Of a stretch of 57,459 nt of DNA, positions 1 to 57,459 are shown piece by piece. This DNA comes from Sphingomonadaceae bacterium (lineage in GTDB: Bacteria; Pseudomonadota; Alphaproteobacteria; Sphingomonadales; Sphingomonadaceae): positions 16,036 through 73,494 of the forward strand of contig JAKFUU010000023.1 of assembly GCA_021732525.1 (NCBI GenBank), read 5' to 3'. The notes beneath the pieces are model-generated. The model was not told the origin of the DNA. It did not search any database and saw only the letters and a program-made list of their open reading frames with translations. How positions within the stretch are numbered: the stretch's first letter is position 1; every line of letters starts with the position of its first letter. Both the position numbers and the translations under genes were made by a program.

Positions 1-2934
1 CTCACCGACAGCGACGGTGATGTTGCTACCGATATGCTGAGCGTTCGTATCATCGATGATGTGCCTTCGGCGGTTGCGGACACGAATGGCGTGACGGAAG
101 GTGCGGTAGTGACTGGCAATGTGCTGACGGACGGTGTGGACGATATTTTTGGTGCGGATGGGGCATCGGCGACGATGCCTGCAGGCGGCGTGGTCGGTGT
201 GGCGGCGGGTAGTAATATTGCAGCGGCGGTATCGGGCGGTCTTGGCGCGCCGATTGTGACATCATTGGGTTCGCTGACGCTCAATGCGGATGGCAGCTAC
301 AGCTATGATGCTCTGCCGAACACCACGGCGGATGTTGCCACAGACAGCTTTGTTTACACCATTATGGATAGCGATGGTGACACATCGACGGTGACGCTGA
401 CGATCGCCATCGATCCGGTTACGCTGGTTGCCGACAATGACAGGATCACGGTTGATGAAGCGGCCCTAAACGTGGTTGGCAGCAACCCGGGTTCGGCGGC
501 GGAAACCGGCGGCGGCACACTCGCGGTTGCAGGTGCTGTTGGCTATACGCTTCTGGGCGGCGGTGCGGGGACTTACGGCGCGCTGACGCTGAACGCCAAT
601 GGCAGTTATAGCTACACGCTGACGACGCCCGTTGACGGCACGGCGGCTAATAATGGCGCCAACACCGAGCTGGGCCGTGACATGTTCACCTACACCGCGA
701 CTGACGCAAATGGGAACATGATTGGCGGCACGATCACCATTGATATCATTGATGATGTGCCAACCGCGCGCGACGATAGCGCTGGGTTGACTGAAGGCGG
801 GGCGGTATCGACAAGCTTTGACGTTGACACCAATGATACGCCGGGTGCGGATGGCACTGACAGCCGGGTGTTCTCGGCGCTCGCCGGCACCTATGGCAAT
901 CTTACACTCAATGTTGATGGCACGCAAACCTACACGCTGAACGCTGTGGGTCAGGCCGCGATTGATGCGCTTGTGCCTGGCGCGATCCTGCAGGATGCCT
1001 TTAACTATACCTTGACCGATGGCGATGGCGATACCGATCTGGCGACGCTGACCGTCACGCTGACGGGCGCGGACGATCCTGTGCTGATCAGCGATCTGAC
1101 ACCGGCTGCTGGCGGCGGCGATGCTGTGGTTGATGAGGATGACCTGCTTGCTGGTTCCGATGCCAGCCCGGGCCCGCTCACGGCAACGGGCAACTTCACA
1201 ATCACCGCAGCTGATGGTGTGGATGACCTGACGGTTGGCGGCGTGCTGGTGATCCAGAGTGGCCTCTTTGTGGCACCAGCGCCGACGACGACACCGCTGG
1301 GCAACATGCTGACTTTTGTCAGCTACGTTCCGGCAACGGGTGTTATTACTTACAGCTACACGCTGGCGGCTGCCCAAACACATGCCACCGCCAATGGCCA
1401 GAATGACCTGTTCGAGAATTTTGCGGTATCTCTCACCGACAGCGACGGTGATGTTGCTACCGATATGCTGAGCGTTCGTATCATCGATGATGTGCCTTCG
1501 GCGGTTGCGGACACGAATGGCGTGACGGAAGGTGCGGTAGTGACTGGCAATGTGCTGACGGACGGTGTGGACGATATTTTTGGTGCGGATGGGGCATCGG
1601 CGACGATGCCTGCAGGCGGCGTGGTCGGTGTGGCGGCGGGTAGTAATATTGCAGCGGCGGTATCGGGCGGTCTTGGCGCGCCGATTGTGACATCATTGGG
1701 TTCGCTGACGCTCAATGCGGATGGCAGCTACAGCTATGATGCTCTGCCGAACACCACGGCGGATGTTGCCACAGACAGCTTTGTTTACACCATTATGGAT
1801 AGCGATGGTGACACATCGACGGTGACGCTGACGATCGCCATCGATCCGGTTACGCTGGTTGCCGACAATGACAGGATCACGGTTGATGAAGCGGCCCTAA
1901 ACGTGGTTGGCAGCAACCCGGGTTCGGCGGCGGAAACCGGCGGCGGCACACTCGCGGTTGCAGGTGCTGTTGGCTATACGCTTCTGGGCGGCGGTGCGGG
2001 GACTTACGGCGCGCTGACGCTGAACGCCAATGGCAGTTATAGCTACACGCTGACGACGCCCGTTGACGGCACGGCGGCTAATAATGGCGCCAACACCGAG
2101 CTGGGCCGTGACATGTTCACCTACACCGCGACTGACGCAAATGGGAACATGATTGGCGGCACGATCACCATTGATATCATTGATGATGTGCCAACCGCGC
2201 GCGACGATAGCGCTGGGTTGACTGAAGGCGGGGCGGTATCGACAAGCTTTGACGTTGACACCAATGATACGCCGGGTGCGGATGGCACTGACAGCCGGGT
2301 GTTCTCGGCGCTCGCCGGCACCTATGGCAATCTTACACTCAATGTTGATGGCACGCAAACCTACACGCTGAACGCTGTGGGTCAGGCCGCGATTGATGCG
2401 CTTGTGCCTGGCGCGATCCTGCAGGATGCCTTTAACTATACCTTGACCGATGGCGATGGCGATACCGATCTGGCGACGCTGACCGTCACGCTGACGGGCG
2501 CGGACGATCCTGTGCTGATCAGCGATCTGACACCGGCTGCTGGCGGCGGCGATGCTGTGGTTGATGAGGATGACCTGCTTGCTGGTTCCGATGCCAGCCC
2601 GGGCCCGCTCACGGCAACGGGCAACTTCACAATCACCGCAGCTGATGGTGTGGATGACCTGACGGTTGGCGGCGTGCTGGTGATCCAGAGTGGCCTCTTT
2701 GTGGCACCAGCGCCGACGACGACACCGCTGGGCAACATGCTGACTTTTGTCAGCTACGTTCCGGCAACGGGTGTTATTACTTACAGCTACACGCTGGCGG
2801 CTGCCCAAACACATGCCACCGCCAATGGCCAGAATGACCTGTTCGAGAATTTTGCGGTATCTCTCACCGACAGCGACGGTGATGTTGCTACCGATATGCT
2901 GAGCGTTCGTATCATCGATGATGTGCCTTCGGCG
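1..2934 (+). repeat. Tandem 1431-bp coding repeat, two full copies plus 72 bp
   Basis: Positions 1-1431 recur at 1432-2862, and the next 72 bases (2863-2934) repeat the beginning again before the sequence diverges within a codon after GGCG. The copies look identical base for base; even antisense open frames read across them give identical peptides. The unit is 477 codons, so copy-number change keeps the frame. The array continues past the left edge of the window, so total copy number is unknown. Confidence 0.95.
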
Positions 2935-5900
2935 AATGATGATGCGGTTACGCAGATGTCGGAAAATACAGCCGTAACGTTCACCGTCTTTGGCAATGAT
3001 GTCTTTGGTGCGGATGGCGTGGATACGGATAACAATCCGTCGCCCCGGATCACCTTTACCCAGCCACCGGTTGGCCAGGGCAGTGTCAGCTATAATGCGG
3101 CGACCGGTCAGTTCACCTTCACACCAGCGCCAGGCCAGATTGGTTCGACCAGCTTCACCTATACCATCACAGACGCCGACGACGACAGCGATCCTGCGAC
3201 GGTAACGATCGCTTTGGCGGCGGACTCGATGCCGGCGGTGGTGAATGTCGTAGCGGCGGTTGACGATGAGGGCCTGCCGGGCGGAATAGCCGGGCTATTG
3301 GCCAATGGCGATATCGACGCCAACCGGGGTGATAGCGGCGCTGGCCTTGGCAATGAGGCCGTGTTTGTTGGCCAGATCAACGTCAATTTTGGTGGTGACA
3401 CTGGCGCGGTAAGCTTCAGCAACCTGCACGGAACCACCGCAATGGTGGGCGCGGAGACGGTCACCTTTGGCTGGAACGCCGGGGCCAACACCCTGACGGC
3501 CACCGGTCCGCGCGGTGTGTTGTTCACGGTCAACCTGACGCCATCGGGCGCTTACACCGTGACACTGGTTGACAATGTGTTGCATGCGCCGGGCGGCAAT
3601 GAAGCCAGCGCGCCGGTGGTCAATCTGAACTATCTCGCCACCGACAGCGATGGCGACATGAACAGCGCAGGCGTGCTGGCCATCACCTTCAATGATGATA
3701 CGCCGGTAGCGATTGCGCCGATGGCGATTACCGTGACCAATGCTGCGGGATCAACGGGCTTGTCCAGTCTGGATGCAGACGGCAACATCGACAATAATGT
3801 CGGAGCTGATCAGCTTGGCCTAGTAAGACTCCCGTCCACTTTAGAGGGAGCGACAACGCTCACGTCGAACGGACAGGTGATCTATTATTTCGTTGCGGCG
3901 GATGGCCAGACACTTACCGCGACCACGGACAGCAGCGGTATAGCGAACACCAGCCGCTGGGTCTTTACGGTTGAGATCAATCAGGATTTTAACGCAGCAC
4001 TGGCAAATGACCGCTATGAAGTCACCCTGTTCAACAGCGTCGATTCCACAGAATCGATAATCTTTAACCCGGCGACATTTGATTTCCTTGGCGGCAACAC
4101 CCATTGGGTGGGGTTCGTCCCGTTAGGTCAAGAGAATATACCGGTCAATGACGGCAGCGAGGATTTATTGATCACACCAATTGCCAATGGCGATACTGCC
4201 AATGGCAACGCCAATGAAGTGGGCTCTGGCGGCGCTGGCGGAGGAAGCCTGGCTGTCGGTCCTAATCAGGGGCTGCGGCTTGACTTCGTTAACGATTTGC
4301 TCGGCAATCCAGCAAGCGGCGGCGGCGGATATGTGGGACCCTCCAACCATAGTTTCGACGGGCACTATCAAGTGACAGGCGCCACCATCCGGTTCGGTGT
4401 TGGCGGGAGCGCGAATAACACAACCACTGTCCGGCTGATTGCTTTTGACGATAATGACAGCGGCAATCGCAACGAGGTGGGCAATGGCATCCAGGATCCG
4501 ATTACCAGAATTGTGATCACCTACAATACCGACACAATCAGTACCGCTGACGATGTGACCTTTACCGTCGATACCAGCACGCCGGGAACCGACACGATCG
4601 CCTTTGGCGGGAATATTTTCACCGTCACTACAGATATGTCGGGTGCTGTGAACTTCAATGGCGTGCAAAATGGTGTTTCCATCGGGGTCTTCACTGCAAA
4701 CGCATTCACAACTGTGGAAGCGCGCTATGTCGCGGGCAGGGAATTTACGCTCACCGGCTTCGGAACGACGGCGATCACTAATGACCCAGTGAACTTAAGT
4801 ATACCGGTGCAGTTGCAGGATGCGGATGGCGATATTGTCGCATCGTCAAACCTCGCAATCACGTTGAACCCGGCCACACCGCCCATCGTCCTCGATCTTG
4901 ACGGTGACGGCGCCGAATTCCTGTCGCGAAGCGCAGGCGTGACCTTTGATTATCAAGGCGATGGCAGCCCCGAAAGCACCGCTTGGGTTGGTGCTGATGA
5001 TGGCTTGCTTGCAATTGACCTGAATAGTGATGGCACCGTCAGCAATGGCAGCGAAATCGTGTTTGGCCGTGATGGTCAGACCGACCTTGAAGGCCTTGCT
5101 ACAGTCTATGACAGCGATGGCAACGGTGTTCTCGATGCCTCGGACGCAGCCTTTGCGCAATTTGGTATCTGGCAGGATACCAACAGCAATGGCGTAACAG
5201 ATGTGGGCGAGTTCCGCTCGCTATCGGATGCAGGCATTGCCAGTATCTCGTTGCAATCCAATGGGCAGAGATATTCCGCCGCCAATGGCGATGTGGTCGT
5301 CCATGGTGAAACCACCTTCGTCCGTGCGGATGGCTCGGTCGGTATCGTTGCTGACACCAGCTTCGCAGTCGGTGCTGCGCAGGCACAGCAGCGTGAACAG
5401 ATCAATAGCAATGCGCTGGTCGCAGCATCTCTGATCGCTTTGGCTGGCGCGGATGTCGCGGTGCAAGATGCTGCTTTCGCCATGATCCGCGACCAGTTGG
5501 AAACCCGCGAAGTCGATCTCGATAGCGCCCCGCGGCCGCCGAGTTCAACCGAGCCTACATCTGATGCGGCACCGACAATGCCGCATTCGGATTATCTGTC
5601 GGAAGTCGAAACGGTCGATACGCTCCAGCTCGACACGATGCCAATTACGCAGCTTTGGGGCACAACCGGCCTAGCCCCGAAAGATATGCCGGTTGTGCGG
5701 CATGCACCTGCCGAAACAGACAATGACAATATGGTGCAGCAGCCCGTCAACGGCGCGTCGATTTTGTCCCAATCCATACCAACGGGGTTCATCGATGCAC
5801 TGCTGTTGGTTAGGGATTCGCAGACAGAACAGGTCGAGCAGGACAATCCGGCGCTGCCGGGAGTGATTGCCGACACGCTTAACGACAACAACATTGATGA

Positions 5901-6087
5901 CCTGCTTGACCAACTGGCTGGGCCGGCTAGCGAGAGCTTTGTCAATGAGCCCGGCCCGCTGATGGGTGACAATACAGACCTGGCGAACAGCTTGATCAAC
6001 ATGCCGGTCAGCAGCAACGTTATGACGCATATCACAGGCGTGAGCATCAGCGACCAGTTGCAGGATATGGCGGTAAATCAAGGATAA
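1..6087 (+). CDS. Giant repeat adhesin / T1SS substrate, 3' part only
   Basis: The open frame runs in from the left edge, so the ATG at 34 is internal (it recurs at 1465 and 2896) and the true start is outside the window. The visible 2028 residues begin with two identical 477-residue units, each with about four VCBS/cadherin-like domains marked by LTLNADGSYSY-type strands and DSDGD or DGDGDT calcium-type loops. Residues about 980-1620 look like VCBS and T1SS-143/DUF5801-type domains. Near residue 1630 there is a PIVLDLDGDG stretch followed by DLNSDG, DSDGNG and DTNSNG, an EF-hand-like calcium module usual in RTX-type exported proteins. The last 200 residues are polar and unrecognised and presumably hold the C-terminal secretion signal. 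It is first in a co-oriented operon with type I secretion parts, so export as a surface adhesin is a good inference. The N-terminal retention region and any LapG cleavage site cannot be seen. Confidence 0.9.
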   Translation, partial: LTDSDGDVATDMLSVRIIDDVPSAVADTNGVTEGAVVTGNVLTDGVDDIFGADGASATMPAGGVVGVAAGSNIAAAVSGGLGAPIVTSLGSLTLNADGSYSYDALPNTTADVATDSFVYTIMDSDGDTSTVTLTIAIDPVTLVADNDRITVDEAALNVVGSNPGSAAETGGGTLAVAGAVGYTLLGGGAGTYGALTLNANGSYSYTLTTPVDGTAANNGANTELGRDMFTYTATDANGNMIGGTITIDIIDDVPTARDDSAGLTEGGAVSTSFDVDTNDTPGADGTDSRVFSALAGTYGNLTLNVDGTQTYTLNAVGQAAIDALVPGAILQDAFNYTLTDGDGDTDLATLTVTLTGADDPVLISDLTPAAGGGDAVVDEDDLLAGSDASPGPLTATGNFTITAADGVDDLTVGGVLVIQSGLFVAPAPTTTPLGNMLTFVSYVPATGVITYSYTLAAAQTHATANGQNDLFENFAVSLTDSDGDVATDMLSVRIIDDVPSAVADTNGVTEGAVVTGNVLTDGVDDIFGADGASATMPAGGVVGVAAGSNIAAAVSGGLGAPIVTSLGSLTLNADGSYSYDALPNTTADVATDSFVYTIMDSDGDTSTVTLTIAIDPVTLVADNDRITVDEAALNVVGSNPGSAAETGGGTLAVAGAVGYTLLGGGAGTYGALTLNANGSYSYTLTTPVDGTAANNGANTELGRDMFTYTATDANGNMIGGTITIDIIDDVPTARDDSAGLTEGGAVSTSFDVDTNDTPGADGTDSRVFSALAGTYGNLTLNVDGTQTYTLNAVGQAAIDALVPGAILQDAFNYTLTDGDGDTDLATLTVTLTGADDPVLISDLTPAAGGGDAVVDEDDLLAGSDASPGPLTATGNFTITAADGVDDLTVGGVLVIQSGLFVAPAPTTTPLGNMLTFVSYVPATGVITYSYTLAAAQTHATANGQNDLFENFAVSLTDSDGDVATDMLSVRIIDDVPSANDDAVTQMSENTAVTFTVFGNDVFGADGVDTDNNPSPRITFTQPPVGQGSVSYNAATGQFTFTPAPGQIGSTSFTYTITDADDDSDPATVTIALAADSMPAVVNVVAAVDDEGLPGGIAGLLANGDIDANRGDSGAGLGNEAVFVGQINVNFGGDTGAVSFSNLHGTTAMVGAETVTFGWNAGANTLTATGPRGVLFTVNLTPSGAYTVTLVDNVLHAPGGNEASAPVVNLNYLATDSDGDMNSAGVLAITFNDDTPVAIAPMAITVTNAAGSTGLSSLDADGNIDNNVGADQLGLVRLPSTLEGATTLTSNGQVIYYFVAADGQTLTATTDSSGIANTSRWVFTVEINQDFNAALANDRYEVTLFNSVDSTESIIFNPATFDFLGGNTHWVGFVPLGQENIPVNDGSEDLLITPIANGDTANGNANEVGSGGAGGGSLAVGPNQGLRLDFVNDLLGNPASGGGGYVGPSNHSFDGHYQVTGATIRFGVGGSANNTTTVRLIAFDDNDSGNRNEVGNGIQDPITRIVITYNTDTISTADDVTFTVDTSTPGTDTIAFGGNIFTVTTDMSGAVNFNGVQNGVSIGVFTANAFTTVEARYVAGREFTLTGFGTTAITNDPVNLSIPVQLQDADGDIVASSNLAITLNPATPPIVLDLDGDGAEFLSRSAGVTFDYQGDGSPESTAWVGADDGLLAIDLNSDGTVSNGSEIVFGRDGQTDLEGLATVYDSDGNGVLDASDAAFAQFGIWQDTNSNGVTDVGEFRSLSDAGIASISLQSNGQRYSAANGDVVVHGETTFVRADGSVGIVADTSFAVGAAQAQQREQINSNALVAASLIALAGADVAVQDAAFAMIRDQLETREVDLDSAPRPPSSTEPTSDAAPTMPHSDYLSEVETVDTLQLDTMPITQLWGTTGLAPKDMPVVRHAPAETDNDNMVQQPVNGASILSQSIPTGFIDALLLVRDSQTEQVEQDNPALPGVIADTLNDNNIDDLLDQLAGPASESFVNEPGPLMGDNTDLANSLINMPVSSNVMTHITGVSISDQLQDMAVNQG

Positions 6088-6126
6088 CTGGGCGTAAAAA
6101 AACCGAATATAATGGAGGTGTGTGCA

Positions 6127-6843
6127 ATGAAAAAGCTGCTGTCAATTGGGGTAGGCCTGATGGCCGCTACCGGGTGGTGTCAGATGGCATCGGCCCAGAA
6201 GTCCGGTCTTGCTGAAATGGATGTCGGACAATTGCGTCCAGAGGTCCAGCGCCGCTTCGACGAAGCACTGGCGGCTACAAAATCGCCTGAATATCTGTCG
6301 GCTACCGACAGCCGCTTCATGTGGGCGTCAGAGGCCAAGGCATGGTGCGGCATTGCGCTGGGTTTTCTAAAAACATCGACGCGCGATGCAGAGAGCCTTT
6401 CGCGCTGCGACCGCTTTCATGGTATGATGAAGATACGCATGATGCCGCCCGTCCCCGCCGTGGCCGTGCCAGCACCGCCGCCGGCCATTCCCAACGCTGT
6501 TTGCGAAAATCTGCTTGCTGCGATTGTGTTCTTCGACTGGGATTCGGCGACGCTTCCGGCAAATGTTGACGGGACATTGGCTTTCGCGACAGAAAATAAG
6601 AAGCCTTGCAGTTGGAACCGTTTCACTATTGTGGGGCATACTGACCGGTCGGGGGCCGACGGTTACAATAACGCTCTTTCGATGCGGCGGGCGCAGGCCG
6701 TTTCCGCAAAACTCGAGGCCCTAGGCGTTCCCTCATCCATTCTTACGGTTTCAGCAAAGGGGGAGTCCGAGCCCAAAGTTCAGACAGCCGATGGTGAACG
6801 TAATCCAACCAACCGCCGCGTCGAAGTGACGGCAGCGAACTGA
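6127..6843 (+). CDS. OmpA-family peptidoglycan-binding protein
   Basis: A 238-residue protein with a cleavable signal peptide (MKKLLSIGVGL...ASAQ) and a C-terminal OmpA-like domain from about residue 125. The hallmark is VGHTDRSGADGYNNALSMRR, followed by GESEP and a terminal NRRVEV; this fold binds the diaminopimelate of peptidoglycan. The ATG at 6127 is preferred over 6112 because GGAGG at 6114-6118 sits 8 nt before it, and the longer version would spoil the signal peptide. It lies 39 bp after the adhesin and 14 bp before the TolC-like gene. It probably anchors the secretion apparatus or adhesin complex to the wall; that role is inferred from position only. Confidence 0.88.
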   Translation: MKKLLSIGVGLMAATGWCQMASAQKSGLAEMDVGQLRPEVQRRFDEALAATKSPEYLSATDSRFMWASEAKAWCGIALGFLKTSTRDAESLSRCDRFHGMMKIRMMPPVPAVAVPAPPPAIPNAVCENLLAAIVFFDWDSATLPANVDGTLAFATENKKPCSWNRFTIVGHTDRSGADGYNNALSMRRAQAVSAKLEALGVPSSILTVSAKGESEPKVQTADGERNPTNRRVEVTAAN

Positions 6844-6857
6844 GAGGGAGATAGAAG

Positions 6858-8789
6858 ATGAAAACACGCATAACCCTGCTTTTCACGGCTTCACTGGTGG
6901 GCATCAACATGGCGTCCTCGTCCAATGCCGATTTGGAGTCCGCTCCCAGCAGCGATGCGCATCTTGATCTGCGGGAACCGGTGCAAGTGGCTGATACGTC
7001 AGCGCTTTCGGATCGATGGATCAATCGCCCATCGCTTGCGGCAGCCGCGGCCGAAACGAGCGCCGTTCAGGCAATGACTGATTTGCCCATTCCGGCCGCC
7101 ACTGCCAAAGCCTCGGCCTTTATCGAGGCGCCCGCGCAAAAATTTGTAATGCCCTTACCAACCGTGGCGCAGGTAGATATCGCGCCAGCTGCAATGGGCC
7201 TTGATGATCAGCCGGCGGCGGCATTTGCTCCGGTCGGGATAGCCGCACCAGAAGTGGTAACACCAGCATTAGCGCCCACAACCGTTGCATTGTCGGAAGT
7301 CACACTGACCGCAGCTGCGCTTCCAATTGCTCAGCCGGTAACGGAAACGGCTGCGGCCGCAGCTGCTCCCGTGAAGCTGCCCGATGCCCCGAATTACGTC
7401 TTTTATGATGACGCAGACGCCGCTGGGGCGCCCGCTGCCGTGGCAGCTTCCGGCGCGAGCTACAATTCTGAAAATATATCGCTGGAACAGGCCATTGCAG
7501 CAGCGCTGGAGACCAACCCGGAAGTGAATCAGGCGATCCAGAACAAAGAAGCGATTGAATTTGAACGCGAGCAGGCACAGGGGCTCTATCTGCCGCGCGT
7601 CGATGTGGAGGCTTCAGGAGGCGTAAGGCGTCTGGAAAATACCACGCGTCGTTCGCTTGGCATTGCCGATAATGAGCTTTATCCTGTCGAAGTAGGCGTT
7701 GTCGCAGAACAAAGGCTGTTCGATTTCGGCCGTCGCCGTGGCGAGTTAAAGCAGCAGGCCGCACGCACCGACGGTGCTGCATTGCGTGTCGCCGAGCGGT
7801 CCGAGAATATCGCTTTGCTGGTCACCCGCCAGTATCTTGATATCCTTTTGCAACAGCGCATCGTTGCAGCGGCGGAGGATAATGTGACCTTCCACCGCAA
7901 CCTTGTAAGCGATCTTGGTCAGGGGGTGCAGCAAGGTTCGATCAGTATTGCCGACCAACAGCAGGCGCAGGAGCGGCTGCAGGCGGCGGTCGTCCGAAAG
8001 ACTGAAGCTGAAGAGGCGCTGGTGAATGCGCAGATCATGATTCAGACACTGACCGGCCTATCGGTCGGCAGCGTCATTGTACCGCCATCGAAACGAGCAT
8101 CATTGTCGCCAACGGTCAACGATGCCATCGCCCAGGCGCGGCAGGAAAACCCAAGGGTGCTGGAGGCCATGGCCGATGTCGATGCCGCGCACGCAATGAT
8201 CGAGAAAGCCAATGGCGATCTGCGTCCGACTATCGGGCTCGAAGGTCGTGCGCGGATTGGCAACGATATCGACGGTTTCCGTGGCGAAACCAACGACTTG
8301 CAGGCGCGCGTCGTGCTGCGCTGGAATATTTTTGATGGCGGTATCAACAGAGCCAGGGTTCAGGAAATGGTTCGCAGGGCAAGTGAAAGCCGTTTCCGGT
8401 TGCACGAACTTGTTCGATTTGCCGAAGAAGATGTCCGCCGCGCATGGAACAGTATGTCCACGCAGGACAAGGTCGGGCAGGAGCTGGAAGTGCAGAGCCG
8501 TGTCAGTGATGATCTGCTGCTCTCTTACCGCGAGCAGTTTAACGTCGGCCGGCGCTCGCTGCTTGACGTGCTCGACGCGCAGAACACCCGCTACAATGTG
8601 CAGGTGCGGTTGGAAACCACGCGTTTCGCCGAGCAGTTTGCCGAATATCAGGTGCTGGCCGCGACCAACAATTTGCTTGATTCGATGAGTTTGGCGGCGC
8701 CCAGTGCATCCAAAGCCTATGCGCGCGAAAAATATGAATACGGGCCATCCAATCCGGCAGAAACGGACCGGCGGCGCTATCCAAAGTAA
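6858..8789 (+). CDS. TolC-like outer-membrane channel of type I secretion
   Basis: A 643-residue protein with a signal-like N-terminus. Residues about 210-620 form the outer-membrane efflux repeat domain: ISLEQAIAAALETNPEVNQA opens the first helical repeat, VVAEQRLFDFGRRR marks a strand, and VVLRWNIFDGGINRAR marks the second half, as in the type_I_sec_TolC family. TolC proteins normally have 430-500 residues; the excess is a region of about 200 residues rich in Ala, Pro and Val between signal peptide and channel domain. RBS GAGGGAG precedes the ATG. It would form the outer-membrane exit duct with the ABC exporter and HlyD-type adaptor encoded just downstream. The extension has no recognised domain. 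Confidence 0.92.
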   Translation: MKTRITLLFTASLVGINMASSSNADLESAPSSDAHLDLREPVQVADTSALSDRWINRPSLAAAAAETSAVQAMTDLPIPAATAKASAFIEAPAQKFVMPLPTVAQVDIAPAAMGLDDQPAAAFAPVGIAAPEVVTPALAPTTVALSEVTLTAAALPIAQPVTETAAAAAAPVKLPDAPNYVFYDDADAAGAPAAVAASGASYNSENISLEQAIAAALETNPEVNQAIQNKEAIEFEREQAQGLYLPRVDVEASGGVRRLENTTRRSLGIADNELYPVEVGVVAEQRLFDFGRRRGELKQQAARTDGAALRVAERSENIALLVTRQYLDILLQQRIVAAAEDNVTFHRNLVSDLGQGVQQGSISIADQQQAQERLQAAVVRKTEAEEALVNAQIMIQTLTGLSVGSVIVPPSKRASLSPTVNDAIAQARQENPRVLEAMADVDAAHAMIEKANGDLRPTIGLEGRARIGNDIDGFRGETNDLQARVVLRWNIFDGGINRARVQEMVRRASESRFRLHELVRFAEEDVRRAWNSMSTQDKVGQELEVQSRVSDDLLLSYREQFNVGRRSLLDVLDAQNTRYNVQVRLETTRFAEQFAEYQVLAATNNLLDSMSLAAPSASKAYAREKYEYGPSNPAETDRRRYPK

Positions 8790-8821
8790 AGCGCAACGGC
8801 CGACAGAGGCAAAGCAGCAAA

Positions 8822-10975
8822 ATGCAGATCGAACCAATCCCTTCCGCAATTGCGGGCCAAGTTGCAACCGGCGCCGGTGATCCGTTGATCGCCGCGCTAG
8901 CCCGGCTGGCTCGCACCTTTGAGCTGCCTGACCCAGGCATTGTTTTGCAGGGGCTTGCGGTGAATGGCGATGGAACGCTGCCGTTCCATCAGTCGGAGAA
9001 TGCCGCTGAGTTGATCGGCTTGCAATGCGATCCGTTGCCTGTTGGCCAATTGCCCTCCAAATCGCGGCACTTTCCCGCCCTGATCCGCATGCGTGATGGG
9101 GCGGCGATCCTATATGAGCGCAGTAAAGATCAGCTCCTCTTATGGTTACCCGGACAGACTGAACCTGTTTGGACGGATGCGGCAATAGTCGAAGCCGGCT
9201 ATGCCGGAGAGGCGCTGCACATATTGGGCAATGCCAATCTGCGCAGCGGCGGCGACGTTGGCAAGATTGCGGCGTTGCGCGGCCATTGGTTCTGGTCTGA
9301 GCTTTATAAATTGCGACAGGAATTTTATCCCGTATTATGGGCTGCCTTCTTTATCAACCTGCTGGCCTTCGCGCTTCCGCTGTTCACGATGAACGTCTAT
9401 GACCGGATCATTCCAAACCGGGCGATATCCAGCCTTTGGGTGCTGGCAATAGGCGTGATTCTGGCCTTTGGAATCGAGTTCGCGCTGCGGATTGCGCGTG
9501 CTGGACTGCTCGATGAATTGGGAAGAAAGCTCGATATCAAGCTGTCCGAGAAAATATTTGGTAAGCTGATCAACACGCCGCTTGCGGAGCGGGTCGGCGA
9601 TACCGGGCGGCTGTCCCGGCGGGTGTCGGAATATGAAATTGTCCGCGACTTTTTCGCATCGACCACGCTGACGCTGATCGTCGATTTTGCCTTCATGATC
9701 CTATTTGTTGCGATGATTGCAGTGCTTGCGGGTTGGTTGGCGGTCATTCCGGTTGTGATCATTGCCGCGATGATCGCGGCGGGTATGGCGCTGCAACATA
9801 GAATGACGGCAGCAGTGCTTGATGCCCAGCATGATGCAGGACTACAAAATTCGCTGCTGGTCGAGAGCATTGCCGGCGCAGAAACCCTGAAAAGCTGTGC
9901 GGCCGAGGGACTGATTGTTAGCCGCTGGCGCAACGTGGCGAGCATGAGCGCGCAAACGCAGGAACGACTGCGCCGCCTAAGTGCGATTTCCGTCACCCTG
10001 GCAAGTCTGTGTCAACAGATCACCAGCATCGCCTTGGTCATTGGTGGCTTCTATTTGTTCGATTCAGGCACGATTTCGATGGGCGCGATCATTGCAATTG
10101 TGATGCTTGCCGGACGATCTCTGAGCCCGGCGGGGCAATTGGCATTCCTGATTACGCGCGGGCGTCAGGCGTTAACGGTGCTCGACAGCATCGAGAAGCT
10201 GATGGATGCGAGCGACGAGCGTACCGGAGGTAGCAGCAGCGTTGTCCCTCAAGTGCGAGACGGCCATGTCCGCGCCGAGAATATGAGCTTTACCTACGCA
10301 GGTGCGGCGCACCCAGCCCTTGCCGAGGTCAACCTGAGCATTGCGCCGGGCGAAAAGGTCGCGATCATCGGCCGTGTCGCTTCGGGCAAATCCACCTTGG
10401 GGCGGTTGCTCTGCGGTCTCTATTTCCCTGAAAGCGGTTCGATACAGATCGATGGCATGGATAACCGGCAATATCGCCCAGCCGACTTGCGCGGCCAGTT
10501 GCGCTTTGTCGGGCAGGATGCGGAGCTTTTTAGTGGTTCCATCAAGGATAATCTGTTGCTTGCTGCACCGCCTGCGGATGATGTCCAGCTGATTGATGCC
10601 CTCCGCCGCGTTGGAGCCGATGAATATCTGGGCCGTGATGCCCCCGGATTCGACCGTATAGCAGGCGAGCGTGGACGCAGCCTTTCCGGTGGACAACGTT
10701 CATTCCTGATGCTGGCGCGGGCGCTGGCAACGCCATCCAAGCTGCTGTTCCTCGATGAGCCTACAGGTGCGATGGATAGTACAACCGAGCGATTCTTCAT
10801 CGACAAGCTAGGCACGGCACTTTATCCGGGCCAAAGCCTTGTGGTCTCAACGCACCGGCAGGCGATCCTGTCGCTTTGTGACCGACTTATCGTGATGGAC
10901 GGCGGACGCATCATTGCCGACGGCCCGCGCGAGAAAATAATGGCGCAGGCCGCTGCACAGGGGGCGACCGGATGA
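8822..10975 (+). CDS. Type I secretion ABC transporter (LapB/LssB-like) with degenerate C39 domain
   Basis: A 717-residue ABC exporter. Residues 1-140 correspond to a peptidase-C39-like domain without a recognisable catalytic Cys-His pair, the non-cleaving type that docks RTX/LapA-type substrates. A six-helix membrane domain spans roughly residues 165-450. The ATPase domain has Walker A GRVASGKST, signature LSGGQR, Walker B LLFLDEPT and the H-loop VSTHR. Walker A has Ala where most exporters have Gly (GxxGxGK). The stop overlaps the next start as ATGA, indicating translational coupling. It powers export of the upstream adhesin across the inner membrane. Confidence 0.93.
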   Translation: MQIEPIPSAIAGQVATGAGDPLIAALARLARTFELPDPGIVLQGLAVNGDGTLPFHQSENAAELIGLQCDPLPVGQLPSKSRHFPALIRMRDGAAILYERSKDQLLLWLPGQTEPVWTDAAIVEAGYAGEALHILGNANLRSGGDVGKIAALRGHWFWSELYKLRQEFYPVLWAAFFINLLAFALPLFTMNVYDRIIPNRAISSLWVLAIGVILAFGIEFALRIARAGLLDELGRKLDIKLSEKIFGKLINTPLAERVGDTGRLSRRVSEYEIVRDFFASTTLTLIVDFAFMILFVAMIAVLAGWLAVIPVVIIAAMIAAGMALQHRMTAAVLDAQHDAGLQNSLLVESIAGAETLKSCAAEGLIVSRWRNVASMSAQTQERLRRLSAISVTLASLCQQITSIALVIGGFYLFDSGTISMGAIIAIVMLAGRSLSPAGQLAFLITRGRQALTVLDSIEKLMDASDERTGGSSSVVPQVRDGHVRAENMSFTYAGAAHPALAEVNLSIAPGEKVAIIGRVASGKSTLGRLLCGLYFPESGSIQIDGMDNRQYRPADLRGQLRFVGQDAELFSGSIKDNLLLAAPPADDVQLIDALRRVGADEYLGRDAPGFDRIAGERGRSLSGGQRSFLMLARALATPSKLLFLDEPTGAMDSTTERFFIDKLGTALYPGQSLVVSTHRQAILSLCDRLIVMDGGRIIADGPREKIMAQAAAQGATG

Positions 10976-12069
10976 TGCATGATTTTCCAGAGAATGGGGA
11001 ATTAATCCTTGTCGAACATGTAGAACACGGCCCAGTCTATTCCAAAAGCCGCATTTTGCCCTGGATATTGACAGCGCTAATTGGTTTCGGTGTGCTGTTT
11101 GCGATAGTTGTAACGCGCGTCGATTTTACCGAGGTGCGGCAAAGTGCAATTGCCTGGGCCGGAGTCGCACCGGCTTCCGCGAAAACCAAATTGGCCCCGA
11201 AACTGCGGGCACTGCTCAATGAGACCATGGCCGGCAAGCCAGCGCTTGCTGAGGCGGGCGCGGCGGCAGAAGCGATGAACGAGGCTTTGCCCATGTCCAA
11301 TTTGACCATAGAGGCCGCACGCCCGTTCACGATGCCCTATGATACAACGCCTGCTGTTGATCGCGCGCTGCGCTGTCTGACACAGGCGATTTACTATGAG
11401 GCTGGCTTTGAACCGATGGAAGGGCGCTATGCTGTCGCGCAAGTGATCCTTAACCGCATGCGACATCCCGCCTATCCCAATTCGGTCTGCGGTGTGGTCT
11501 ATCAAGGATCAGATCGGTGGACCGGATGCCAGTTCAGCTTTACCTGTGATGGCTCGCTGCACCGCGCACCGGATCCGAAATCCTGGGCTGTGGCCCGTGA
11601 AATTGCAGCGCAAACGTTGGCCGGCAAGGTGACTGCGTCGGTTGGCATGGCGACGCATTATCATGCCAATTATGTCTCACCCTATTGGGCGCCGAAACTG
11701 ATCAAATTGGCCAAAATCGGCGCACATATTTTTTACAGATGGCCCGGAAGCTGGGGCCGCCCCAAGGCATTCACCGATGGCTATTCGGGCAAGGAGTTCA
11801 TCCCGGCGCTTTCATCACTGGCCAATATTCCGTTGGATAAAGCGGACATTGAGAGCGCAGAAACAATCGAGGAACAGCCGAGCAGCGTTTCTGCCTTGCC
11901 GCCCGATCCGACCGACCGTCGCGCCAAAAATGATTTGGGCGGGCGGATCGATACAACCAAGGGCTGGCAACTTTCCATCCCTTCGCCGAGCGAGAGCAGA
12001 AACGCGCTTGAAAGGATGCAAATGTCCCAAAGCACACCCGCCCCGCAAAATGCAGAGAAGGCGCTATGA
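10972..12069 (+). CDS. Membrane-anchored SleB-type cell-wall hydrolase
   Basis: 365 residues. One transmembrane helix at about 28-48 (ILPWILTALIGFGVLF) follows a short cytoplasmic tail, so the rest faces the periplasm. Residues 131-262 match the SleB/Hydrolase_2 family of peptidoglycan hydrolases: AIYYEAGFEPMEGRYAVAQV with the probable catalytic Glu143, VILNRMRHP, then CQFSFTCDG and ATHYHA. It begins inside the exporter stop (ATGA) and ends inside the adaptor start (ATGA), so it is locked into the secretion operon. A local role in opening the wall for the secretion machine or the giant adhesin is an inference. The C-terminal 100 residues are polar and unrecognised. Confidence 0.88.
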   Translation: MMHDFPENGELILVEHVEHGPVYSKSRILPWILTALIGFGVLFAIVVTRVDFTEVRQSAIAWAGVAPASAKTKLAPKLRALLNETMAGKPALAEAGAAAEAMNEALPMSNLTIEAARPFTMPYDTTPAVDRALRCLTQAIYYEAGFEPMEGRYAVAQVILNRMRHPAYPNSVCGVVYQGSDRWTGCQFSFTCDGSLHRAPDPKSWAVAREIAAQTLAGKVTASVGMATHYHANYVSPYWAPKLIKLAKIGAHIFYRWPGSWGRPKAFTDGYSGKEFIPALSSLANIPLDKADIESAETIEEQPSSVSALPPDPTDRRAKNDLGGRIDTTKGWQLSIPSPSESRNALERMQMSQSTPAPQNAEKAL

Positions 12070-13331
12070 AAATTGCTGGTTGGTACAAAAGGCTGAACGC
12101 AGCCGAACGTGTGATTTTCATCAGCGGACTCGGCCTTTCGCTGTTCCTGATCTGGGCAAGCCTTGCCGAGGTTGACGAGGTCGCGCGCGGTCAGGGGCGG
12201 GTTATTCCGTCGTCGAAGGTGCAGCTGATCCAGGCGGCAGAGCCATCGACCATCGATGATATATTGGTCCGTTCAGGGCAAACTGTACGCAAGGGGCAAT
12301 TGCTTGTCCGGCTTGACGATACCAGCTCCTCTTCTGAACTTGGCCAGTTGGAAACCGAAAATCAGCGGCTGGCCGATCGGGCTAACCGACTGGGCAGCGA
12401 AGGCGGGCTGAGCGGTAGCGGCGGTTGTGAAGGCGCGGGATGTGCGGACGAACGGCGCTTGCAGCAGGTCCGACAATCGGCGCTCAGCAGCCGCGTAGCA
12501 GCCCTGAATGCTGCGGTCGAACAACGTCGGCGCGACGTTCAAGAAGGCGAAGCGACGGTCAGTTCATTACAATCCACCTTGAAGCTGGCACAAGATCAGG
12601 TCGAGATGTTGCGTCCGCTTGCTACCAAGAATATCATCCCCCAAACCGATTTGATATCGGCCCGGCGCGAAGCTATCGACATTCAGGGCCGATTGGCCGC
12701 AGCGCGCGAAGGCGTGTCGCGTGCCGCCGCGGCTGTTCGCGAGGCACAGGCGCAAGTTTCTGAGGCGCGGCTGCAATTTACGCAGGATGCGCTGAACGAA
12801 CGGACCCAGATCAACACCAAGATTGCAGTCAATCAGCAGACGATCCGCGGCGCGCAGGGTAAGCTCGATCGTTCCGAAATCCGTTCTCCGGTCAATGGCG
12901 TTGTCAATGATGTACAAGTCACCACGGTCGGCGGATTCGTGAGTCCCGGCGAAAAAATTATGCAGATTGTCCCGGTCGGAGACAAGCTGCTCATTGAAGC
13001 ACGTATTTCGCCAAGCGACATTGCCTTCATCAAGGTGGGGGACCGCGCCAATGTAAAGGTTACCGCATATGATTTCTCAATCTATGGCGGGCTGGAGGGA
13101 CGTGTTGCGCAGATTTCGGCCGACAGCATTTATGACGAAGTGGAGCGGCAAGCCTATTTCACGGTCGTTATCGAAACCGACCGCTCTTACCTGGCCAGCG
13201 GGAAAAAACGCCTGCCGATCACGCCTGGGATGATTTGTGATGTCGAAGTGATGACCGGGCGAAAGTCTGTTCTTAATTACTTGCTGAAACCCGTGTTGAA
13301 AGCAAGTTCGCAGGCGCTGACGGAACGCTGA
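12066..13331 (+). CDS. HlyD-family type I secretion periplasmic adaptor
   Basis: 421 residues. A short cytoplasmic N-terminus is followed by one transmembrane helix (VIFISGLGLSLFLIWASLAEV) and the strand VARGQGRVIPSSKVQLIQ typical of HlyD/LapC adaptors. Long coiled-coil segments span about residues 90-270; lipoyl-type half motifs surround them (DILVRSGQTVRKGQLLVRLD and RSPVNGVVNDV), and a beta-barrel region ends the protein. A CEGAGC pair near residue 122 in the first coiled coil could form a disulfide. It would bridge the ABC exporter and TolC-like channel. Its last 59 bp overlap the converging protease gene. Confidence 0.93.
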   Translation: MKIAGWYKRLNAAERVIFISGLGLSLFLIWASLAEVDEVARGQGRVIPSSKVQLIQAAEPSTIDDILVRSGQTVRKGQLLVRLDDTSSSSELGQLETENQRLADRANRLGSEGGLSGSGGCEGAGCADERRLQQVRQSALSSRVAALNAAVEQRRRDVQEGEATVSSLQSTLKLAQDQVEMLRPLATKNIIPQTDLISARREAIDIQGRLAAAREGVSRAAAAVREAQAQVSEARLQFTQDALNERTQINTKIAVNQQTIRGAQGKLDRSEIRSPVNGVVNDVQVTTVGGFVSPGEKIMQIVPVGDKLLIEARISPSDIAFIKVGDRANVKVTAYDFSIYGGLEGRVAQISADSIYDEVERQAYFTVVIETDRSYLASGKKRLPITPGMICDVEVMTGRKSVLNYLLKPVLKASSQALTER

Positions 13332-14415
13332 GCGCGGCAATAGTTTCCACCGGCGCGGGCACCAGCGGCGCAGGTTGCGGCGCGGCCGTGGCCACAGCAT
13401 AGCCATGCAGCCATTTGCCATTGCTTGCGAAAGACATGATCGGACGATAGTCATTGGCCAAGCGACCATCGCGCAGAATATCCGTCGAATTGTCGAGCAC
13501 CAAGGGTCCATCGTCCAACTGCACCACAAGCACCGCATGGTCGGCATTGCGAACCAGGTCGCGTGCGACAACCAGAATCATCTTGTCGCGCTCGATTCCC
13601 ATCGCAGCCAGCAGGTCCATTTTTAGAATGGCATAATCCTCGCAATCACCTTTGCCGCGGCGCAGTGTTTCGCGCGAAGCGGCCCAGAAGTCATTTTTCC
13701 GGTAGAGCGCCAGATCGTCTGTATAAGCGATCTTGTTGTTCACCCAGCTGTTAATTGCTGCAACCTGCGCGCGCAGTCCAACGGCACCAGAAGCACCGGT
13801 GCGCACCAACCAGCGTTTCAAACCGCGCGCTGAGGGGGCTTGGCTGACACCGCGCCAATTCTGATCGAACGGGGTCGTGCGGATCGAAAGCCGCAGGCTG
13901 CCTAAAATCAGCTGGTCATTAGGGACCGATGGCGCGGCTGCCGCCATCTTCGGGCGAGGATAGCATCCTTCTGAGGACGTTTCGGGCCGCGTCAATTCTG
14001 AATGAGGCGCATCATTATTTTCGAACCTTGCGGCAAGCACAGCCATGACCGGTATCGCCTCGGTCGCCGGCATTGGCGCTCCCGATTGCGTAAGGCGAAT
14101 ACGGTCCAAACTGCTGATCTCGCCGCCCAATATGGCGGAGGTCTTGCCCATCGATGGCGCTGCGGCGGGAGCGATCATGGCTGCATCGGCCAGCCGAACG
14201 GGCGAACAACCTGCGGCGGATGAAATGGCATGGTCCGCCGCGGGCTCGGTTATGACCGGTGGTGCAATGGTAACTTCTGTAGGCAATGGGGCATAATGCA
14301 AGTCAGCAGCCCCATCTGCCAAGGCAGGTCCAGACAACAGCGCCGCCCCGGCTAATCCGCTGAGCCAACGTGCCCGCCGAAGGAGCGTATTTGAAAGGCA
14401 GTGCCATTGCGACAT
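13273..14415 (-). CDS. lapG: LapG-like transglutaminase-fold cysteine protease (BTLCP family)
   Basis: A 380-residue protein with a signal peptide (ARWLSGLAGAALLSGPALA). The catalytic domain occupies about residues 170-320. The triad reads as Cys258 in GKGDCEDYA, His293 in NADHAVLVV and Asp308 in PLVLDNS. The DCED sequence also supplies acidic residues that bind calcium in known LapG proteins. LapG cleaves the N-terminus of LapA-type adhesins in the periplasm and releases them when c-di-GMP falls. The roughly 140-residue Ala/Pro-rich linker before the catalytic domain makes it longer than Pseudomonas LapG (about 250 residues). RBS AAAGGGG precedes the ATG. Its position next to an adhesin/T1SS operon supports the role; no LapD is seen. 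Confidence 0.85.
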   Translation of the reverse strand: MSQWHCLSNTLLRRARWLSGLAGAALLSGPALADGAADLHYAPLPTEVTIAPPVITEPAADHAISSAAGCSPVRLADAAMIAPAAAPSMGKTSAILGGEISSLDRIRLTQSGAPMPATEAIPVMAVLAARFENNDAPHSELTRPETSSEGCYPRPKMAAAAPSVPNDQLILGSLRLSIRTTPFDQNWRGVSQAPSARGLKRWLVRTGASGAVGLRAQVAAINSWVNNKIAYTDDLALYRKNDFWAASRETLRRGKGDCEDYAILKMDLLAAMGIERDKMILVVARDLVRNADHAVLVVQLDDGPLVLDNSTDILRDGRLANDYRPIMSFASNGKWLHGYAVATAAPQPAPLVPAPVETIAALSVPSAPANLLSTRVSASN

Positions 14416-14508
14416 ACCCCTTTAAATGACAGCGAAACCCTTTTTTACGGTTTTCACCTCTGGTTAACGCGAAATAACCATGTCGCAGCCAAATGTAAGA
14501 ATAGTTGC

Positions 14509-14598
14509 TGGCGGACACGGTGGGATTCGAACCCACGATAGAGTCTCCCCTATACACACTTTCCAGGCGTGCGCCTTCGACCACTCGGCCACGTGTCC
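14509..14598 (-). tRNA. tRNA-Ser (GGA)
   Basis: Reading the minus strand, the acceptor arm GGACACG pairs with CGTGTCC, the discriminator base is G and CCA is encoded. The anticodon stem CACGC/GTGTG encloses the loop CTGGAAA with anticodon GGA. There is a long variable arm as expected for class II tRNA-Ser, and the T-loop GTTCGAATC is canonical. It is 90 nt long and lies about 90 bp upstream of the LapG-like gene on the same strand. Confidence 0.95.
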
Positions 14599-14678
14599 GC
14601 ATGCCATTTCAGGCAAGCGATCCCCCTAGACATCAAAATCCGCTTTCGCAAGGGGGCGCGATTTGTAATAAGCCGGTT

Positions 14679-15770
14679 ATGAGAGAGAAAATCATCCGCG
14701 CGGCCATCGCCGCATCGCTGGGGCTGCCTGTGCCCTTGATACCAGCAGTAGGCTTTGCTCAGGATAAGGTAGCGGCGGCAAAGCCTGTTTATCCCAGTCC
14801 GAGCGAGATTGTGGCCGCCGCCAAGGCCGAAGAATGGGCGGCGATCGCGCCATCCGACCTGTTGGTGATGGATATTGCCCCCGACGCAAAGGGCAGGCCC
14901 CGCCGCGTGGTGATCCAATTGATGCCCGCGCCATTCTCGCAAGGTTGGGTGGGCAATATCCGCAAACTGGCGGCGGCGAAATGGTGGGACGGGACGAGCG
15001 TGAACCGGGTGCAGGATAATTATGTCGTGCAATGGGGCGATGCGAGCGAGAAGAAAGCTTTGCTGGAGGGGCTTAGGGTGATGGGAGAGGCGGAGTATGT
15101 CGCAACGGATCTTGTCGCGATCCCCGATCCGCGCGGGCGGCCCCGGATAAATTATGGTCTCGCCGCAGCCATGACACGCAACGCCATGATTGCGGCGAAT
15201 GGCAGCGTAGTCGTGCCCCCTGCTCTTAAAGAGGCCCTGCAATCGGGCAAGCGGCCTGAGAACATCGAAACGCCTGAAATGGGCGATGCTTACGCTCACT
15301 TCACCACGGTAGCACTTGGTTGGCCGATTGCCGCGACAATTGGCAAGGAAGGCGATGCGTTCTGGCCCGTCCATTGCTACGGCATGGTTGGCGTGGGCCG
15401 CAATCTCTCGCCCGATACAGGAACCGGCGCGGAGCTTTACACCGTTATCGGTCATGCACCGCGGCATTTGGACCGCAATATTGCGCTGGTGGGCCGGGTG
15501 ATTGAGGGGATCGAGCATCTTTCCAGCCTGCCGCGCGGCGGCGGCGCGCTCGGCTTTTATGAGAAGGAGGAGGAGCGCGTGCCGATCCTGTCGATGCGGA
15601 TGGGCCATGAAATCGCCGACCTGCCCGCCTTTGAATATCTTTACACAGAGTCGGAAACCTTCGCCAAATATGCAGAAGCCCGCGCCAACCGCCGCGACCC
15701 CTTTTTCAATGTGCCTGCGGGCGGCGCGGATATCTGCAACATCCCGGTACCGGTGCGGCGCAAGGGGTGA
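14679..15770 (+). CDS. Periplasmic cyclophilin-type peptidyl-prolyl isomerase
   Basis: 363 residues from the ATG at 14679; a longer frame upstream would read through the antisense of the tRNA and is discarded. A signal peptide (AAIAASLGLPVPLIPAVGFAQ) predicts export. Residues about 50-215 are an N-terminal domain of unclear role. The C-terminal half carries cyclophilin-like motifs: HCYGMVGVGR, GAELYTVIGHAPRHLDRNIA and LVGRVIEGIEHLSSLPRG. The family speeds proline isomerisation during folding of exported proteins. It is a single gene with a strong hairpin repeat after it. Confidence 0.85.
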   Translation: MREKIIRAAIAASLGLPVPLIPAVGFAQDKVAAAKPVYPSPSEIVAAAKAEEWAAIAPSDLLVMDIAPDAKGRPRRVVIQLMPAPFSQGWVGNIRKLAAAKWWDGTSVNRVQDNYVVQWGDASEKKALLEGLRVMGEAEYVATDLVAIPDPRGRPRINYGLAAAMTRNAMIAANGSVVVPPALKEALQSGKRPENIETPEMGDAYAHFTTVALGWPIAATIGKEGDAFWPVHCYGMVGVGRNLSPDTGTGAELYTVIGHAPRHLDRNIALVGRVIEGIEHLSSLPRGGGALGFYEKEEERVPILSMRMGHEIADLPAFEYLYTESETFAKYAEARANRRDPFFNVPAGGADICNIPVPVRRKG

Positions 15771-15783
15771 AGTTTATACGCAA

Positions 15784-15812
15784 CGTCATCCTGAAACAAG
15801 TTCAGGATGACG
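15784..15812. repeat. Palindromic REP-like element
   Basis: A perfect 12-bp inverted repeat CGTCATCCTGAA / TTCAGGATGACG with a 5-nt loop ACAAG, 13 bp after the isomerase stop. The same CTGAA-ACAAG-TTCAG core recurs at 26455-26545. It may serve as a transcription end for the isomerase gene but has no T tract. Confidence 0.85.
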
Positions 15813-15877
15813 AAGCATAGGACCGAAACAGGCCTTCACACCGGGCCATCGCGCGGGCGGATAACATTGCGATCCGC

Positions 15878-15907
15878 AAAAAAAGACCTGCCGGAAGGGC
15901 AGGCCTT
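15878..15907 (-). terminator. Intrinsic terminator on the minus strand
   Basis: On the minus strand CCTGCC-CTTCC-GGCAGG forms a 6-bp core, extended by further pairs on either side of one mismatch, and is followed directly by seven T. No protein gene on this strand ends nearby, so it implies a non-coding transcript from the 15.9-16.08 kb interval. The rest of the 359-bp gap 15771-16129 holds the REP element above and AT-rich DNA before pyrD. Confidence 0.7.
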
Positions 15908-16010
15908 AAAAAGTTAAAGAACTCTTTGTCAAAACAACATCGAGCCCTTCGGGTCGCAGCGCTGCTATCGTTCAGGAATGTAAATTTGTCTTGCACAAAA
16001 ACGTCATACC
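15885..16010 (-). ncRNA. Candidate small RNA ending at the minus-strand terminator
   Basis: Tentative. The terminator at 15878-15907 has no obvious coding gene before it. Upstream on the minus strand lie a possible promoter (TTGGCA and an AT-rich -10 near 16030-16050) and a CCC-GAA-GGG hairpin near 15945-15955. A 77-codon frame in the interval (15802-16035) reads through the terminator and shows no family features. The 5' end is a guess. Confidence 0.35.
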
Positions 16011-16129
16011 CGCAAATTGCATTTAACCTTTGCACTTATTGCCAATTTAATCCTTATATTCGATATAGTTAGATAGGCAAAAAAAATCGGCATTGCAGGT
16101 ATCGCAATCACCCATGATAAGGCACCGGC

Positions 16130-17194
16130 ATGTTCTATCATTGGTTACGCCCCGCTCTTTTTATGACCGACGCCGAATCGGCGCATGGCTTGTCGCTCGC
16201 CGCGCTGCGGCTACTGCCGCGCGGCGCCAATCCGGTCAGCGCCCAAGCTGATCCGATATTGACGCAAAAATTCGCCGGGCTGCATTTCCCCAATCCGGTG
16301 GGCCTTGCGCCGGGCTATGACAAAAATGCCGAAGCGGCCGGACCAATATTGCGGCTGGGTTTTGGCTTTACCGAGGTGGGCACGCTGACCCCCCGGCCGC
16401 AAGCCGGCAACCCGCGCCCGCGTCTATTCCGCTTGGTGGAGGATGCGGCGGTGATCAACCGTATGGGTTTCAACAATGATGGGCAGAAGGCGGCCGCCGC
16501 CCGGCTGGAACGGCTACGCCGCCGCCCGCTGCCGGGGCCGGTTGGGGTTAATATTGGCGCGAATAAGGATAGCGGCGACCGCATTGCCGATTATGCCGCC
16601 GGGGTGCGCGCGATGGCGCGCTATGCCGATTATCTGACGGTCAATATCAGCTCGCCCAACACGCCGGGCCTGCGCGCTTTGCAGGATAAGGCAGCGCTGG
16701 ATGATTTGCTGGCGGCGGTGATGGCGGCGCGCATGGATTCGGATATCCGGCCGCCGATATTCTTAAAAATAGCGCCGGACCTGACATCTGCCGACATAGA
16801 CAATATCACCGAAATTTCGGTGCAGCATGGGATCGATGCGTTGATCATTTCGAACACCACCATCACCCGGCCATCGCTGCGCTCGCGTCATGCCGGGCAG
16901 GCGGGCGGGCTTTCGGGCGCGCCTTTGCGCGCATTGGCGCTGGCGCGGCTGCGCGATTTTCGCAAGGCTTCGGCGGGGCAGATGCCGCTGATCGGGGTGG
17001 GGGGCATTGCCAGCGCGCAGGATGCCTATGTGCGGATCAAGGCGGGGGCCGGCTTGATACAGCTTTATAGCGCGCTGGTCTATCATGGGCCGGGGTTGGC
17101 GGTGCAGATCAACCGCGGCCTGGCGGCATTGCTGCGCCGCGATGGTTTTACCCATATTGCCGAGGCGGTTGGCAGCGAAGAAATAAAGCGCTAG
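16130..17194 (+). CDS. pyrD: Dihydroorotate dehydrogenase (quinone), class 2
   Basis: 354 residues. It oxidises dihydroorotate to orotate with FMN and passes electrons to the membrane quinone pool (pyrimidine synthesis). The class-2 pattern is clear: an N-terminal membrane-associating helix segment (MFYHWLRPALFMTDAESAHG), NPVGLAPGYDKNAE, RMGFNNDG, and NISSPNTPGLRALQ with the catalytic Ser. The FMN phosphate loops GVGGIASAQDA and GAGLIQLYSALVYHGP close the barrel. Length fits E. coli PyrD (336) with a modest tail. It heads a co-directional set with ggt 33 bp downstream. Confidence 0.96.
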   Translation: MFYHWLRPALFMTDAESAHGLSLAALRLLPRGANPVSAQADPILTQKFAGLHFPNPVGLAPGYDKNAEAAGPILRLGFGFTEVGTLTPRPQAGNPRPRLFRLVEDAAVINRMGFNNDGQKAAAARLERLRRRPLPGPVGVNIGANKDSGDRIADYAAGVRAMARYADYLTVNISSPNTPGLRALQDKAALDDLLAAVMAARMDSDIRPPIFLKIAPDLTSADIDNITEISVQHGIDALIISNTTITRPSLRSRHAGQAGGLSGAPLRALALARLRDFRKASAGQMPLIGVGGIASAQDAYVRIKAGAGLIQLYSALVYHGPGLAVQINRGLAALLRRDGFTHIAEAVGSEEIKR

Positions 17195-17227
17195 TCGATT
17201 GCGTGATAAAGCCATAAAAGGGCGCTT

Positions 17228-18952
17228 ATGAAAAAACTTATCTTGGGCCTTCTCTGCTGCGCGGGCGTCGCATTATCGCCGCTCGCCAGCGCGCAACAAG
17301 CTTCGGGCCAGCTTTCCGCCAACCAACATCCTGCGCCGTTAAAATATGGCATCGCGAGCAGCGCCGATCCGCGCGCAACCGACGCGGGAATGCAAATTCT
17401 GCGCCAAGGCGGCTCGGCAAGCGATGCCGCGATGGCGATGATGCTCGCGCTTACCGTTGTCGAGCCGCAATCGAGCGGGATTGGCGGCGGCGGCTTCCTG
17501 ATCCATAGCGACGGGGCGACGGGCGGACTAACCACCATCAACGGCCGCGAAACCGCGCCTGCCGCTGCAACGCCGGACCGCTTTGTCGATAAAAATGGCA
17601 AGCCGCGCGGTTTTTTGGAGATATTGCCGGGCGGGCGTTCGGCGGGTGTGCCGGGCAATATCCGCTTGATGGCGATGGCGCATCGCAAATGGGGTAAGCT
17701 GGCCTGGGCCGCGCTTTTTGGGCCGGCGATTAAGCTGGCCGAGGAAGGCTTTATCGTCAATGCGACTTTGGCGGCGCGGCTGAAACAAATTTCGCCATTT
17801 TGGGATGATTTTCCCGAAACAAGGCAGCTTTTTTCGGTTGATGGCAAGCTGGCGGTGGCGGGAGACCGGATTAAGAATCCCGATCTGGCCGCGACATTGC
17901 GCCAGATTGCCGCCGAAGGGCCGGATGTTTTTTATCAAGGCGAAATAGCGAAAAAAATTGTCAAAACGCTTACCACGGCGGCGGTAAACCCCGGCGATAT
18001 GACGCTGTCTGATCTTGCAAATTACCGGGCCAAAGAACAAAATGCGCTATGCGCGCCTTACCGTGCCTATGTGGTTTGCGGCATGGGGCCGCCATCATCG
18101 GGCGCGACGACGGTGCTGCAAATATTGGGCACGCTGCGGCCGTTTGATCTGACCAAAATGGGCAAGGATAATCCGCAAAGCTGGCATTTGATCGCAGAGG
18201 CCATGCAGCTGGCTTATGCCGACCGAGAAAAATATCTGGGCGATCCCGATTTTACATCGGTGCCGACATTTGGGCTGGTGGAACGCGATTATCTGATCCA
18301 GCGGTCAAAGCTGATCAATCCGCGCCGCGCGGCGAAAAGCTTTGCGGCGGGTAAGCCGCCGGGCGCGGAGCCGCGAACGGCGGCGATTTCGGGCGAGACC
18401 AGCGGCACCACGCATTTTGTCGCCACCGATGCCGCGGGCAATATTGCCAATATGACCTCGACGATCGAAGCGGCCTTTGGCAATCAAATGGTGGCCGGCG
18501 GTTTTGTGCTCAACAATGAACTGACCGATTTCACCTTTGCGCCGGAAAAAGACGGCGCGCCCGTGGCCAACCGGGTGGAGGGTGGTAAGCGGCCGTTATC
18601 GTCCATGTCGCCGACAATCGTGTTTGATCAGGATGGCCGCCGCGTGATGGCGCTGGGATCGGCGGGGGGCAAGCGGATCATCATGCATGTGACCAAAAGC
18701 TTGATCGGAGCGATTGATTTTGGCCTGCCGCTGCCCGATGCCATCGCGCTACCGAATATTTATTTCGGCCGCGACAAGATTTTGGTCGAAGAAAATACGC
18801 CGCTTGCCGCGATGGCGGAGGAATTGGCCCGCTTTGGCCGCCCGGTTGAGGTTACCGACGTTGGTTCCAAGGTCAATGGCGTGCAATGGACCCCGGCGGG
18901 CTGGATTGGCGCCGCCGACCCGCGCAGCGAAGGGACCGTGCTGGCAGAGTAG
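17228..18952 (+). CDS. ggt: Gamma-glutamyltransferase
   Basis: 574 residues with a signal peptide (LILGLLCCAGVALSPLASAQ), so periplasmic or exported. It hydrolyses or transfers the gamma-glutamyl group of glutathione. The precursor cuts itself to expose a new N-terminal Thr. That site reads SGTTHFVATD (Thr394) followed by AGNIANMTSTIEAAFGN, and LNNELTDF and KRPLSSMSPTIV are also conserved. The large-subunit start ASSADPRATDAGMQIL is typical. It sits 33 bp after pyrD and 45 bp before the acyl-CoA ligase, probably one transcript. Confidence 0.95.
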   Translation: MKKLILGLLCCAGVALSPLASAQQASGQLSANQHPAPLKYGIASSADPRATDAGMQILRQGGSASDAAMAMMLALTVVEPQSSGIGGGGFLIHSDGATGGLTTINGRETAPAAATPDRFVDKNGKPRGFLEILPGGRSAGVPGNIRLMAMAHRKWGKLAWAALFGPAIKLAEEGFIVNATLAARLKQISPFWDDFPETRQLFSVDGKLAVAGDRIKNPDLAATLRQIAAEGPDVFYQGEIAKKIVKTLTTAAVNPGDMTLSDLANYRAKEQNALCAPYRAYVVCGMGPPSSGATTVLQILGTLRPFDLTKMGKDNPQSWHLIAEAMQLAYADREKYLGDPDFTSVPTFGLVERDYLIQRSKLINPRRAAKSFAAGKPPGAEPRTAAISGETSGTTHFVATDAAGNIANMTSTIEAAFGNQMVAGGFVLNNELTDFTFAPEKDGAPVANRVEGGKRPLSSMSPTIVFDQDGRRVMALGSAGGKRIIMHVTKSLIGAIDFGLPLPDAIALPNIYFGRDKILVEENTPLAAMAEELARFGRPVEVTDVGSKVNGVQWTPAGWIGAADPRSEGTVLAE

Positions 18953-18997
18953 CGCGCGGGCACGTTTTTTGCGGATATGCTTTTAGGGAGATAGAGT

Positions 18998-20806
18998 TTG
19001 GCCGCCGATCAATTTGACGATTTTGACAATTTTTCCAATTTGGTGTCGATGTTTTTCACCCGCGCGCAGCAACGCGGGGAGGCCCCATTTCTTTGGGCCA
19101 AATGGGGCGATGAATGGCAAAGCATCAGCTGGGCCGAAACCGCGCGCCGGGCCGCTGGATTTGCCAAAAACCTCAAAAAAATGGGGTTGGAGCCAGGCGA
19201 CCGGGTCATGCTGGTTTCGGAAAATCGCCCCGAATGGTGCATCGCCGATCTGGGCATTATGGCGGCGGGATACATCACCGTTCCGACCTATATTACCAAT
19301 ACCGAACGCGATCATCAGCATATTTTGGACAATAGCGGCGCGCGCGCCATTGTGGTGTCCACCGCAAAGCTGGCGGCGGCGGTAATCCCGGCGGCGATCA
19401 AATCCAACGACGCCGAATATGTCATCGGCATCGAGCCGCTGCCGGCAATGCAGCGCGGTCAGCTAGATTTTCGCAACTGGGCAGATTTGGCCAAAGGCTC
19501 CGAAGCCGATGTCGCGGCATCGATGAAAGCCATGGCCAATGTCAAGCGCGATGATATTGCGTGCATCATCTATACCAGCGGCACCGGCGGCGCGCCGCGC
19601 GGCGTGATGCAGCCGCATGGCGCCATCCTGCATAATGTCGACGGCGCATCCGCGATATTGCGCGAAGATTTTGGGTTGGATGATGAAATATTCCTATCCT
19701 TCCTGCCGCTCAGCCACGCTTACGAACATTCGGGCGGCCAATTTCTGCCCATTGCGGTGGGCGCGCAGATTTATTATTCGGAAGGCCTCGAAAGGCTGAT
19801 GAGCAATATCGAGGAAACCAGCCCGACGATCATGGTTGTGGTGCCGCGCTTGTTTGAAGTGATCCGGGCGCGGATGATCAAAGCTATCGAGAAACAAGGC
19901 CGATTGCCCAATTTCATGCTGGATCAGTCGCTGTCGATTGGCGAGCGCGATTATAACGGCAAAAAGCGGCTGCGCGATGCGCCGCTGCGTTTTCTGCTCT
20001 CCAAAACCTTCAAACCCAAGGTGAATAAACGCTTTGGCGGGCGGTTAAAGGCGCTGGTATCGGGGGGCGCGCCGCTTAATCCCGAAATTGGGATATTCTT
20101 CCAATCGCTCGGCATCACCTTATTGCAAGGCTATGGCCAAACCGAATCCGGCCCGATCATCAGCTGCAATCGGCCCAGTGTGGGTTTGAAAATGGACACG
20201 GTTGGCCCGCCGCTGAAAAATACCGAAGTGAAAATCGCCGATGATGGGGAGATTTTGGTGCGCGGCCCATTGGTGATGAAGGGATATTGGCGCAATCAGG
20301 CCGAAACCCGGCGTGTGTTAAAGGATGGCTGGCTGCATACCGGCGACATCGGTTTGATCGATGAGGCAGGCCGGATCAAGATTACCGACCGAAAAAAAGA
20401 CTTGATCGTCAATGACAAGGGCGAAAATATCGCGCCGCAAAAATTGGAGGGCATGTTGACGCTGCAACCCGAAATATTGCAAGCGATGGTGTCGGGCGAC
20501 CGGCGGCCCTATATGGTTGGCTTAATCGTGCCCGATCCCGAATGGGCGCTCGAATGGGCGCAGGCGCAGGATGTCAAATTTGATTTTGCCGCGCTGCAAT
20601 CAAATCCCGCCTTTCGCAGCGCGATCCGCGCGGCTATCGACCGGGTGAATAAGGAATTGTCGGTGACCGAAAAAATCCGGCAATTTGAATTTACCGACGA
20701 AGCCTTCACGATCGAAAATCAAGAAATGACCCCCAGCATGAAGATCCGCCGCCATATGATCCGCGATCGATATCAACACCGCTTGGACGGCATGTATAAG
20801 GGTTGA
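18998..20806 (+). CDS. AMP-forming long-chain acyl-CoA ligase
   Basis: 602 residues from a TTG start at 18998 with RBS AGGGAG at 18985-18990. The adenylate-forming motifs are present: IIYTSGTGGAPRGVMQPHGA (ATP/P-loop), YGQTESGP (A5), LHTGDIG (A7) and ITDRKKDLIV (A8). Its length and the mid-domain FLPLSHAYEHSGG resemble FadD15/ACSBG-type long-chain synthetases that activate fatty acids with CoA. Some residues near the end (ITEKIRQFEF-like) also match this group. Its stop is 12 bp from that of the converging tlyA-like gene. Substrate chain length cannot be told from sequence. Confidence 0.92.
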   Translation: MAADQFDDFDNFSNLVSMFFTRAQQRGEAPFLWAKWGDEWQSISWAETARRAAGFAKNLKKMGLEPGDRVMLVSENRPEWCIADLGIMAAGYITVPTYITNTERDHQHILDNSGARAIVVSTAKLAAAVIPAAIKSNDAEYVIGIEPLPAMQRGQLDFRNWADLAKGSEADVAASMKAMANVKRDDIACIIYTSGTGGAPRGVMQPHGAILHNVDGASAILREDFGLDDEIFLSFLPLSHAYEHSGGQFLPIAVGAQIYYSEGLERLMSNIEETSPTIMVVVPRLFEVIRARMIKAIEKQGRLPNFMLDQSLSIGERDYNGKKRLRDAPLRFLLSKTFKPKVNKRFGGRLKALVSGGAPLNPEIGIFFQSLGITLLQGYGQTESGPIISCNRPSVGLKMDTVGPPLKNTEVKIADDGEILVRGPLVMKGYWRNQAETRRVLKDGWLHTGDIGLIDEAGRIKITDRKKDLIVNDKGENIAPQKLEGMLTLQPEILQAMVSGDRRPYMVGLIVPDPEWALEWAQAQDVKFDFAALQSNPAFRSAIRAAIDRVNKELSVTEKIRQFEFTDEAFTIENQEMTPSMKIRRHMIRDRYQHRLDGMYKG

Positions 20807-20818
20807 AATTTGCGCCGA

Positions 20819-21562
20819 TCATGCCAATTTATGCGCCCAGATTAGAAATTCGACATTGCCTTGCGGGCCGGTGATCGGGCTGGTGGTAAGACCCTGCACG
20901 CGCCAGCCGTTATCCTCCAGCCATGCGCGCACATCATCGCACACGCGGCTATGGACCGCGCCGTCGCGCACCACGCCGCCCTTGCCCACCTCTTCGCGGC
21001 CCGCCTCAAATTGCGGCTTAATCAGCGCGATCAGCGCCGCGCCCGCTTTCGCAAAGCCAATCGGCCGTGCGAGCACTTTGGCAAGGCCGATGAAGCTGGC
21101 ATCGCACACGATCATGTCAACCGGTTCGGGAATATGCTGCGCGGTCAGGATACGCGCGCTGGTTTGCTCATGCACAATCACGCGGGCGTCATCGCGCAAT
21201 TTCCACGCCAGTTGATTGGTGCCGCTGTCCACCGCATACACCCGCGCCGCGCCGTGCGTTAACAGCACATCGGTGAAGCCGCCGGTCGAACTGCCCACAT
21301 CGATTGCGGTCATCCCCGCCACGTCAACGGCAAATTCATGCAGCGCATGGGCCAGCTTTATCCCGCCGCGCGAAACCCAGGGGTGATCGCGGCCGGTGAG
21401 GCTCAGCGGCGTATCGCTCGCTATTTGCTGGCCTGCTTTATCCGCTTTTTTGTCGCCGATCATCACCTGCCCCGCCATCACCAGCGCCTGCGCCCGCGCG
21501 CGGCTTTCGGCAAAGCCGGCTTCGACAAGCAATATATCCACGCGGGTCTTCTTTTGCGCCAT
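20819..21562 (-). CDS. tlyA: TlyA-family rRNA 2'-O-methyltransferase
   Basis: 247 residues. An N-terminal S4 RNA-binding domain (RVDILLVEAGFAESRARAQA...GQVMIGDKKADK) is joined to an FtsJ/RrmJ-like methyltransferase domain with SAM motif AIDVGSSTGGFTDVLL, acidic DMIVCDASFIG and the KPQFE motif. Mycobacterial and Campylobacter TlyA methylate the ribose of 16S/23S cytidines. The name hemolysin attached to this family is historical and the sequence shows no pore-forming features. Monocistronic, converging with the acyl-CoA ligase. Confidence 0.92.
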   Translation of the reverse strand: MAQKKTRVDILLVEAGFAESRARAQALVMAGQVMIGDKKADKAGQQIASDTPLSLTGRDHPWVSRGGIKLAHALHEFAVDVAGMTAIDVGSSTGGFTDVLLTHGAARVYAVDSGTNQLAWKLRDDARVIVHEQTSARILTAQHIPEPVDMIVCDASFIGLAKVLARPIGFAKAGAALIALIKPQFEAGREEVGKGGVVRDGAVHSRVCDDVRAWLEDNGWRVQGLTTSPITGPQGNVEFLIWAHKLA

Positions 21563-21610
21563 AAGAATAGCGCCCTAGCTTAGCGCCGTCCTTTTCGCCA
21601 TACTATAGTC

Positions 21611-22207
21611 ATGACGCTGCGAATCTCCCTTGCCGGATTGGCCCTTGCCGGTTTGCCCCTTGCCGGTTTGCCCCTTGTCTTGGCCGCTTGTTCATCTCCG
21701 CCGCCTCCGCGCGTTTCGCCGCCGGCACCGGTTGCAACTGCGGCGGCCGCGCCCGGCTTATCTGCTGCGCCCGCCGCCCCGCTGTCTCCTGCGGTATCAC
21801 GGCAACCGGCGGATTGGACCGATTGGCCGTTGGCACAGGGCCGCTGGGATTACCGCCGGGATGCGCGCGGTTCGCTGGCGCTTTATGGCGTGCCGGGGCG
21901 CGATGCGTTGATTACGCTGCGCTGTGATATCCAGCGCGGGCGGCTTTATTTGTCGCGCGCCAAGGAAAATGCGGCACCGGCGGGGCCATTAACGCTGCGA
22001 TCCAGCGCGGCGTTAAAAACATTTGCGGCGCAAGTGGTGAGCGACAATGCGGCGTATATTGCCGCCGAAATACGCCCCGGCGACGATATTTTGGATGCGG
22101 TAGCCTACACGCGCGGCCGGATTGCAATTGAAACGAGCGGTCAGCAAAGCATCGCAATCCCCGTTTGGTCCGAATTGCCGCGGGTGATCGAAGATTGCCG
22201 TAGTTAG
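21611..22207 (+). CDS. Small lipoprotein, function unknown
   Basis: 198 residues. The signal peptide ends in lipobox LVLAAC, followed by a Pro/Ala-rich tether (about residues 28-60) and a globular domain of about 130 residues with strands such as GRWDYRRDARGSLALYGV and ITLRCDIQRGRLYLSR. The hydrophobic core of the signal is built from repeated LAGLP units encoded by 15-bp direct repeats (21628-21672). It would be acylated and inserted in the inner or outer membrane facing the periplasm. I do not recognise a named family; similar short lipoproteins are frequent in sphingomonads. Divergent from tlyA. Confidence 0.8.
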   Translation: MTLRISLAGLALAGLPLAGLPLVLAACSSPPPPRVSPPAPVATAAAAPGLSAAPAAPLSPAVSRQPADWTDWPLAQGRWDYRRDARGSLALYGVPGRDALITLRCDIQRGRLYLSRAKENAAPAGPLTLRSSAALKTFAAQVVSDNAAYIAAEIRPGDDILDAVAYTRGRIAIETSGQQSIAIPVWSELPRVIEDCRS

Positions 22208-22260
22208 CGCGGGAGCGGAAATTCAGGCACATTCCAGCGCGGCTTTTTCAGGCGAGCGCA

Positions 22261-22266
22261 TATAAT
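22261..22266 (+). promoter_or_regulatory. Possible -10 element (TATAAT) and adjacent palindrome
   Basis: TATAAT at 22261-22266 is a perfect sigma70 -10 sequence but has no convincing -35 at 16-18 bp. An ACAAG-t-CTTGT palindrome at 22287-22297 lies just past the expected start point and could be an operator. It would drive the tiny ORF at 22390 with a leader of about 115 nt. Weak evidence. Confidence 0.3.
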
Positions 22267-22373
22267 CGCTCCAAAAAAATAAAATTACAAGTCTTGTTTT
22301 ACTGGCGGGATTGATTCACATCTGGAGTCGCGGAGGGCAAGCCAATGCATATAGCTAATTTTCTTATTTTATC

Positions 22374-22388
22374 GAAAGGAGGTGATCC
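22374..22388 (+). promoter_or_regulatory. Extended perfect Shine-Dalgarno sequence
   Basis: GAAAGGAGGTGATCC is the exact complement of the conserved 16S rRNA 3' end (GGATCACCTCCTTTC), 15 nt without mismatch. Its GGAGG core is 7 nt before the ATG at 22390. Ordinary genes in this window match only 4-7 nt. It decides the start of the 18-codon ORF. Confidence 0.85.
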
Positions 22389-22389
22389 G

Positions 22390-22446
22390 ATGTCTCATGG
22401 TTCAGTTAAGGGGTCGGGCAATTCCGTTCGGGAGATCGGTCGTTAA
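22390..22446 (+). CDS. 18-codon small ORF or leader peptide with very strong RBS
   Basis: ATG at 22390 to TAA at 22444 encodes MSHGSVKGSGNSVREIGR, a hydrophilic, basic, Gly/Ser-rich peptide with no membrane segment. The 15-nt Shine-Dalgarno match at 22374-22388 makes heavy ribosome loading very likely. Immediately downstream (22470-22580) is a compact RNA structure with a T-tract end. It may be a leader peptide controlling that structure, a small protein, or the coding part of a dual-function RNA. I know no family for it. Confidence 0.55.
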   Translation: MSHGSVKGSGNSVREIGR

Positions 22447-22469
22447 CTTTCGCATTTTGCAAGGGTAAC

Positions 22470-22580
22470 GAGGCCGAACCTTCTTCGGCACGCAGCAACT
22501 TCCGGCAGCGGGTGTCTGACCGCTGACCCATGCTTTAACAATTACGGGGTCGCTGGATAGCATCCGGCGGCCTCTTTTCT
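22470..22580 (+). ncRNA. Structured RNA element with terminator-like 3' end
   Basis: An outer helix GAGGCCG (22470-22476) with CGGCCTC (22568-22574) closes a domain and is followed by TTTTCT. Inside are CAGCGG/CCGCTG (22506-22511 with 22520-22525, 8-nt loop) and GACCC/GGGTC (22525-22529 with 22547-22551; the G at 22525 is shared). The 5' strand of the outer helix can instead form the hairpin GCCGAA-CCTTC-TTCGGC (22473-22489), so the two folds exclude each other. Such switching, 24 nt after a strongly translated ORF, is how attenuators work; a stand-alone sRNA is the alternative. No known riboswitch family was recognised. Confidence 0.5.
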
Positions 22581-22596
22581 ATAAGCCCATCGCATA

Positions 22597-22667
22597 GCCC
22601 TTTACCCAGCCTGGGACCCCTCCGCCCTGCGGGCACCTCCCCGGAACGGGGAGGATTTGAGCGATCC
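22597..22667. repeat. GC-rich palindromic intergenic repeat, copy 1
   Basis: The segment GCCCTTTACCCAGCCTGGGA through CTCCCCGGAACGGGGAGGAT recurs almost unchanged at 38039-38109. It contains internal inverted repeats (CCCAGcCTGGG and CTCCCC/GGGGAG). With the tiny ORF and structured RNA it accounts for most of the 595-bp gap 22208-22802; bases 22670-22790 before sppA show nothing recognisable. Confidence 0.8.
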
Positions 22668-22802
22668 ACATTTAATGCAACAAGTTCTAATTTATGGCTC
22701 CCGGCGACCCGCCGCCCTTACCGTCTGTCGCTTTGTCAAAAGCCACTAGCATTTATGCCGCCAACATCTAAATTAGCCGGATAATAGGTAGGAAGAAAAG
22801 CA

Positions 22803-24707
22803 ATGGCATTCATACAGGGCGCGTGGAAAATTTTGGTGGCGATGAAGGATGGCTTGGCGCTGCTTTTCTTATTGCTGTTTTTCGCGCTGCTTTTTGCGGC
22901 CTTGCGCGCCGGGCCCAATCCGGCGTCGGTTCGTGACGGCGCGTTATTGATTGATCTCAATGGCTTTATTTCCGAACAGCCGGAGGCGGTCGATCCGCTG
23001 ATACCGTTGCTAACGGGCGAACAACCGATCCGCGAATATCGACAGCGTGATATTATTCGCGCGCTGAAACTGGCCGAAACCGATCAAAAAGTGAAAGCCG
23101 TGGTGCTCGACCTCGATAGTTTTCTGGGCGGCGGGCAAAGCAGTCTGGCCGCGATTGGCGATGCGATCGACCGGGTTAAGAAAGCCGGAAAGCCGGTCTA
23201 TAGCTTTGCCACCGCCTATTCGGATGATGGCTATCAATTGGCCGCGCATGCCACCCAGATTTGGATGGACCCGCTGGGCGGGGTGTTGATTTCCGGGCTT
23301 GGCGGAACGCAGCCTTATTATAAGGGCTTGCTCGACCGGCTGGGGATCAAGGCCAATGTATACCGCGTCGGCACCTTCAAAAGCGCGGTTGAACCCTTTA
23401 CCCGGCGCGATCAATCGCCCGAGGCCGAAGCAGCGATCAAAGCGGTCTATGACGAAATTTGGGGGCAATGGCAGGCCGATGTGGCCAAGGCGCGGCCCGC
23501 CGCCCGGTTGACAGGGCTGCTCAATCAACCCGCCGCCAGCATCGAAGCCGCCCAAGGCGATCTGGCGCAGCTGGCGGTTAGGGACAGGCTGGTTGACAAG
23601 CTGGGGGACCGGATCGCCTTTGGCAAATTTATCGCTGCAAAAGTGGGCGGCGATGCGGCGAAAACAACGGGCGGTTATGCCGCCACCCCGATGACGGCTT
23701 TGCTGGCCGCCAATGATCCAAGCGACAATGGCGATCCGATTGGTGTGATTACCGTTGCTGGCACGCTGGTCGATGGAAAGGCTGGCCCTGGCACCGCGGC
23801 GGGCGACACGGTCGCCAATTTAATTTACGATGCCATCGAAGATAAGGATATCAAGGCCTTAGTGGTCCGTGTCGATTCCCCCGGCGGATCGGTGCTGGCG
23901 TCGGAGAAAGTCCGGCTGGCTTTGCAAGCCGCCAAGCAAAAGAAACTGCCGATCGTGGTTTCGATGGCCAATCTGGCGGCAAGCGGCGGCTATTGGGTGG
24001 CGATGCCCGCCGATGTCATATTTGCCCAGCCGTCCACATTAACCGGTTCCATCGGAATTTTCGGGATTTTGCCCAGCGGGGCGCAAGCCTTGGCCAATAT
24101 CGGCATCAACACCGACGGCGTCAAAACCACGCCTTTGTCCGGCGAGCCCGATATACTCGGCGGCTTCAGCCCCGAATTTGACCGGGTGATGCAAAGCGTG
24201 ATCGAAAATGGCTATCGCGATTTCCTCGGCCGGGTGGCCGCCGCGCGCGGCAAAAGCGTCGAACAAATCGACGCCATCGGTCAAGGGCGCGTATGGGCCG
24301 GGGGGACCGCGCGGCGGCTGGGCTTGGTCGACCGGTTGGGCGGCATGGACGAAGCCTTGGCCGAAGCGGCGAGCCGCGCCAAATTGAAAGACGGCGCGTG
24401 GCATCCGCAATATTTTGAGCCTGCGCCAAAGGGCTGGGCCGCGCTGCTGGGCGATGCTGCTCCGGCGGCAAAAGCGGCGGTGCCCATGGATCTATTCGCC
24501 CGCGCGGCCTGGGCCCGCGAAGAACAATGGCGGCGCATATCGGCGGATATCCAAATGCTGTCGGGCAGCGACGGCGCGCAAATCCGCTGTTTGGAATGCA
24601 GCGCCATTGCCGGCACGCCTGTGTTCCTGCGGCGGTCGGCGGGAAGCAATAAAGCCGAAGCCGGATGGTTCGGCGCAATATTACGCGCGGCATTTGCCAA
24701 GCCTTAG
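22803..24707 (+). CDS. sppA: Signal peptide peptidase SppA, long (67K) type
   Basis: 634 residues with one N-terminal membrane helix (LALLFLLLFFALLFAALRAG), so inner-membrane with a periplasmic catalytic part. Two tandem S49 domains are present as in E. coli SppA. The catalytic Lys193 sits in VGTFKSAVEPFTRRDQSPEA and the nucleophile Ser394 in MANLAASGGYWVAMPAD, with DSPGGSV and TGSIGIFG conserved. It degrades signal peptides left in the membrane. The C-terminal ~80 residues contain IRCLECSAIAG and are less conserved. Its TAG stop is the first codon of a long intergenic repeat. Confidence 0.95.
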   Translation: MAFIQGAWKILVAMKDGLALLFLLLFFALLFAALRAGPNPASVRDGALLIDLNGFISEQPEAVDPLIPLLTGEQPIREYRQRDIIRALKLAETDQKVKAVVLDLDSFLGGGQSSLAAIGDAIDRVKKAGKPVYSFATAYSDDGYQLAAHATQIWMDPLGGVLISGLGGTQPYYKGLLDRLGIKANVYRVGTFKSAVEPFTRRDQSPEAEAAIKAVYDEIWGQWQADVAKARPAARLTGLLNQPAASIEAAQGDLAQLAVRDRLVDKLGDRIAFGKFIAAKVGGDAAKTTGGYAATPMTALLAANDPSDNGDPIGVITVAGTLVDGKAGPGTAAGDTVANLIYDAIEDKDIKALVVRVDSPGGSVLASEKVRLALQAAKQKKLPIVVSMANLAASGGYWVAMPADVIFAQPSTLTGSIGIFGILPSGAQALANIGINTDGVKTTPLSGEPDILGGFSPEFDRVMQSVIENGYRDFLGRVAAARGKSVEQIDAIGQGRVWAGGTARRLGLVDRLGGMDEALAEAASRAKLKDGAWHPQYFEPAPKGWAALLGDAAPAAKAAVPMDLFARAAWAREEQWRRISADIQMLSGSDGAQIRCLECSAIAGTPVFLRRSAGSNKAEAGWFGAILRAAFAKP

Positions 24708-24861
24708 AGGCTGCTGACGTTAAGCCGACTCTCCTCGTCATTGCGAGCGAGGCGCGGCAATCCAGTGTCACCGGCGCACAGTCTGGCCAGTGGCACAGCC
24801 TGGATTGCTTCGTCGCTGCGCTCCTCGCAATGACGGATCAGGCATATGTTATCACGCTCTA
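24705..24861. repeat. Long inverted intergenic repeat, copy 1
   Basis: A palindromic element whose arms read CTCCTCGTCATTGCGAGCGA and, on the far side, TCGCTGCGCTCCTCGCAATGACG. The two arms flank GGCAATCCAG and CCTGGATTGC blocks. A diverged copy lies at 42836-42974, with matching outer parts GACGTTAAG and CATATGT-ATCACGC. This copy fills the gap between converging sppA and prfC exactly, from one TAG stop to the other. Confidence 0.85.
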
Positions 24862-26436
24862 ACGCTCTTTGGTGGCGCTGAATTTCAAATCAGGGTGCTT
24901 TTCCTGTTGATAGCCCACATCCCATGCCGACCGCGCCATGAATACCGGAATCCCGTCGCGATCTTTCGCTATCAGCGCGCTGTTAATATCGGTGAAGGCC
25001 TTGATCTTGGCCTCCTCCCCCATCAACCAGCGGGCGGTGTCATAAGGCGCGGGTTCGAGCGCAGCGGCGACCTTATATTCCGCCTCCAACCGGGAAATCA
25101 ACACGTCAAGCTGCAACTGCCCGACCACGCCGACAATCCACTGCGCGCCAATTTCGGGATAGAATACCTGAATCACACCCTCTTCGGATAGATCATCGAG
25201 CGCTTTGCGCAATTGTTTGGTTTTAGTGGGGTCTTTCAGCACGACGCGGCGCAAAATTTCCGGTGCAAAATTGGGCAGGCCAGTAAAACGCAGCTCATTC
25301 TTCTCGCTCATCGTATCGCCGACGCGGAGCGTGCCGTGGTTGGGAATGCCGATAATGTCACCGGGATAGGCGCTGTCGGCAATTTCCCGGTCCGCCGCGA
25401 AAAACAAGATCGGCGAATGCACCGCAACGGGCTTGCCGTGCCCCGACGGGATCAGCTTCATACCGCGTTTGAAGGTTCCGCTGCATAGCCGCATAAAGGC
25501 GATGCGGTCGCGGTGCATCGGGTCCATATTGGCCTGCACCTTGAAAATAAATCCGGTCACCGGCTTGGCGGCGGGATCGATCACCCCTTGATCCGATGGC
25601 TGCGGGCGGGGCGGCGGGGCGTGGGCGGCAATCGCCGCGATCATTTCGGCAATGCCAAATTCCTTAAGCGCGGAGCCGAAATAAACCGGGGTCAAATCGC
25701 CATTGCGATAAGCGGTCAAATCAAAATCGGCATAGCCCGCGCGGGCGAGTTCCGCCTCTTCGCGAAATTTGGTAAGACCGCGTTCGGACAAATGATCGGC
25801 AAGCGCCGGATCATCCAACCCGCTATAATTGCTGTGCTTGCCCTCAAATTCCTTCGACGCGCCGCTGGGCTGCATCAGCTTATTGCGGGCGAAGTCATAA
25901 ATGCCCTCAAATTCGCCGCCCATGCCAATCGGCCAGCTCATCGGGCAGACATCGAGCGCGAGCTTATCCGCGACCTCATCCAATATCGCGAAGCATTCGC
26001 GGCCCTCGCGGTCGACCTTGTTAACAAAAGTGATGATCGGCACGCTGCGCAGGCGGCACACTTCAAATAGCTTCAGCGTTTGCGGCTCGATCCCCTTGGC
26101 CGCGTCAATCACCATAATCGCGCTATCGACGGCGGTGAGCGTGCGGTAGGTATCTTCGGAAAAATCCTCATGCCCCGGCGTATCGAGCAAGTTAAAGACG
26201 ATGCCGTCCTTTTGGAATGTCATCACCGAACTGGTCACCGAAATGCCGCGTTGCTGCTCAATCTTCATCCAGTCGGACCGCGCCCGCCGCGCCGCCCCGC
26301 GCGCCTTCACCTCACCCGCCAAATGGATCGCCCCGCCTTGCAGCAGCAATTTTTCGGTCAGCGTCGTCTTGCCTGCATCGGGATGCGAGATAATGGCAAA
26401 GGTGCGGCGCGATTGGGTATGGGGGTCGTTGGTCAT
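24859..26436 (-). CDS. prfC: Peptide chain release factor 3
   Basis: 525 residues from the ATG at 26436. RF3 is a GTPase that recycles RF1/RF2 from the ribosome after termination. GTPase motifs are AIISHPDAGKTTLTEKLLLQ (G1), DTPGHEDFSEDTYR (G3) and FVNKVDREGRE (G4). EF-Tu-like domain 2 and the RF3 C-terminal region (EGVIQVFYPEIGAQWIVGVV) follow. The frame can be extended to a GTG at 26460, but those codons lie inside a palindromic repeat, so the shorter start is preferred and fits E. coli RF3 (529). Its TAG stop lies inside the long repeat at 24705-24861. Confidence 0.95.
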   Translation of the reverse strand: MTNDPHTQSRRTFAIISHPDAGKTTLTEKLLLQGGAIHLAGEVKARGAARRARSDWMKIEQQRGISVTSSVMTFQKDGIVFNLLDTPGHEDFSEDTYRTLTAVDSAIMVIDAAKGIEPQTLKLFEVCRLRSVPIITFVNKVDREGRECFAILDEVADKLALDVCPMSWPIGMGGEFEGIYDFARNKLMQPSGASKEFEGKHSNYSGLDDPALADHLSERGLTKFREEAELARAGYADFDLTAYRNGDLTPVYFGSALKEFGIAEMIAAIAAHAPPPRPQPSDQGVIDPAAKPVTGFIFKVQANMDPMHRDRIAFMRLCSGTFKRGMKLIPSGHGKPVAVHSPILFFAADREIADSAYPGDIIGIPNHGTLRVGDTMSEKNELRFTGLPNFAPEILRRVVLKDPTKTKQLRKALDDLSEEGVIQVFYPEIGAQWIVGVVGQLQLDVLISRLEAEYKVAAALEPAPYDTARWLMGEEAKIKAFTDINSALIAKDRDGIPVFMARSAWDVGYQQEKHPDLKFSATKER

Positions 26437-26454
26437 GGTTTTTACTCTAATTTT

Positions 26455-26545
26455 CGTCACCCTGAACTTGTTTCAGGGTCCATCGCTTCACACAAACCGA
26501 AGCAATCGGCTGCGCGATGGATACTGAAACAAGTTCAGCATGACG
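26455..26545. repeat. Paired REP elements in inverted orientation
   Basis: CGTCACCCTGAA-CTTGT-TTCAGGGTC at the left and CTGAA-ACAAG-TTCAG-CATGACG at the right form two hairpins, and CCATCGC/GCGATGG pairs between them, giving one large palindrome. The core matches the element at 15784. It fills the gap between pheT and prfC. Confidence 0.85.
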
Positions 26546-26549
26546 GCGG

Positions 26550-28961
26550 TTATGGGCGGAGCATGCCGCCCAGTTTCTCGACTGCGTTGATGATCGATAT
26601 CGAAATTGCCATAATTTCTGGGTTGCTATAGCTTTTCTCACCCGGCTGCAGCGTCACTTCGATGGCGAGCGATACTTGCCCATCGGGAACGCCTTGCCCA
26701 TCGAAGCGGTCGAACAGGCGAACCGCCGCGATATTGACCTTGTCGCTGCCTTTGACGGCGCGGACCAAATCACCCGCGGGCAGGGCGGCGGGAACCAGAA
26801 AAGCAAAATCGCGGGTCACGGCTTGCAAGGCAGACGGGGTAAAGGCGGGGCGCATGAACCCGCCCGCCGATTTCTTTGCCGGTATCGCATCGAGGAAAAT
26901 TTCCGCCGCCATGACATCGCCGCTCAGGTCAAAGGCCTTGGCAATCGATGGATGCAAGCTGCCGAACGCCGCAAGGATATTCTTTGGCCCCATGCGCAAA
27001 GTTGCCGATTGGCCGGGGTGATAATGGTCGCCTCGCCCAGAATCATCAAAGCCCATCACCATCAAACCATCGGTGACAACGCCCGCAGCATTGAGCAAAA
27101 CCGTCACTTCGGCCTTGGCATCATAGGCATCAAATTTCTGCGCCTTGCCGCCATTTGCCCTGACATCCCAGCCGCGCGGGGTCTTATCACCCGCAAGCAC
27201 GATACCGAGCGTCAGCCGCTCGTCGCTGGAGCCATCGGCGGCCTTAAAATAGCGCCGGCCAATTTCGAACAATCGCACCGACGATGCGCCCCGGTCAATA
27301 TTGCGCCGCGCCGCCGAGAGCAAGCCGGGCAGCAAGCTGGGGCGCATCACCTTCATATCTTCGGAAATCGGGTTGGCGAGGCTCCAATCGCCGCCGCCAA
27401 AGGCGCCTGCGTCTTTTTCGGAAAGGAAGGACCAATTGATCGCTTCGTTGATTCCGCGCGCCGCCGCCGCCCGGCGCAGCTTGCGCTCGATTTTCTGCAT
27501 CGGCGTGGCAACGGGTTTGGCCACGCCGGTCGCGCGCGGCAAAGGCATGGAGGGCACATTATCAAGGCCCACCATACGGACAATTTCCTCCACTATATCG
27601 GCGGGGCCATCGATATCGCGCCGCCATGTGGGGATGGTGACTTGCCAGCTGGCCGACACGGCAAAGCCAAGCGATTCCAAAATCGCCCTTTGGCGGTCCG
27701 CCGCCACATCGATACCGCCCAGCCGCGCGCAATGAGCGGGATCATAACCAAGCGTCTTTGCGCCGAGCGGCGGCGTGCCCGCGCGGACCATTTCACTCGC
27801 TGTGCCGCCGCAAATTTGCAGGATCAGCGCGGTGATAATCTCAACGGCTGCCTCCAGAAACGCCGGATCAACCCCGCGTTCAAACCGCGCGCGCGCATCG
27901 GAGGTCAGCGCCAACGCTTGTCCGGTTTTGGCGATTCGCTCCGGCGTGAAATAAGCAACTTCCAACAAGACATCGGTGGTGGCGTCCGAACAGCCCGAAT
28001 GCAGCCCGCCCATAATTCCGGCAATGTCATGCACCCCGGCGTCATCGGCGATCACCGTCATTTCGGATGTCAGCGTGTAGATTTTGTCGTTCAGCGCGGT
28101 TACTTGTTCGCCGTCATCGGCGCGCCGGGCAAAGACCGCACCGGTTAACTTGGCAAGATCATAGGCGTGGGCGGGACGGCCATGGTCGAGCATCACATAA
28201 TTGGTGATATCGACCAGCGCGGAAATGGCGCGCTGTCCGGCGGAACGCAGCCGCGCCTGCATCCAATCGGGCGATGCGCCGTTGCTAACGCCCTTGATCA
28301 CCCGGCCATAAAAGGCGGGGCAGCCATCGGCATCGTCGGTGCGAATTTGGATGGGGCAAGCATAGGCGGCGGTTACCGCCGGCGTTTCAAGCGGTTTCAT
28401 CGCGCCAAGCCCGGCGGCGGCCAGATCGCGCGCAATGCCGCGCACGCCCATGCAATCTTGCCGGTTTGGCGTAATCGCCACATCGATGACGGGGTCGTTC
28501 AAATGGGCATATTCGGCAAAGGCGGTGCCAACCGGCGCATCGGCGGAAAGCTCTATGATACCATCATGATCGTCACCCAATTCAAGCTCGGCAATCGAAC
28601 ACATCATCCCGTTTGATTCGACCCCGCGGATCGCCGCTTTTTTCAGCACCAGGCCGTTGGCGGGCACAACCGCCCCTTCGGCGCCAAAAACGCCGATCAA
28701 TCCCGCGCGGGCATTGGGCGCGCCGCAGACGACTTGGCGCGCCAACCCGTCGCCAGCATCAACCGTGAGCAGCCGCAGCTTGTCGGCTTGCGGATGCGGA
28801 AGCGCGGTCAATATGCGCGCGACGGTGAATCCCGCCAACCGGTCGGCGGGATTTTCCACGCCCTCAACCTCATGCCCGATGCGGTTCAGACAATCGGTAA
28901 TTTGGTGGATATCGGCATCGGTATCCAAATGCGATTTCAGCCAGCTTAACGAAAATTTCAC
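26550..28961 (-). CDS. pheT: Phenylalanyl-tRNA synthetase beta subunit
   Basis: 803 residues, the usual size. The N-terminal tRNA-binding (EMAP-like) domain, B3/B4 editing domain ([21 protein letters not shown] region), B5 ([19 protein letters not shown]) and C-terminal anticodon-binding domain ([18 protein letters not shown]...[11 protein letters not shown]) appear in order. It starts with GTG in a GTGA overlap with the pheS stop, so the subunits are translationally coupled. With PheS it forms the alpha2beta2 enzyme that charges tRNA-Phe. Confidence 0.97.
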
Positions 28962-30037
28962 GGCGATACTCCCCCGCTTAAAGTCGGCACATCGAGCGCG
29001 TCAAACCCATAATGCGCAAGCCAGCGCGCATCGCCATCAAAAAAGGCGCGCAAATCATCCATACCATATTTCAGCATCGCCAGCCGGTCCACCCCCACGC
29101 CAAAGGCAAAGCCCGAATAAACCATGGGGTCAATCCCGCAATGGGTTAGCACCTTGGGGTGCACCATGCCGCTGCCCAAAAGCTCCATCCAATTTTCGCT
29201 GCCGCCCATCACGCGCTTGCCATTGATCCAGGCGTAACCCACATCAACCTCAACCGACGGTTCGGTGAAGGGAAAATAGCTGGGGCGCAGCCGCAAGGTC
29301 ACATCGTCGCGTTCGAAAAAGGCTTTCAGGAAAGTTTCCAGCGTCCATTTCAAATGGCCCAGATGGATGCCCTTATCGATCACCAATCCTTCGACTTGAT
29401 GAAACATCGGCGTATGCGTCGCGTCGCTATCGCTGCGGTAAACCCGGCCCGGCGCAATGATGCGGATCGGCGGCCTTTGAGATGTCATCGTGCGGATTTG
29501 CACGGGCGAGGTATGCGTGCGCAGCAACATGCGCTTGCCACCGGCCGCATCATTAAGGCCAAAATAAAATGTATCATGCATCGCGCGCGCCGGATGCGTT
29601 TCGGGGATATTGAGCGCGGTGAAATTGCGCCAATCATCCTCAATCTCCGGCCCTTGCGCAACCGCAAAGCCCATATCAGCGAAAATTTCGGCCAGCTCAT
29701 CCATCACCTGGCTAACGGGATGGATGCTGCCTGTCGGCGCATGCGGCGCGGGCAAACTCATATCAAGCCGCTCACTCGCCAGCCGCTGATCAAGCGCGGC
29801 GGCCTCCAGCACCGCTTTGCGCGCAGCTAAGGCAGCGGTAACGCTCTCGCGCAGGCCGTTGAGCAATGGCCCCTGGATTTGCCGTTCTTCGGGGCTCATC
29901 TGACCCATGGTTTTTAGGAGTAGCGAGACGCTGCCTTGCTTGCCGAGCGCCGCCACGCGGACGCTATCCAGCGTCTCCAAACTACCGGCCGCGGCAATCG
30001 CCGTCAGTGTTTCGGTTTCCAGTTGTGAGATTTCCAT
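28958..30037 (-). CDS. pheS: Phenylalanyl-tRNA synthetase alpha subunit
   Basis: 359 residues from the ATG at 30037 ([10 protein letters not shown]). A four-residue longer form from 30049 would begin inside a REP element. Class II motifs are visible: [46 protein letters not shown] (motif 2), and [18 protein letters not shown] (motif 3). The coiled-coil N-terminus contacts tRNA. It is followed directly by pheT and preceded by rplT, with the repeat between. Confidence 0.97.
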
Positions 30038-30043
30038 AATCTT

Positions 30044-30129
30044 CGTCATTCCTGCGTAGGCGGGAATCCATCTCCCGCCGTGTAAATTTAATCCTTAGGT
30101 GATGGACCCCCGCCTGCGCGGGGGTGACG
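30044..30129. repeat. REP-type inverted repeat pair before pheS
   Basis: The left arm GTCATTCCTGCGTAGGCGGG with AATCCATC is answered by GATGGACCCCCGCCTGCGCG and GGGGTGACGG on the right. It is a different repeat family from the CTGAA-ACAAG element. It lies between rplT and pheS and may partly uncouple their expression. Confidence 0.8.
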
Positions 30130-30216
30130 GCATCCTATTATGCCGCATAAGCAAATGGGCGCGAACGGCAAGCTCCGTCCACGCCCATTTGCGCATTATT
30201 CGAACAGGGAGCCTGC

Positions 30217-30585
30217 TTATGCTGCTTTTGCGGCCAACGCTGCCTTCGATTGCGCGATGATGGTGCTAAACATGGCGGGCTCGTGCATCGCCATATCGGC
30301 GAGCACTTTGCGGTCCAGCTCAACATTGGCAAGTTTCAGGCCGTGCATGAACACACCGTAAGTCATGCCATCGGCGCGGACCGCGGCATTGATCCGCTGA
30401 ATCCAAAGCGCGCGGAAATTGCGCTTGTTTACCTTGCGGTCGCGATAGGCATATTGCCCGGCTTTTTCGACCGCTTGGCGAGCAATGCGGATGGTATTTT
30501 TGCGGCGGCCATAAAAGCCCTTTGCCTGTTCCAAAATATTCTTGTGTTTTGCGCGGGTGGTAACACCCCGTTTGACGCGTGCCAT
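30217..30585 (-). CDS. rplT: 50S ribosomal protein L20
   Basis: 122 residues, basic, beginning [20 protein letters not shown] with [20 protein letters not shown] and [17 protein letters not shown], all hallmarks of L20. It binds 23S rRNA early in large-subunit assembly. RBS AAAGGAT is close to the start. It lies 39 bp after rpmI. In many bacteria L20 represses its own rpmI-rplT message; no leader pseudoknot was identified here. Confidence 0.98.
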
Positions 30586-30624
30586 ATCTTATATCCTTTA
30601 ATCTTTTTGAAGTCGCAGCCAGTC

Positions 30625-30825
30625 TTACAGACCGTATGGCGCCCATTTTTTGATTGTCTTTGCATCGGGCTCGGAAATAACGTCCGTGCCCCGATTTTGG
30701 CGGATATATTTGCCTTTATGGTGGGTCAGACGGTGACGTTTGCCAACGGCGCCGTGCTTGATCTTGCCGGTCGCGGTGATTTTGAATCGTTTCTTCACAC
30801 CGCTTTTTGTCTTCAGCTTGGGCAT
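30625..30825 (-). CDS. rpmI: 50S ribosomal protein L35
   Basis: 66 residues starting [20 protein letters not shown] and continuing [16 protein letters not shown], the L35 signature. RBS AAGGAGA lies just before the ATG. A longer in-frame reading from 31047 would run antisense-free through the hisN gene end and is not real. Its leader (30826-30934) includes a CCATG...CATGG hairpin close to the RBS that might matter for control. Confidence 0.98.
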
Positions 30826-30934
30826 TTTGGTCTCCTTTTTGGATGTCCATGAAAAGCAGACATGGCAGCCCTGTTGGCCAGCCCGCTTGATTGGAATGTG
30901 CGCGCTTAGTAGGATTCGTTCACAATTGCAAGGA

Positions 30935-31723
30935 TCAATGCGTACAGGCCAACCCTTCCAGCACATCCTCCAGCCGGGCGGGATCGCCCAGCGCGATGAC
31001 ATGGGCCCCCCCTTCTTCGGCGCTGGCGGCGTGCAAAGGTTCGCCATTCCAATCGCACATCAATCCGCCGGCGCCTTCCACGATGGGGACAAGCGCGGCG
31101 AAATCATGGAGTTTCAATCCGGTTTCCACCACCAGATCAAGATGGCCGCTGGCCAGCAGCCCGTAATTATAGCAATCACCGCCCCACACGGTGCGCCGTG
31201 AAGTCTTGGCGGCGAGCGTCATGAAATGGCCGGCATCATGGTCGCCGAAATATTGCGGCGCGGATGATGCGAGCACGGCGTCGGATAACTCTCGGCATGG
31301 GCGCGTTTTCACCGGCTTGCCATTCAGCGTGGTTTTCTGGCCCGCCGCGCCGATCCATCGTTCGCCGCTGATACATTGATCGATCACGCCCAGCACCGGA
31401 AAGCCGTCTTCCATCAACGCGATCAGCGTGCCGAATATCGGGCGGCCCGCCATAAAGCTGACCGTGCCGTCGATCGGGTCGAGCACCCATGTGCGCCCCG
31501 ATTTGCCCTCTTTGATGCCATATTCCTCGCCGATGATCGCGTCCGCCGGGCATTCGGCGTCCAATAGCGCGCGCATGGCGGCTTCGGCGGCGCGGTCGGC
31601 CTCGGTGACCGGGGACGCATCACCCTTGGCCTCGGCCGCGAAATCGGAACGGTAAAAGGGGCGGATGGCCGCGCCCGCGCTATCTGCGAGGCGGGTAGCG
31701 AGATGGAGATCACGGGCCGTCAT
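30935..31723 (-). CDS. hisN: Inositol-monophosphatase-family phosphatase, probably histidinol-phosphatase
   Basis: 262 residues. The metal-dependent phosphatase motifs are GEEYG (Glu66/67), WVLDPIDGT (Asp82, Asp85) and the late [18 protein letters not shown]. The sequence [21 protein letters not shown] is typical of the HisN subgroup that removes phosphate from histidinol phosphate in many alphaproteobacteria; a general inositol monophosphatase cannot be excluded. The ATG at 31723 overlaps the prs stop by one base (TGATG), so it is coupled to prs, which makes the PRPP used in histidine synthesis. Confidence 0.85.
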
Positions 31724-32658
31724 CAATCGAACAAGCTCGACACGCTGCTTTCATCGGCAATGCGGCGGATCGCTTCGCCCAGCAAGGGCGCAATCGGCAG
31801 ATAGCGGATATTGGGCGTATCGATTACGGCATCGGTCGCCATGATCGAATCGGTCACCACCAATTCGCGCAAGTGAGAGCCAGCGATCCGCGTCGCCGCT
31901 TCGCCGGACAATACGCCGTGGGTGCAATAAGCGACCACTTGCGTTGCGCCATTGGCGGTCAATGCGGCGGCGGCGTTGCATAGGGTTCCGCCCGAATCGA
32001 CCATATCGTCATGCAGGATGCAGAATTTGCCGGCGACATCGCCGATGATATTCATCACCTCGCTCTCGCCCGCTTTTTCGCGGCGCTTATCGACGATGGC
32101 GAGCGGGGCGTTGTCCAGCCGTTTGGCGAGCGCGCGCGCGCGCGCCACGCCGCCGACATCGGGAGAAACGACCATCAACGGTTGCCCGCCATAGCGCGAC
32201 AGGATATCCGCGCTCATCACCGGCGCGCCATAGAGATTGTCGGTCGGGATATCGAAAAACCCCTGTATCTGGCCCGCATGCAAATCCACGCTCAGCACCC
32301 GGTCGGCACCCGCCACGGTGATCAGATTGGCGACCAGCTTGGCCGAAATTGGCGTGCGCGGCCCCGGCTTGCGGTCTTGGCGGGCATAGCCAAAATAGGG
32401 GATGACCGCCGTGATCCGCTTGGCCGACGCGCGGCGCAGCGCGTCGATCATGATCAGCAATTCCATCAAATTATCATTCGCCGGATGCCCCGTCGGTTGA
32501 ATCACAAACATATCTTCGCCGCGCACATTTTGGTGAATTTCAATGAAAATCTCATCATCGGCAAAACGGCGCACCGACGCATCGGTGAGCGGTGTTTCGA
32601 GATAACCCGCAATCGCGCGGGCGAGGGGCAGGTTGGAATTTCCGGCGATAAGTTTCAT
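31723..32658 (-). CDS. prs: Ribose-phosphate pyrophosphokinase
   Basis: 311 residues. It makes PRPP from ribose 5-phosphate and ATP for purine, pyrimidine, histidine and NAD synthesis. Signature parts include [40 protein letters not shown], the PRPP-binding loop [19 protein letters not shown], and [16 protein letters not shown]. Length matches the class I enzyme (E. coli 315). Coupled to the downstream hisN-like gene; divergent from the AI-2E-family gene across about 220 bp. Confidence 0.97.
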
Positions 32659-32877
32659 AGGATAAATCTCCCCGGTATGATCGATGATGGGCGGCGTCAG
32701 GATTCGCCCGACGCTCTAACCGTGCGTGCCAGCAATGACAATTGCTTTACCGATCGTCGCGGCGCCGGGGCAAGCGCGATTTTCCGCCGCTGCGTCAAAG
32801 GCTGCGCCAAAGGCCGCGTCAAAGGCGGGCCAAAAAGCAGTAGCGCTGCGATGATCAACCGGTATAGAGTCATCACA

Positions 32878-33978
32878 ATGGCCGCGAAGAAAAACCTTGT
32901 CCCGCAATTTGAAGACCGCGTATTCCTGGGCTTTGTTATCGCTGCGTCGGCGGCGATGCTATGGATCAGCCTGCCGTTTTTGGGCGCAATCTTATGGTCG
33001 GTTATCTGCACGATCATGTTTGCACCGGTGCATAACCGATTGTTGCTGCGGATGCCGCATCGCCGCAATCTGGCGGCATTTTTGTCGCTGATGCTGGTCA
33101 TCATCATCATCATTGTTCCCGTTATCGTGATTGGCAGCTTTCTGATCGAAGAGGTGATTGTCACCTATAATCAATTGCAAAGCCGTCAGATTGATTTTGT
33201 CGCGATTTTTGATCGAATCCGTGCGGCGATCCCGCCATCGGTGGCCGAAATGCTGGAAAAATATGAGATGGGCAATATGGGCGAGTTGCAGCAACGGGTG
33301 ACCAATTTTGCCACCGACGGAATCACGCTGGCGGCGCAGCGGGCGCTGACTTTGGGGCAGGGCGCTTTTGGCTTTGTCATGTCGATGGGCGTCATGCTCT
33401 ATCTCACCTTTTTTCTGCTGCGCGACGGCCGTGATTTGACCCGCAAGATCGGCCAATCGATCCCGCTGCATGGGGACCGGAAATCCGAACTGTTTGATAA
33501 ATTCACCACGGTCATCCGCGCCACAGTGAAAGGCAGCATTGTCGTGGCGATTGTGCAGGGGTTTTTGGGCGGTGTGATTTTCTGGTTTCTGGATATTCAT
33601 TCACCGTTATTATGGGGCGTTGTGATGATCATATTATCGCTGGTTCCTTTGGTTGGGTCCGCGCTTATTTGGTTGCCGGTGACGGCCTATCTGGCGATCA
33701 CGGGCGAATATGTTTCCGCCGCGATATTGGGCTTTTTTGGCGCGATCGTGATTGGCAGCGTGGATAATATCCTGCGCCCGATATTGGTGGGTGCGGATAC
33801 CAAAATGCCCGATTATGTAATCCTGATCGCGACCTTGGGCGGGTTGAGCGTGATCGGCGTCAACGGCCTGGTTGCCGGCCCGGTGATCGCCGCAATGTTT
33901 ATCGCATCTTGGGAAATTTTCACCGAAAGCCGGCAGGATGACAAGCTTTCCGCTGGGAGCAGCGGCGATCCGGCATGA
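32878..33978 (+). CDS. AI-2E transporter family (PerM-like) membrane protein
   Basis: About 366 residues from the ATG at 32878 (an ATG at 32851 is the alternative; upstream in-frame codons overlap antisense of prs). Eight hydrophobic segments are predicted, with the family pattern MLWISLPFLGAILWSVIC, LTFFLLRDGRDL, VVAIVQGFLGGVIFWFL and SALIWLPVTAYLA ending in RPILVGADTKMPDYVILIAT. Members are linked to autoinducer or ion export, and the true substrate is unknown. Its stop overlaps the nadE start (ATGA). Confidence 0.88.
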   Translation: MAAKKNLVPQFEDRVFLGFVIAASAAMLWISLPFLGAILWSVICTIMFAPVHNRLLLRMPHRRNLAAFLSLMLVIIIIIVPVIVIGSFLIEEVIVTYNQLQSRQIDFVAIFDRIRAAIPPSVAEMLEKYEMGNMGELQQRVTNFATDGITLAAQRALTLGQGAFGFVMSMGVMLYLTFFLLRDGRDLTRKIGQSIPLHGDRKSELFDKFTTVIRATVKGSIVVAIVQGFLGGVIFWFLDIHSPLLWGVVMIILSLVPLVGSALIWLPVTAYLAITGEYVSAAILGFFGAIVIGSVDNILRPILVGADTKMPDYVILIATLGGLSVIGVNGLVAGPVIAAMFIASWEIFTESRQDDKLSAGSSGDPA

Positions 33979-35630
33979 CCGATAAGCTGACCATTGCCAT
34001 GGCGCAGATAAAACAGCGCGTGGGCGATTTGGCGGGCAATGCCGCCGCGATGCTCGAATGGCGGGCGCAGGCGATGGGCGCGGATCTTATCGTCTTTCCC
34101 GAACAGCAATTGATCGGCTATCCCGCCGAAGATCTGGTGCTGAAACCCGAATTTCAACGGCGCGCGGCGGAGCAATTGGCGATGCTGGCCAAGGCAACGG
34201 GCGATGGCGGCCCGGCGATGCTGGTGGGCAGCATCTTTGCCGAGGATGGGGCGCTGTATAACGGCGTGGCGATCCTTGACGGCGGCGAAATAGCCGCGGT
34301 CCGCTATAAGCATGAGCTGCCCAATTATGGCACTTTTGACGAAAAACGGATTTTTACCGCGGGGCCGTTGCAGCAGCCGGCCGAATTTCGCGGGGTCAAA
34401 TTGGGCCTGCCGATATGCGAGGATGGCTGGTTGCCCACGGTCTCCAAACATCTGGCAGCGCAGGGCGCGGAAATATTGATCAGCGTCAACGGCAGCCCCT
34501 ATGAAATTGACAAGGATGACCGGCGGTTGGAGCAAGTTTTTGCCGCGCGCACCGCCGAAACCGGCCTGCCGTTGCTGTTCCTCAACCGGGTCGGCGGGCA
34601 GGATGAGCTGGTTTTCGATGGCTGTTCCTTTGTGCTGAACGCGGGCGGCGTGCCGGCCTTGCGCTTGCCCGATTGGCAGGAGCATCTGGAAATCACCCAT
34701 TGGACGCGCGGGCCTGCGGGCTGGCAATGCGCCGCCGGGGCAATGCCGCTGTGGGAGGATCATCCCGCCGATATTTACAGCGCGATGGTGCTGGCGCTGC
34801 GCGATTATGTCGATAGCAACGGTTTTCCCGGCGTGCTGCTCGGCCTGTCGGGCGGGATTGATAGTGCGCTTTGCGCCGCGATTGCCGCCGATGCGCTGGG
34901 GCCGGAACGCGTGTGGTGCGTCATGCTGCCCAGCCGCTATACCGGCCAGCTCAGCCTGGATCTGGCGGCGCAATGCGCGGGCATGATCGGTTGCAAATTG
35001 GACACCATCCCGATCAATCCGGCGGTTGAAGCCTTTGACCAAATGCTGTCGGGCAGCTTCGCCGATAAAGCGGTCGACATCACCGAAGAAAATGTCCAAT
35101 CGCGCATTCGCGGGGTCACCCTGATGGCTTTGTCCAACAAATTTGACCATATGTTGCTGACCACCGGTAACAAAAGCGAGATGAGCGTTGGTTATGCCAC
35201 CATTTATGGCGATATGGCGGGCGGTTATAACCCCTTAAAAGACGCCTATAAAATGACCGTTTTTGCGATCAGCGAATGGCGCAACAAACACAAACCCCGG
35301 ATCGGCCTTGGCCCAGATGGCCCAGTGATCCCGCCGGCGATCATCACCCGCCCGCCCAGCGCCGAGCTGCGCCCGGATCAAAAAGATAGCGACAGCCTGC
35401 CGCCCTACCCCGTCCTTGACGACATATTGCTCGGCTTGGTGGAACAAGAGCTTTCGGTCGATCAAGTCGCCGCGCGCGGGCATGCCCGCGAAACCGTGCA
35501 GCGCATCGAACGATTGCTCTATATTGCCGAATATAAACGCCGCCAAGCCCCGCCCGGCACCAAGCTGGGCAGCCGAAATTTCGGCCGCGACCGCCGCTAC
35601 CCGATCACCAACGCCTTTCGCAGCGGATAA
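33975..35630 (+). CDS. nadE: Glutamine-dependent NAD+ synthetase
   Basis: 551 residues in two domains. The N-terminal nitrilase-like amidase (residues 1-260) has the Glu43 (FPEQQ), Lys112 (YKHELPNYG) and Cys148 (PICEDGW) triad that releases ammonia from glutamine. The C-terminal synthetase has the pyrophosphatase loop GLSGGIDSALCAAIAADALG and TTGNKSEMSVGYATIYGDMA. It converts deamido-NAD to NAD. Coupled to the membrane protein upstream and converging on the DsbA-like gene with 24 bp between. Confidence 0.96.
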   Translation: MTDKLTIAMAQIKQRVGDLAGNAAAMLEWRAQAMGADLIVFPEQQLIGYPAEDLVLKPEFQRRAAEQLAMLAKATGDGGPAMLVGSIFAEDGALYNGVAILDGGEIAAVRYKHELPNYGTFDEKRIFTAGPLQQPAEFRGVKLGLPICEDGWLPTVSKHLAAQGAEILISVNGSPYEIDKDDRRLEQVFAARTAETGLPLLFLNRVGGQDELVFDGCSFVLNAGGVPALRLPDWQEHLEITHWTRGPAGWQCAAGAMPLWEDHPADIYSAMVLALRDYVDSNGFPGVLLGLSGGIDSALCAAIAADALGPERVWCVMLPSRYTGQLSLDLAAQCAGMIGCKLDTIPINPAVEAFDQMLSGSFADKAVDITEENVQSRIRGVTLMALSNKFDHMLLTTGNKSEMSVGYATIYGDMAGGYNPLKDAYKMTVFAISEWRNKHKPRIGLGPDGPVIPPAIITRPPSAELRPDQKDSDSLPPYPVLDDILLGLVEQELSVDQVAARGHARETVQRIERLLYIAEYKRRQAPPGTKLGSRNFGRDRRYPITNAFRSG

Positions 35631-35654
35631 TCGGCCATTTCCAGGCAGCGCGCG

Positions 35655-36464
35655 TTAACCCGCTTTGCGCGCTTGATCGACCGCTTGCCGCAGCCGAATA
35701 TAGCCCTGCGCGCCTTGCAATAGCTGATTGCCGATGATGAAGGTGGGGGTGCCGTTAAAGCCAACCTGCTGCATCATCGCCAGATTATTGTCAATTTCGG
35801 TCTTGGCTTCTGCGGAGCCGGTAAATTGCTGCGCCGCGGCCACATCCATGCCCACCGATTGCGCCACCTTGCGCAACGTGCCATCATCGGGCCGTCCGGC
35901 GGCGAACAGCGCCTTGTGAAAAGCCGCATGCTTGCCTTGTTTGGCCGCCGCCAGCGCCCATAGCGCGGCCGTCCTGCTGGAGGGTGCAAGCACCGGAACT
36001 TCGCGGTAGATCACGCGAATATTGCCATCGCTTGCTATCAACCGTTCGACATCGGCAACCGACGCGCGGCAATATCCGCAATTATAATCGGAAAATTCGA
36101 CAATGGTCACATCGCCCTTGGGGTTGCCCGCCACGTTGCCAGCAAAGGGCCGGTCGATGACCCCGGCCAATGCCGAAATTCGCCCCTCCACCTCCCGGTT
36201 TTGCAGAATGGCAATCGCCTCGGTAATCACTTCTGGATTTTTTAGCAGATAGGCGCGCACCACCGCTTCGGTTGCCTTGCGCTCTTTGTCGCTGACCCCG
36301 GCGGCGCGCAATGCGGCTTCGGCGTCTTTGCCGGGCGCGGCGGCGCTATCTGCGGGGCCGCCAGATTGCTGCTGATAAAGATAGACGCCGATCGCGCTGA
36401 TTAAAAACAGCGCAATCAATAGCAGGGTAAAGGGCAGGCGGTTTGGTTTAACGCTATCGGTCAT
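35655..36464 (-). CDS. DsbA-family thiol-disulfide oxidoreductase
   Basis: 269 residues. One N-terminal membrane helix (LPFTLLLIALFLISAIGVYLY) anchors it facing the periplasm. A thioredoxin fold with DsbA-type helical insert starts near residue 105. The active site is CGYC (Cys129, Cys132 in SDYNCGYCRAS), with cis-Pro in NGTPTFIIG. CGYC differs from the CPHC of E. coli DsbA and resembles Com1/DsbA-like proteins. It lies 35 bp after the M48 protease gene on the same strand, suggesting a joint envelope quality-control role. Confidence 0.88.
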   Translation of the reverse strand: MTDSVKPNRLPFTLLLIALFLISAIGVYLYQQQSGGPADSAAAPGKDAEAALRAAGVSDKERKATEAVVRAYLLKNPEVITEAIAILQNREVEGRISALAGVIDRPFAGNVAGNPKGDVTIVEFSDYNCGYCRASVADVERLIASDGNIRVIYREVPVLAPSSRTAALWALAAAKQGKHAAFHKALFAAGRPDDGTLRKVAQSVGMDVAAAQQFTGSAEAKTEIDNNLAMMQQVGFNGTPTFIIGNQLLQGAQGYIRLRQAVDQARKAG

Positions 36465-36499
36465 GATGCTGCGTTATCGTATCGCACTGCGCCGCGCAA

Positions 36500-37870
36500 T
36501 CATCTCCGCCGGTTTTTTTGCAACGTTTCCAGCTGCGCCTGCGCCACCAGGTTAATATCCTGCGCGCGGATCCAATCGGGCGAATATTCCTTCAATCCCG
36601 CCATCGCGGTTTGCGCATGGGGCAGCGCCAATTGCGGCTGGCGCGTCATCAGGTAACGTTCGGCGCTGGCCAAGGCGGCGCGGGGATTATCGCCGCGCTG
36701 TGCATAGACCAGACCCAGCTGATACCAGGCAAAGGGGTTGCGATTATCCTTAACCACGGCGGCCTTCAAAACCCGTTCGGCTTCGGCTAAATAGCTCTCA
36801 TCTTCGCTGGCGAGCAGCGCGTGGCCGAAGATTCCGGCGATCAATGGTTGATTGTTGGTCAATGCGGTCGCCCGGCGCAGCGGTTCTATCGCATCCTTGG
36901 GCCGGCCCGATTCGAGCAATATCTGACCATATAGTTCCAGGAAATAAGGATCATCGGGGGTCACGGCGAGCAGGCCCTGCGCTTCTTCGAGCGCCTTTTG
37001 CGGGTAAGCCGATTTATGCCAGGCATAAGCGCGGGCATAGCGGCCGGGGATGGACAAATCGCTTTCGGGATATTTGCGGATGGTGTTTTTGGGCTCATCC
37101 ACAAACCCCAGCAGCTTTGCTTTCAACCGCAGGAAATCTTTTTGCCATTTCGGGTTGGGCTCCGCGTCCCAGGCGGGGTCGGCTTGATAGGTATCTTGCA
37201 GCACCGAAACCCGCTCGCCCGAAAGCGGGTGCGTCCGGTTGTAGCTGTCTTCTTGCGGAATGCCCAAGCGAAATTCGAAATTTTGCAGCTTTTTGAAAAA
37301 GGCAATCGATCCTTTGCCGGTTATTCCCGCGGTGGAGAGATATTGGGCGCCCGATGCATCGGCAACGCCTTCCTGCCCGCGGGTGTAGGCGAGCAATTTG
37401 CTCAGCGCGGCTTGCTGCCCCGCGCCCAATATCCCCGCGCCCGCTTCGCCTGCGCCGGCCGCAATCGCGGCGGCGGCCAGGATCAGGCTGAGGATACTGA
37501 TGCCCGTTGCCGCGCCCAAACCTTCGCCAAAGCGGACGGCGTGGCCGCCGACCACATGGCCCAGCTCATGTGCGATCACGCCTTGAACTTCATTGGCGCT
37601 TTCGGCGGCCTCGATCAAGCCGACATGGATGTAAACCGCTTGCCCGCCCGCGACAAAGGCGTTGATCGAACGATCGCCCACCAAGATAATTTCGACATTG
37701 GCCGGGTTTAACCCCGCCGCGCGAATGATGGGTTCGGAAATTTCATTGAAGAAAGCTTCGGTTTCCGCATCGCGCAAAATTGATTGCGCCATCGCGGGTT
37801 GCACGCACAAGACCGCCGCGAGAAATAGCGTGAAAAACGCGCGAAGGCGGGCAAGGATTAGCGTCTGCAT
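36500..37870 (-). CDS. BepA-like M48 metalloprotease with TPR repeats
   Basis: About 456 residues from the ATG at 37870, chosen because it leaves a clean signal peptide (ARLRAFFTLFLAAVLCVQPAMAQ); a start at 37918 adds 16 residues. The zinc motif HELGH is in GVIAHELGHVVGGHAVR, with the third ligand expected in the GQEGVADASG region. The C-terminal third carries TPR-like helices (PQKALEEAQGLLAVTPDDPY, PKDAIEPLRRATALTNNQPL). BepA-type proteases check outer-membrane protein assembly in the periplasm. Followed by the DsbA-like gene. Confidence 0.92.
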   Translation of the reverse strand: MQTLILARLRAFFTLFLAAVLCVQPAMAQSILRDAETEAFFNEISEPIIRAAGLNPANVEIILVGDRSINAFVAGGQAVYIHVGLIEAAESANEVQGVIAHELGHVVGGHAVRFGEGLGAATGISILSLILAAAAIAAGAGEAGAGILGAGQQAALSKLLAYTRGQEGVADASGAQYLSTAGITGKGSIAFFKKLQNFEFRLGIPQEDSYNRTHPLSGERVSVLQDTYQADPAWDAEPNPKWQKDFLRLKAKLLGFVDEPKNTIRKYPESDLSIPGRYARAYAWHKSAYPQKALEEAQGLLAVTPDDPYFLELYGQILLESGRPKDAIEPLRRATALTNNQPLIAGIFGHALLASEDESYLAEAERVLKAAVVKDNRNPFAWYQLGLVYAQRGDNPRAALASAERYLMTRQPQLALPHAQTAMAGLKEYSPDWIRAQDINLVAQAQLETLQKNRRR

Positions 37871-37971
37871 GGCGGCAACATGGGCCTTGAAAGCTGAACG
37901 CGCAATGAAGATTTTCATCGCGCGCGCAATAGTTTCATCGGATTTTGGAGCATGATGCGATAAATCTGTAT

Positions 37972-38110
37972 CAATCCTCCCCGTTCCGGGGAGGTGGCGG
38001 CGAAGCCGGCGGAGGGGGCCCGGCTCCCCGCCTGCATTGCCCTTTACCCAGCCTGGGACCCCTCCGCCCTGCGGGCACCTCCCCGCTGCCGGGGAGGATT
38101 GGAGCGACCC
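37972..38110. repeat. GC-rich palindromic intergenic repeat, copy 2 (double unit)
   Basis: The right half (38039-38109) matches 22597-22667 nearly base for base. The left half (CAATCCTCCCCGTTCCGGGGAGG...) is roughly the inverse, so this copy is a two-armed palindrome. It fills the gap between the converging rne gene and the M48 gene. Confidence 0.82.
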
Positions 38111-38141
38111 ATATTTTCGCGCGATGCTTTAACCAGATACT

Positions 38142-40964
38142 CTAACCAAAGGTGCGTTGCCACCATCCGCTGCGCGCGGGTCGGGGTGCCTCGGCCGTGC
38201 TTTCATCCGCGCCATCTTTCGCGGCGTCGGGCGCTGTCATGGCGTTTTCAAGCGCGGGCGGCGGTGCGCCTTTTTCCCCCCGCGCGGCACGTTTCTTGGG
38301 CGCTTGCACTGCGGGGGCGGCCTCGATTGCGGCCGCCGTTTCCGCCGCATTCGCAACCGGCGCGGCGGATTTTTCCGCTGGTGGCTTGCCTTTGCGCGGC
38401 GGGCGCGGTTTGGCGGGTTTCGCCGCCGCATCCGGCAGCGTCTCGGTGCTCGCTTTGGGCTTGGCACGGCTGGCGCGTTTTGGCTTGGCGGTTTGTATAG
38501 CCTGCGCCCCGTCCTGCACACCGTCCTGCGTCCCGGCTCCCGGCTCCGCCATCATTGCGGCAACGGCGGGCGCAGATTTGCCGGCGGACCGGCGGCGGCC
38601 TTTCGGCTTTTCGGCGGCAATCGCGGTGTCATCGGAGGCTGAATCTTCGGGCGCTGCCGCATCGGCGGCCCCGTCAGCAAGCGCAAGCGGCGCCCCGCCA
38701 ATGTCTGCCTGCTCTGCGCCTGATGGCCTGGCTCTATCACCGCGGCGGCCACGGCGCGCGCGCGGCGGTTTGCCATCGGTGATCGCGGCGCTTTTATCCG
38801 CAGCCTGTTGGGCATTATTTTCATCGCTATTTTCGCTGCCGTCATTGGCGATATCGACATTCGCGCTTGGCGCATCGTCGCGATTTTTCCGGTCGCGATT
38901 TCGCCCGCCCCGCCGTCCGCGCCGCCGTTTGCGCTTGCCATCGGCGGCGTCGCCATTGTCCCGCGCGGCCGGATCTGATGCTTCATCAGCGCCCGTTTCG
39001 CCGCCCGTTTCTTCGGCAAATTCATCGTCAAAATTCTCGTCGTCCACCCCTTCGATCTCATCGATCTCGTCGCTATCCTGCATATCGATCATCGGCGGCG
39101 GGATATGGGGACGATCGGGTTTTGGCCCCGAACAGCTGACCGCCATTTTTGCGCCTTCGACTTCGCCGTTGGGGATAATCGCGACTTGCACATGATAGCG
39201 ATCTTCAATGTCGGCAAGTTCGGCGCGCTTTTGGTTGAGCACGTAAATGGTCGCTTCTTGGCTTGCCTGCAGTTGGATAAAGCTGCCGTTACCGCGCGCC
39301 GCTTCATCCTCGATCAAACGCAGCGCGGATAAAGCCGACGAGCTTTCGGTGCGGACAAGGCCGGTGCCCTCGCAATGCGGGCAGGGGCGCGTTGATGCCT
39401 CCAAAACCCCGGTGCGCAGGCGCTGCCGCGACATTTCCATCAAGCCAAAGCTGGAAATCCGGCCCACCTGAATCCGCGCACGGTCATTCTTCAGCGCGTC
39501 TTTCATCGCACGTTCGACTTTACGGTTGTTCGAATGATGCTCCATATCGATAAAGTCAATCACCACCAGCCCGGCCATATCGCGCAGCCGCAATTGCCGG
39601 GCAATTTCGCGCGCCGCCTCCAAATTGGTGGATAAAGCGGTTTGTTCGATGCCATGTTCCTTGGTCGAACGGCCCGAGTTGATGTCGATCGAAACCAGCG
39701 CTTCGGTCGGATTGATCACGATATAGCCGCCCGATTTCAACTGAACGATCGGATGATACATGGCGTTCAATTGGTCTTCGGCGCCGTAACGTTGGAACAA
39801 GGGCACGGGATCGGCATATTGCTGCACCCGCCGGGCGTGGCTGGGCATCAGCAATTTCATAAAATCTTTGGCGGCGCGATATCCATCTTCGCCCTCGACA
39901 ATCACTTCGCCAATGTCGCGGTTGTAAATATCGCGAATCGCGCGTTTGATCAGATCGCTGTCGGTATGGATCAATGCGGGCGCCGAAGCCTTCAGCGTTT
40001 TTTCGCGAATTTCATCCCATAACCGCGCCAGATAATCAAAATCGCGTTTAATTTCGGGCTTGGTGCGGGCCAGGCCAGCGGTGCGGATGATACAGCCCAT
40101 GGTGGCCGGCAAGGTCATATCGGCAATGATGGATTTTAACCGTTTGCGGTCCGCCGCGCTGTTGATTTTGCGGCTAATCCCGCCGCCATGCGACGTATTG
40201 GGCATCAACACGCAATAGCGCCCGGCCAGGCTGAGATAGGTGGTCAGCGCCGCGCCCTTATTACCGCGTTCTTCTTTCGCAACTTGAACCAGCAGAACCT
40301 GACGCCGGTGGATCACATCCTGAATTTTATAGCGGCGGCGGATATTCATCCGCTTGGCACGGGCCTCGTCGCTGGCCTTGGCCTTGCCGGGGCGGCCCCG
40401 GCCGCGGCGACCATGCCGGCGGTTTTGAGCTTTTTCGTCGTCATCGCGCGGCGCGGCCTCATCCTCATCACCATCTTCCTCATGCGACACCGGTGTTTCG
40501 CCCTCGGCTGCGTCGATGGTATCGACATGATCATCATCGTCAATTTCAATCACCGCACCATGGTCATGGTCATGGTCATGGTCCGCTCCGTCATCGGACC
40601 CATCGCCATAGCGGGCATCGCCCCCATCATCGCCGGCTTCGTCTTCTTGTTCGAGCAATGCGGCTTCTTCGGCTGCTGCTGCGGCTTCATCGGCAAGCAA
40701 GCGTTCGCGATCTTCTTTGGGAATTTGATAATAGTCGGGATGAATTTCGGCAAAAGCCAAAAATCCGTGGCGGTTGCCGCCATAATCGACGAAAGCCGCC
40801 TGTAGCGAGGGTTCCACCCGGGTTACTTTTGCCAGATAAATATTGCCTTTGAGCTGTTTATGCTCGGCCGATTCAAAATCAAACTCCTCAATCTTGTTCC
40901 CTGTGACGACGGCGACACGGGTTTCTTCCCGGTGCCGCGCATCGATTAACATACGCGTTGTCAT
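38142..40964 (-). CDS. rne: Ribonuclease E/G
   Basis: 940 residues. The N-terminal catalytic half has the S1 domain (LKGNIYLAKVTRVEPSLQAA) interrupted by an acidic insertion at about residues 90-210, the DNase-I-like segment VVIDFIDMEHHSNNRKVERA, and the zinc-link PCPHCEGTG. The C-terminal half is a long disordered scaffold of acidic, Lys/Arg-rich and Ala/Pro-rich stretches for degradosome partners. It ends in GWWQRTFG, resembling the C-terminal motif that binds PNPase in Caulobacter RNase E. It controls mRNA decay and rRNA processing. RBS CGGAGAA precedes the start. Confidence 0.95.
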   Translation of the reverse strand: MTTRMLIDARHREETRVAVVTGNKIEEFDFESAEHKQLKGNIYLAKVTRVEPSLQAAFVDYGGNRHGFLAFAEIHPDYYQIPKEDRERLLADEAAAAAEEAALLEQEDEAGDDGGDARYGDGSDDGADHDHDHDHGAVIEIDDDDHVDTIDAAEGETPVSHEEDGDEDEAAPRDDDEKAQNRRHGRRGRGRPGKAKASDEARAKRMNIRRRYKIQDVIHRRQVLLVQVAKEERGNKGAALTTYLSLAGRYCVLMPNTSHGGGISRKINSAADRKRLKSIIADMTLPATMGCIIRTAGLARTKPEIKRDFDYLARLWDEIREKTLKASAPALIHTDSDLIKRAIRDIYNRDIGEVIVEGEDGYRAAKDFMKLLMPSHARRVQQYADPVPLFQRYGAEDQLNAMYHPIVQLKSGGYIVINPTEALVSIDINSGRSTKEHGIEQTALSTNLEAAREIARQLRLRDMAGLVVIDFIDMEHHSNNRKVERAMKDALKNDRARIQVGRISSFGLMEMSRQRLRTGVLEASTRPCPHCEGTGLVRTESSSALSALRLIEDEAARGNGSFIQLQASQEATIYVLNQKRAELADIEDRYHVQVAIIPNGEVEGAKMAVSCSGPKPDRPHIPPPMIDMQDSDEIDEIEGVDDENFDDEFAEETGGETGADEASDPAARDNGDAADGKRKRRRGRRGGRNRDRKNRDDAPSANVDIANDGSENSDENNAQQAADKSAAITDGKPPRARRGRRGDRARPSGAEQADIGGAPLALADGAADAAAPEDSASDDTAIAAEKPKGRRRSAGKSAPAVAAMMAEPGAGTQDGVQDGAQAIQTAKPKRASRAKPKASTETLPDAAAKPAKPRPPRKGKPPAEKSAAPVANAAETAAAIEAAPAVQAPKKRAARGEKGAPPPALENAMTAPDAAKDGADESTAEAPRPARSGWWQRTFG

Positions 40965-41538
40965 TTATTATTCTCCGGACGGCACTTGTCCCGGCTGATC
41001 GCCGAGCGCCGTCATCTCTATGTTTATATCCGCCCAAACCAGCGCCAAAAGCGGCCAGCAAAAATGGGCGAGATGTTTGTGTGGTTATGGAAATTGCTTT
41101 GGCTGCATAGATATCGCAGGCACGGTTTGTGCGTGCATTATCTCCATTCCAAGCACCCGCCTTGATCGGCACGGTGTTGGTGGACATATTATACCTCATT
41201 TAGCTTCAACCTGTCGTTGGCCAATATCCCGGTGCCGCCGGCTCGCGGATAAAATTGAATCGCGAACAATGGGGCAAAGGCGTGGGCCGTTTTATAAGCA
41301 TTTATTCGGAACAGAATATTTGCAGATTGTCGATAGCACCGCATCAACGCGGCGGCAAGGGCGTTGCGGGCCTGCATGCAAAAGTAGGAAAAATCGGGAC
41401 TAGGGGTGGCAGGCGCTTTGTTCGCTGACCGCTATTTTCGCAATTTGTGGCTAATTTCCTGTTAACCCTGTCTGAATACGCCGTCTTACACATCCATGCT
41501 TAATTCTGTCTTCATCATGAAGAGGAAGTAAACGCCCG
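40965..41538. promoter_or_regulatory. Long divergent intergenic region (rne leader / amidase promoter)
   Basis: 574 bp separate rne from the divergent amidase gene. On the rne side, GC-rich inverted segments just before the start (GGCGATCAGCCGGGAC...GTCCGG) suggest a structured leader; rne messages in other bacteria carry long 5' leaders for autoregulation. On the amidase side RBS AGAGGAAG is seen at 41521-41528. No credible ORF or RNA gene was found within. Confidence 0.45.
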
Positions 41539-42798
41539 GTGTTCAAAAATATCTGGACCAAACCCCATCATATATTACAACAGCGATCGATGGTATCCGC
41601 CGCTTTGATCGCGTCTGTTTTTTTTGCTGCATCGCCAACGATGGCGGGCAATGTCAGCCGGGTTGTGGCAAGCGACGATGCGATTACCATCCATTTTGAC
41701 GATGTGGTTAACAAGGCGTCGATATTCAGCCTGTCTGGCCCCAATCGGATCGCTGTGGATATTTTGGGCGCAACCGCGGGCGGATCTGTAACCCCGGGCG
41801 GATCGGTCGCCGCCGTTCGGCAGGGGCAATCTGATACCGATACGGCACGCATTGTGTTTGATCTGGCGGCACCGGCCTTGATCACCGGTGGGCAATTTTC
41901 GGCCGACGGGCGCAGTCTGCGGATTGCCTTGCGAAGCGCGGCGAGCGATGAATTTTTGGGCAGCCTGCGCGGTGGGCGCACCGATATTGTGCCGCCGTCA
42001 AATTTCCGGGCATCGCCGCCGCAAAGGCGCTATGAAGTAACCGCGCCGATTGCCTCTGGCCTTGGCGGGCGCGGCCTGCCCAAAATTTATGGGCCAGCGG
42101 ACAAATCATTGCCCTTGGTGGTTATTGACGCCGGCCATGGCGGGCACGATCCCGGCGCGATCAGCCCGCATAACAGCGTGCGGGAAAAGACGGTAACTTT
42201 GGCCGTTGCAAAATCCATTCGCGATGAATTGATCAAATCCGGCCGGGTGCGCGTGGCGTTAACCCGCGATAATGACGCCTTTATTATCTTGCAGGATCGT
42301 TTTGGCACGGCCCGAAAAATGGGCGCTGATTTGTTCATTTCGGTTCATGCCGATGCAGCGGAGAGCGAACAGGCCAATGGCGCGACGGTTTACACTTTGT
42401 CCGAAACCGCGTCCGATCGCGAGGCCCAAAGATTGGCGGCGCGGGAAAATAAGGCCAACATCATCAACGGCGTGAATCTGGGTAAAGTTGACGATAATCT
42501 GTCGAGTATCCTGATTGATTTGACCCAGCGCGAAACGATGAATATTTCCGCCGATTTCGCCAAATTGCTGCTCAGAGAGGCCAAGCCGAATTTGCGGCTG
42601 CGTTCGGACAGCCATAAATTTGCATCCTTTGTCGTTTTAAAAGCGCCCGATACGCCGTCGGTTCTGTTCGAAACAGGATATCTTAGCAATGCCGACGACG
42701 CCGCTTTTTTAGCAACAAAGGCGGGTCAGCAAAAAGTGGCGCGCAGCGTGGCGAGCGCGGTGCAGGTGCATTTTGCCCGGCGGCTCGCCAGCCGGTAA
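41539..42798 (+). CDS. amiC: N-acetylmuramoyl-L-alanine amidase with AMIN domain
   Basis: 419 residues from GTG at 41539, about 10 nt after AGAGGAAG. A signal segment (MVSAALIASVFFAASPTMAG) sits slightly inside the N-terminus. The AMIN domain (residues about 40-133) targets the septal wall. The Amidase_3 domain has zinc ligands in VVIDAGHGGHDPGA (His200), Glu216 (NSVREKTV) and SVHADA (His270), and the catalytic Glu in VLFETGYLSN. It cuts the peptide from MurNAc during daughter-cell separation. Assignment to the AmiC-type is by domain order. Confidence 0.92.
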   Translation: MFKNIWTKPHHILQQRSMVSAALIASVFFAASPTMAGNVSRVVASDDAITIHFDDVVNKASIFSLSGPNRIAVDILGATAGGSVTPGGSVAAVRQGQSDTDTARIVFDLAAPALITGGQFSADGRSLRIALRSAASDEFLGSLRGGRTDIVPPSNFRASPPQRRYEVTAPIASGLGGRGLPKIYGPADKSLPLVVIDAGHGGHDPGAISPHNSVREKTVTLAVAKSIRDELIKSGRVRVALTRDNDAFIILQDRFGTARKMGADLFISVHADAAESEQANGATVYTLSETASDREAQRLAARENKANIINGVNLGKVDDNLSSILIDLTQRETMNISADFAKLLLREAKPNLRLRSDSHKFASFVVLKAPDTPSVLFETGYLSNADDAAFLATKAGQQKVARSVASAVQVHFARRLASR

Positions 42799-42835
42799 GG
42801 GAAAGCAACGCGGACCGCCTTACTCGAAATAGCGC

Positions 42836-42974
42836 TAGAGCCTGATGACGTTAAGTTGATTCTCCTCGTCATTGCGCGCGAAGCGCGGCAAACCAGTGTC
42901 ACCGGCATACAACCTGGATTGCTCGCCGCTTCGCTCCTCGCAATGACGGATCAGTCATATGTCATCACGCGCTA
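42836..42974. repeat. Long inverted intergenic repeat, copy 2
   Basis: A diverged copy of 24705-24861: GACGTTAAG, then CTCCTCGTCATTGCGCGCGA, a shorter middle, then TTCGCTCCTCGCAATGACGG, ATATGT and ATCACGC. As in copy 1, the far end supplies the TAG stop of the minus-strand gene (here the MBL-fold hydrolase). Confidence 0.85.
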
Positions 42975-43664
42975 AGCCCGTGCGGCCAATATATCATCGG
43001 CGACGAAAGCATTATACCGGCGTTCATGGCCAAATTGGCTGGCCGGGCCGTGGCCGGGGATGAAGGTGACATCATCGCCCAGCGGCCATAGCTTATGCGT
43101 GATCGCATCGATCAGATTCTGGTGATTGCCGCGGGGAAAATCGGTTCGGCCGATCGATCCTTGGAATAAAACATCGCCGACCATGGCCAGCTTTGATGCG
43201 GCATGGTGAAACACCACATGGCCGGGGGTATGCCCCGGACAGTGGATCACGTCCAAGGTCAGCGCGCCGACCGTCACAATGTCGCCATCGTGCAACCAGC
43301 GATCGGGTTCGAAAATCCGGCCATTGATGCCATATTTGCCGCCCTCTGCGCCCAATTGATCGATCCAGAAACGGTCATCTTCATGCGGCCCTTCGATTGG
43401 CAATCGCAATTCATCGGCCAATATCCCGGCTTCCCCGCAATGGTCGATATGGCCGTGGGTGATGAGGATTTTTTCAAGCTCCACCCCCGCCTGCGCCACC
43501 GCGGCTTTCAGCTTGTGCAGATCGCCGCCGGGGTCAACCAACGCGGCCTTATTCGTCGCCGTGCACCAAAAAAGCGTGCAATTTTGCTGCAGCGGGGTGA
43601 CCGGAATCATCGCCGCTTGTAACGGCGGGCGCGCAGCATCAATATTGGCACGGACATTGGACAT
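42972..43664 (-). CDS. Metallo-beta-lactamase-fold hydrolase (YcbL/GloB-like)
   Basis: 230 residues. The zinc motif THGHIDHCGE, the later HCPGHTPGHVVFH, and GDVLFQGSIGRTDFPRGN are typical of the short glyoxalase-II-like subgroup lacking the C-terminal substrate domain of GloB. It is probably a thioester hydrolase (hydroxyacylglutathione-type); the substrate is not determined by sequence. Its stop codon is provided by the long repeat. It lies 82 bp downstream of the S24 repressor gene on the same strand. Confidence 0.9.
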   Translation of the reverse strand: MSNVRANIDAARPPLQAAMIPVTPLQQNCTLFWCTATNKAALVDPGGDLHKLKAAVAQAGVELEKILITHGHIDHCGEAGILADELRLPIEGPHEDDRFWIDQLGAEGGKYGINGRIFEPDRWLHDGDIVTVGALTLDVIHCPGHTPGHVVFHHAASKLAMVGDVLFQGSIGRTDFPRGNHQNLIDAITHKLWPLGDDVTFIPGHGPASQFGHERRYNAFVADDILAARA

Positions 43665-43746
43665 GACCCGCTATGTGGCGATGAAAAGGGCTCAGAGCAA
43701 GCCCGCAGTTGAAGGGACAGCGCGCGCCGCCCGTTCCGCATCGATG

Positions 43747-44388
43747 TTACAATCGCCGTCCGGTCCATACCACTCGGCCAATCACGGTCACCGCCGCGCC
43801 GTCAACATCGGGCCAACCGGGATAAGCGGGATTATCCGATAGTATCGACAACCGGCCGCCGGGGCCCTTGGCCAACCGTTTGACCAACAAGGCATCGTCC
43901 ATGCGGATCACATAAATGCCGTCCTGCACCGGCTGAAATGCCGCGCTGCGGTCCACCATAATATCATCGCCGTCGATTAATGTCGGCACCATGCTGTCCC
44001 CCAGCACCCGGATCAACGACAGCTGCGATGGCGCACAGCCCAATTTTTTCAGCCATTTGTCGCTAAAACCCATCTGCCCCGTGATCAGCTCATCATCGGT
44101 CAATGCCCCCGCCCCCGCCGAAGCTTCGATCGGCAATTTGGGAATCATCCGCAGGCCATTATGTGGATGGTTCTTGCCCGTGGGCGCACCCAGCCGGGTT
44201 TCATCGACGCCAAAATAGCGCGCCAAGACACCGCGTTCCCGTTCGCCCAGGCGCTTGGGCGAGCCGCGCTTGATATATTGCTGAATATAGGCGGCGTTGC
44301 GGCCCACCATCTTTGACAGGCCGGCATAATCATCGCCGTTGGCGGCGATCAATTGATCCAGAAATTGGCGCGGGTCATCTTCATCCAT
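43747..44388 (-). CDS. S24-family (LexA/CI-like) transcriptional repressor
   Basis: 213 residues. The N-terminal part (about 15-65) is a helix-turn-helix (SKMVGRNAAYIQQYIKRGSP). The C-terminal S24 domain has Ser132 in VLGDSMVPTL and Lys170 in DDALLVKRLA, the catalytic dyad of LexA/CI proteins. Ala-Gly pairs at 91-94 (EASAGAGAL) lie where self-cleavage would be expected. The start faces two 14-bp palindromes at 44404-44437, so it probably represses itself and the divergent small genes. Phage-like CI repressors share this design, but no phage genes are near. A prophage remnant or a stress regulator are alternatives. Confidence 0.88.
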   Translation of the reverse strand: MDEDDPRQFLDQLIAANGDDYAGLSKMVGRNAAYIQQYIKRGSPKRLGERERGVLARYFGVDETRLGAPTGKNHPHNGLRMIPKLPIEASAGAGALTDDELITGQMGFSDKWLKKLGCAPSQLSLIRVLGDSMVPTLIDGDDIMVDRSAAFQPVQDGIYVIRMDDALLVKRLAKGPGGRLSILSDNPAYPGWPDVDGAAVTVIGRVVWTGRRL

Positions 44389-44403
44389 TTGGGTGGTATA
44401 GCA

Positions 44404-44437
44404 TAGGATTTATCCTAGACAAGTAGGATTTCTCCTA
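44404..44437. promoter_or_regulatory. Tandem operator palindromes TAGGATnnATCCTA
   Basis: The first site TAGGATTTATCCTA (44404-44417) is a perfect 6-2-6 palindrome. The second TAGGATTTCTCCTA (44424-44437) has one mismatch. Centres are 20 bp apart, close to two helical turns, so two dimers could bind on one face. They lie between the repressor start (44388) and the small genes (44518). Assignment to the S24 protein is inferred. Confidence 0.75.
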
Positions 44438-44517
44438 TCAAATGTTCTACTATTGTTCTTATCGATTCGTTCCGGCTGGAGCGCGCGCGGATCCGCTTTC
44501 TGAAAAAAGGAGATACC

Positions 44518-44709
44518 ATGCTTATCAACCGCCAAATCGAAATATTCCTGCGCGAACAGCAAATGCCGCCGACCACATTTGGCCGCTTGGCCGCGCGCGA
44601 CCCCCGGCTCGTCCTCGATATCCGCATGGGCCGCGAAATCCGCCCGGCGATGACATTGCGGTTGCAGCAATTTATGCTGCACTATCGCGCCGCCGGATCA
44701 GCGGCATGA
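44518..44709 (+). CDS. Small hypothetical protein, 63 residues
   Basis: RBS AAAAGGAGA a few bases before the ATG makes this start firm. The peptide (MLINRQIEIFLREQQMPPTT...FGRLAARDPRLVLDIRMGRE) is all-helical and basic, with a helix-turn-helix-like or helical-dimer feel: FGRLAARDPRLV resembles half of a small DNA-binding fold. Similar proteins seem common in sphingomonads, but I know no function. The stop overlaps the next ATG (ATGA). It is divergent from the S24 repressor and probably under its control. Confidence 0.75.
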   Translation: MLINRQIEIFLREQQMPPTTFGRLAARDPRLVLDIRMGREIRPAMTLRLQQFMLHYRAAGSAA

Positions 44710-45011
44710 CCCCGTCGCGGCATGGCCAAGCCTTCATCGATCAGCTGCTTGCGTTGATCCCCGGTGCGGCCATGGGCGATCTCATCGAACGACCCTGGCA
44801 CAGCGCGACCTTCACCGGATTGCGGATGCAATTTCCGGTCAAGCTGACGGGCGATGATGCTTCGGCCGCGGCGGCGGCGGCGGCGCATCTGCTGCCCGAT
44901 CATGAATTTATACTGACGCGTCATTTTGTTGCTGAATTAACCGTTGGGATATTGCCCCAATCCCCCGGCGGCGCGATGCTGACGATCGAAGCTTTGCTGC
45001 TAGAGGAGTAA
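44706..45011 (+). CDS. Small hypothetical protein, 101 residues
   Basis: Starts at ATG 44706 inside the stop of the 63-residue gene, so it is translationally coupled. It has an opening helix (SRHGQAFIDQLLALIPGAAM), a strand-rich middle (HSATFTGLRMQFPVKLTGDD), an Ala-rich helix, and closing strands EFILTRHFVAELTVGI and GGAMLTIEALLLEE. It has no signal peptide or membrane helix and is therefore cytosolic. No named family recognised. Its pairing with the upstream small gene and the repressor suggests one regulated unit. Confidence 0.72.
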   Translation: MTPSRHGQAFIDQLLALIPGAAMGDLIERPWHSATFTGLRMQFPVKLTGDDASAAAAAAAHLLPDHEFILTRHFVAELTVGILPQSPGGAMLTIEALLLEE

Positions 45012-45087
45012 CCGCGCGGCGGCAGCGGCCAAAGGGGTGATCAACCCGCATCCGCTTAGCCGCATCCGGCTTTAGCGTATGCGCGGC

Positions 45088-46182
45088 CTAAAATCCGGCG
45101 GACAAGGTGAGTGCGGGGCCGTTGCCGGGGCTGGCATTGCCCGCGATGCGAAAGCGCCAATCGGCATTGAGCCGGATATCTTGCCCGGCAATTTGGGTTT
45201 TTAACGTGGCGGCGGGCCCAATATCGAGCCGCCGGCTGCCGCGCTGTCCGCCCGCCCATGCACCCGCGCCGAGCGCTATTTGCAGCGGCCTGGTGTTAAC
45301 AACACCGCGCTCCCCGCGCAGACCGGCGTCCAGAAAAGCGGTTCGTTCATCGCCGCCCGCTGACGCCGCCGTGAAGCTGTGCACGACGCCGGCCTGGCCA
45401 AACCCGCCCAAACGAAAGCCGCCGGGTAGCGCGATATCCGGCACCGATCCGGCAAGATATAGCGCGGCGGCATCGGGCGCGGGCGCGCGGGCGCGATATT
45501 CGGCAAACAGCGTGACCGGAATATTGCGGGCGGGCCGCCAGCTTAGCCCGGCGGCCAATTCCCGGTCACCCGCATTTTGCGGCGTGGTCGTGACCCGCGC
45601 CAAGAGTGACAGATCGGATTTTTCGCCGCCGCCGACCCGGTATGTCGCGATAATGCCGCTCTGGCTACCGCCATATTGCGCTGCGCTCGCGAGGCCCGCG
45701 GGGCCACCGCCCGTTAACCGCCAAAAGCTAAAGGCATAGACCTGCCATTTTTTGGCGAGCGTCCCACCGATGATCATGCGGGTTATCGCCGGGTCTTTGG
45801 CTGCCGCAGAACCGCGGTGCTCGGTATTATTTGCCAACAAAGGCGGGGCTATGGGCGGGCGGGCGACAGACGGCAAAAGCGGCAATGGCGGCTGGCGCGA
45901 TGATGAGGCGAGCAAAATCCGGCGGCCATTGGCGGGCATCGCCGCTGACGGAAATAATGCCGGCAATTCCTTCCCAGAAAATGGATCGCTGGTCGCTATA
46001 TCTTCCGGCGCAGCGAAGGGCGTTGTCATTGTCCCGGCTCTATTTGGCTGCGGATTTGACGGCGGCAAGGGAGCGGATGGCCCCATCGAACCGGGCGATG
46101 CGGGGAAGCCGAGGCGCAACATAATCCAAATCGCCAAGATACCGCCCCACAAACGCAGCGGCCGCCCGGTGCGGCTATCCAC
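45088..46182 (-). CDS. Outer-membrane beta-barrel protein, NfrA-like C-terminal domain
   Basis: 364 residues. An N-terminal hydrophobic segment (LRLWGGILAIWIMLRLGF) may be a signal anchor. A Pro-rich stretch to about 130 is followed by amphipathic strands, for example WQVYAFSFWRL, SGIIATYRVGGGEKSDLSLL, AAGLSWRPARNIPVTLFAEY and the ending PALTLSAGF with terminal Phe as in outer-membrane barrels. The AQYGGSQSG segment resembles the barrel part of N4 receptor NfrA. There are no TPR repeats, unlike NfrA. It overlaps the NfrB-like gene by 8 bp, so it is likely the outer-membrane partner of that enzyme. Confidence 0.7.
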   Translation of the reverse strand: MDSRTGRPLRLWGGILAIWIMLRLGFPASPGSMGPSAPLPPSNPQPNRAGTMTTPFAAPEDIATSDPFSGKELPALFPSAAMPANGRRILLASSSRQPPLPLLPSVARPPIAPPLLANNTEHRGSAAAKDPAITRMIIGGTLAKKWQVYAFSFWRLTGGGPAGLASAAQYGGSQSGIIATYRVGGGEKSDLSLLARVTTTPQNAGDRELAAGLSWRPARNIPVTLFAEYRARAPAPDAAALYLAGSVPDIALPGGFRLGGFGQAGVVHSFTAASAGGDERTAFLDAGLRGERGVVNTRPLQIALGAGAWAGGQRGSRRLDIGPAATLKTQIAGQDIRLNADWRFRIAGNASPGNGPALTLSAGF

Positions 46183-47569
46183 CTTTGGGCATTTCCGGGA
46201 AGTGATGATGTTCGGTCTTGTCCCAGCGCAGCGACCGGCCCGATAGGCAATGGCGGAAATATACCGTTACCGCCCGGCGCGCCGCCATCATCGCGATGAT
46301 ATTGGCAATGACCGCGCGTGGAACCGAACAGGCGGCCGCAAATCCGCCATGGACGCCGGCGACAAAGGCCGCGCGTAGGGCGATCCGCCACAATAAGAAA
46401 ACGGTATTAATGGCGAGCAACCAAATAACCAATTTGGGCAAGGGGCGCCATGCATGATAGCCAAAGAAATGCAAGATGCCCAGCAAACCGGTGATCAAAA
46501 CGCAGACATAGGCCGCGGCCAGCACGATGGCGGTAAATATGGCTTTTCGGTCGCGCAGGATCATCCAATTTTCGGCCATGCTGCCGCGCCAGCCAATCCG
46601 GTCCCACCCGCTTAAGGAAATGCCGACCAGCCAGCGGGCTTTTTGTTTGACCGATGCTTCGATTGTGTGGGGAAAGCAGGCCCTGGTGCCGACAAGATGG
46701 CCGTCCTTATTCAACAGCCGCGCCAATATGGTCTTGCCGCCATGCTGGCCAACCTTCAGGCCAAGCTCATAATCTTCGGTCAAGCTGCCGACATCAAACG
46801 GCTTATGATCATTGGTCAGCGCAATCCGGCCCAGCATATTGCGTTCAATCGCGCAGCCAACCCCGGCCAGCGGCAAAGGCGCGCCGATCGCCTCACGCAC
46901 GACGAGTGATTTGCCATGCGCCTCGGCAAATTCATCACAATAATGGCCGCTGATCCAGCGTGATCCCGGCACCATAACGGGTATCACGGGAAGCTGCACC
47001 GCTTGATTTTTTTCGATCAGGCGGTCGAAAATTTTCAATTCATCGGGGTCAACCATATCCTCCGCATCATGCAGGACGACGGCTTTCACCTTATAGCCAT
47101 GCTTTAACTCATCGCTGGTCATCGCTTCCCATAAACGGTTGAGGCAATCGGCCTTGGTGGTTGGGCCGGGTTCGTGGCATAAAATCAATTTGACCAGCGG
47201 ATTTTGTGCAGCCGCTGCCAGAACTGCCTTAATACTTGCCTCGTCATTGGGGTAGCAACCGACATAGATTGAGTGGGACTTGTGATCTTGCCACGCCCTA
47301 TGGCACCGGCGCAGCATCGCGCCGATTACATTTTCCTCTTGCCAGGCGGCAACAAACACGGCGAGCTCCCCAACCTTTTCCGGTGGCGGCAGATCGTCCG
47401 CGCGCATTGGTCTTGCGCGCCGATAATAGCGCAATTTGCGGTAAATTCGCTGAAATATCCACAGCAAATCGACGCAAAAATCATCGATCGCACCGACCAA
47501 AAACCAAACGCCGCTAAATAACAGCAGCTCGTATAAAATAAACTCCAGCCACAAGGTTGCGGCGTTCAT
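46175..47569 (-). CDS. NfrB-like membrane glycosyltransferase (GT2)
   Basis: 464 residues. Two N-terminal and about three C-terminal membrane helices enclose a GT2 domain: VFVAAWQEENVIG, VVLHDAEDMVDPDELKIFDR (DxD-type region), GSLTEDYELGLKVG (TED) and EASVKQKARWLVGISLSGWD (Q/KxxRW). These match the glycosyltransferase of phage N4 adsorption protein B. E. coli NfrB has about 745 residues with a C-terminal c-di-GMP-binding domain; this one ends after the last helices, so that domain is missing. It probably polymerises and exports a surface glycan with the barrel partner. Confidence 0.85.
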   Translation of the reverse strand: MNAATLWLEFILYELLLFSGVWFLVGAIDDFCVDLLWIFQRIYRKLRYYRRARPMRADDLPPPEKVGELAVFVAAWQEENVIGAMLRRCHRAWQDHKSHSIYVGCYPNDEASIKAVLAAAAQNPLVKLILCHEPGPTTKADCLNRLWEAMTSDELKHGYKVKAVVLHDAEDMVDPDELKIFDRLIEKNQAVQLPVIPVMVPGSRWISGHYCDEFAEAHGKSLVVREAIGAPLPLAGVGCAIERNMLGRIALTNDHKPFDVGSLTEDYELGLKVGQHGGKTILARLLNKDGHLVGTRACFPHTIEASVKQKARWLVGISLSGWDRIGWRGSMAENWMILRDRKAIFTAIVLAAAYVCVLITGLLGILHFFGYHAWRPLPKLVIWLLAINTVFLLWRIALRAAFVAGVHGGFAAACSVPRAVIANIIAMMAARRAVTVYFRHCLSGRSLRWDKTEHHHFPEMPKGG

Positions 47570-47615
47570 CCCGTGGTACTTTTTGTTTTTGCATGAAAAA
47601 TTGTCCGCGCGCGCG

Positions 47616-48038
47616 TTATCGCAATCGTTGATGCTGCACGGCCGATTTCTGATCGTATGCTATCCCGGCGACCATCACCAACAAAATCGGAATGCTCCAA
47701 AAACCCGCCACCATTTGATAAGCCACGGGCGAAAAATCGGGCGCGACAATGGTTGACAGATGGGTGGTCACGCCCGCCAGTTGCAGACCAGCGGCCCATA
47801 TCAGCCAGCCCCGGTTGAATCGCATCGCCAACAGCAAAAGGAATAGGAAGCATAATAAGTCGATCCCAAAAACACCGAGCACGGTTGCTTGCCAATCAGC
47901 AAAGTCTCCGGGCAGACCCGTTAGAAATGATGCGCTGATGAACAGAAGGGCGCAATATTGCCCAGCTTTTTCACCTGCGATCAAAGCATAGCCGCAGCAC
48001 ACAAAAAGCAATATATTATATGTGATTAGCAGCAGCAT
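47616..48038 (-). CDS. Four-helix inner-membrane protein, unknown function
   Basis: 140 residues with four hydrophobic helices: LLLITYNILLFVCCGYALI, AGQYCALLFISASFLTGL, VLGVFGIDLLCFLFLLLLAM and VAYQMVAGFWSIPILLVMVA. The last ten residues are polar and cytosolic. No catalytic motif is evident. It is 46 bp before the NfrB-like gene on the same strand and 48 bp after the small helical protein gene, so an accessory role in the same glycan module is inferred. Confidence 0.72.
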   Translation of the reverse strand: MLLLITYNILLFVCCGYALIAGEKAGQYCALLFISASFLTGLPGDFADWQATVLGVFGIDLLCFLFLLLLAMRFNRGWLIWAAGLQLAGVTTHLSTIVAPDFSPVAYQMVAGFWSIPILLVMVAGIAYDQKSAVQHQRLR

Positions 48039-48086
48039 GTCCGGCCGAACAGGTCTGGAGTGCGCCGGCCGAACATGCTGTGCAGG

Positions 48087-48428
48087 TCAGGCCACTGCGC
48101 GGAGCGCCGCAGCACTGCCCTTGGGCGATTTCTCATTCAGGTTGCAACCAAAGTCGGTTACCTGTTGGTTGCTATTGTTACGAATGACGATCATATGTTT
48201 ATGCGCCGCAACAAAGCTGCGGCGGCTGACCATTAGTCCCGATAGCCCTTCGCTAATCGCCTCAAGCGCTTTTTGATTCTTTCCGGCGGACATTCCGGCG
48301 CCGCGGCTGGCATGCACCATAGACTGGGTTAGCGCAGACAATTTCAATAATGCTTCATCCAACGCTTCATGCGTAGTGAGGATGTTGTTCGAAACCTCGC
48401 TGGCTTGTTGATAGTTCAGATCAATCAT
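48087..48428 (-). CDS. Small helical protein, unknown function
   Basis: 113 residues from the ATG at 48428, fixed by RBS AAGGAG 7 nt upstream (a longer frame to 48467 is not needed). The N-terminal 80 residues are amphipathic helices (ASEVSNNILTTHEALDEALL, EAISEGLSGLMVSRRSFVAA), with a polar tail including CNLNEKSPKGSAAALRAVA. No signal peptide or membrane segment. Soluble and probably oligomeric; no family recognised. It is between the LuxR-type regulator and the membrane protein gene. Confidence 0.72.
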   Translation of the reverse strand: MIDLNYQQASEVSNNILTTHEALDEALLKLSALTQSMVHASRGAGMSAGKNQKALEAISEGLSGLMVSRRSFVAAHKHMIVIRNNSNQQVTDFGCNLNEKSPKGSAAALRAVA

Positions 48429-48489
48429 TTGCGACTCCTTTTCCTTCAAAAAACGTCGAGCGATCATCGGAGCAGGATTTTGGTCTATC

Positions 48490-49047
48490 TCACATCAGCC
48501 GCATTAACCCCGACATACAAGCTACGAGCGCGGTCATACTGATGATTGAAAACAGGGCGGTTTTGACAATGGCCCGAATGACACCAAAATTGGACAGGTT
48601 ATGCCCTTCGCCGCCAACCATGGGCATGGTCAGCCGAAGAATGTCACCATCATCACTCAAACCTTTGAATAATATCCAATGTCCGGCCTCTTTTTGCGAT
48701 TTCCCGGCAAAAGCTCCCGCTCTAAAACCTCCTTCATTACTGCCATTGCTACTTCGATGTTTGTTCGACACCGCCATTATTGCCCGATCCGCAGAAACCG
48801 CAACCGGCGGTGTTTCGTATACGAAACGTTGGGATATCTGCCGGGCGTCTTTCGAAGCAAAAATCCGTGCTGCCTCCTTGCGGGTTTCGGCCCCCAGCTT
48901 GCGGCGCGCGGCATCCAACCGTTGATCGACGGTGAAAGGCGAAATGCGCAATTCACGCGCAATTTCTTTTGATGTTAACAACCTATCGACCAGCCGCAGG
49001 CAATCTTTTTGACCCTCGGTTAGTGGCGTTTTCCTCAATTTAGTCAT
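48490..49047 (-). CDS. Membrane-tethered LuxR-type transcription regulator
   Basis: 185 residues from the ATG at 49047. The LuxR/GerE helix-turn-helix is at the N-terminus (LTEGQKDCLRLVDRLLTSKE...SPFTVDQRLDAARRKLGAET), the reverse of the usual C-terminal place. A polar linker of about 80 residues follows, and a single C-terminal membrane helix (IVKTALFSIISMTALVACMS) anchors it. No receiver or ligand-binding domain is present. Sphingomonads have many such proteins, thought to sense the envelope or be released by proteolysis; this is inference. It is first in the five-gene minus-strand set and divergent from nhaA. Confidence 0.82.
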   Translation of the reverse strand: MTKLRKTPLTEGQKDCLRLVDRLLTSKEIARELRISPFTVDQRLDAARRKLGAETRKEAARIFASKDARQISQRFVYETPPVAVSADRAIMAVSNKHRSSNGSNEGGFRAGAFAGKSQKEAGHWILFKGLSDDGDILRLTMPMVGGEGHNLSNFGVIRAIVKTALFSIISMTALVACMSGLMRLM

Positions 49048-49334
49048 CCGCAAAAAACCCTCTGCTGACGCCCCATATTTGGGGCCTCATGATCCATCCC
49101 ATCATCCAACCCATAACAACCATAACTGAATTTATGGCTTTTACGCAAGATTTTAACAATCTAGACGTTCGTTAGCATCGCAATGAAAAGATTCTACAAT
49201 TGGATTGTAGGACGGACCGGGACGATTCGCTGCCGCTATTTTCGGCCTGATCAAAATTCGGTGTTTCTTGCCCCTCGCACCCTTCTGGTGCGCGATTCGC
49301 TGGGTTGTTATTGATAATCGGCGATATCTTGGGC

Positions 49335-50645
49335 ATGGACGGTTTTATGAATGCATCTATCGGCCCGGAAACCAAGCCTCGCTTTGCGCTCCGGAATTTT
49401 TTGCGGAGCGAATCGGGCGGCGGCGCTTTGCTTATTTTGGCCGCATCATTGGCCATGGTCATCGCCAATAGCGATCTTGCCGGGCTATATCATCATCTGT
49501 TGCACCAACCGCTGGGCCCAGTGCTGAGCGATAAGCTCGGGCCGATGACGCTGCATCTTTGGATCAATGATGGGTTGATGGCGATATTTTTCTTCCTTGT
49601 CGGGTTGGAAATTAAGCGGGAATGGGTCGATGGCCGCTTGTCGGTATGGGAGAAACGGATTTTGCCGATTCTTGCCGCCGCGGCCGGTATGGCCGTGCCG
49701 GCATTATTGTTCCTGTTCATTACCCGCGATTCTCCGGCGCTGCAGAGCGGCTGGGCGATCCCGGCGGCGACCGATATTGCCTTTGCCGTTGGGGTTTTGG
49801 CGTTGCTCGGTGCGCGCGCGCCCACATCGCTTAAATTATTTTTGGTCACAGTGGCTATTGTCGATGATATGGGGGCGGTGGCGATTATCGCCCTGGTCTA
49901 TACCGCGTCGCTAAATTATATCGGGCTGGCGGCGGCGGCGGCGATTTTGGGCGTGATGGCGGCGGTGAATAGGGCCGGCGTTCGAAATATCCCGGTCTAT
50001 TTGGCGCTGTCCTTATTGCTCTGGTTTGCGGTGTTGCAATCGGGCGTGCATGCAACGATCGCGGGCGTTGCGGCGGCGATGATGATCCCGATCATCCCCA
50101 CCCCCGGCGCGCCCGATGCCAAGGATAGCCCCTTGCATATTTTGGAGCATGCCATTCACCCGTGGAGCGCTTATTTGATCATCCCAATTTTTGGCTTCGC
50201 CAATGCCGGCGTTGCGGTGACCGGGATTGGTATGGCGGCGCTTTTTGCGCCTCTGCCGCTGGGCATTGCGATGGGGTTATTTTTGGGCAAGCAGATCGGC
50301 ATTTTTGGTGCCGTATGGCTTGCGGTGCGAAGCGGCCTGTCGGCCAAATTGCGCGGGGCCAGCTGGTTGCAGCTTTATGGCGTTGCGATATTATGCGGTA
50401 TTGGCTTTACGATGAGCTTGTTTATCGGCGAGCTGGCCTTTCCCGGCAAGGATGAGGCGGCGCAGATGATGCGCGACCAAGCCAAGATCGGCATCCTGAT
50501 GGGCTCCTGCCTCTCGGCGCTCTGCGGCTATCTCATCTTACGCTTTGCCCCGCTTTCGGCCGATCATGATCAAAGCGAGCGGGAGCAGGCCAGCGAAATA
50601 GCCGCCGACGGCGATGTGGCGCGCCTTTCGGACGCGCCGCGATGA
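49335..50645 (+). CDS. nhaA: NhaA-type Na+/H+ antiporter
   Basis: About 436 residues from ATG at 49335 (ATG 49347 is also possible). Eleven to twelve membrane helices. Ion-binding and pH-related motifs of NhaA are present: WAIPAATDIAFAVGVLALLG (Asp133 equivalent), LFLVTVAIVDDMGAVAIIAL (Asp163/164 pair) and FFLVGLEIKREWVDGRL. It exchanges cytosolic sodium for protons at alkaline pH. The upstream 287-bp divergent region holds no gene. Monocistronic, followed by a short tandem repeat. Confidence 0.95.
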   Translation: MDGFMNASIGPETKPRFALRNFLRSESGGGALLILAASLAMVIANSDLAGLYHHLLHQPLGPVLSDKLGPMTLHLWINDGLMAIFFFLVGLEIKREWVDGRLSVWEKRILPILAAAAGMAVPALLFLFITRDSPALQSGWAIPAATDIAFAVGVLALLGARAPTSLKLFLVTVAIVDDMGAVAIIALVYTASLNYIGLAAAAAILGVMAAVNRAGVRNIPVYLALSLLLWFAVLQSGVHATIAGVAAAMMIPIIPTPGAPDAKDSPLHILEHAIHPWSAYLIIPIFGFANAGVAVTGIGMAALFAPLPLGIAMGLFLGKQIGIFGAVWLAVRSGLSAKLRGASWLQLYGVAILCGIGFTMSLFIGELAFPGKDEAAQMMRDQAKIGILMGSCLSALCGYLILRFAPLSADHDQSEREQASEIAADGDVARLSDAPR

Positions 50646-50649
50646 TGTG

Positions 50650-50702
50650 AAACTATGTTTGTGAAACCCTGTTTGCAAATCCATGTTTGCGAAACGTTTG
50701 CG
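50650..50702 (+). repeat. Degenerate 14-bp tandem repeat
   Basis: Four head-to-tail units: AAACTATGTTTGTG, AAACCCTGTTTGCA, AATCCATGTTTGCG and a shortened AAACGTTTGCG. Each carries a near-palindromic AAAC...GTTTG pattern. They begin 5 bp after the nhaA stop and end 15 bp before the converging TonB-C-like gene. Confidence 0.8.
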
Positions 50703-50716
50703 ACACTATGTTGCGG

Positions 50717-51610
50717 TTATAATTGAAACCGCACTCTGCTGCGCCAGAAGGATTTGACCGGGTTGCCGCTGGCATCGACCGCTGGCGCAAAGGCCGCGCG
50801 TTTCTGAAGGCCGCTGCACACCGCTTTGTCAAATTCCTTGGGGCGCGTGGTTTCCTGAATATGGCACCCGGTTACCTTGCCAATTTCGTCAACCATCAAA
50901 CGAAATTCCACCAGCGCCGGTTGTCCTTCATTCAACATTTTGATCGGATAATCGGATGACCGTAGCCAGCGTCCCGGCTCTTCTTTTGGGGTCACAAAAT
51001 TTTTGAGATTTCTGTGCTTTTCGGCGTCAATGCCCCAAGCTGTCATCAGATTATCGATACATTTCGACAAGGCCTCCATCGGCTTTTTCATCGGGCCGGT
51101 AACAAAGGTGACGGGACGGCGCAGCGGTTTGGCCAAGGTTATAAAGGTTATCGCCTCCAACCGCGCTGGATCGATTTCGGGAACGGGTTCTTGAACGAAA
51201 CCCTCCTCCTTATCCGCCGCCATTTCAAAGAAACTTACATTATCTACGAATACCAGCGCGGGCACCTCTTTGCCCAAGCTGCCCGGTAAATATTCCAGCG
51301 TCTGTGATTTCTCATGTGCACCAAATTGGACACTGGCCTTGCGATTGTCCAATGCCGGACGAATTGGCTTTCCCCCGATGGCAAAACGAAACCGCGCGCT
51401 TGGGCCAAAACGTGACATGCGCAAAGTCGATTGATCCGCGCCCTCACCAAAGCTGCGAACTAAGGAGCAGCCATCATCCTGATATTCAACAATCCATTTT
51501 GACGATGGCGCCAACCGAAGCGGTTCCTTGGGGGCGAAGGCCGATGCCGGTTGCGCGGCCAAAATCACAAAAGCGGATAGCAAAAATCTTATCGATGACA
51601 TTGGTTTCAC
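50717..51610 (-). CDS. Exported protein with TonB-C-like C-terminal domain
   Basis: 297 residues from the GTG at 51610, which has RBS AGGGGGA about 8 nt upstream; ATG at 51601 gives a similar signal peptide (IRFLLSAFVILAAQPASAFA). The middle 170 residues are unrecognised. The last 100 residues (SDYPIKMLNEGQPALVEFRL...GKVTGCHIQETTRPKEFDKA... ending WRSRVRFQL) look like a TonB C-terminal fold. The usual TonB membrane anchor and proline stretch are absent, so it is not a classical energy transducer. Single gene. Confidence 0.75.
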   Translation of the reverse strand: MKPMSSIRFLLSAFVILAAQPASAFAPKEPLRLAPSSKWIVEYQDDGCSLVRSFGEGADQSTLRMSRFGPSARFRFAIGGKPIRPALDNRKASVQFGAHEKSQTLEYLPGSLGKEVPALVFVDNVSFFEMAADKEEGFVQEPVPEIDPARLEAITFITLAKPLRRPVTFVTGPMKKPMEALSKCIDNLMTAWGIDAEKHRNLKNFVTPKEEPGRWLRSSDYPIKMLNEGQPALVEFRLMVDEIGKVTGCHIQETTRPKEFDKAVCSGLQKRAAFAPAVDASGNPVKSFWRSRVRFQL

Positions 51611-51702
51611 GGCATATCCCCCTTCAAACAAACCAATCCGGCTGGCGATAGATTATCGTAAATATCGGCGCCAGAATCACTAAAATAGTTACCAAGACGA
51701 AG

Positions 51703-51730
51703 TTGATAGGATCAAAATATAGAATAAAAT
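51703..51730 (+). promoter_or_regulatory. Candidate sigma70 promoter for the 51852 small ORF
   Basis: TTGATA (51703-51708) and TAAAAT (51725-51730) with a 16-bp spacer, about 120 nt before the start codon. The A/T-rich spacer also contains TATAGA-type alternatives. Plausible but not proven. Confidence 0.4.
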
Positions 51731-51783
51731 CTTATGGAACAAGCCACAATATTATCGAGTCAGCCTCCTGACCCAAAATAAAC

Positions 51784-51832
51784 GGGCCGCAGGTCATGCG
51801 ACCGGCGGCCCAAGGGCAGGCGTTGCCGCCTG
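51784..51832 (+). ncRNA. Two stable hairpins in the leader of the 51852 small ORF
   Basis: Hairpin 1 (51784-51811): GGGCCGC pairs with GCGGCCC, then after one mismatch GGTC pairs with GACC around ATGC. Hairpin 2 (51817-51832): CAGGCG-TTGC-CGCCTG, perfect 6 bp. Only 3 nt separate hairpin 2 from the GGGAGG Shine-Dalgarno at 51836-51841. No T tract follows, so they are not terminators. They may stabilise the message or gate ribosome entry. Confidence 0.6.
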
Positions 51833-51851
51833 ATAGGGAGGAAAGTCTTCG

Positions 51852-51902
51852 ATGAAGAAGAACGAAACTGTAATAGCGCGATGCTGGTTAAAATCGCGTT
51901 AA
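51852..51902 (+). CDS. 16-codon small ORF with strong RBS
   Basis: ATG at 51852, GGGAGG at 51836-51841, and stop TAA at 51900-51902 define the peptide MKKNETVIARCWLKSR, basic with one Cys and one Trp. The stop overlaps the stop of the converging DUF3617 gene through a shared TTAA. There is no downstream plus-strand gene to control, so it is a small protein gene or part of a dual-function RNA rather than an ordinary attenuator leader. No family known to me. Confidence 0.5.
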   Translation: MKKNETVIARCWLKSR

Positions 51903-52321
51903 CGGGCGCAGCTTCCCATGCGGCGGGCCTCAACATTGAATGAAAAGGGCGCGCCGTCGTTGATCCCTTGCGAGCTAATATGGATCAGCTGGTCCGATTC
52001 GCGGCGAATCGTCGTCAACCCATGGCCGTGACCGGTGCAGCTATAAGAAATGAGCGCGGTCGCCATATTGGCGCGCAGCAATTTCTGCTCACAATCGAAA
52101 CGGCTATGCTGCACCTGCGCCAATTTTTTCATATCGCTGATGCACAGACGGTCGACCGCCGCGCCCGACGGGCCGCCGCCAATTTTACGAAATTGCCACA
52201 GGCCGGTGTCCAGCGTATTCAGGATATTGGGCGCGGTCGCCTGCGCCAAACCGATGGCAGCGATGGCCGCCCCGATCGATAGCACCGCAACCGCCGAAAG
52301 ATAGTGAACGAATTTCATCAT
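51899..52321 (-). CDS. DUF3617-type exported protein
   Basis: 140 residues from the ATG at 52321 with a signal peptide (FVHYLSAVAVLSIGAAIAAIGLAQA). The mature part has the DUF3617 pattern: LDTGLWQFRKIG near the start, several Cys (LCISDMKKL, FDCEQ, SYSCTG) spaced as if for disulfides, and a closing SFNVEARRMGSC. The function of the family is unknown; it is periplasmic. Convergent with the 16-codon ORF. Confidence 0.82.
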   Translation of the reverse strand: MMKFVHYLSAVAVLSIGAAIAAIGLAQATAPNILNTLDTGLWQFRKIGGGPSGAAVDRLCISDMKKLAQVQHSRFDCEQKLLRANMATALISYSCTGHGHGLTTIRRESDQLIHISSQGINDGAPFSFNVEARRMGSCAR

Positions 52322-52489
52322 ACCAAATTCTACCAAAATTTTTCCGTCAAATCGATGATTCGATTGGGAACACCGATTTTACACCTACTTACTATCCGCA
52401 AACAACGTCCAAATTGTGACCGAAGCTGCGATAGACCGTTTTATATGAACGACCAATGACCGGGGCGATCACAACCTGGGGCCCACGCC

Positions 52490-53440
52490 CTAATTATCCA
52501 AACTTGCCAGGCTGATCGGAAATTGCCGCGAACAAAATTCGCAATTCACCGTGATATCGCCGTCATCTTGCGCCATTTCTGCGCGTTCACCCGCAGGAAA
52601 TTGGGCAATCACATCGCGAATATGCGCTGGATCGCATCGGCAACCCTTGGTGACCGGCGCGCTATTTTGAATGATCACTTGGCTTTCTTCATGAAACAAG
52701 CGCCAGACAATGTCTTCGAGCGGCAAATCCGGGTCGATCAGCTCCGTATCTTTGATGCTGCTTGCCATAATCGCGACATGTTCCCATTCGGGATGGTCGA
52801 GCCGGACATGCAGCCTTTCGCGCCCTTCTTCGCCGTCGGCAAGATGTTGCACCAACATACCGCCAGCAATGCAGCGCGGCCCATCTGCGCCGCCGACATG
52901 GCCAATGGCAACGCGGATCAAGGTTGGGATCTGTTCGGACTGGACAAAATAATGCTCGGCGGCTTGCGCCAGACTGTCCCCTTCGAGCGGGACGATGCCT
53001 TGATACCGCCCGCCGCCTTGTTCCTGCGGCGCTTGCCGGTCAAAGGTAATCGCCAAATAGCCCTTGCCGAATAAGGCGGTCAGGCTGGCGTCCACCGGAA
53101 CCTGCGCCAATTTTGCCGCCTCATGCCGGACATAACCGCGCAGCGCGCCATCCTTATAATCACAAACCAGCAGGTCAATCGCGCCGTCTTTGGTCTGCGC
53201 CTGCATCGTCAGCTGTCCTTCGGCATTCTTGAGCGATACACCCAGCAACGCGGCAAGCACCAGCGCCTCGGCCAATATCCGTTCGGCCACCGGCGGATAT
53301 TGATGCGCGGATAATATTTCACCCAGCACCGAACCAAGCCGGATAATCCGCCCCCTTGCGCTGCGCGCGGGTATCGCAAAACGCAGCGGCTGATCGAATA
53401 ATGTTACCGATTGCTGCGCCATAATCGCGGGGTTTGTCAT
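52490..53440 (-). CDS. hslO: Redox-regulated chaperone Hsp33
   Basis: 316 residues from the ATG at 53440, set by RBS AGGAG 7 nt upstream; the frame continues 105 codons further upstream but that part has no protein character. The C-terminal zinc switch is GCRCDPAHI (CxC) plus NCEFCSRQF (CxxC). The core has GRIIRLGSVLGEILSAHQYP and ALRGYVRHEA. Oxidative stress forms disulfides, releases zinc and turns it into an ATP-independent holdase. Divergent from the small membrane protein gene. Confidence 0.94.
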   Translation of the reverse strand: MTNPAIMAQQSVTLFDQPLRFAIPARSARGRIIRLGSVLGEILSAHQYPPVAERILAEALVLAALLGVSLKNAEGQLTMQAQTKDGAIDLLVCDYKDGALRGYVRHEAAKLAQVPVDASLTALFGKGYLAITFDRQAPQEQGGGRYQGIVPLEGDSLAQAAEHYFVQSEQIPTLIRVAIGHVGGADGPRCIAGGMLVQHLADGEEGRERLHVRLDHPEWEHVAIMASSIKDTELIDPDLPLEDIVWRLFHEESQVIIQNSAPVTKGCRCDPAHIRDVIAQFPAGERAEMAQDDGDITVNCEFCSRQFPISLASLDN

Positions 53441-53506
53441 CGCCTTGCTCCTATTCACCTTGCGCCTTGTTTGAATAATAGCATAAAGAAGGCAACGGAA
53501 AAAAAT

Positions 53507-53800
53507 ATGACGAATCCCTCCCCGCTCGATGATCCCGATTATGCGCAATTTGCCTGGACCCGATATTGGCGGTTGATGCGGTGGATGACCGCCTTTACCT
53601 TGCTGGTAACCGCCGCCGTGCTGGTCAGCTTTTGGATGAAATATGGCTGGGTTTCGGTGCATTTTTATATTGCCACGGCGGGCGCTATTGTCGCGTCGAT
53701 TATGTTGACGGCGGCTTTGATGGGGCTGGTTTTCCTGTCCAGCGGAACCGGGCATGACGAATCGATTGACGATCCTTTCAAAGATGAGGCTGACCGATGA
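53507..53800 (+). CDS. Small two-helix membrane protein
   Basis: 97 residues from the ATG at 53507. Two membrane helices (LMRWMTAFTLLVTAAVLVSF and FYIATAGAIVASIMLTAALM) are flanked by an acidic N-terminus and an acidic tail (GHDESIDDPFKDEADR). No catalytic motif. Its stop overlaps the thioesterase start (ATGA), so the two are coupled. Function unknown. Confidence 0.78.
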   Translation: MTNPSPLDDPDYAQFAWTRYWRLMRWMTAFTLLVTAAVLVSFWMKYGWVSVHFYIATAGAIVASIMLTAALMGLVFLSSGTGHDESIDDPFKDEADR

Positions 53801-54192
53801 GTGATGAAATCCGCAATTTGCCGCAGCGCAGCGACCCGATCTTGCGGGTGGTGCCCGGCCCCGCCGATATCAATGCCAATGGCCATATATTCGGCGGCTG
53901 GGTATTGGGCGTTATGGATCAGGCGGGCGGAATCGTCGCGGGCCGTGTATCGCGCGGCCCCTGCGCCACCGTTGCGATTGAAACAATGGAGTTTATCGCG
54001 CCAATTTTGCTGCGCGATATTATCTCGGTCTATGCATCCTTGGAACGCAAAGGCCGCACATCGATGAGCATCTATATCGAAGTTATCGCCACCCGCGCCC
54101 GCGGCCAACAAGAAGTTAAGGTGACCGAGGGGCGTTTTACTTTTGTTGCGCTCGATGAAAATCACAAGCCCCGGCCCCTGCCTGATCTATAA
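53797..54192 (+). CDS. Acyl-CoA thioesterase, YciA-like hot-dog fold
   Basis: 131 residues. The hot-dog pattern is DINANGHIFGGWVLGVMDQAG, followed by TVAIETMEFIAPILLRDIIS and YASLERKGRTSMSIYIEVIA. YciA-type enzymes hydrolyse a broad range of acyl-CoA esters as hexamers. It starts inside the stop of the preceding membrane protein gene. Confidence 0.9.
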   Translation: MSDEIRNLPQRSDPILRVVPGPADINANGHIFGGWVLGVMDQAGGIVAGRVSRGPCATVAIETMEFIAPILLRDIISVYASLERKGRTSMSIYIEVIATRARGQQEVKVTEGRFTFVALDENHKPRPLPDL

Positions 54193-54297
54193 TCCCCGCT
54201 TGATCGATAATGCGCCCTTTACCGCACCGGCTCCGCAGCCGATAGGGGGCGGATGGCGGCGCGCTGTCACCTCCCCGTTGATTTGGACGAAAAGACC

Positions 54298-56430
54298 ATG
54301 ATGATTGCACGCTTTTTCTGGTTTTTCCTCTGGTTAATCGCGGCCTATGCGCCCGCCGCTGCGCAGTTTCCCGGCGCGGCGCTGAATGTGCCCGCCACGT
54401 TGGAGGCGGAAACCCGGAACCCGGCGCCGGGCGGCATCGTGACGCTGGCCTTTGTCATGCGGCCCAAACCTGGCTGGCACGGCTATTGGCAAAATGGCGG
54501 CGATGCCGGGGTCGGTATGCAGCTGGATTGGAATCTGCCCGCCGGGGTGAGCGCGGGCGAATTGCGCTACCCGGTGCCGGGCCGGCTGATCATCGCCGGG
54601 TTGATGAATTATGTTTATGAACGGCCTTACACATTGCTGGTGGATTTGAAGATTGATGCCTCGGTTGCGCCGGGCACCGCCTTGCCGGTGCGGGTGCGCG
54701 GCGATTGGCTTGCCTGCACCGACGAAATTTGTGTGCCCGAAGGCAACGATCTCGCGGTTAATTTGGTTGCGGGCGGCGGGGTGGTTGATGCCGGCGCGCG
54801 CGCGCGGTTTGATGGTTACCGCGCGGCGCTGCCCGTGCCGATCGACCAAAAGGGCCGCTATCAGATTGATGGCACATCGATCCGCCTCGCCATTCCTTTT
54901 CCGGCGGCGGCCAGCGTCGATAGACCTTATTTTTATGCGGCCACCGAAAAGCTGCTTGCCTATGCCAAACCGCAGGCCGCTTGGCGGCGGGGCGATATGC
55001 TGATCATAACCGCCAGCGCCGACGAATTTTCGCTTCCCGATTTTAACGGCGGGGCGGTTCGCGGCCTGATCGAATATTCCGATGGCCGGGGAATTTTGGT
55101 TACGGCGCAAATGGGCGCGGTGCCTCCGGCGGGCGCAGCACAGGGCGATAAGCTTATTTTCCGCAGCGATGAACCGGGCGGAGCGCAGGAGCGGGAGCAA
55201 GGCCGGGCGCAAGGCGCGGCGGCGGGCACCGGCCCGCTGGGTTTCCTGGGCATATTGGCATTGGCGCTGCTCGGCGGATTGATCCTCAATCTGATGCCCT
55301 GCGTCTTTCCGATACTCGGATTAAAGGCCTTGTCGCTGGCCAAAATGGGCGGGGATGAGGCGGCGGCAAAGCGCGATGCGATCGCTTATAGCGCGGGCAT
55401 TATCCTGGTTTGCATCGCTCTGGGCGCGATCATGCTGATGCTGCGCGCGGCGGGCGAACAAGTGGGCTGGGCATTTCAATTGCAGGAACCGCGCATCGTC
55501 CTTCTCCTGCTGCTGTTGATGGCCGCGGTGACGATAAATTTATGGGGCGGCTTCGAATTGGGCAGCATCGGCGTGGGCGGCGATCTGGTCCAAAAAAAGG
55601 GCGTGGCCGGGGCTTTTTGGACCGGCGCTTTGGCGGCTTTGGTGGCCACCCCCTGCACCGGGCCTTTCATGGCGGTGGCGCTGGGCGCGGCATTATTGTT
55701 GCCGGCCATTCCGGCGTTGACGCTGTTTGCCGGATTGGGGCTGGGGCTTGCGCTGCCCTATCTGGCCATCGCCTTCATTCCTGCGCTGCGCCGGCTTATG
55801 CCAAAGCCCGGACCGTGGCTGGAAAAATTCCGCCGTTTCATGGGAATTCCGATGGCGCTCACCGCCGCCGCATTATTGTGGCTATTATGGCGCTTATCGG
55901 GGCAGACCGGGTTGCTGATTGGCATGGCGGCTGCTTTGATTTTGACCGGGCTGCTGCTTGCCTATGGCCGGTTGCAACATCGGCGCAGCGGCATGCCGGT
56001 ATTATTCGCCATGGCCACCGCCGGCCTGGCATTGCTGGCGGTGGTTACCTTGCCGAGAGATCCGGTTGCCCCGGCCACACAAAGCAGCGGCATTTTGGCC
56101 AGCGAGGCTTATTCGGAAAATTTGCTGGCCCGCTATCGGCGCGCGGGGCATCCGGTCTTTGTCTATTTCACCGCCGATTGGTGCGTTACCTGCAAAGTGA
56201 ATGAGGCAGCAGCGCTGGACCGGGAAGACACCGCCAAAGCCTTTGAACAAGGCGGCGTGAAAATATTGACCGGCGATTTCACCCGCGCCGACCCCGCGAT
56301 AGCGCGCGTGCTGACCCAATATGGCAGGCCGGGGGTGCCGCTCTATCTCTATTTCGCCCCCGGCAAAGAGGCCGAGATATTGCCGCAAATATTAACCGCC
56401 GAGATGGTGCAAAATCTGGCGCGGAAATAG
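54298..56430 (+). CDS. DsbD/ScsB-like thiol-disulfide reductase
   Basis: About 710 residues from the ATG at 54298. A signal peptide is followed by a DsbD-alpha-like periplasmic domain with a Cys pair (GDWLACTDEICVPEGN). Eight membrane helices follow, with the transfer cysteines in NLMPCVFPILGLKALSLAKM and ATPCTGPFMAVALG. A C-terminal thioredoxin domain has CVTC in YFTADWCVTCKVNEAAALD. Electrons pass from cytosolic thioredoxin to the periplasm. The large N-terminal domain is more like ScsB (copper-tolerance) than E. coli DsbD. It lies 105 bp after the thioesterase gene. Confidence 0.9.
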   Translation: MMIARFFWFFLWLIAAYAPAAAQFPGAALNVPATLEAETRNPAPGGIVTLAFVMRPKPGWHGYWQNGGDAGVGMQLDWNLPAGVSAGELRYPVPGRLIIAGLMNYVYERPYTLLVDLKIDASVAPGTALPVRVRGDWLACTDEICVPEGNDLAVNLVAGGGVVDAGARARFDGYRAALPVPIDQKGRYQIDGTSIRLAIPFPAAASVDRPYFYAATEKLLAYAKPQAAWRRGDMLIITASADEFSLPDFNGGAVRGLIEYSDGRGILVTAQMGAVPPAGAAQGDKLIFRSDEPGGAQEREQGRAQGAAAGTGPLGFLGILALALLGGLILNLMPCVFPILGLKALSLAKMGGDEAAAKRDAIAYSAGIILVCIALGAIMLMLRAAGEQVGWAFQLQEPRIVLLLLLLMAAVTINLWGGFELGSIGVGGDLVQKKGVAGAFWTGALAALVATPCTGPFMAVALGAALLLPAIPALTLFAGLGLGLALPYLAIAFIPALRRLMPKPGPWLEKFRRFMGIPMALTAAALLWLLWRLSGQTGLLIGMAAALILTGLLLAYGRLQHRRSGMPVLFAMATAGLALLAVVTLPRDPVAPATQSSGILASEAYSENLLARYRRAGHPVFVYFTADWCVTCKVNEAAALDREDTAKAFEQGGVKILTGDFTRADPAIARVLTQYGRPGVPLYLYFAPGKEAEILPQILTAEMVQNLARK

Positions 56431-56516
56431 CGAATTTGCCGTGTATTAATCCGCGGTGACAATGCCGCATTCGTGTCAACATGACCACACCCTTTAGGAT
56501 TCGGCCCGCCTGCCGC

Positions 56517-56559
56517 CTAGACCCTGTTCGTTTTTGATGGAATCAAAAACCGGGTCTAG
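56517..56559. repeat. 43-bp perfect inverted repeat upstream of infC
   Basis: CTAGACCC (56517-56524) pairs with GGGTCTAG (56552-56559), and inside it GTTTTTGAT pairs with ATCAAAAAC around GGA. An intervening 5-nt and 1-nt bulge is the only interruption. It lies between the DsbD-like gene and infC. It could end the upstream transcript or be an interspersed repeat; the following DNA is only moderately T-rich. Confidence 0.75.
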
Positions 56560-56685
56560 TTTGCCTGTTTTCCGCGATTTCCCAGCCGTTGGGTGTTTCC
56601 ACCTCACTCGAAATCGCTTTAAAGCGCTTTATTTTCCGCGCGTTTCTCGTTATCGAGCCAAATTAAATACCTAACAGGAGTTACG

Positions 56686-57234
56686 ATTATCGCTGTTCCC
56701 AATACCCGGCGCGGGCCAACACCACCTGTAAAAGGCGGACCGCGTCACAATCATTTCATCACCGCCGAAAAAGTTCGGGTGATCGATGACGATGGAGAAA
56801 ATCTTGGTGTGCTCTACACCGGCGAAGCAATAGAGCAGGCGGCCGCCGTTGGCCTTGATCTGGTGGAAGTGTCGCCCAACGCCGATCCGCCGGTTTGCAA
56901 ATTTTTGGATTTTGGAAAATACCGGTTCGAGGCGCAGAAAAAAGCCAATGCCGCGCGCAAATCGCAAAAAACCCAAGAAATTAAAGAAATAAAAATGCGC
57001 CCCAATATCGACACGCATGATTATGCGGTGAAGATGAAAAAGGTGAACCAATTTATCGAACATGGCGACAAGGTGAAAATCACCCTGCGCTTTCGCGGGC
57101 GCGAATTGGCGCACCAACAATTGGGCATGGCCTTGCTACAACGGGTTCAGGAGGATACCGGCGCAACCGCAAAGGTAGAGGCGCATCCCCGGATAGAGGG
57201 CCGGCAAATGCTGATGGTCTTGTCGCCAAAATAA
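56686..57234 (+). CDS. infC: Translation initiation factor IF-3
   Basis: 182 residues with an ATT start at 56686, 5 nt after AGGAG at 56676-56680 (ATC at 56689 is the alternative). Between that point and the first ATG/GTG the frame clearly encodes IF-3 ([20 protein letters not shown]), so the start cannot be at GTG 56779. Later motifs [34 protein letters not shown] and [17 protein letters not shown] are diagnostic. A non-canonical start lets IF-3 limit its own synthesis, as known in E. coli. The usual rpmI-rplT neighbours are 26 kb away on the other strand. Confidence 0.96.
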
Positions 57235-57241
57235 TAGCAGC

Positions 57242-57459
57242 TTAGGTCACCGACTCATTATGTTTGATCCAGATTCGGATTGAGGCGAGTTGGACGGAGG
57301 CGAGGAAGTTGTCATCCCGTTTGTCGTATCGGGTTGCAATGGCGCGGAAGTGCTTTAGTTTGTTAAAGAACCTCTCGACCAAGTTGCGATATTTATAAAG
57401 AAAGTGGCTGAACGCGGGTTTGACTTTGCGGCCCGGCATGGCGCGGATATTGGCCCAAG
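57242..57459 (-). mobile_element. IS5-family transposase, C-terminal part (cut by window edge)
   Basis: On the minus strand the frame from the right edge reads WANIRAMPGRKVKPAFSHFL, then NLVERFFNKLKHFRAIATRY and DKRDDNFLASVQLASIRIWI. The N(L/V)ERxFNKLKxFRxIATRYDK pattern is the final Glu-containing block of the IS5-family DDE transposase. The stop TAA is at 57242-57244, only 7 bp after the infC stop, so the insertion end lies almost directly behind infC. The N-terminal part and the other IS end are outside the window. Confidence 0.9.

Follow-up and report, generated by a model that had tools for sequence, protein, structure and literature searches.

The window analysed here, a stretch of 57,459 nucleotides from a Sphingomonadaceae bacterium, appears to carry an autonomous RNA of about 250 nt that is homologous to the CC2171 small RNA, in which a mini-ORF would be translated and the loading of a ribosome would gate the fold. 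We hold this reading with a probability of roughly 0.45. At the level of sequence comparison the components of this RNA can be shown, namely a 15-nt pairing with 16S rRNA and its upkeep, a start codon, a short open frame, a helix (P1) and a terminator. The RNA represents a conserved element labelled as non-coding, yet its ribosome-binding match, which precedes a mini-ORF, is among the longest possible. It makes two questions testable, the job of CC2171-type RNAs and the purpose of a Shine-Dalgarno (SD) element that pairs the whole 16S tail.

The 16S-complementary element

The SD element is located at window positions 22374-22388 on the forward strand, with the letters GAAAGGAGGTGATCC, and a single base separates it from the ATG. 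The genome's own 16S gene ends in CTGGATCACCTCCTTTCTAAGG, so that pairing extends over exactly 15 nt (GGAUCACCUCCUUUC), and the element is a perfect complement of the free tail. This tail comes after helix 45, and the match spans all of it. Perfect copies of the 15-mer occur twice in the 3.0-Mb genome, once at this locus and once antisense to the 16S 3' end, and four further places match with 2 mismatches. Within the window, a tolerance of 3 mismatches yields 5 sites where 1.07 are expected, and the SD locus alone is perfect. A comparison set was provided by 41 genes called mechanically in the window, each represented by the best value over its candidate starts. Their longest contiguous 16S match reaches 8 nt at most (median 4) versus 15 nt at the SD, and the best of them forms a duplex of -14.5 kcal/mol versus -28.0 kcal/mol. 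The sequence-only reading had described an 18-codon ORF behind a perfect 15-nt match (22374-22446), and had called the match one that takes in the whole anti-SD and lies far beyond what ordinary genes here use; both descriptions hold. The 15-nt match and the ORF that follows at ideal spacing are confirmed as a real observation.

The pattern formed by SD and start is not a product of chance, since it is conserved. Of 396 genomes of the order, 254 contain the 24-nt form SD-NRTG-TCNCAY, each at a single place among the matches listed, and none of the genomes listed contains its reversed form. Diverged members were searched for in 46 chosen genomes, mostly negative for the pattern, with up to 3 mismatches allowed. 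Fifteen matched, comprising 14 real members and the locus L219, which was rejected because it matches by chance within another gene, and was left out of the counts. The 14-nt motif carries 20 changes in these 14 members. Nineteen of them replace A by G or C by T and keep the pairing with 16S because they give G-U wobbles; the single non-wobble change is C14 to G. A binomial for 19 of 20 at one half gives 4e-5, a figure that is only indicative, as the changes fall into six types often common to related genomes. All 14 keep ATG or GTG as the start codon. The motif was not found, at up to 3 mismatches, in 19 genomes from other families of the order. In the predicted ensemble, the mean unpaired probability is 0.38 for the 15-nt SD, 0.26 for its GGAGG core and 0.30 for the rest of the RNA; these values do not bear out the idea that the fold holds the SD fully single-stranded.

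The frame is kept and the peptide is not

The mini-ORF, MSHGSVKGSGNSVREIGR, runs over 18 codons from ATG to TAA at 22390-22446 on the forward strand. Its start and its short open frame are conserved. A start of ATG or GTG is present in 18 of the 18 class-level matches to SD-NNNN-TCTCAT, a pattern that places no constraint on the four bases. In 173 of 179 unique members, frame 0 reaches its first stop at 16-26 codons; these are made up of 106/106 members with GGT as the fourth codon and 67/73 others; the corresponding counts for frames 1 and 2 are 17/106 and 28/106 in the GGT members, 9/73 and 11/73 in the others. The six exceptions consist of four Azospirillum-type members of 56-59 codons and two of 14 and 33 codons, and three different stop codons close the frame among relatives. 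Loss of the ATG and the frame while the SD stays, which had been named as a result that would speak against the original proposal, was thus not found. The division by GGT is a stand-in for sphingomonads rather than a taxonomic one, and a few sphingomonads are in the other set.

The peptide itself behaves differently, with no sign of purifying selection. The least variable positions in 67 unique 18-codon ORFs are third codon positions, and 25 near-neighbour pairs of these ORFs contain 7 synonymous changes out of 53 against 15.3 expected; a wider GGT set gives 25/128 against 37.6. Members lacking GGT as the fourth codon show 16/42 against 10.5, and 33/109 against 28.4 in wider pairs, and weak selection on the peptide is possible there because synonymous changes slightly exceed expectation. 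Conservation of the peptide as a peptide was therefore dropped as an explanation in GGT members, where the synonymous deficit leaves it unsupported, and is weak elsewhere. The peptide begins with MSHGS in most sphingomonads, yet the codons that stay constant either take part in P1 pairing or lie next to the SD. It contains no run of one amino acid. With the frame kept and the peptide free, this comparative evidence suggests that translating the short frame counts for more than the sequence it encodes.

The fold, helix P1 and the terminator

The predicted fold of the RNA has an energy of -86.3 kcal/mol (z -2.44), and 3 of 200 shuffles folded as well. The 5' strand of P1, CATGGTTCAG, covers codons 3-6 of the mini-ORF (22396-22405, forward strand), and its 3' strand, CTGACCCATG, lies just before the terminator at 22523-22532; the two are paired both in the predicted fold and in the Rfam alignment. 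In 138 of 202 members, the hexamer that starts at codon 3 has its own exact complement further downstream, as compared with 1060 of 23680 comparisons (4.5%) when complements are swapped in from other members. Controls for an earlier count of the same kind ranged from 0/187 to 35/184, with a GC-rich strand giving the highest. For nine types of 5' strand, at least one member carries the strand's own complement when 5 nt are allowed. P1 (CAUGG-UUCAG with CUGA-CCAUG) is invariant in an alignment of 33 sphingomonad sequences, where changes on both sides affect 3 of 26 consensus pairs, so that the support for P1 comes from differences between groups, which have common ancestry. Read in this way, P1 can be shown to covary between groups.

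Directly 3' of P1 is a hairpin (22546-22574) of the intrinsic-terminator type, with a 13-pair stem followed by a T run (TTTT), the whole extending over 22546-22578 on the forward strand. A simple terminator scan is at chance level, as it finds 1.3 such sites on average in shuffled sequence, and the evidence for the terminator is therefore its same location in relatives.

Relation to CC2171 and distribution

The RNA is, judged by its alignment, a diverged and distant homologue of the CC2171 sRNA (Rfam RF01867) that lies below the family's cutoff. The match is full-length, covering model positions 1-159 of 159 at 22366-22574 on the forward strand, and scores 29.7 bits (E 1.9e-4 and 1.1e-4) with a gathering cutoff of 75 bits. 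None of 18 loci of the window's genus reaches the gathering score. Among 17 loci of named species, taken from other orders and from sphingomonads, 10 exceed it. Among ten further loci, nine match at 41.3-69.8 bits, eight of these being sphingomonads; the Azospirillum locus L098 gives no match at E <= 0.01. Some match to the model appears in 6 of 14 control genomes, one of them over the cutoff, and the antisense of the genome's own 16S scores 15.8 bits. Since weak matches to this model are unspecific, the homology rests on the full alignment, the sphingomonad bridge and the shared architecture. The earlier statement that no described family was known has to be revised, with CC2171 aligning over its whole length and sphingomonad members at 41-70 bits linking the two. 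The Rfam cutoff thus misses the sphingomonad branch.

CC2171 and the window RNA share the start AUCGAAAGGAGGUGAUCC-RRUG-UCUCAU, a closing helix behind the start codon and a terminal hairpin; the conserved CC2171 helix, from behind the start codon to the segment before the terminator, is present in the window RNA. Unlike CC2171, the window RNA has a frame of 18 (or 33) codons with GGT as the fourth codon, a longer interior and an in-frame start upstream. Rfam labels CC2171 as an sRNA, and its search output describes no ORF. The CC2171 RNA was reportedly first detected in Caulobacter. A sub-threshold match to another Rfam family, ar14 (49.5 bits, cutoff 58.8), lies at L125:4429-4555, about 2 kb from a CC2171-like RNA. 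One additional covarying pair is entered for CC2171 in Rfam 15, in a table row of PMC11701678, and a table in PMC5596092 contains a Mesorhizobium member as a 215-nt sequencing product.

A 281-base query against 61 genomes found the RNA in its own genome and in 35 of 36 other genomes of the genus, the one genome lacking it being 72% complete, and in 0 of 24 genomes from other families of the order. All 83 listed genomes from seven other families of the order are, by eye, negative for the SD-start pattern. In named species the pattern occurs at no fewer than 120 loci. Of 80 such loci listed, 78 have titles that name alphaproteobacterial taxa and 2 have titles that name only Proteobacteria; the taxa include Sphingomonadales, Caulobacterales, Rhizobiales, Acetobacteraceae, Azospirillum and others. 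An evenly drawn sample of 385 genomes of the class contained the exact form in 18. By these pattern counts the RNA is widespread in the alphaproteobacteria but far from universal, or else often diverged.

The upstream region

A palindrome, ACAAGTCTTGT, is placed at 22287-22297 on the forward strand and overlaps a possible -35 element (CTTGTT, 22293-22298). Upstream of the RNA, the palindrome CAAGNCTTG is present in 29 of 31 unique genus members, 77 of 90 other GGT members and 0 of the 81 remaining, with controls giving 0-1 per set. Further downstream is GATTC (22313-22317, forward strand), a GANTC site within the probable -10 region (GATTCACAT, 22313-22321). GANTC is present between -115 and -20 in 28/31, 71/90 and 38/81 of the same sets, and in control windows further upstream in 0-5 of 31, 5-13 of 85-88 and 2-11 of 73-80. 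The segment 22287-22317 thus holds a conserved palindrome, ACAAGNCTTGT, together with GANTC in the promoter region. GANTC is the established site of CcrM methylation that is read by GcrA, as set out in a passage of PMC5988900, and this genome encodes GcrA (138.8 bits). The arrangement suggests control of the RNA by CcrM and GcrA, whose action here would be through the GANTC sites. A simple sigma-70 promoter scan gave 2 sites against 1.1 expected, which is not above chance; a promoter pattern fits 95 of 117 sequences (shuffles 1.54), a descriptive figure, as the pattern was written after viewing the sequences.

An in-frame ATG at 22345, 45 nt before the start of the mini-ORF and behind GGAGG (22332-22336), opens a possible frame of 33 codons (22345-22446, forward strand). 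This start, open and in frame behind GGAGG, belongs to 30 of 34 genus members; the exceptions are L003, in which the frame is lost, and three with GGAG instead of GGAGG. Outside the genus it was found in 1/93 and 0/82. The extension carries no coding signal, with 5 of 22 changes synonymous against 4.9 expected. The 33-codon ORF may, from its recurrence, be an alternative start in the window's genus. Under that longer reading, the 16S-complementary element would encode KGGDP.

Neighbouring genes

The RNA is surrounded in the window by a lipoprotein-like gene and genes for TlyA, SppA and release factor 3. The rRNA methyltransferase TlyA (20819-21562) and release factor 3 (24859-26460) are within about 2.5 kb of it. 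Inspected by eye, this linkage is not common to orders; a release-factor-3-like gene also adjoins the RNA at L108. The lipoprotein-like gene upstream is common to three sphingomonad loci, and among 19 loci compared by eye no neighbour gene is common to different orders. With its own terminator, and with neighbours that differ between orders, the RNA is to all appearances an autonomous, stand-alone unit. A leader peptide in the classical sense, one of the two options first considered, is for the same reasons unsupported. A tmRNA was also considered and rejected: ARAGORN finds only a tRNA-Ser (GGA) in the window, at 14509-14598 on the reverse strand, and an Rfam search at gathering thresholds finds only that tRNA.

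How the RNA may work, and the alternatives

We propose that a ribosome loads at the SD through pairing with the whole free 16S tail and translates the mini-ORF, and that translation or initiation, rather than the sequence of the peptide, would be what matters. The 5' strand of P1 lies at +7 to +16 from the start codon, inside the expected footprint of an initiating ribosome. With P1 starting 7 nt after the start codon, the usual footprint would make P1 and a loaded ribosome mutually exclusive. P1 would open upon loading and re-form when the ribosome is gone, and the RNA would in this manner switch between two folds. The open fold could make a pairing region accessible to other RNAs, alter the stability of the RNA, or hold the ribosome. 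The likeliest effect of the switch would be regulation in trans.

Several other explanations must be set beside this one. The first, which we regard as rather unlikely, is a small-protein gene, whose strong SD would yield large amounts of a tiny peptide, the product in its own right. A frame that is always open fits this explanation, as do the constancy of MSHGS and the longer frames of Azospirillum and Skermanella, with 27 homologues and deposited hypothetical proteins. The synonymous deficit and quiet third positions of the GGT members speak against it, however, constant codons coincide with P1 pairing or SD adjacency, and the four Azospirillum-type ORFs show no clear excess of synonymous changes in a gap-free comparison. 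An RNA that titrates ribosomes or holds 30S subunits, the other option raised by the sequence-only reading, is in our judgement unlikely. Here the whole-tail duplex would trap small subunits and P1, right behind the start codon, would hinder accommodation. The energy of that duplex, nearly twice that of the best of the 41 genes, and the upkeep of the 16S pairing through wobbles count in favour of a trap; yet a trap has no need of the open frame, which is kept, and it would require very high abundance of the RNA.

Two further explanations are less likely still. The RNA might act in cis on the gene that follows it (sppA in the window), as a leader or attenuator; a terminator hairpin does come after the mini-ORF, with sppA 225 nt further on. 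The downstream genes, however, differ between orders in the 19 loci compared by eye, which is why a leader of sppA was rejected as the main reading. The peptide also lacks a run of one amino acid and no alternative pairing involving the terminator could be shown, and we consider such a leader very improbable. Small RNAs with CCUCC loops occur in alphaproteobacteria, and GGAGG might act as a sponge for them, the 16S match being incidental. This last explanation is the least likely of these, considering that the match takes in the 16S tail over its full 15 nt, on either side of CCUCC as well, and that the element keeps an ideal distance from a conserved start codon and changes through wobbles. 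The preferred reading, ribosome loading that gates the fold of an autonomous RNA, can also be carried further. In this extension, which we hold to be doubtful, a widespread alphaproteobacterial RNA would read the state of the small subunit directly by binding the whole free 16S tail, its fold set by ribosome loading on, and translation of, a mini-ORF whose peptide is of little account, and its timing by CcrM and GcrA, and would couple ribosome supply to the cell cycle.

Comparison with other systems

Among known RNAs, rnTrpL, a dual-function sRNA of Sinorhizobium, likewise combines a short translated frame with a terminator, as presented in part of PMC10117765. However, rnTrpL is leaderless and comes from the trp attenuator, whereas the window RNA has a 15-nt SD, is an independent unit and lacks a run of a single residue. 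Attenuator leaders likewise place a mini-ORF within a structured RNA that ends in an intrinsic terminator; they have a conserved downstream gene, which the window RNA does not have in the 19 loci compared by eye. In Caulobacter, the promoters of several ncRNAs carry GANTC or other cell-cycle sites, according to a section of PMC5988900, and the window RNA resembles these cell-cycle ncRNAs in having GANTC in its promoter region. CcnA, also of Caulobacter, is described in a portion of PMC8959179 as working through a CCCC loop on the ctrA and gcrA leaders.

At four Azospirillum-type loci (L098, L126, L137 and L190), this start site, together with P1, belongs to a longer frame of 56-59 codons. In Azospirillum and Skermanella the frame has 56-60 aa and its N-terminus is, by eye, hydrophobic and signal-like, and of its 27 homologues in protein collections some are deposited as hypothetical protein.
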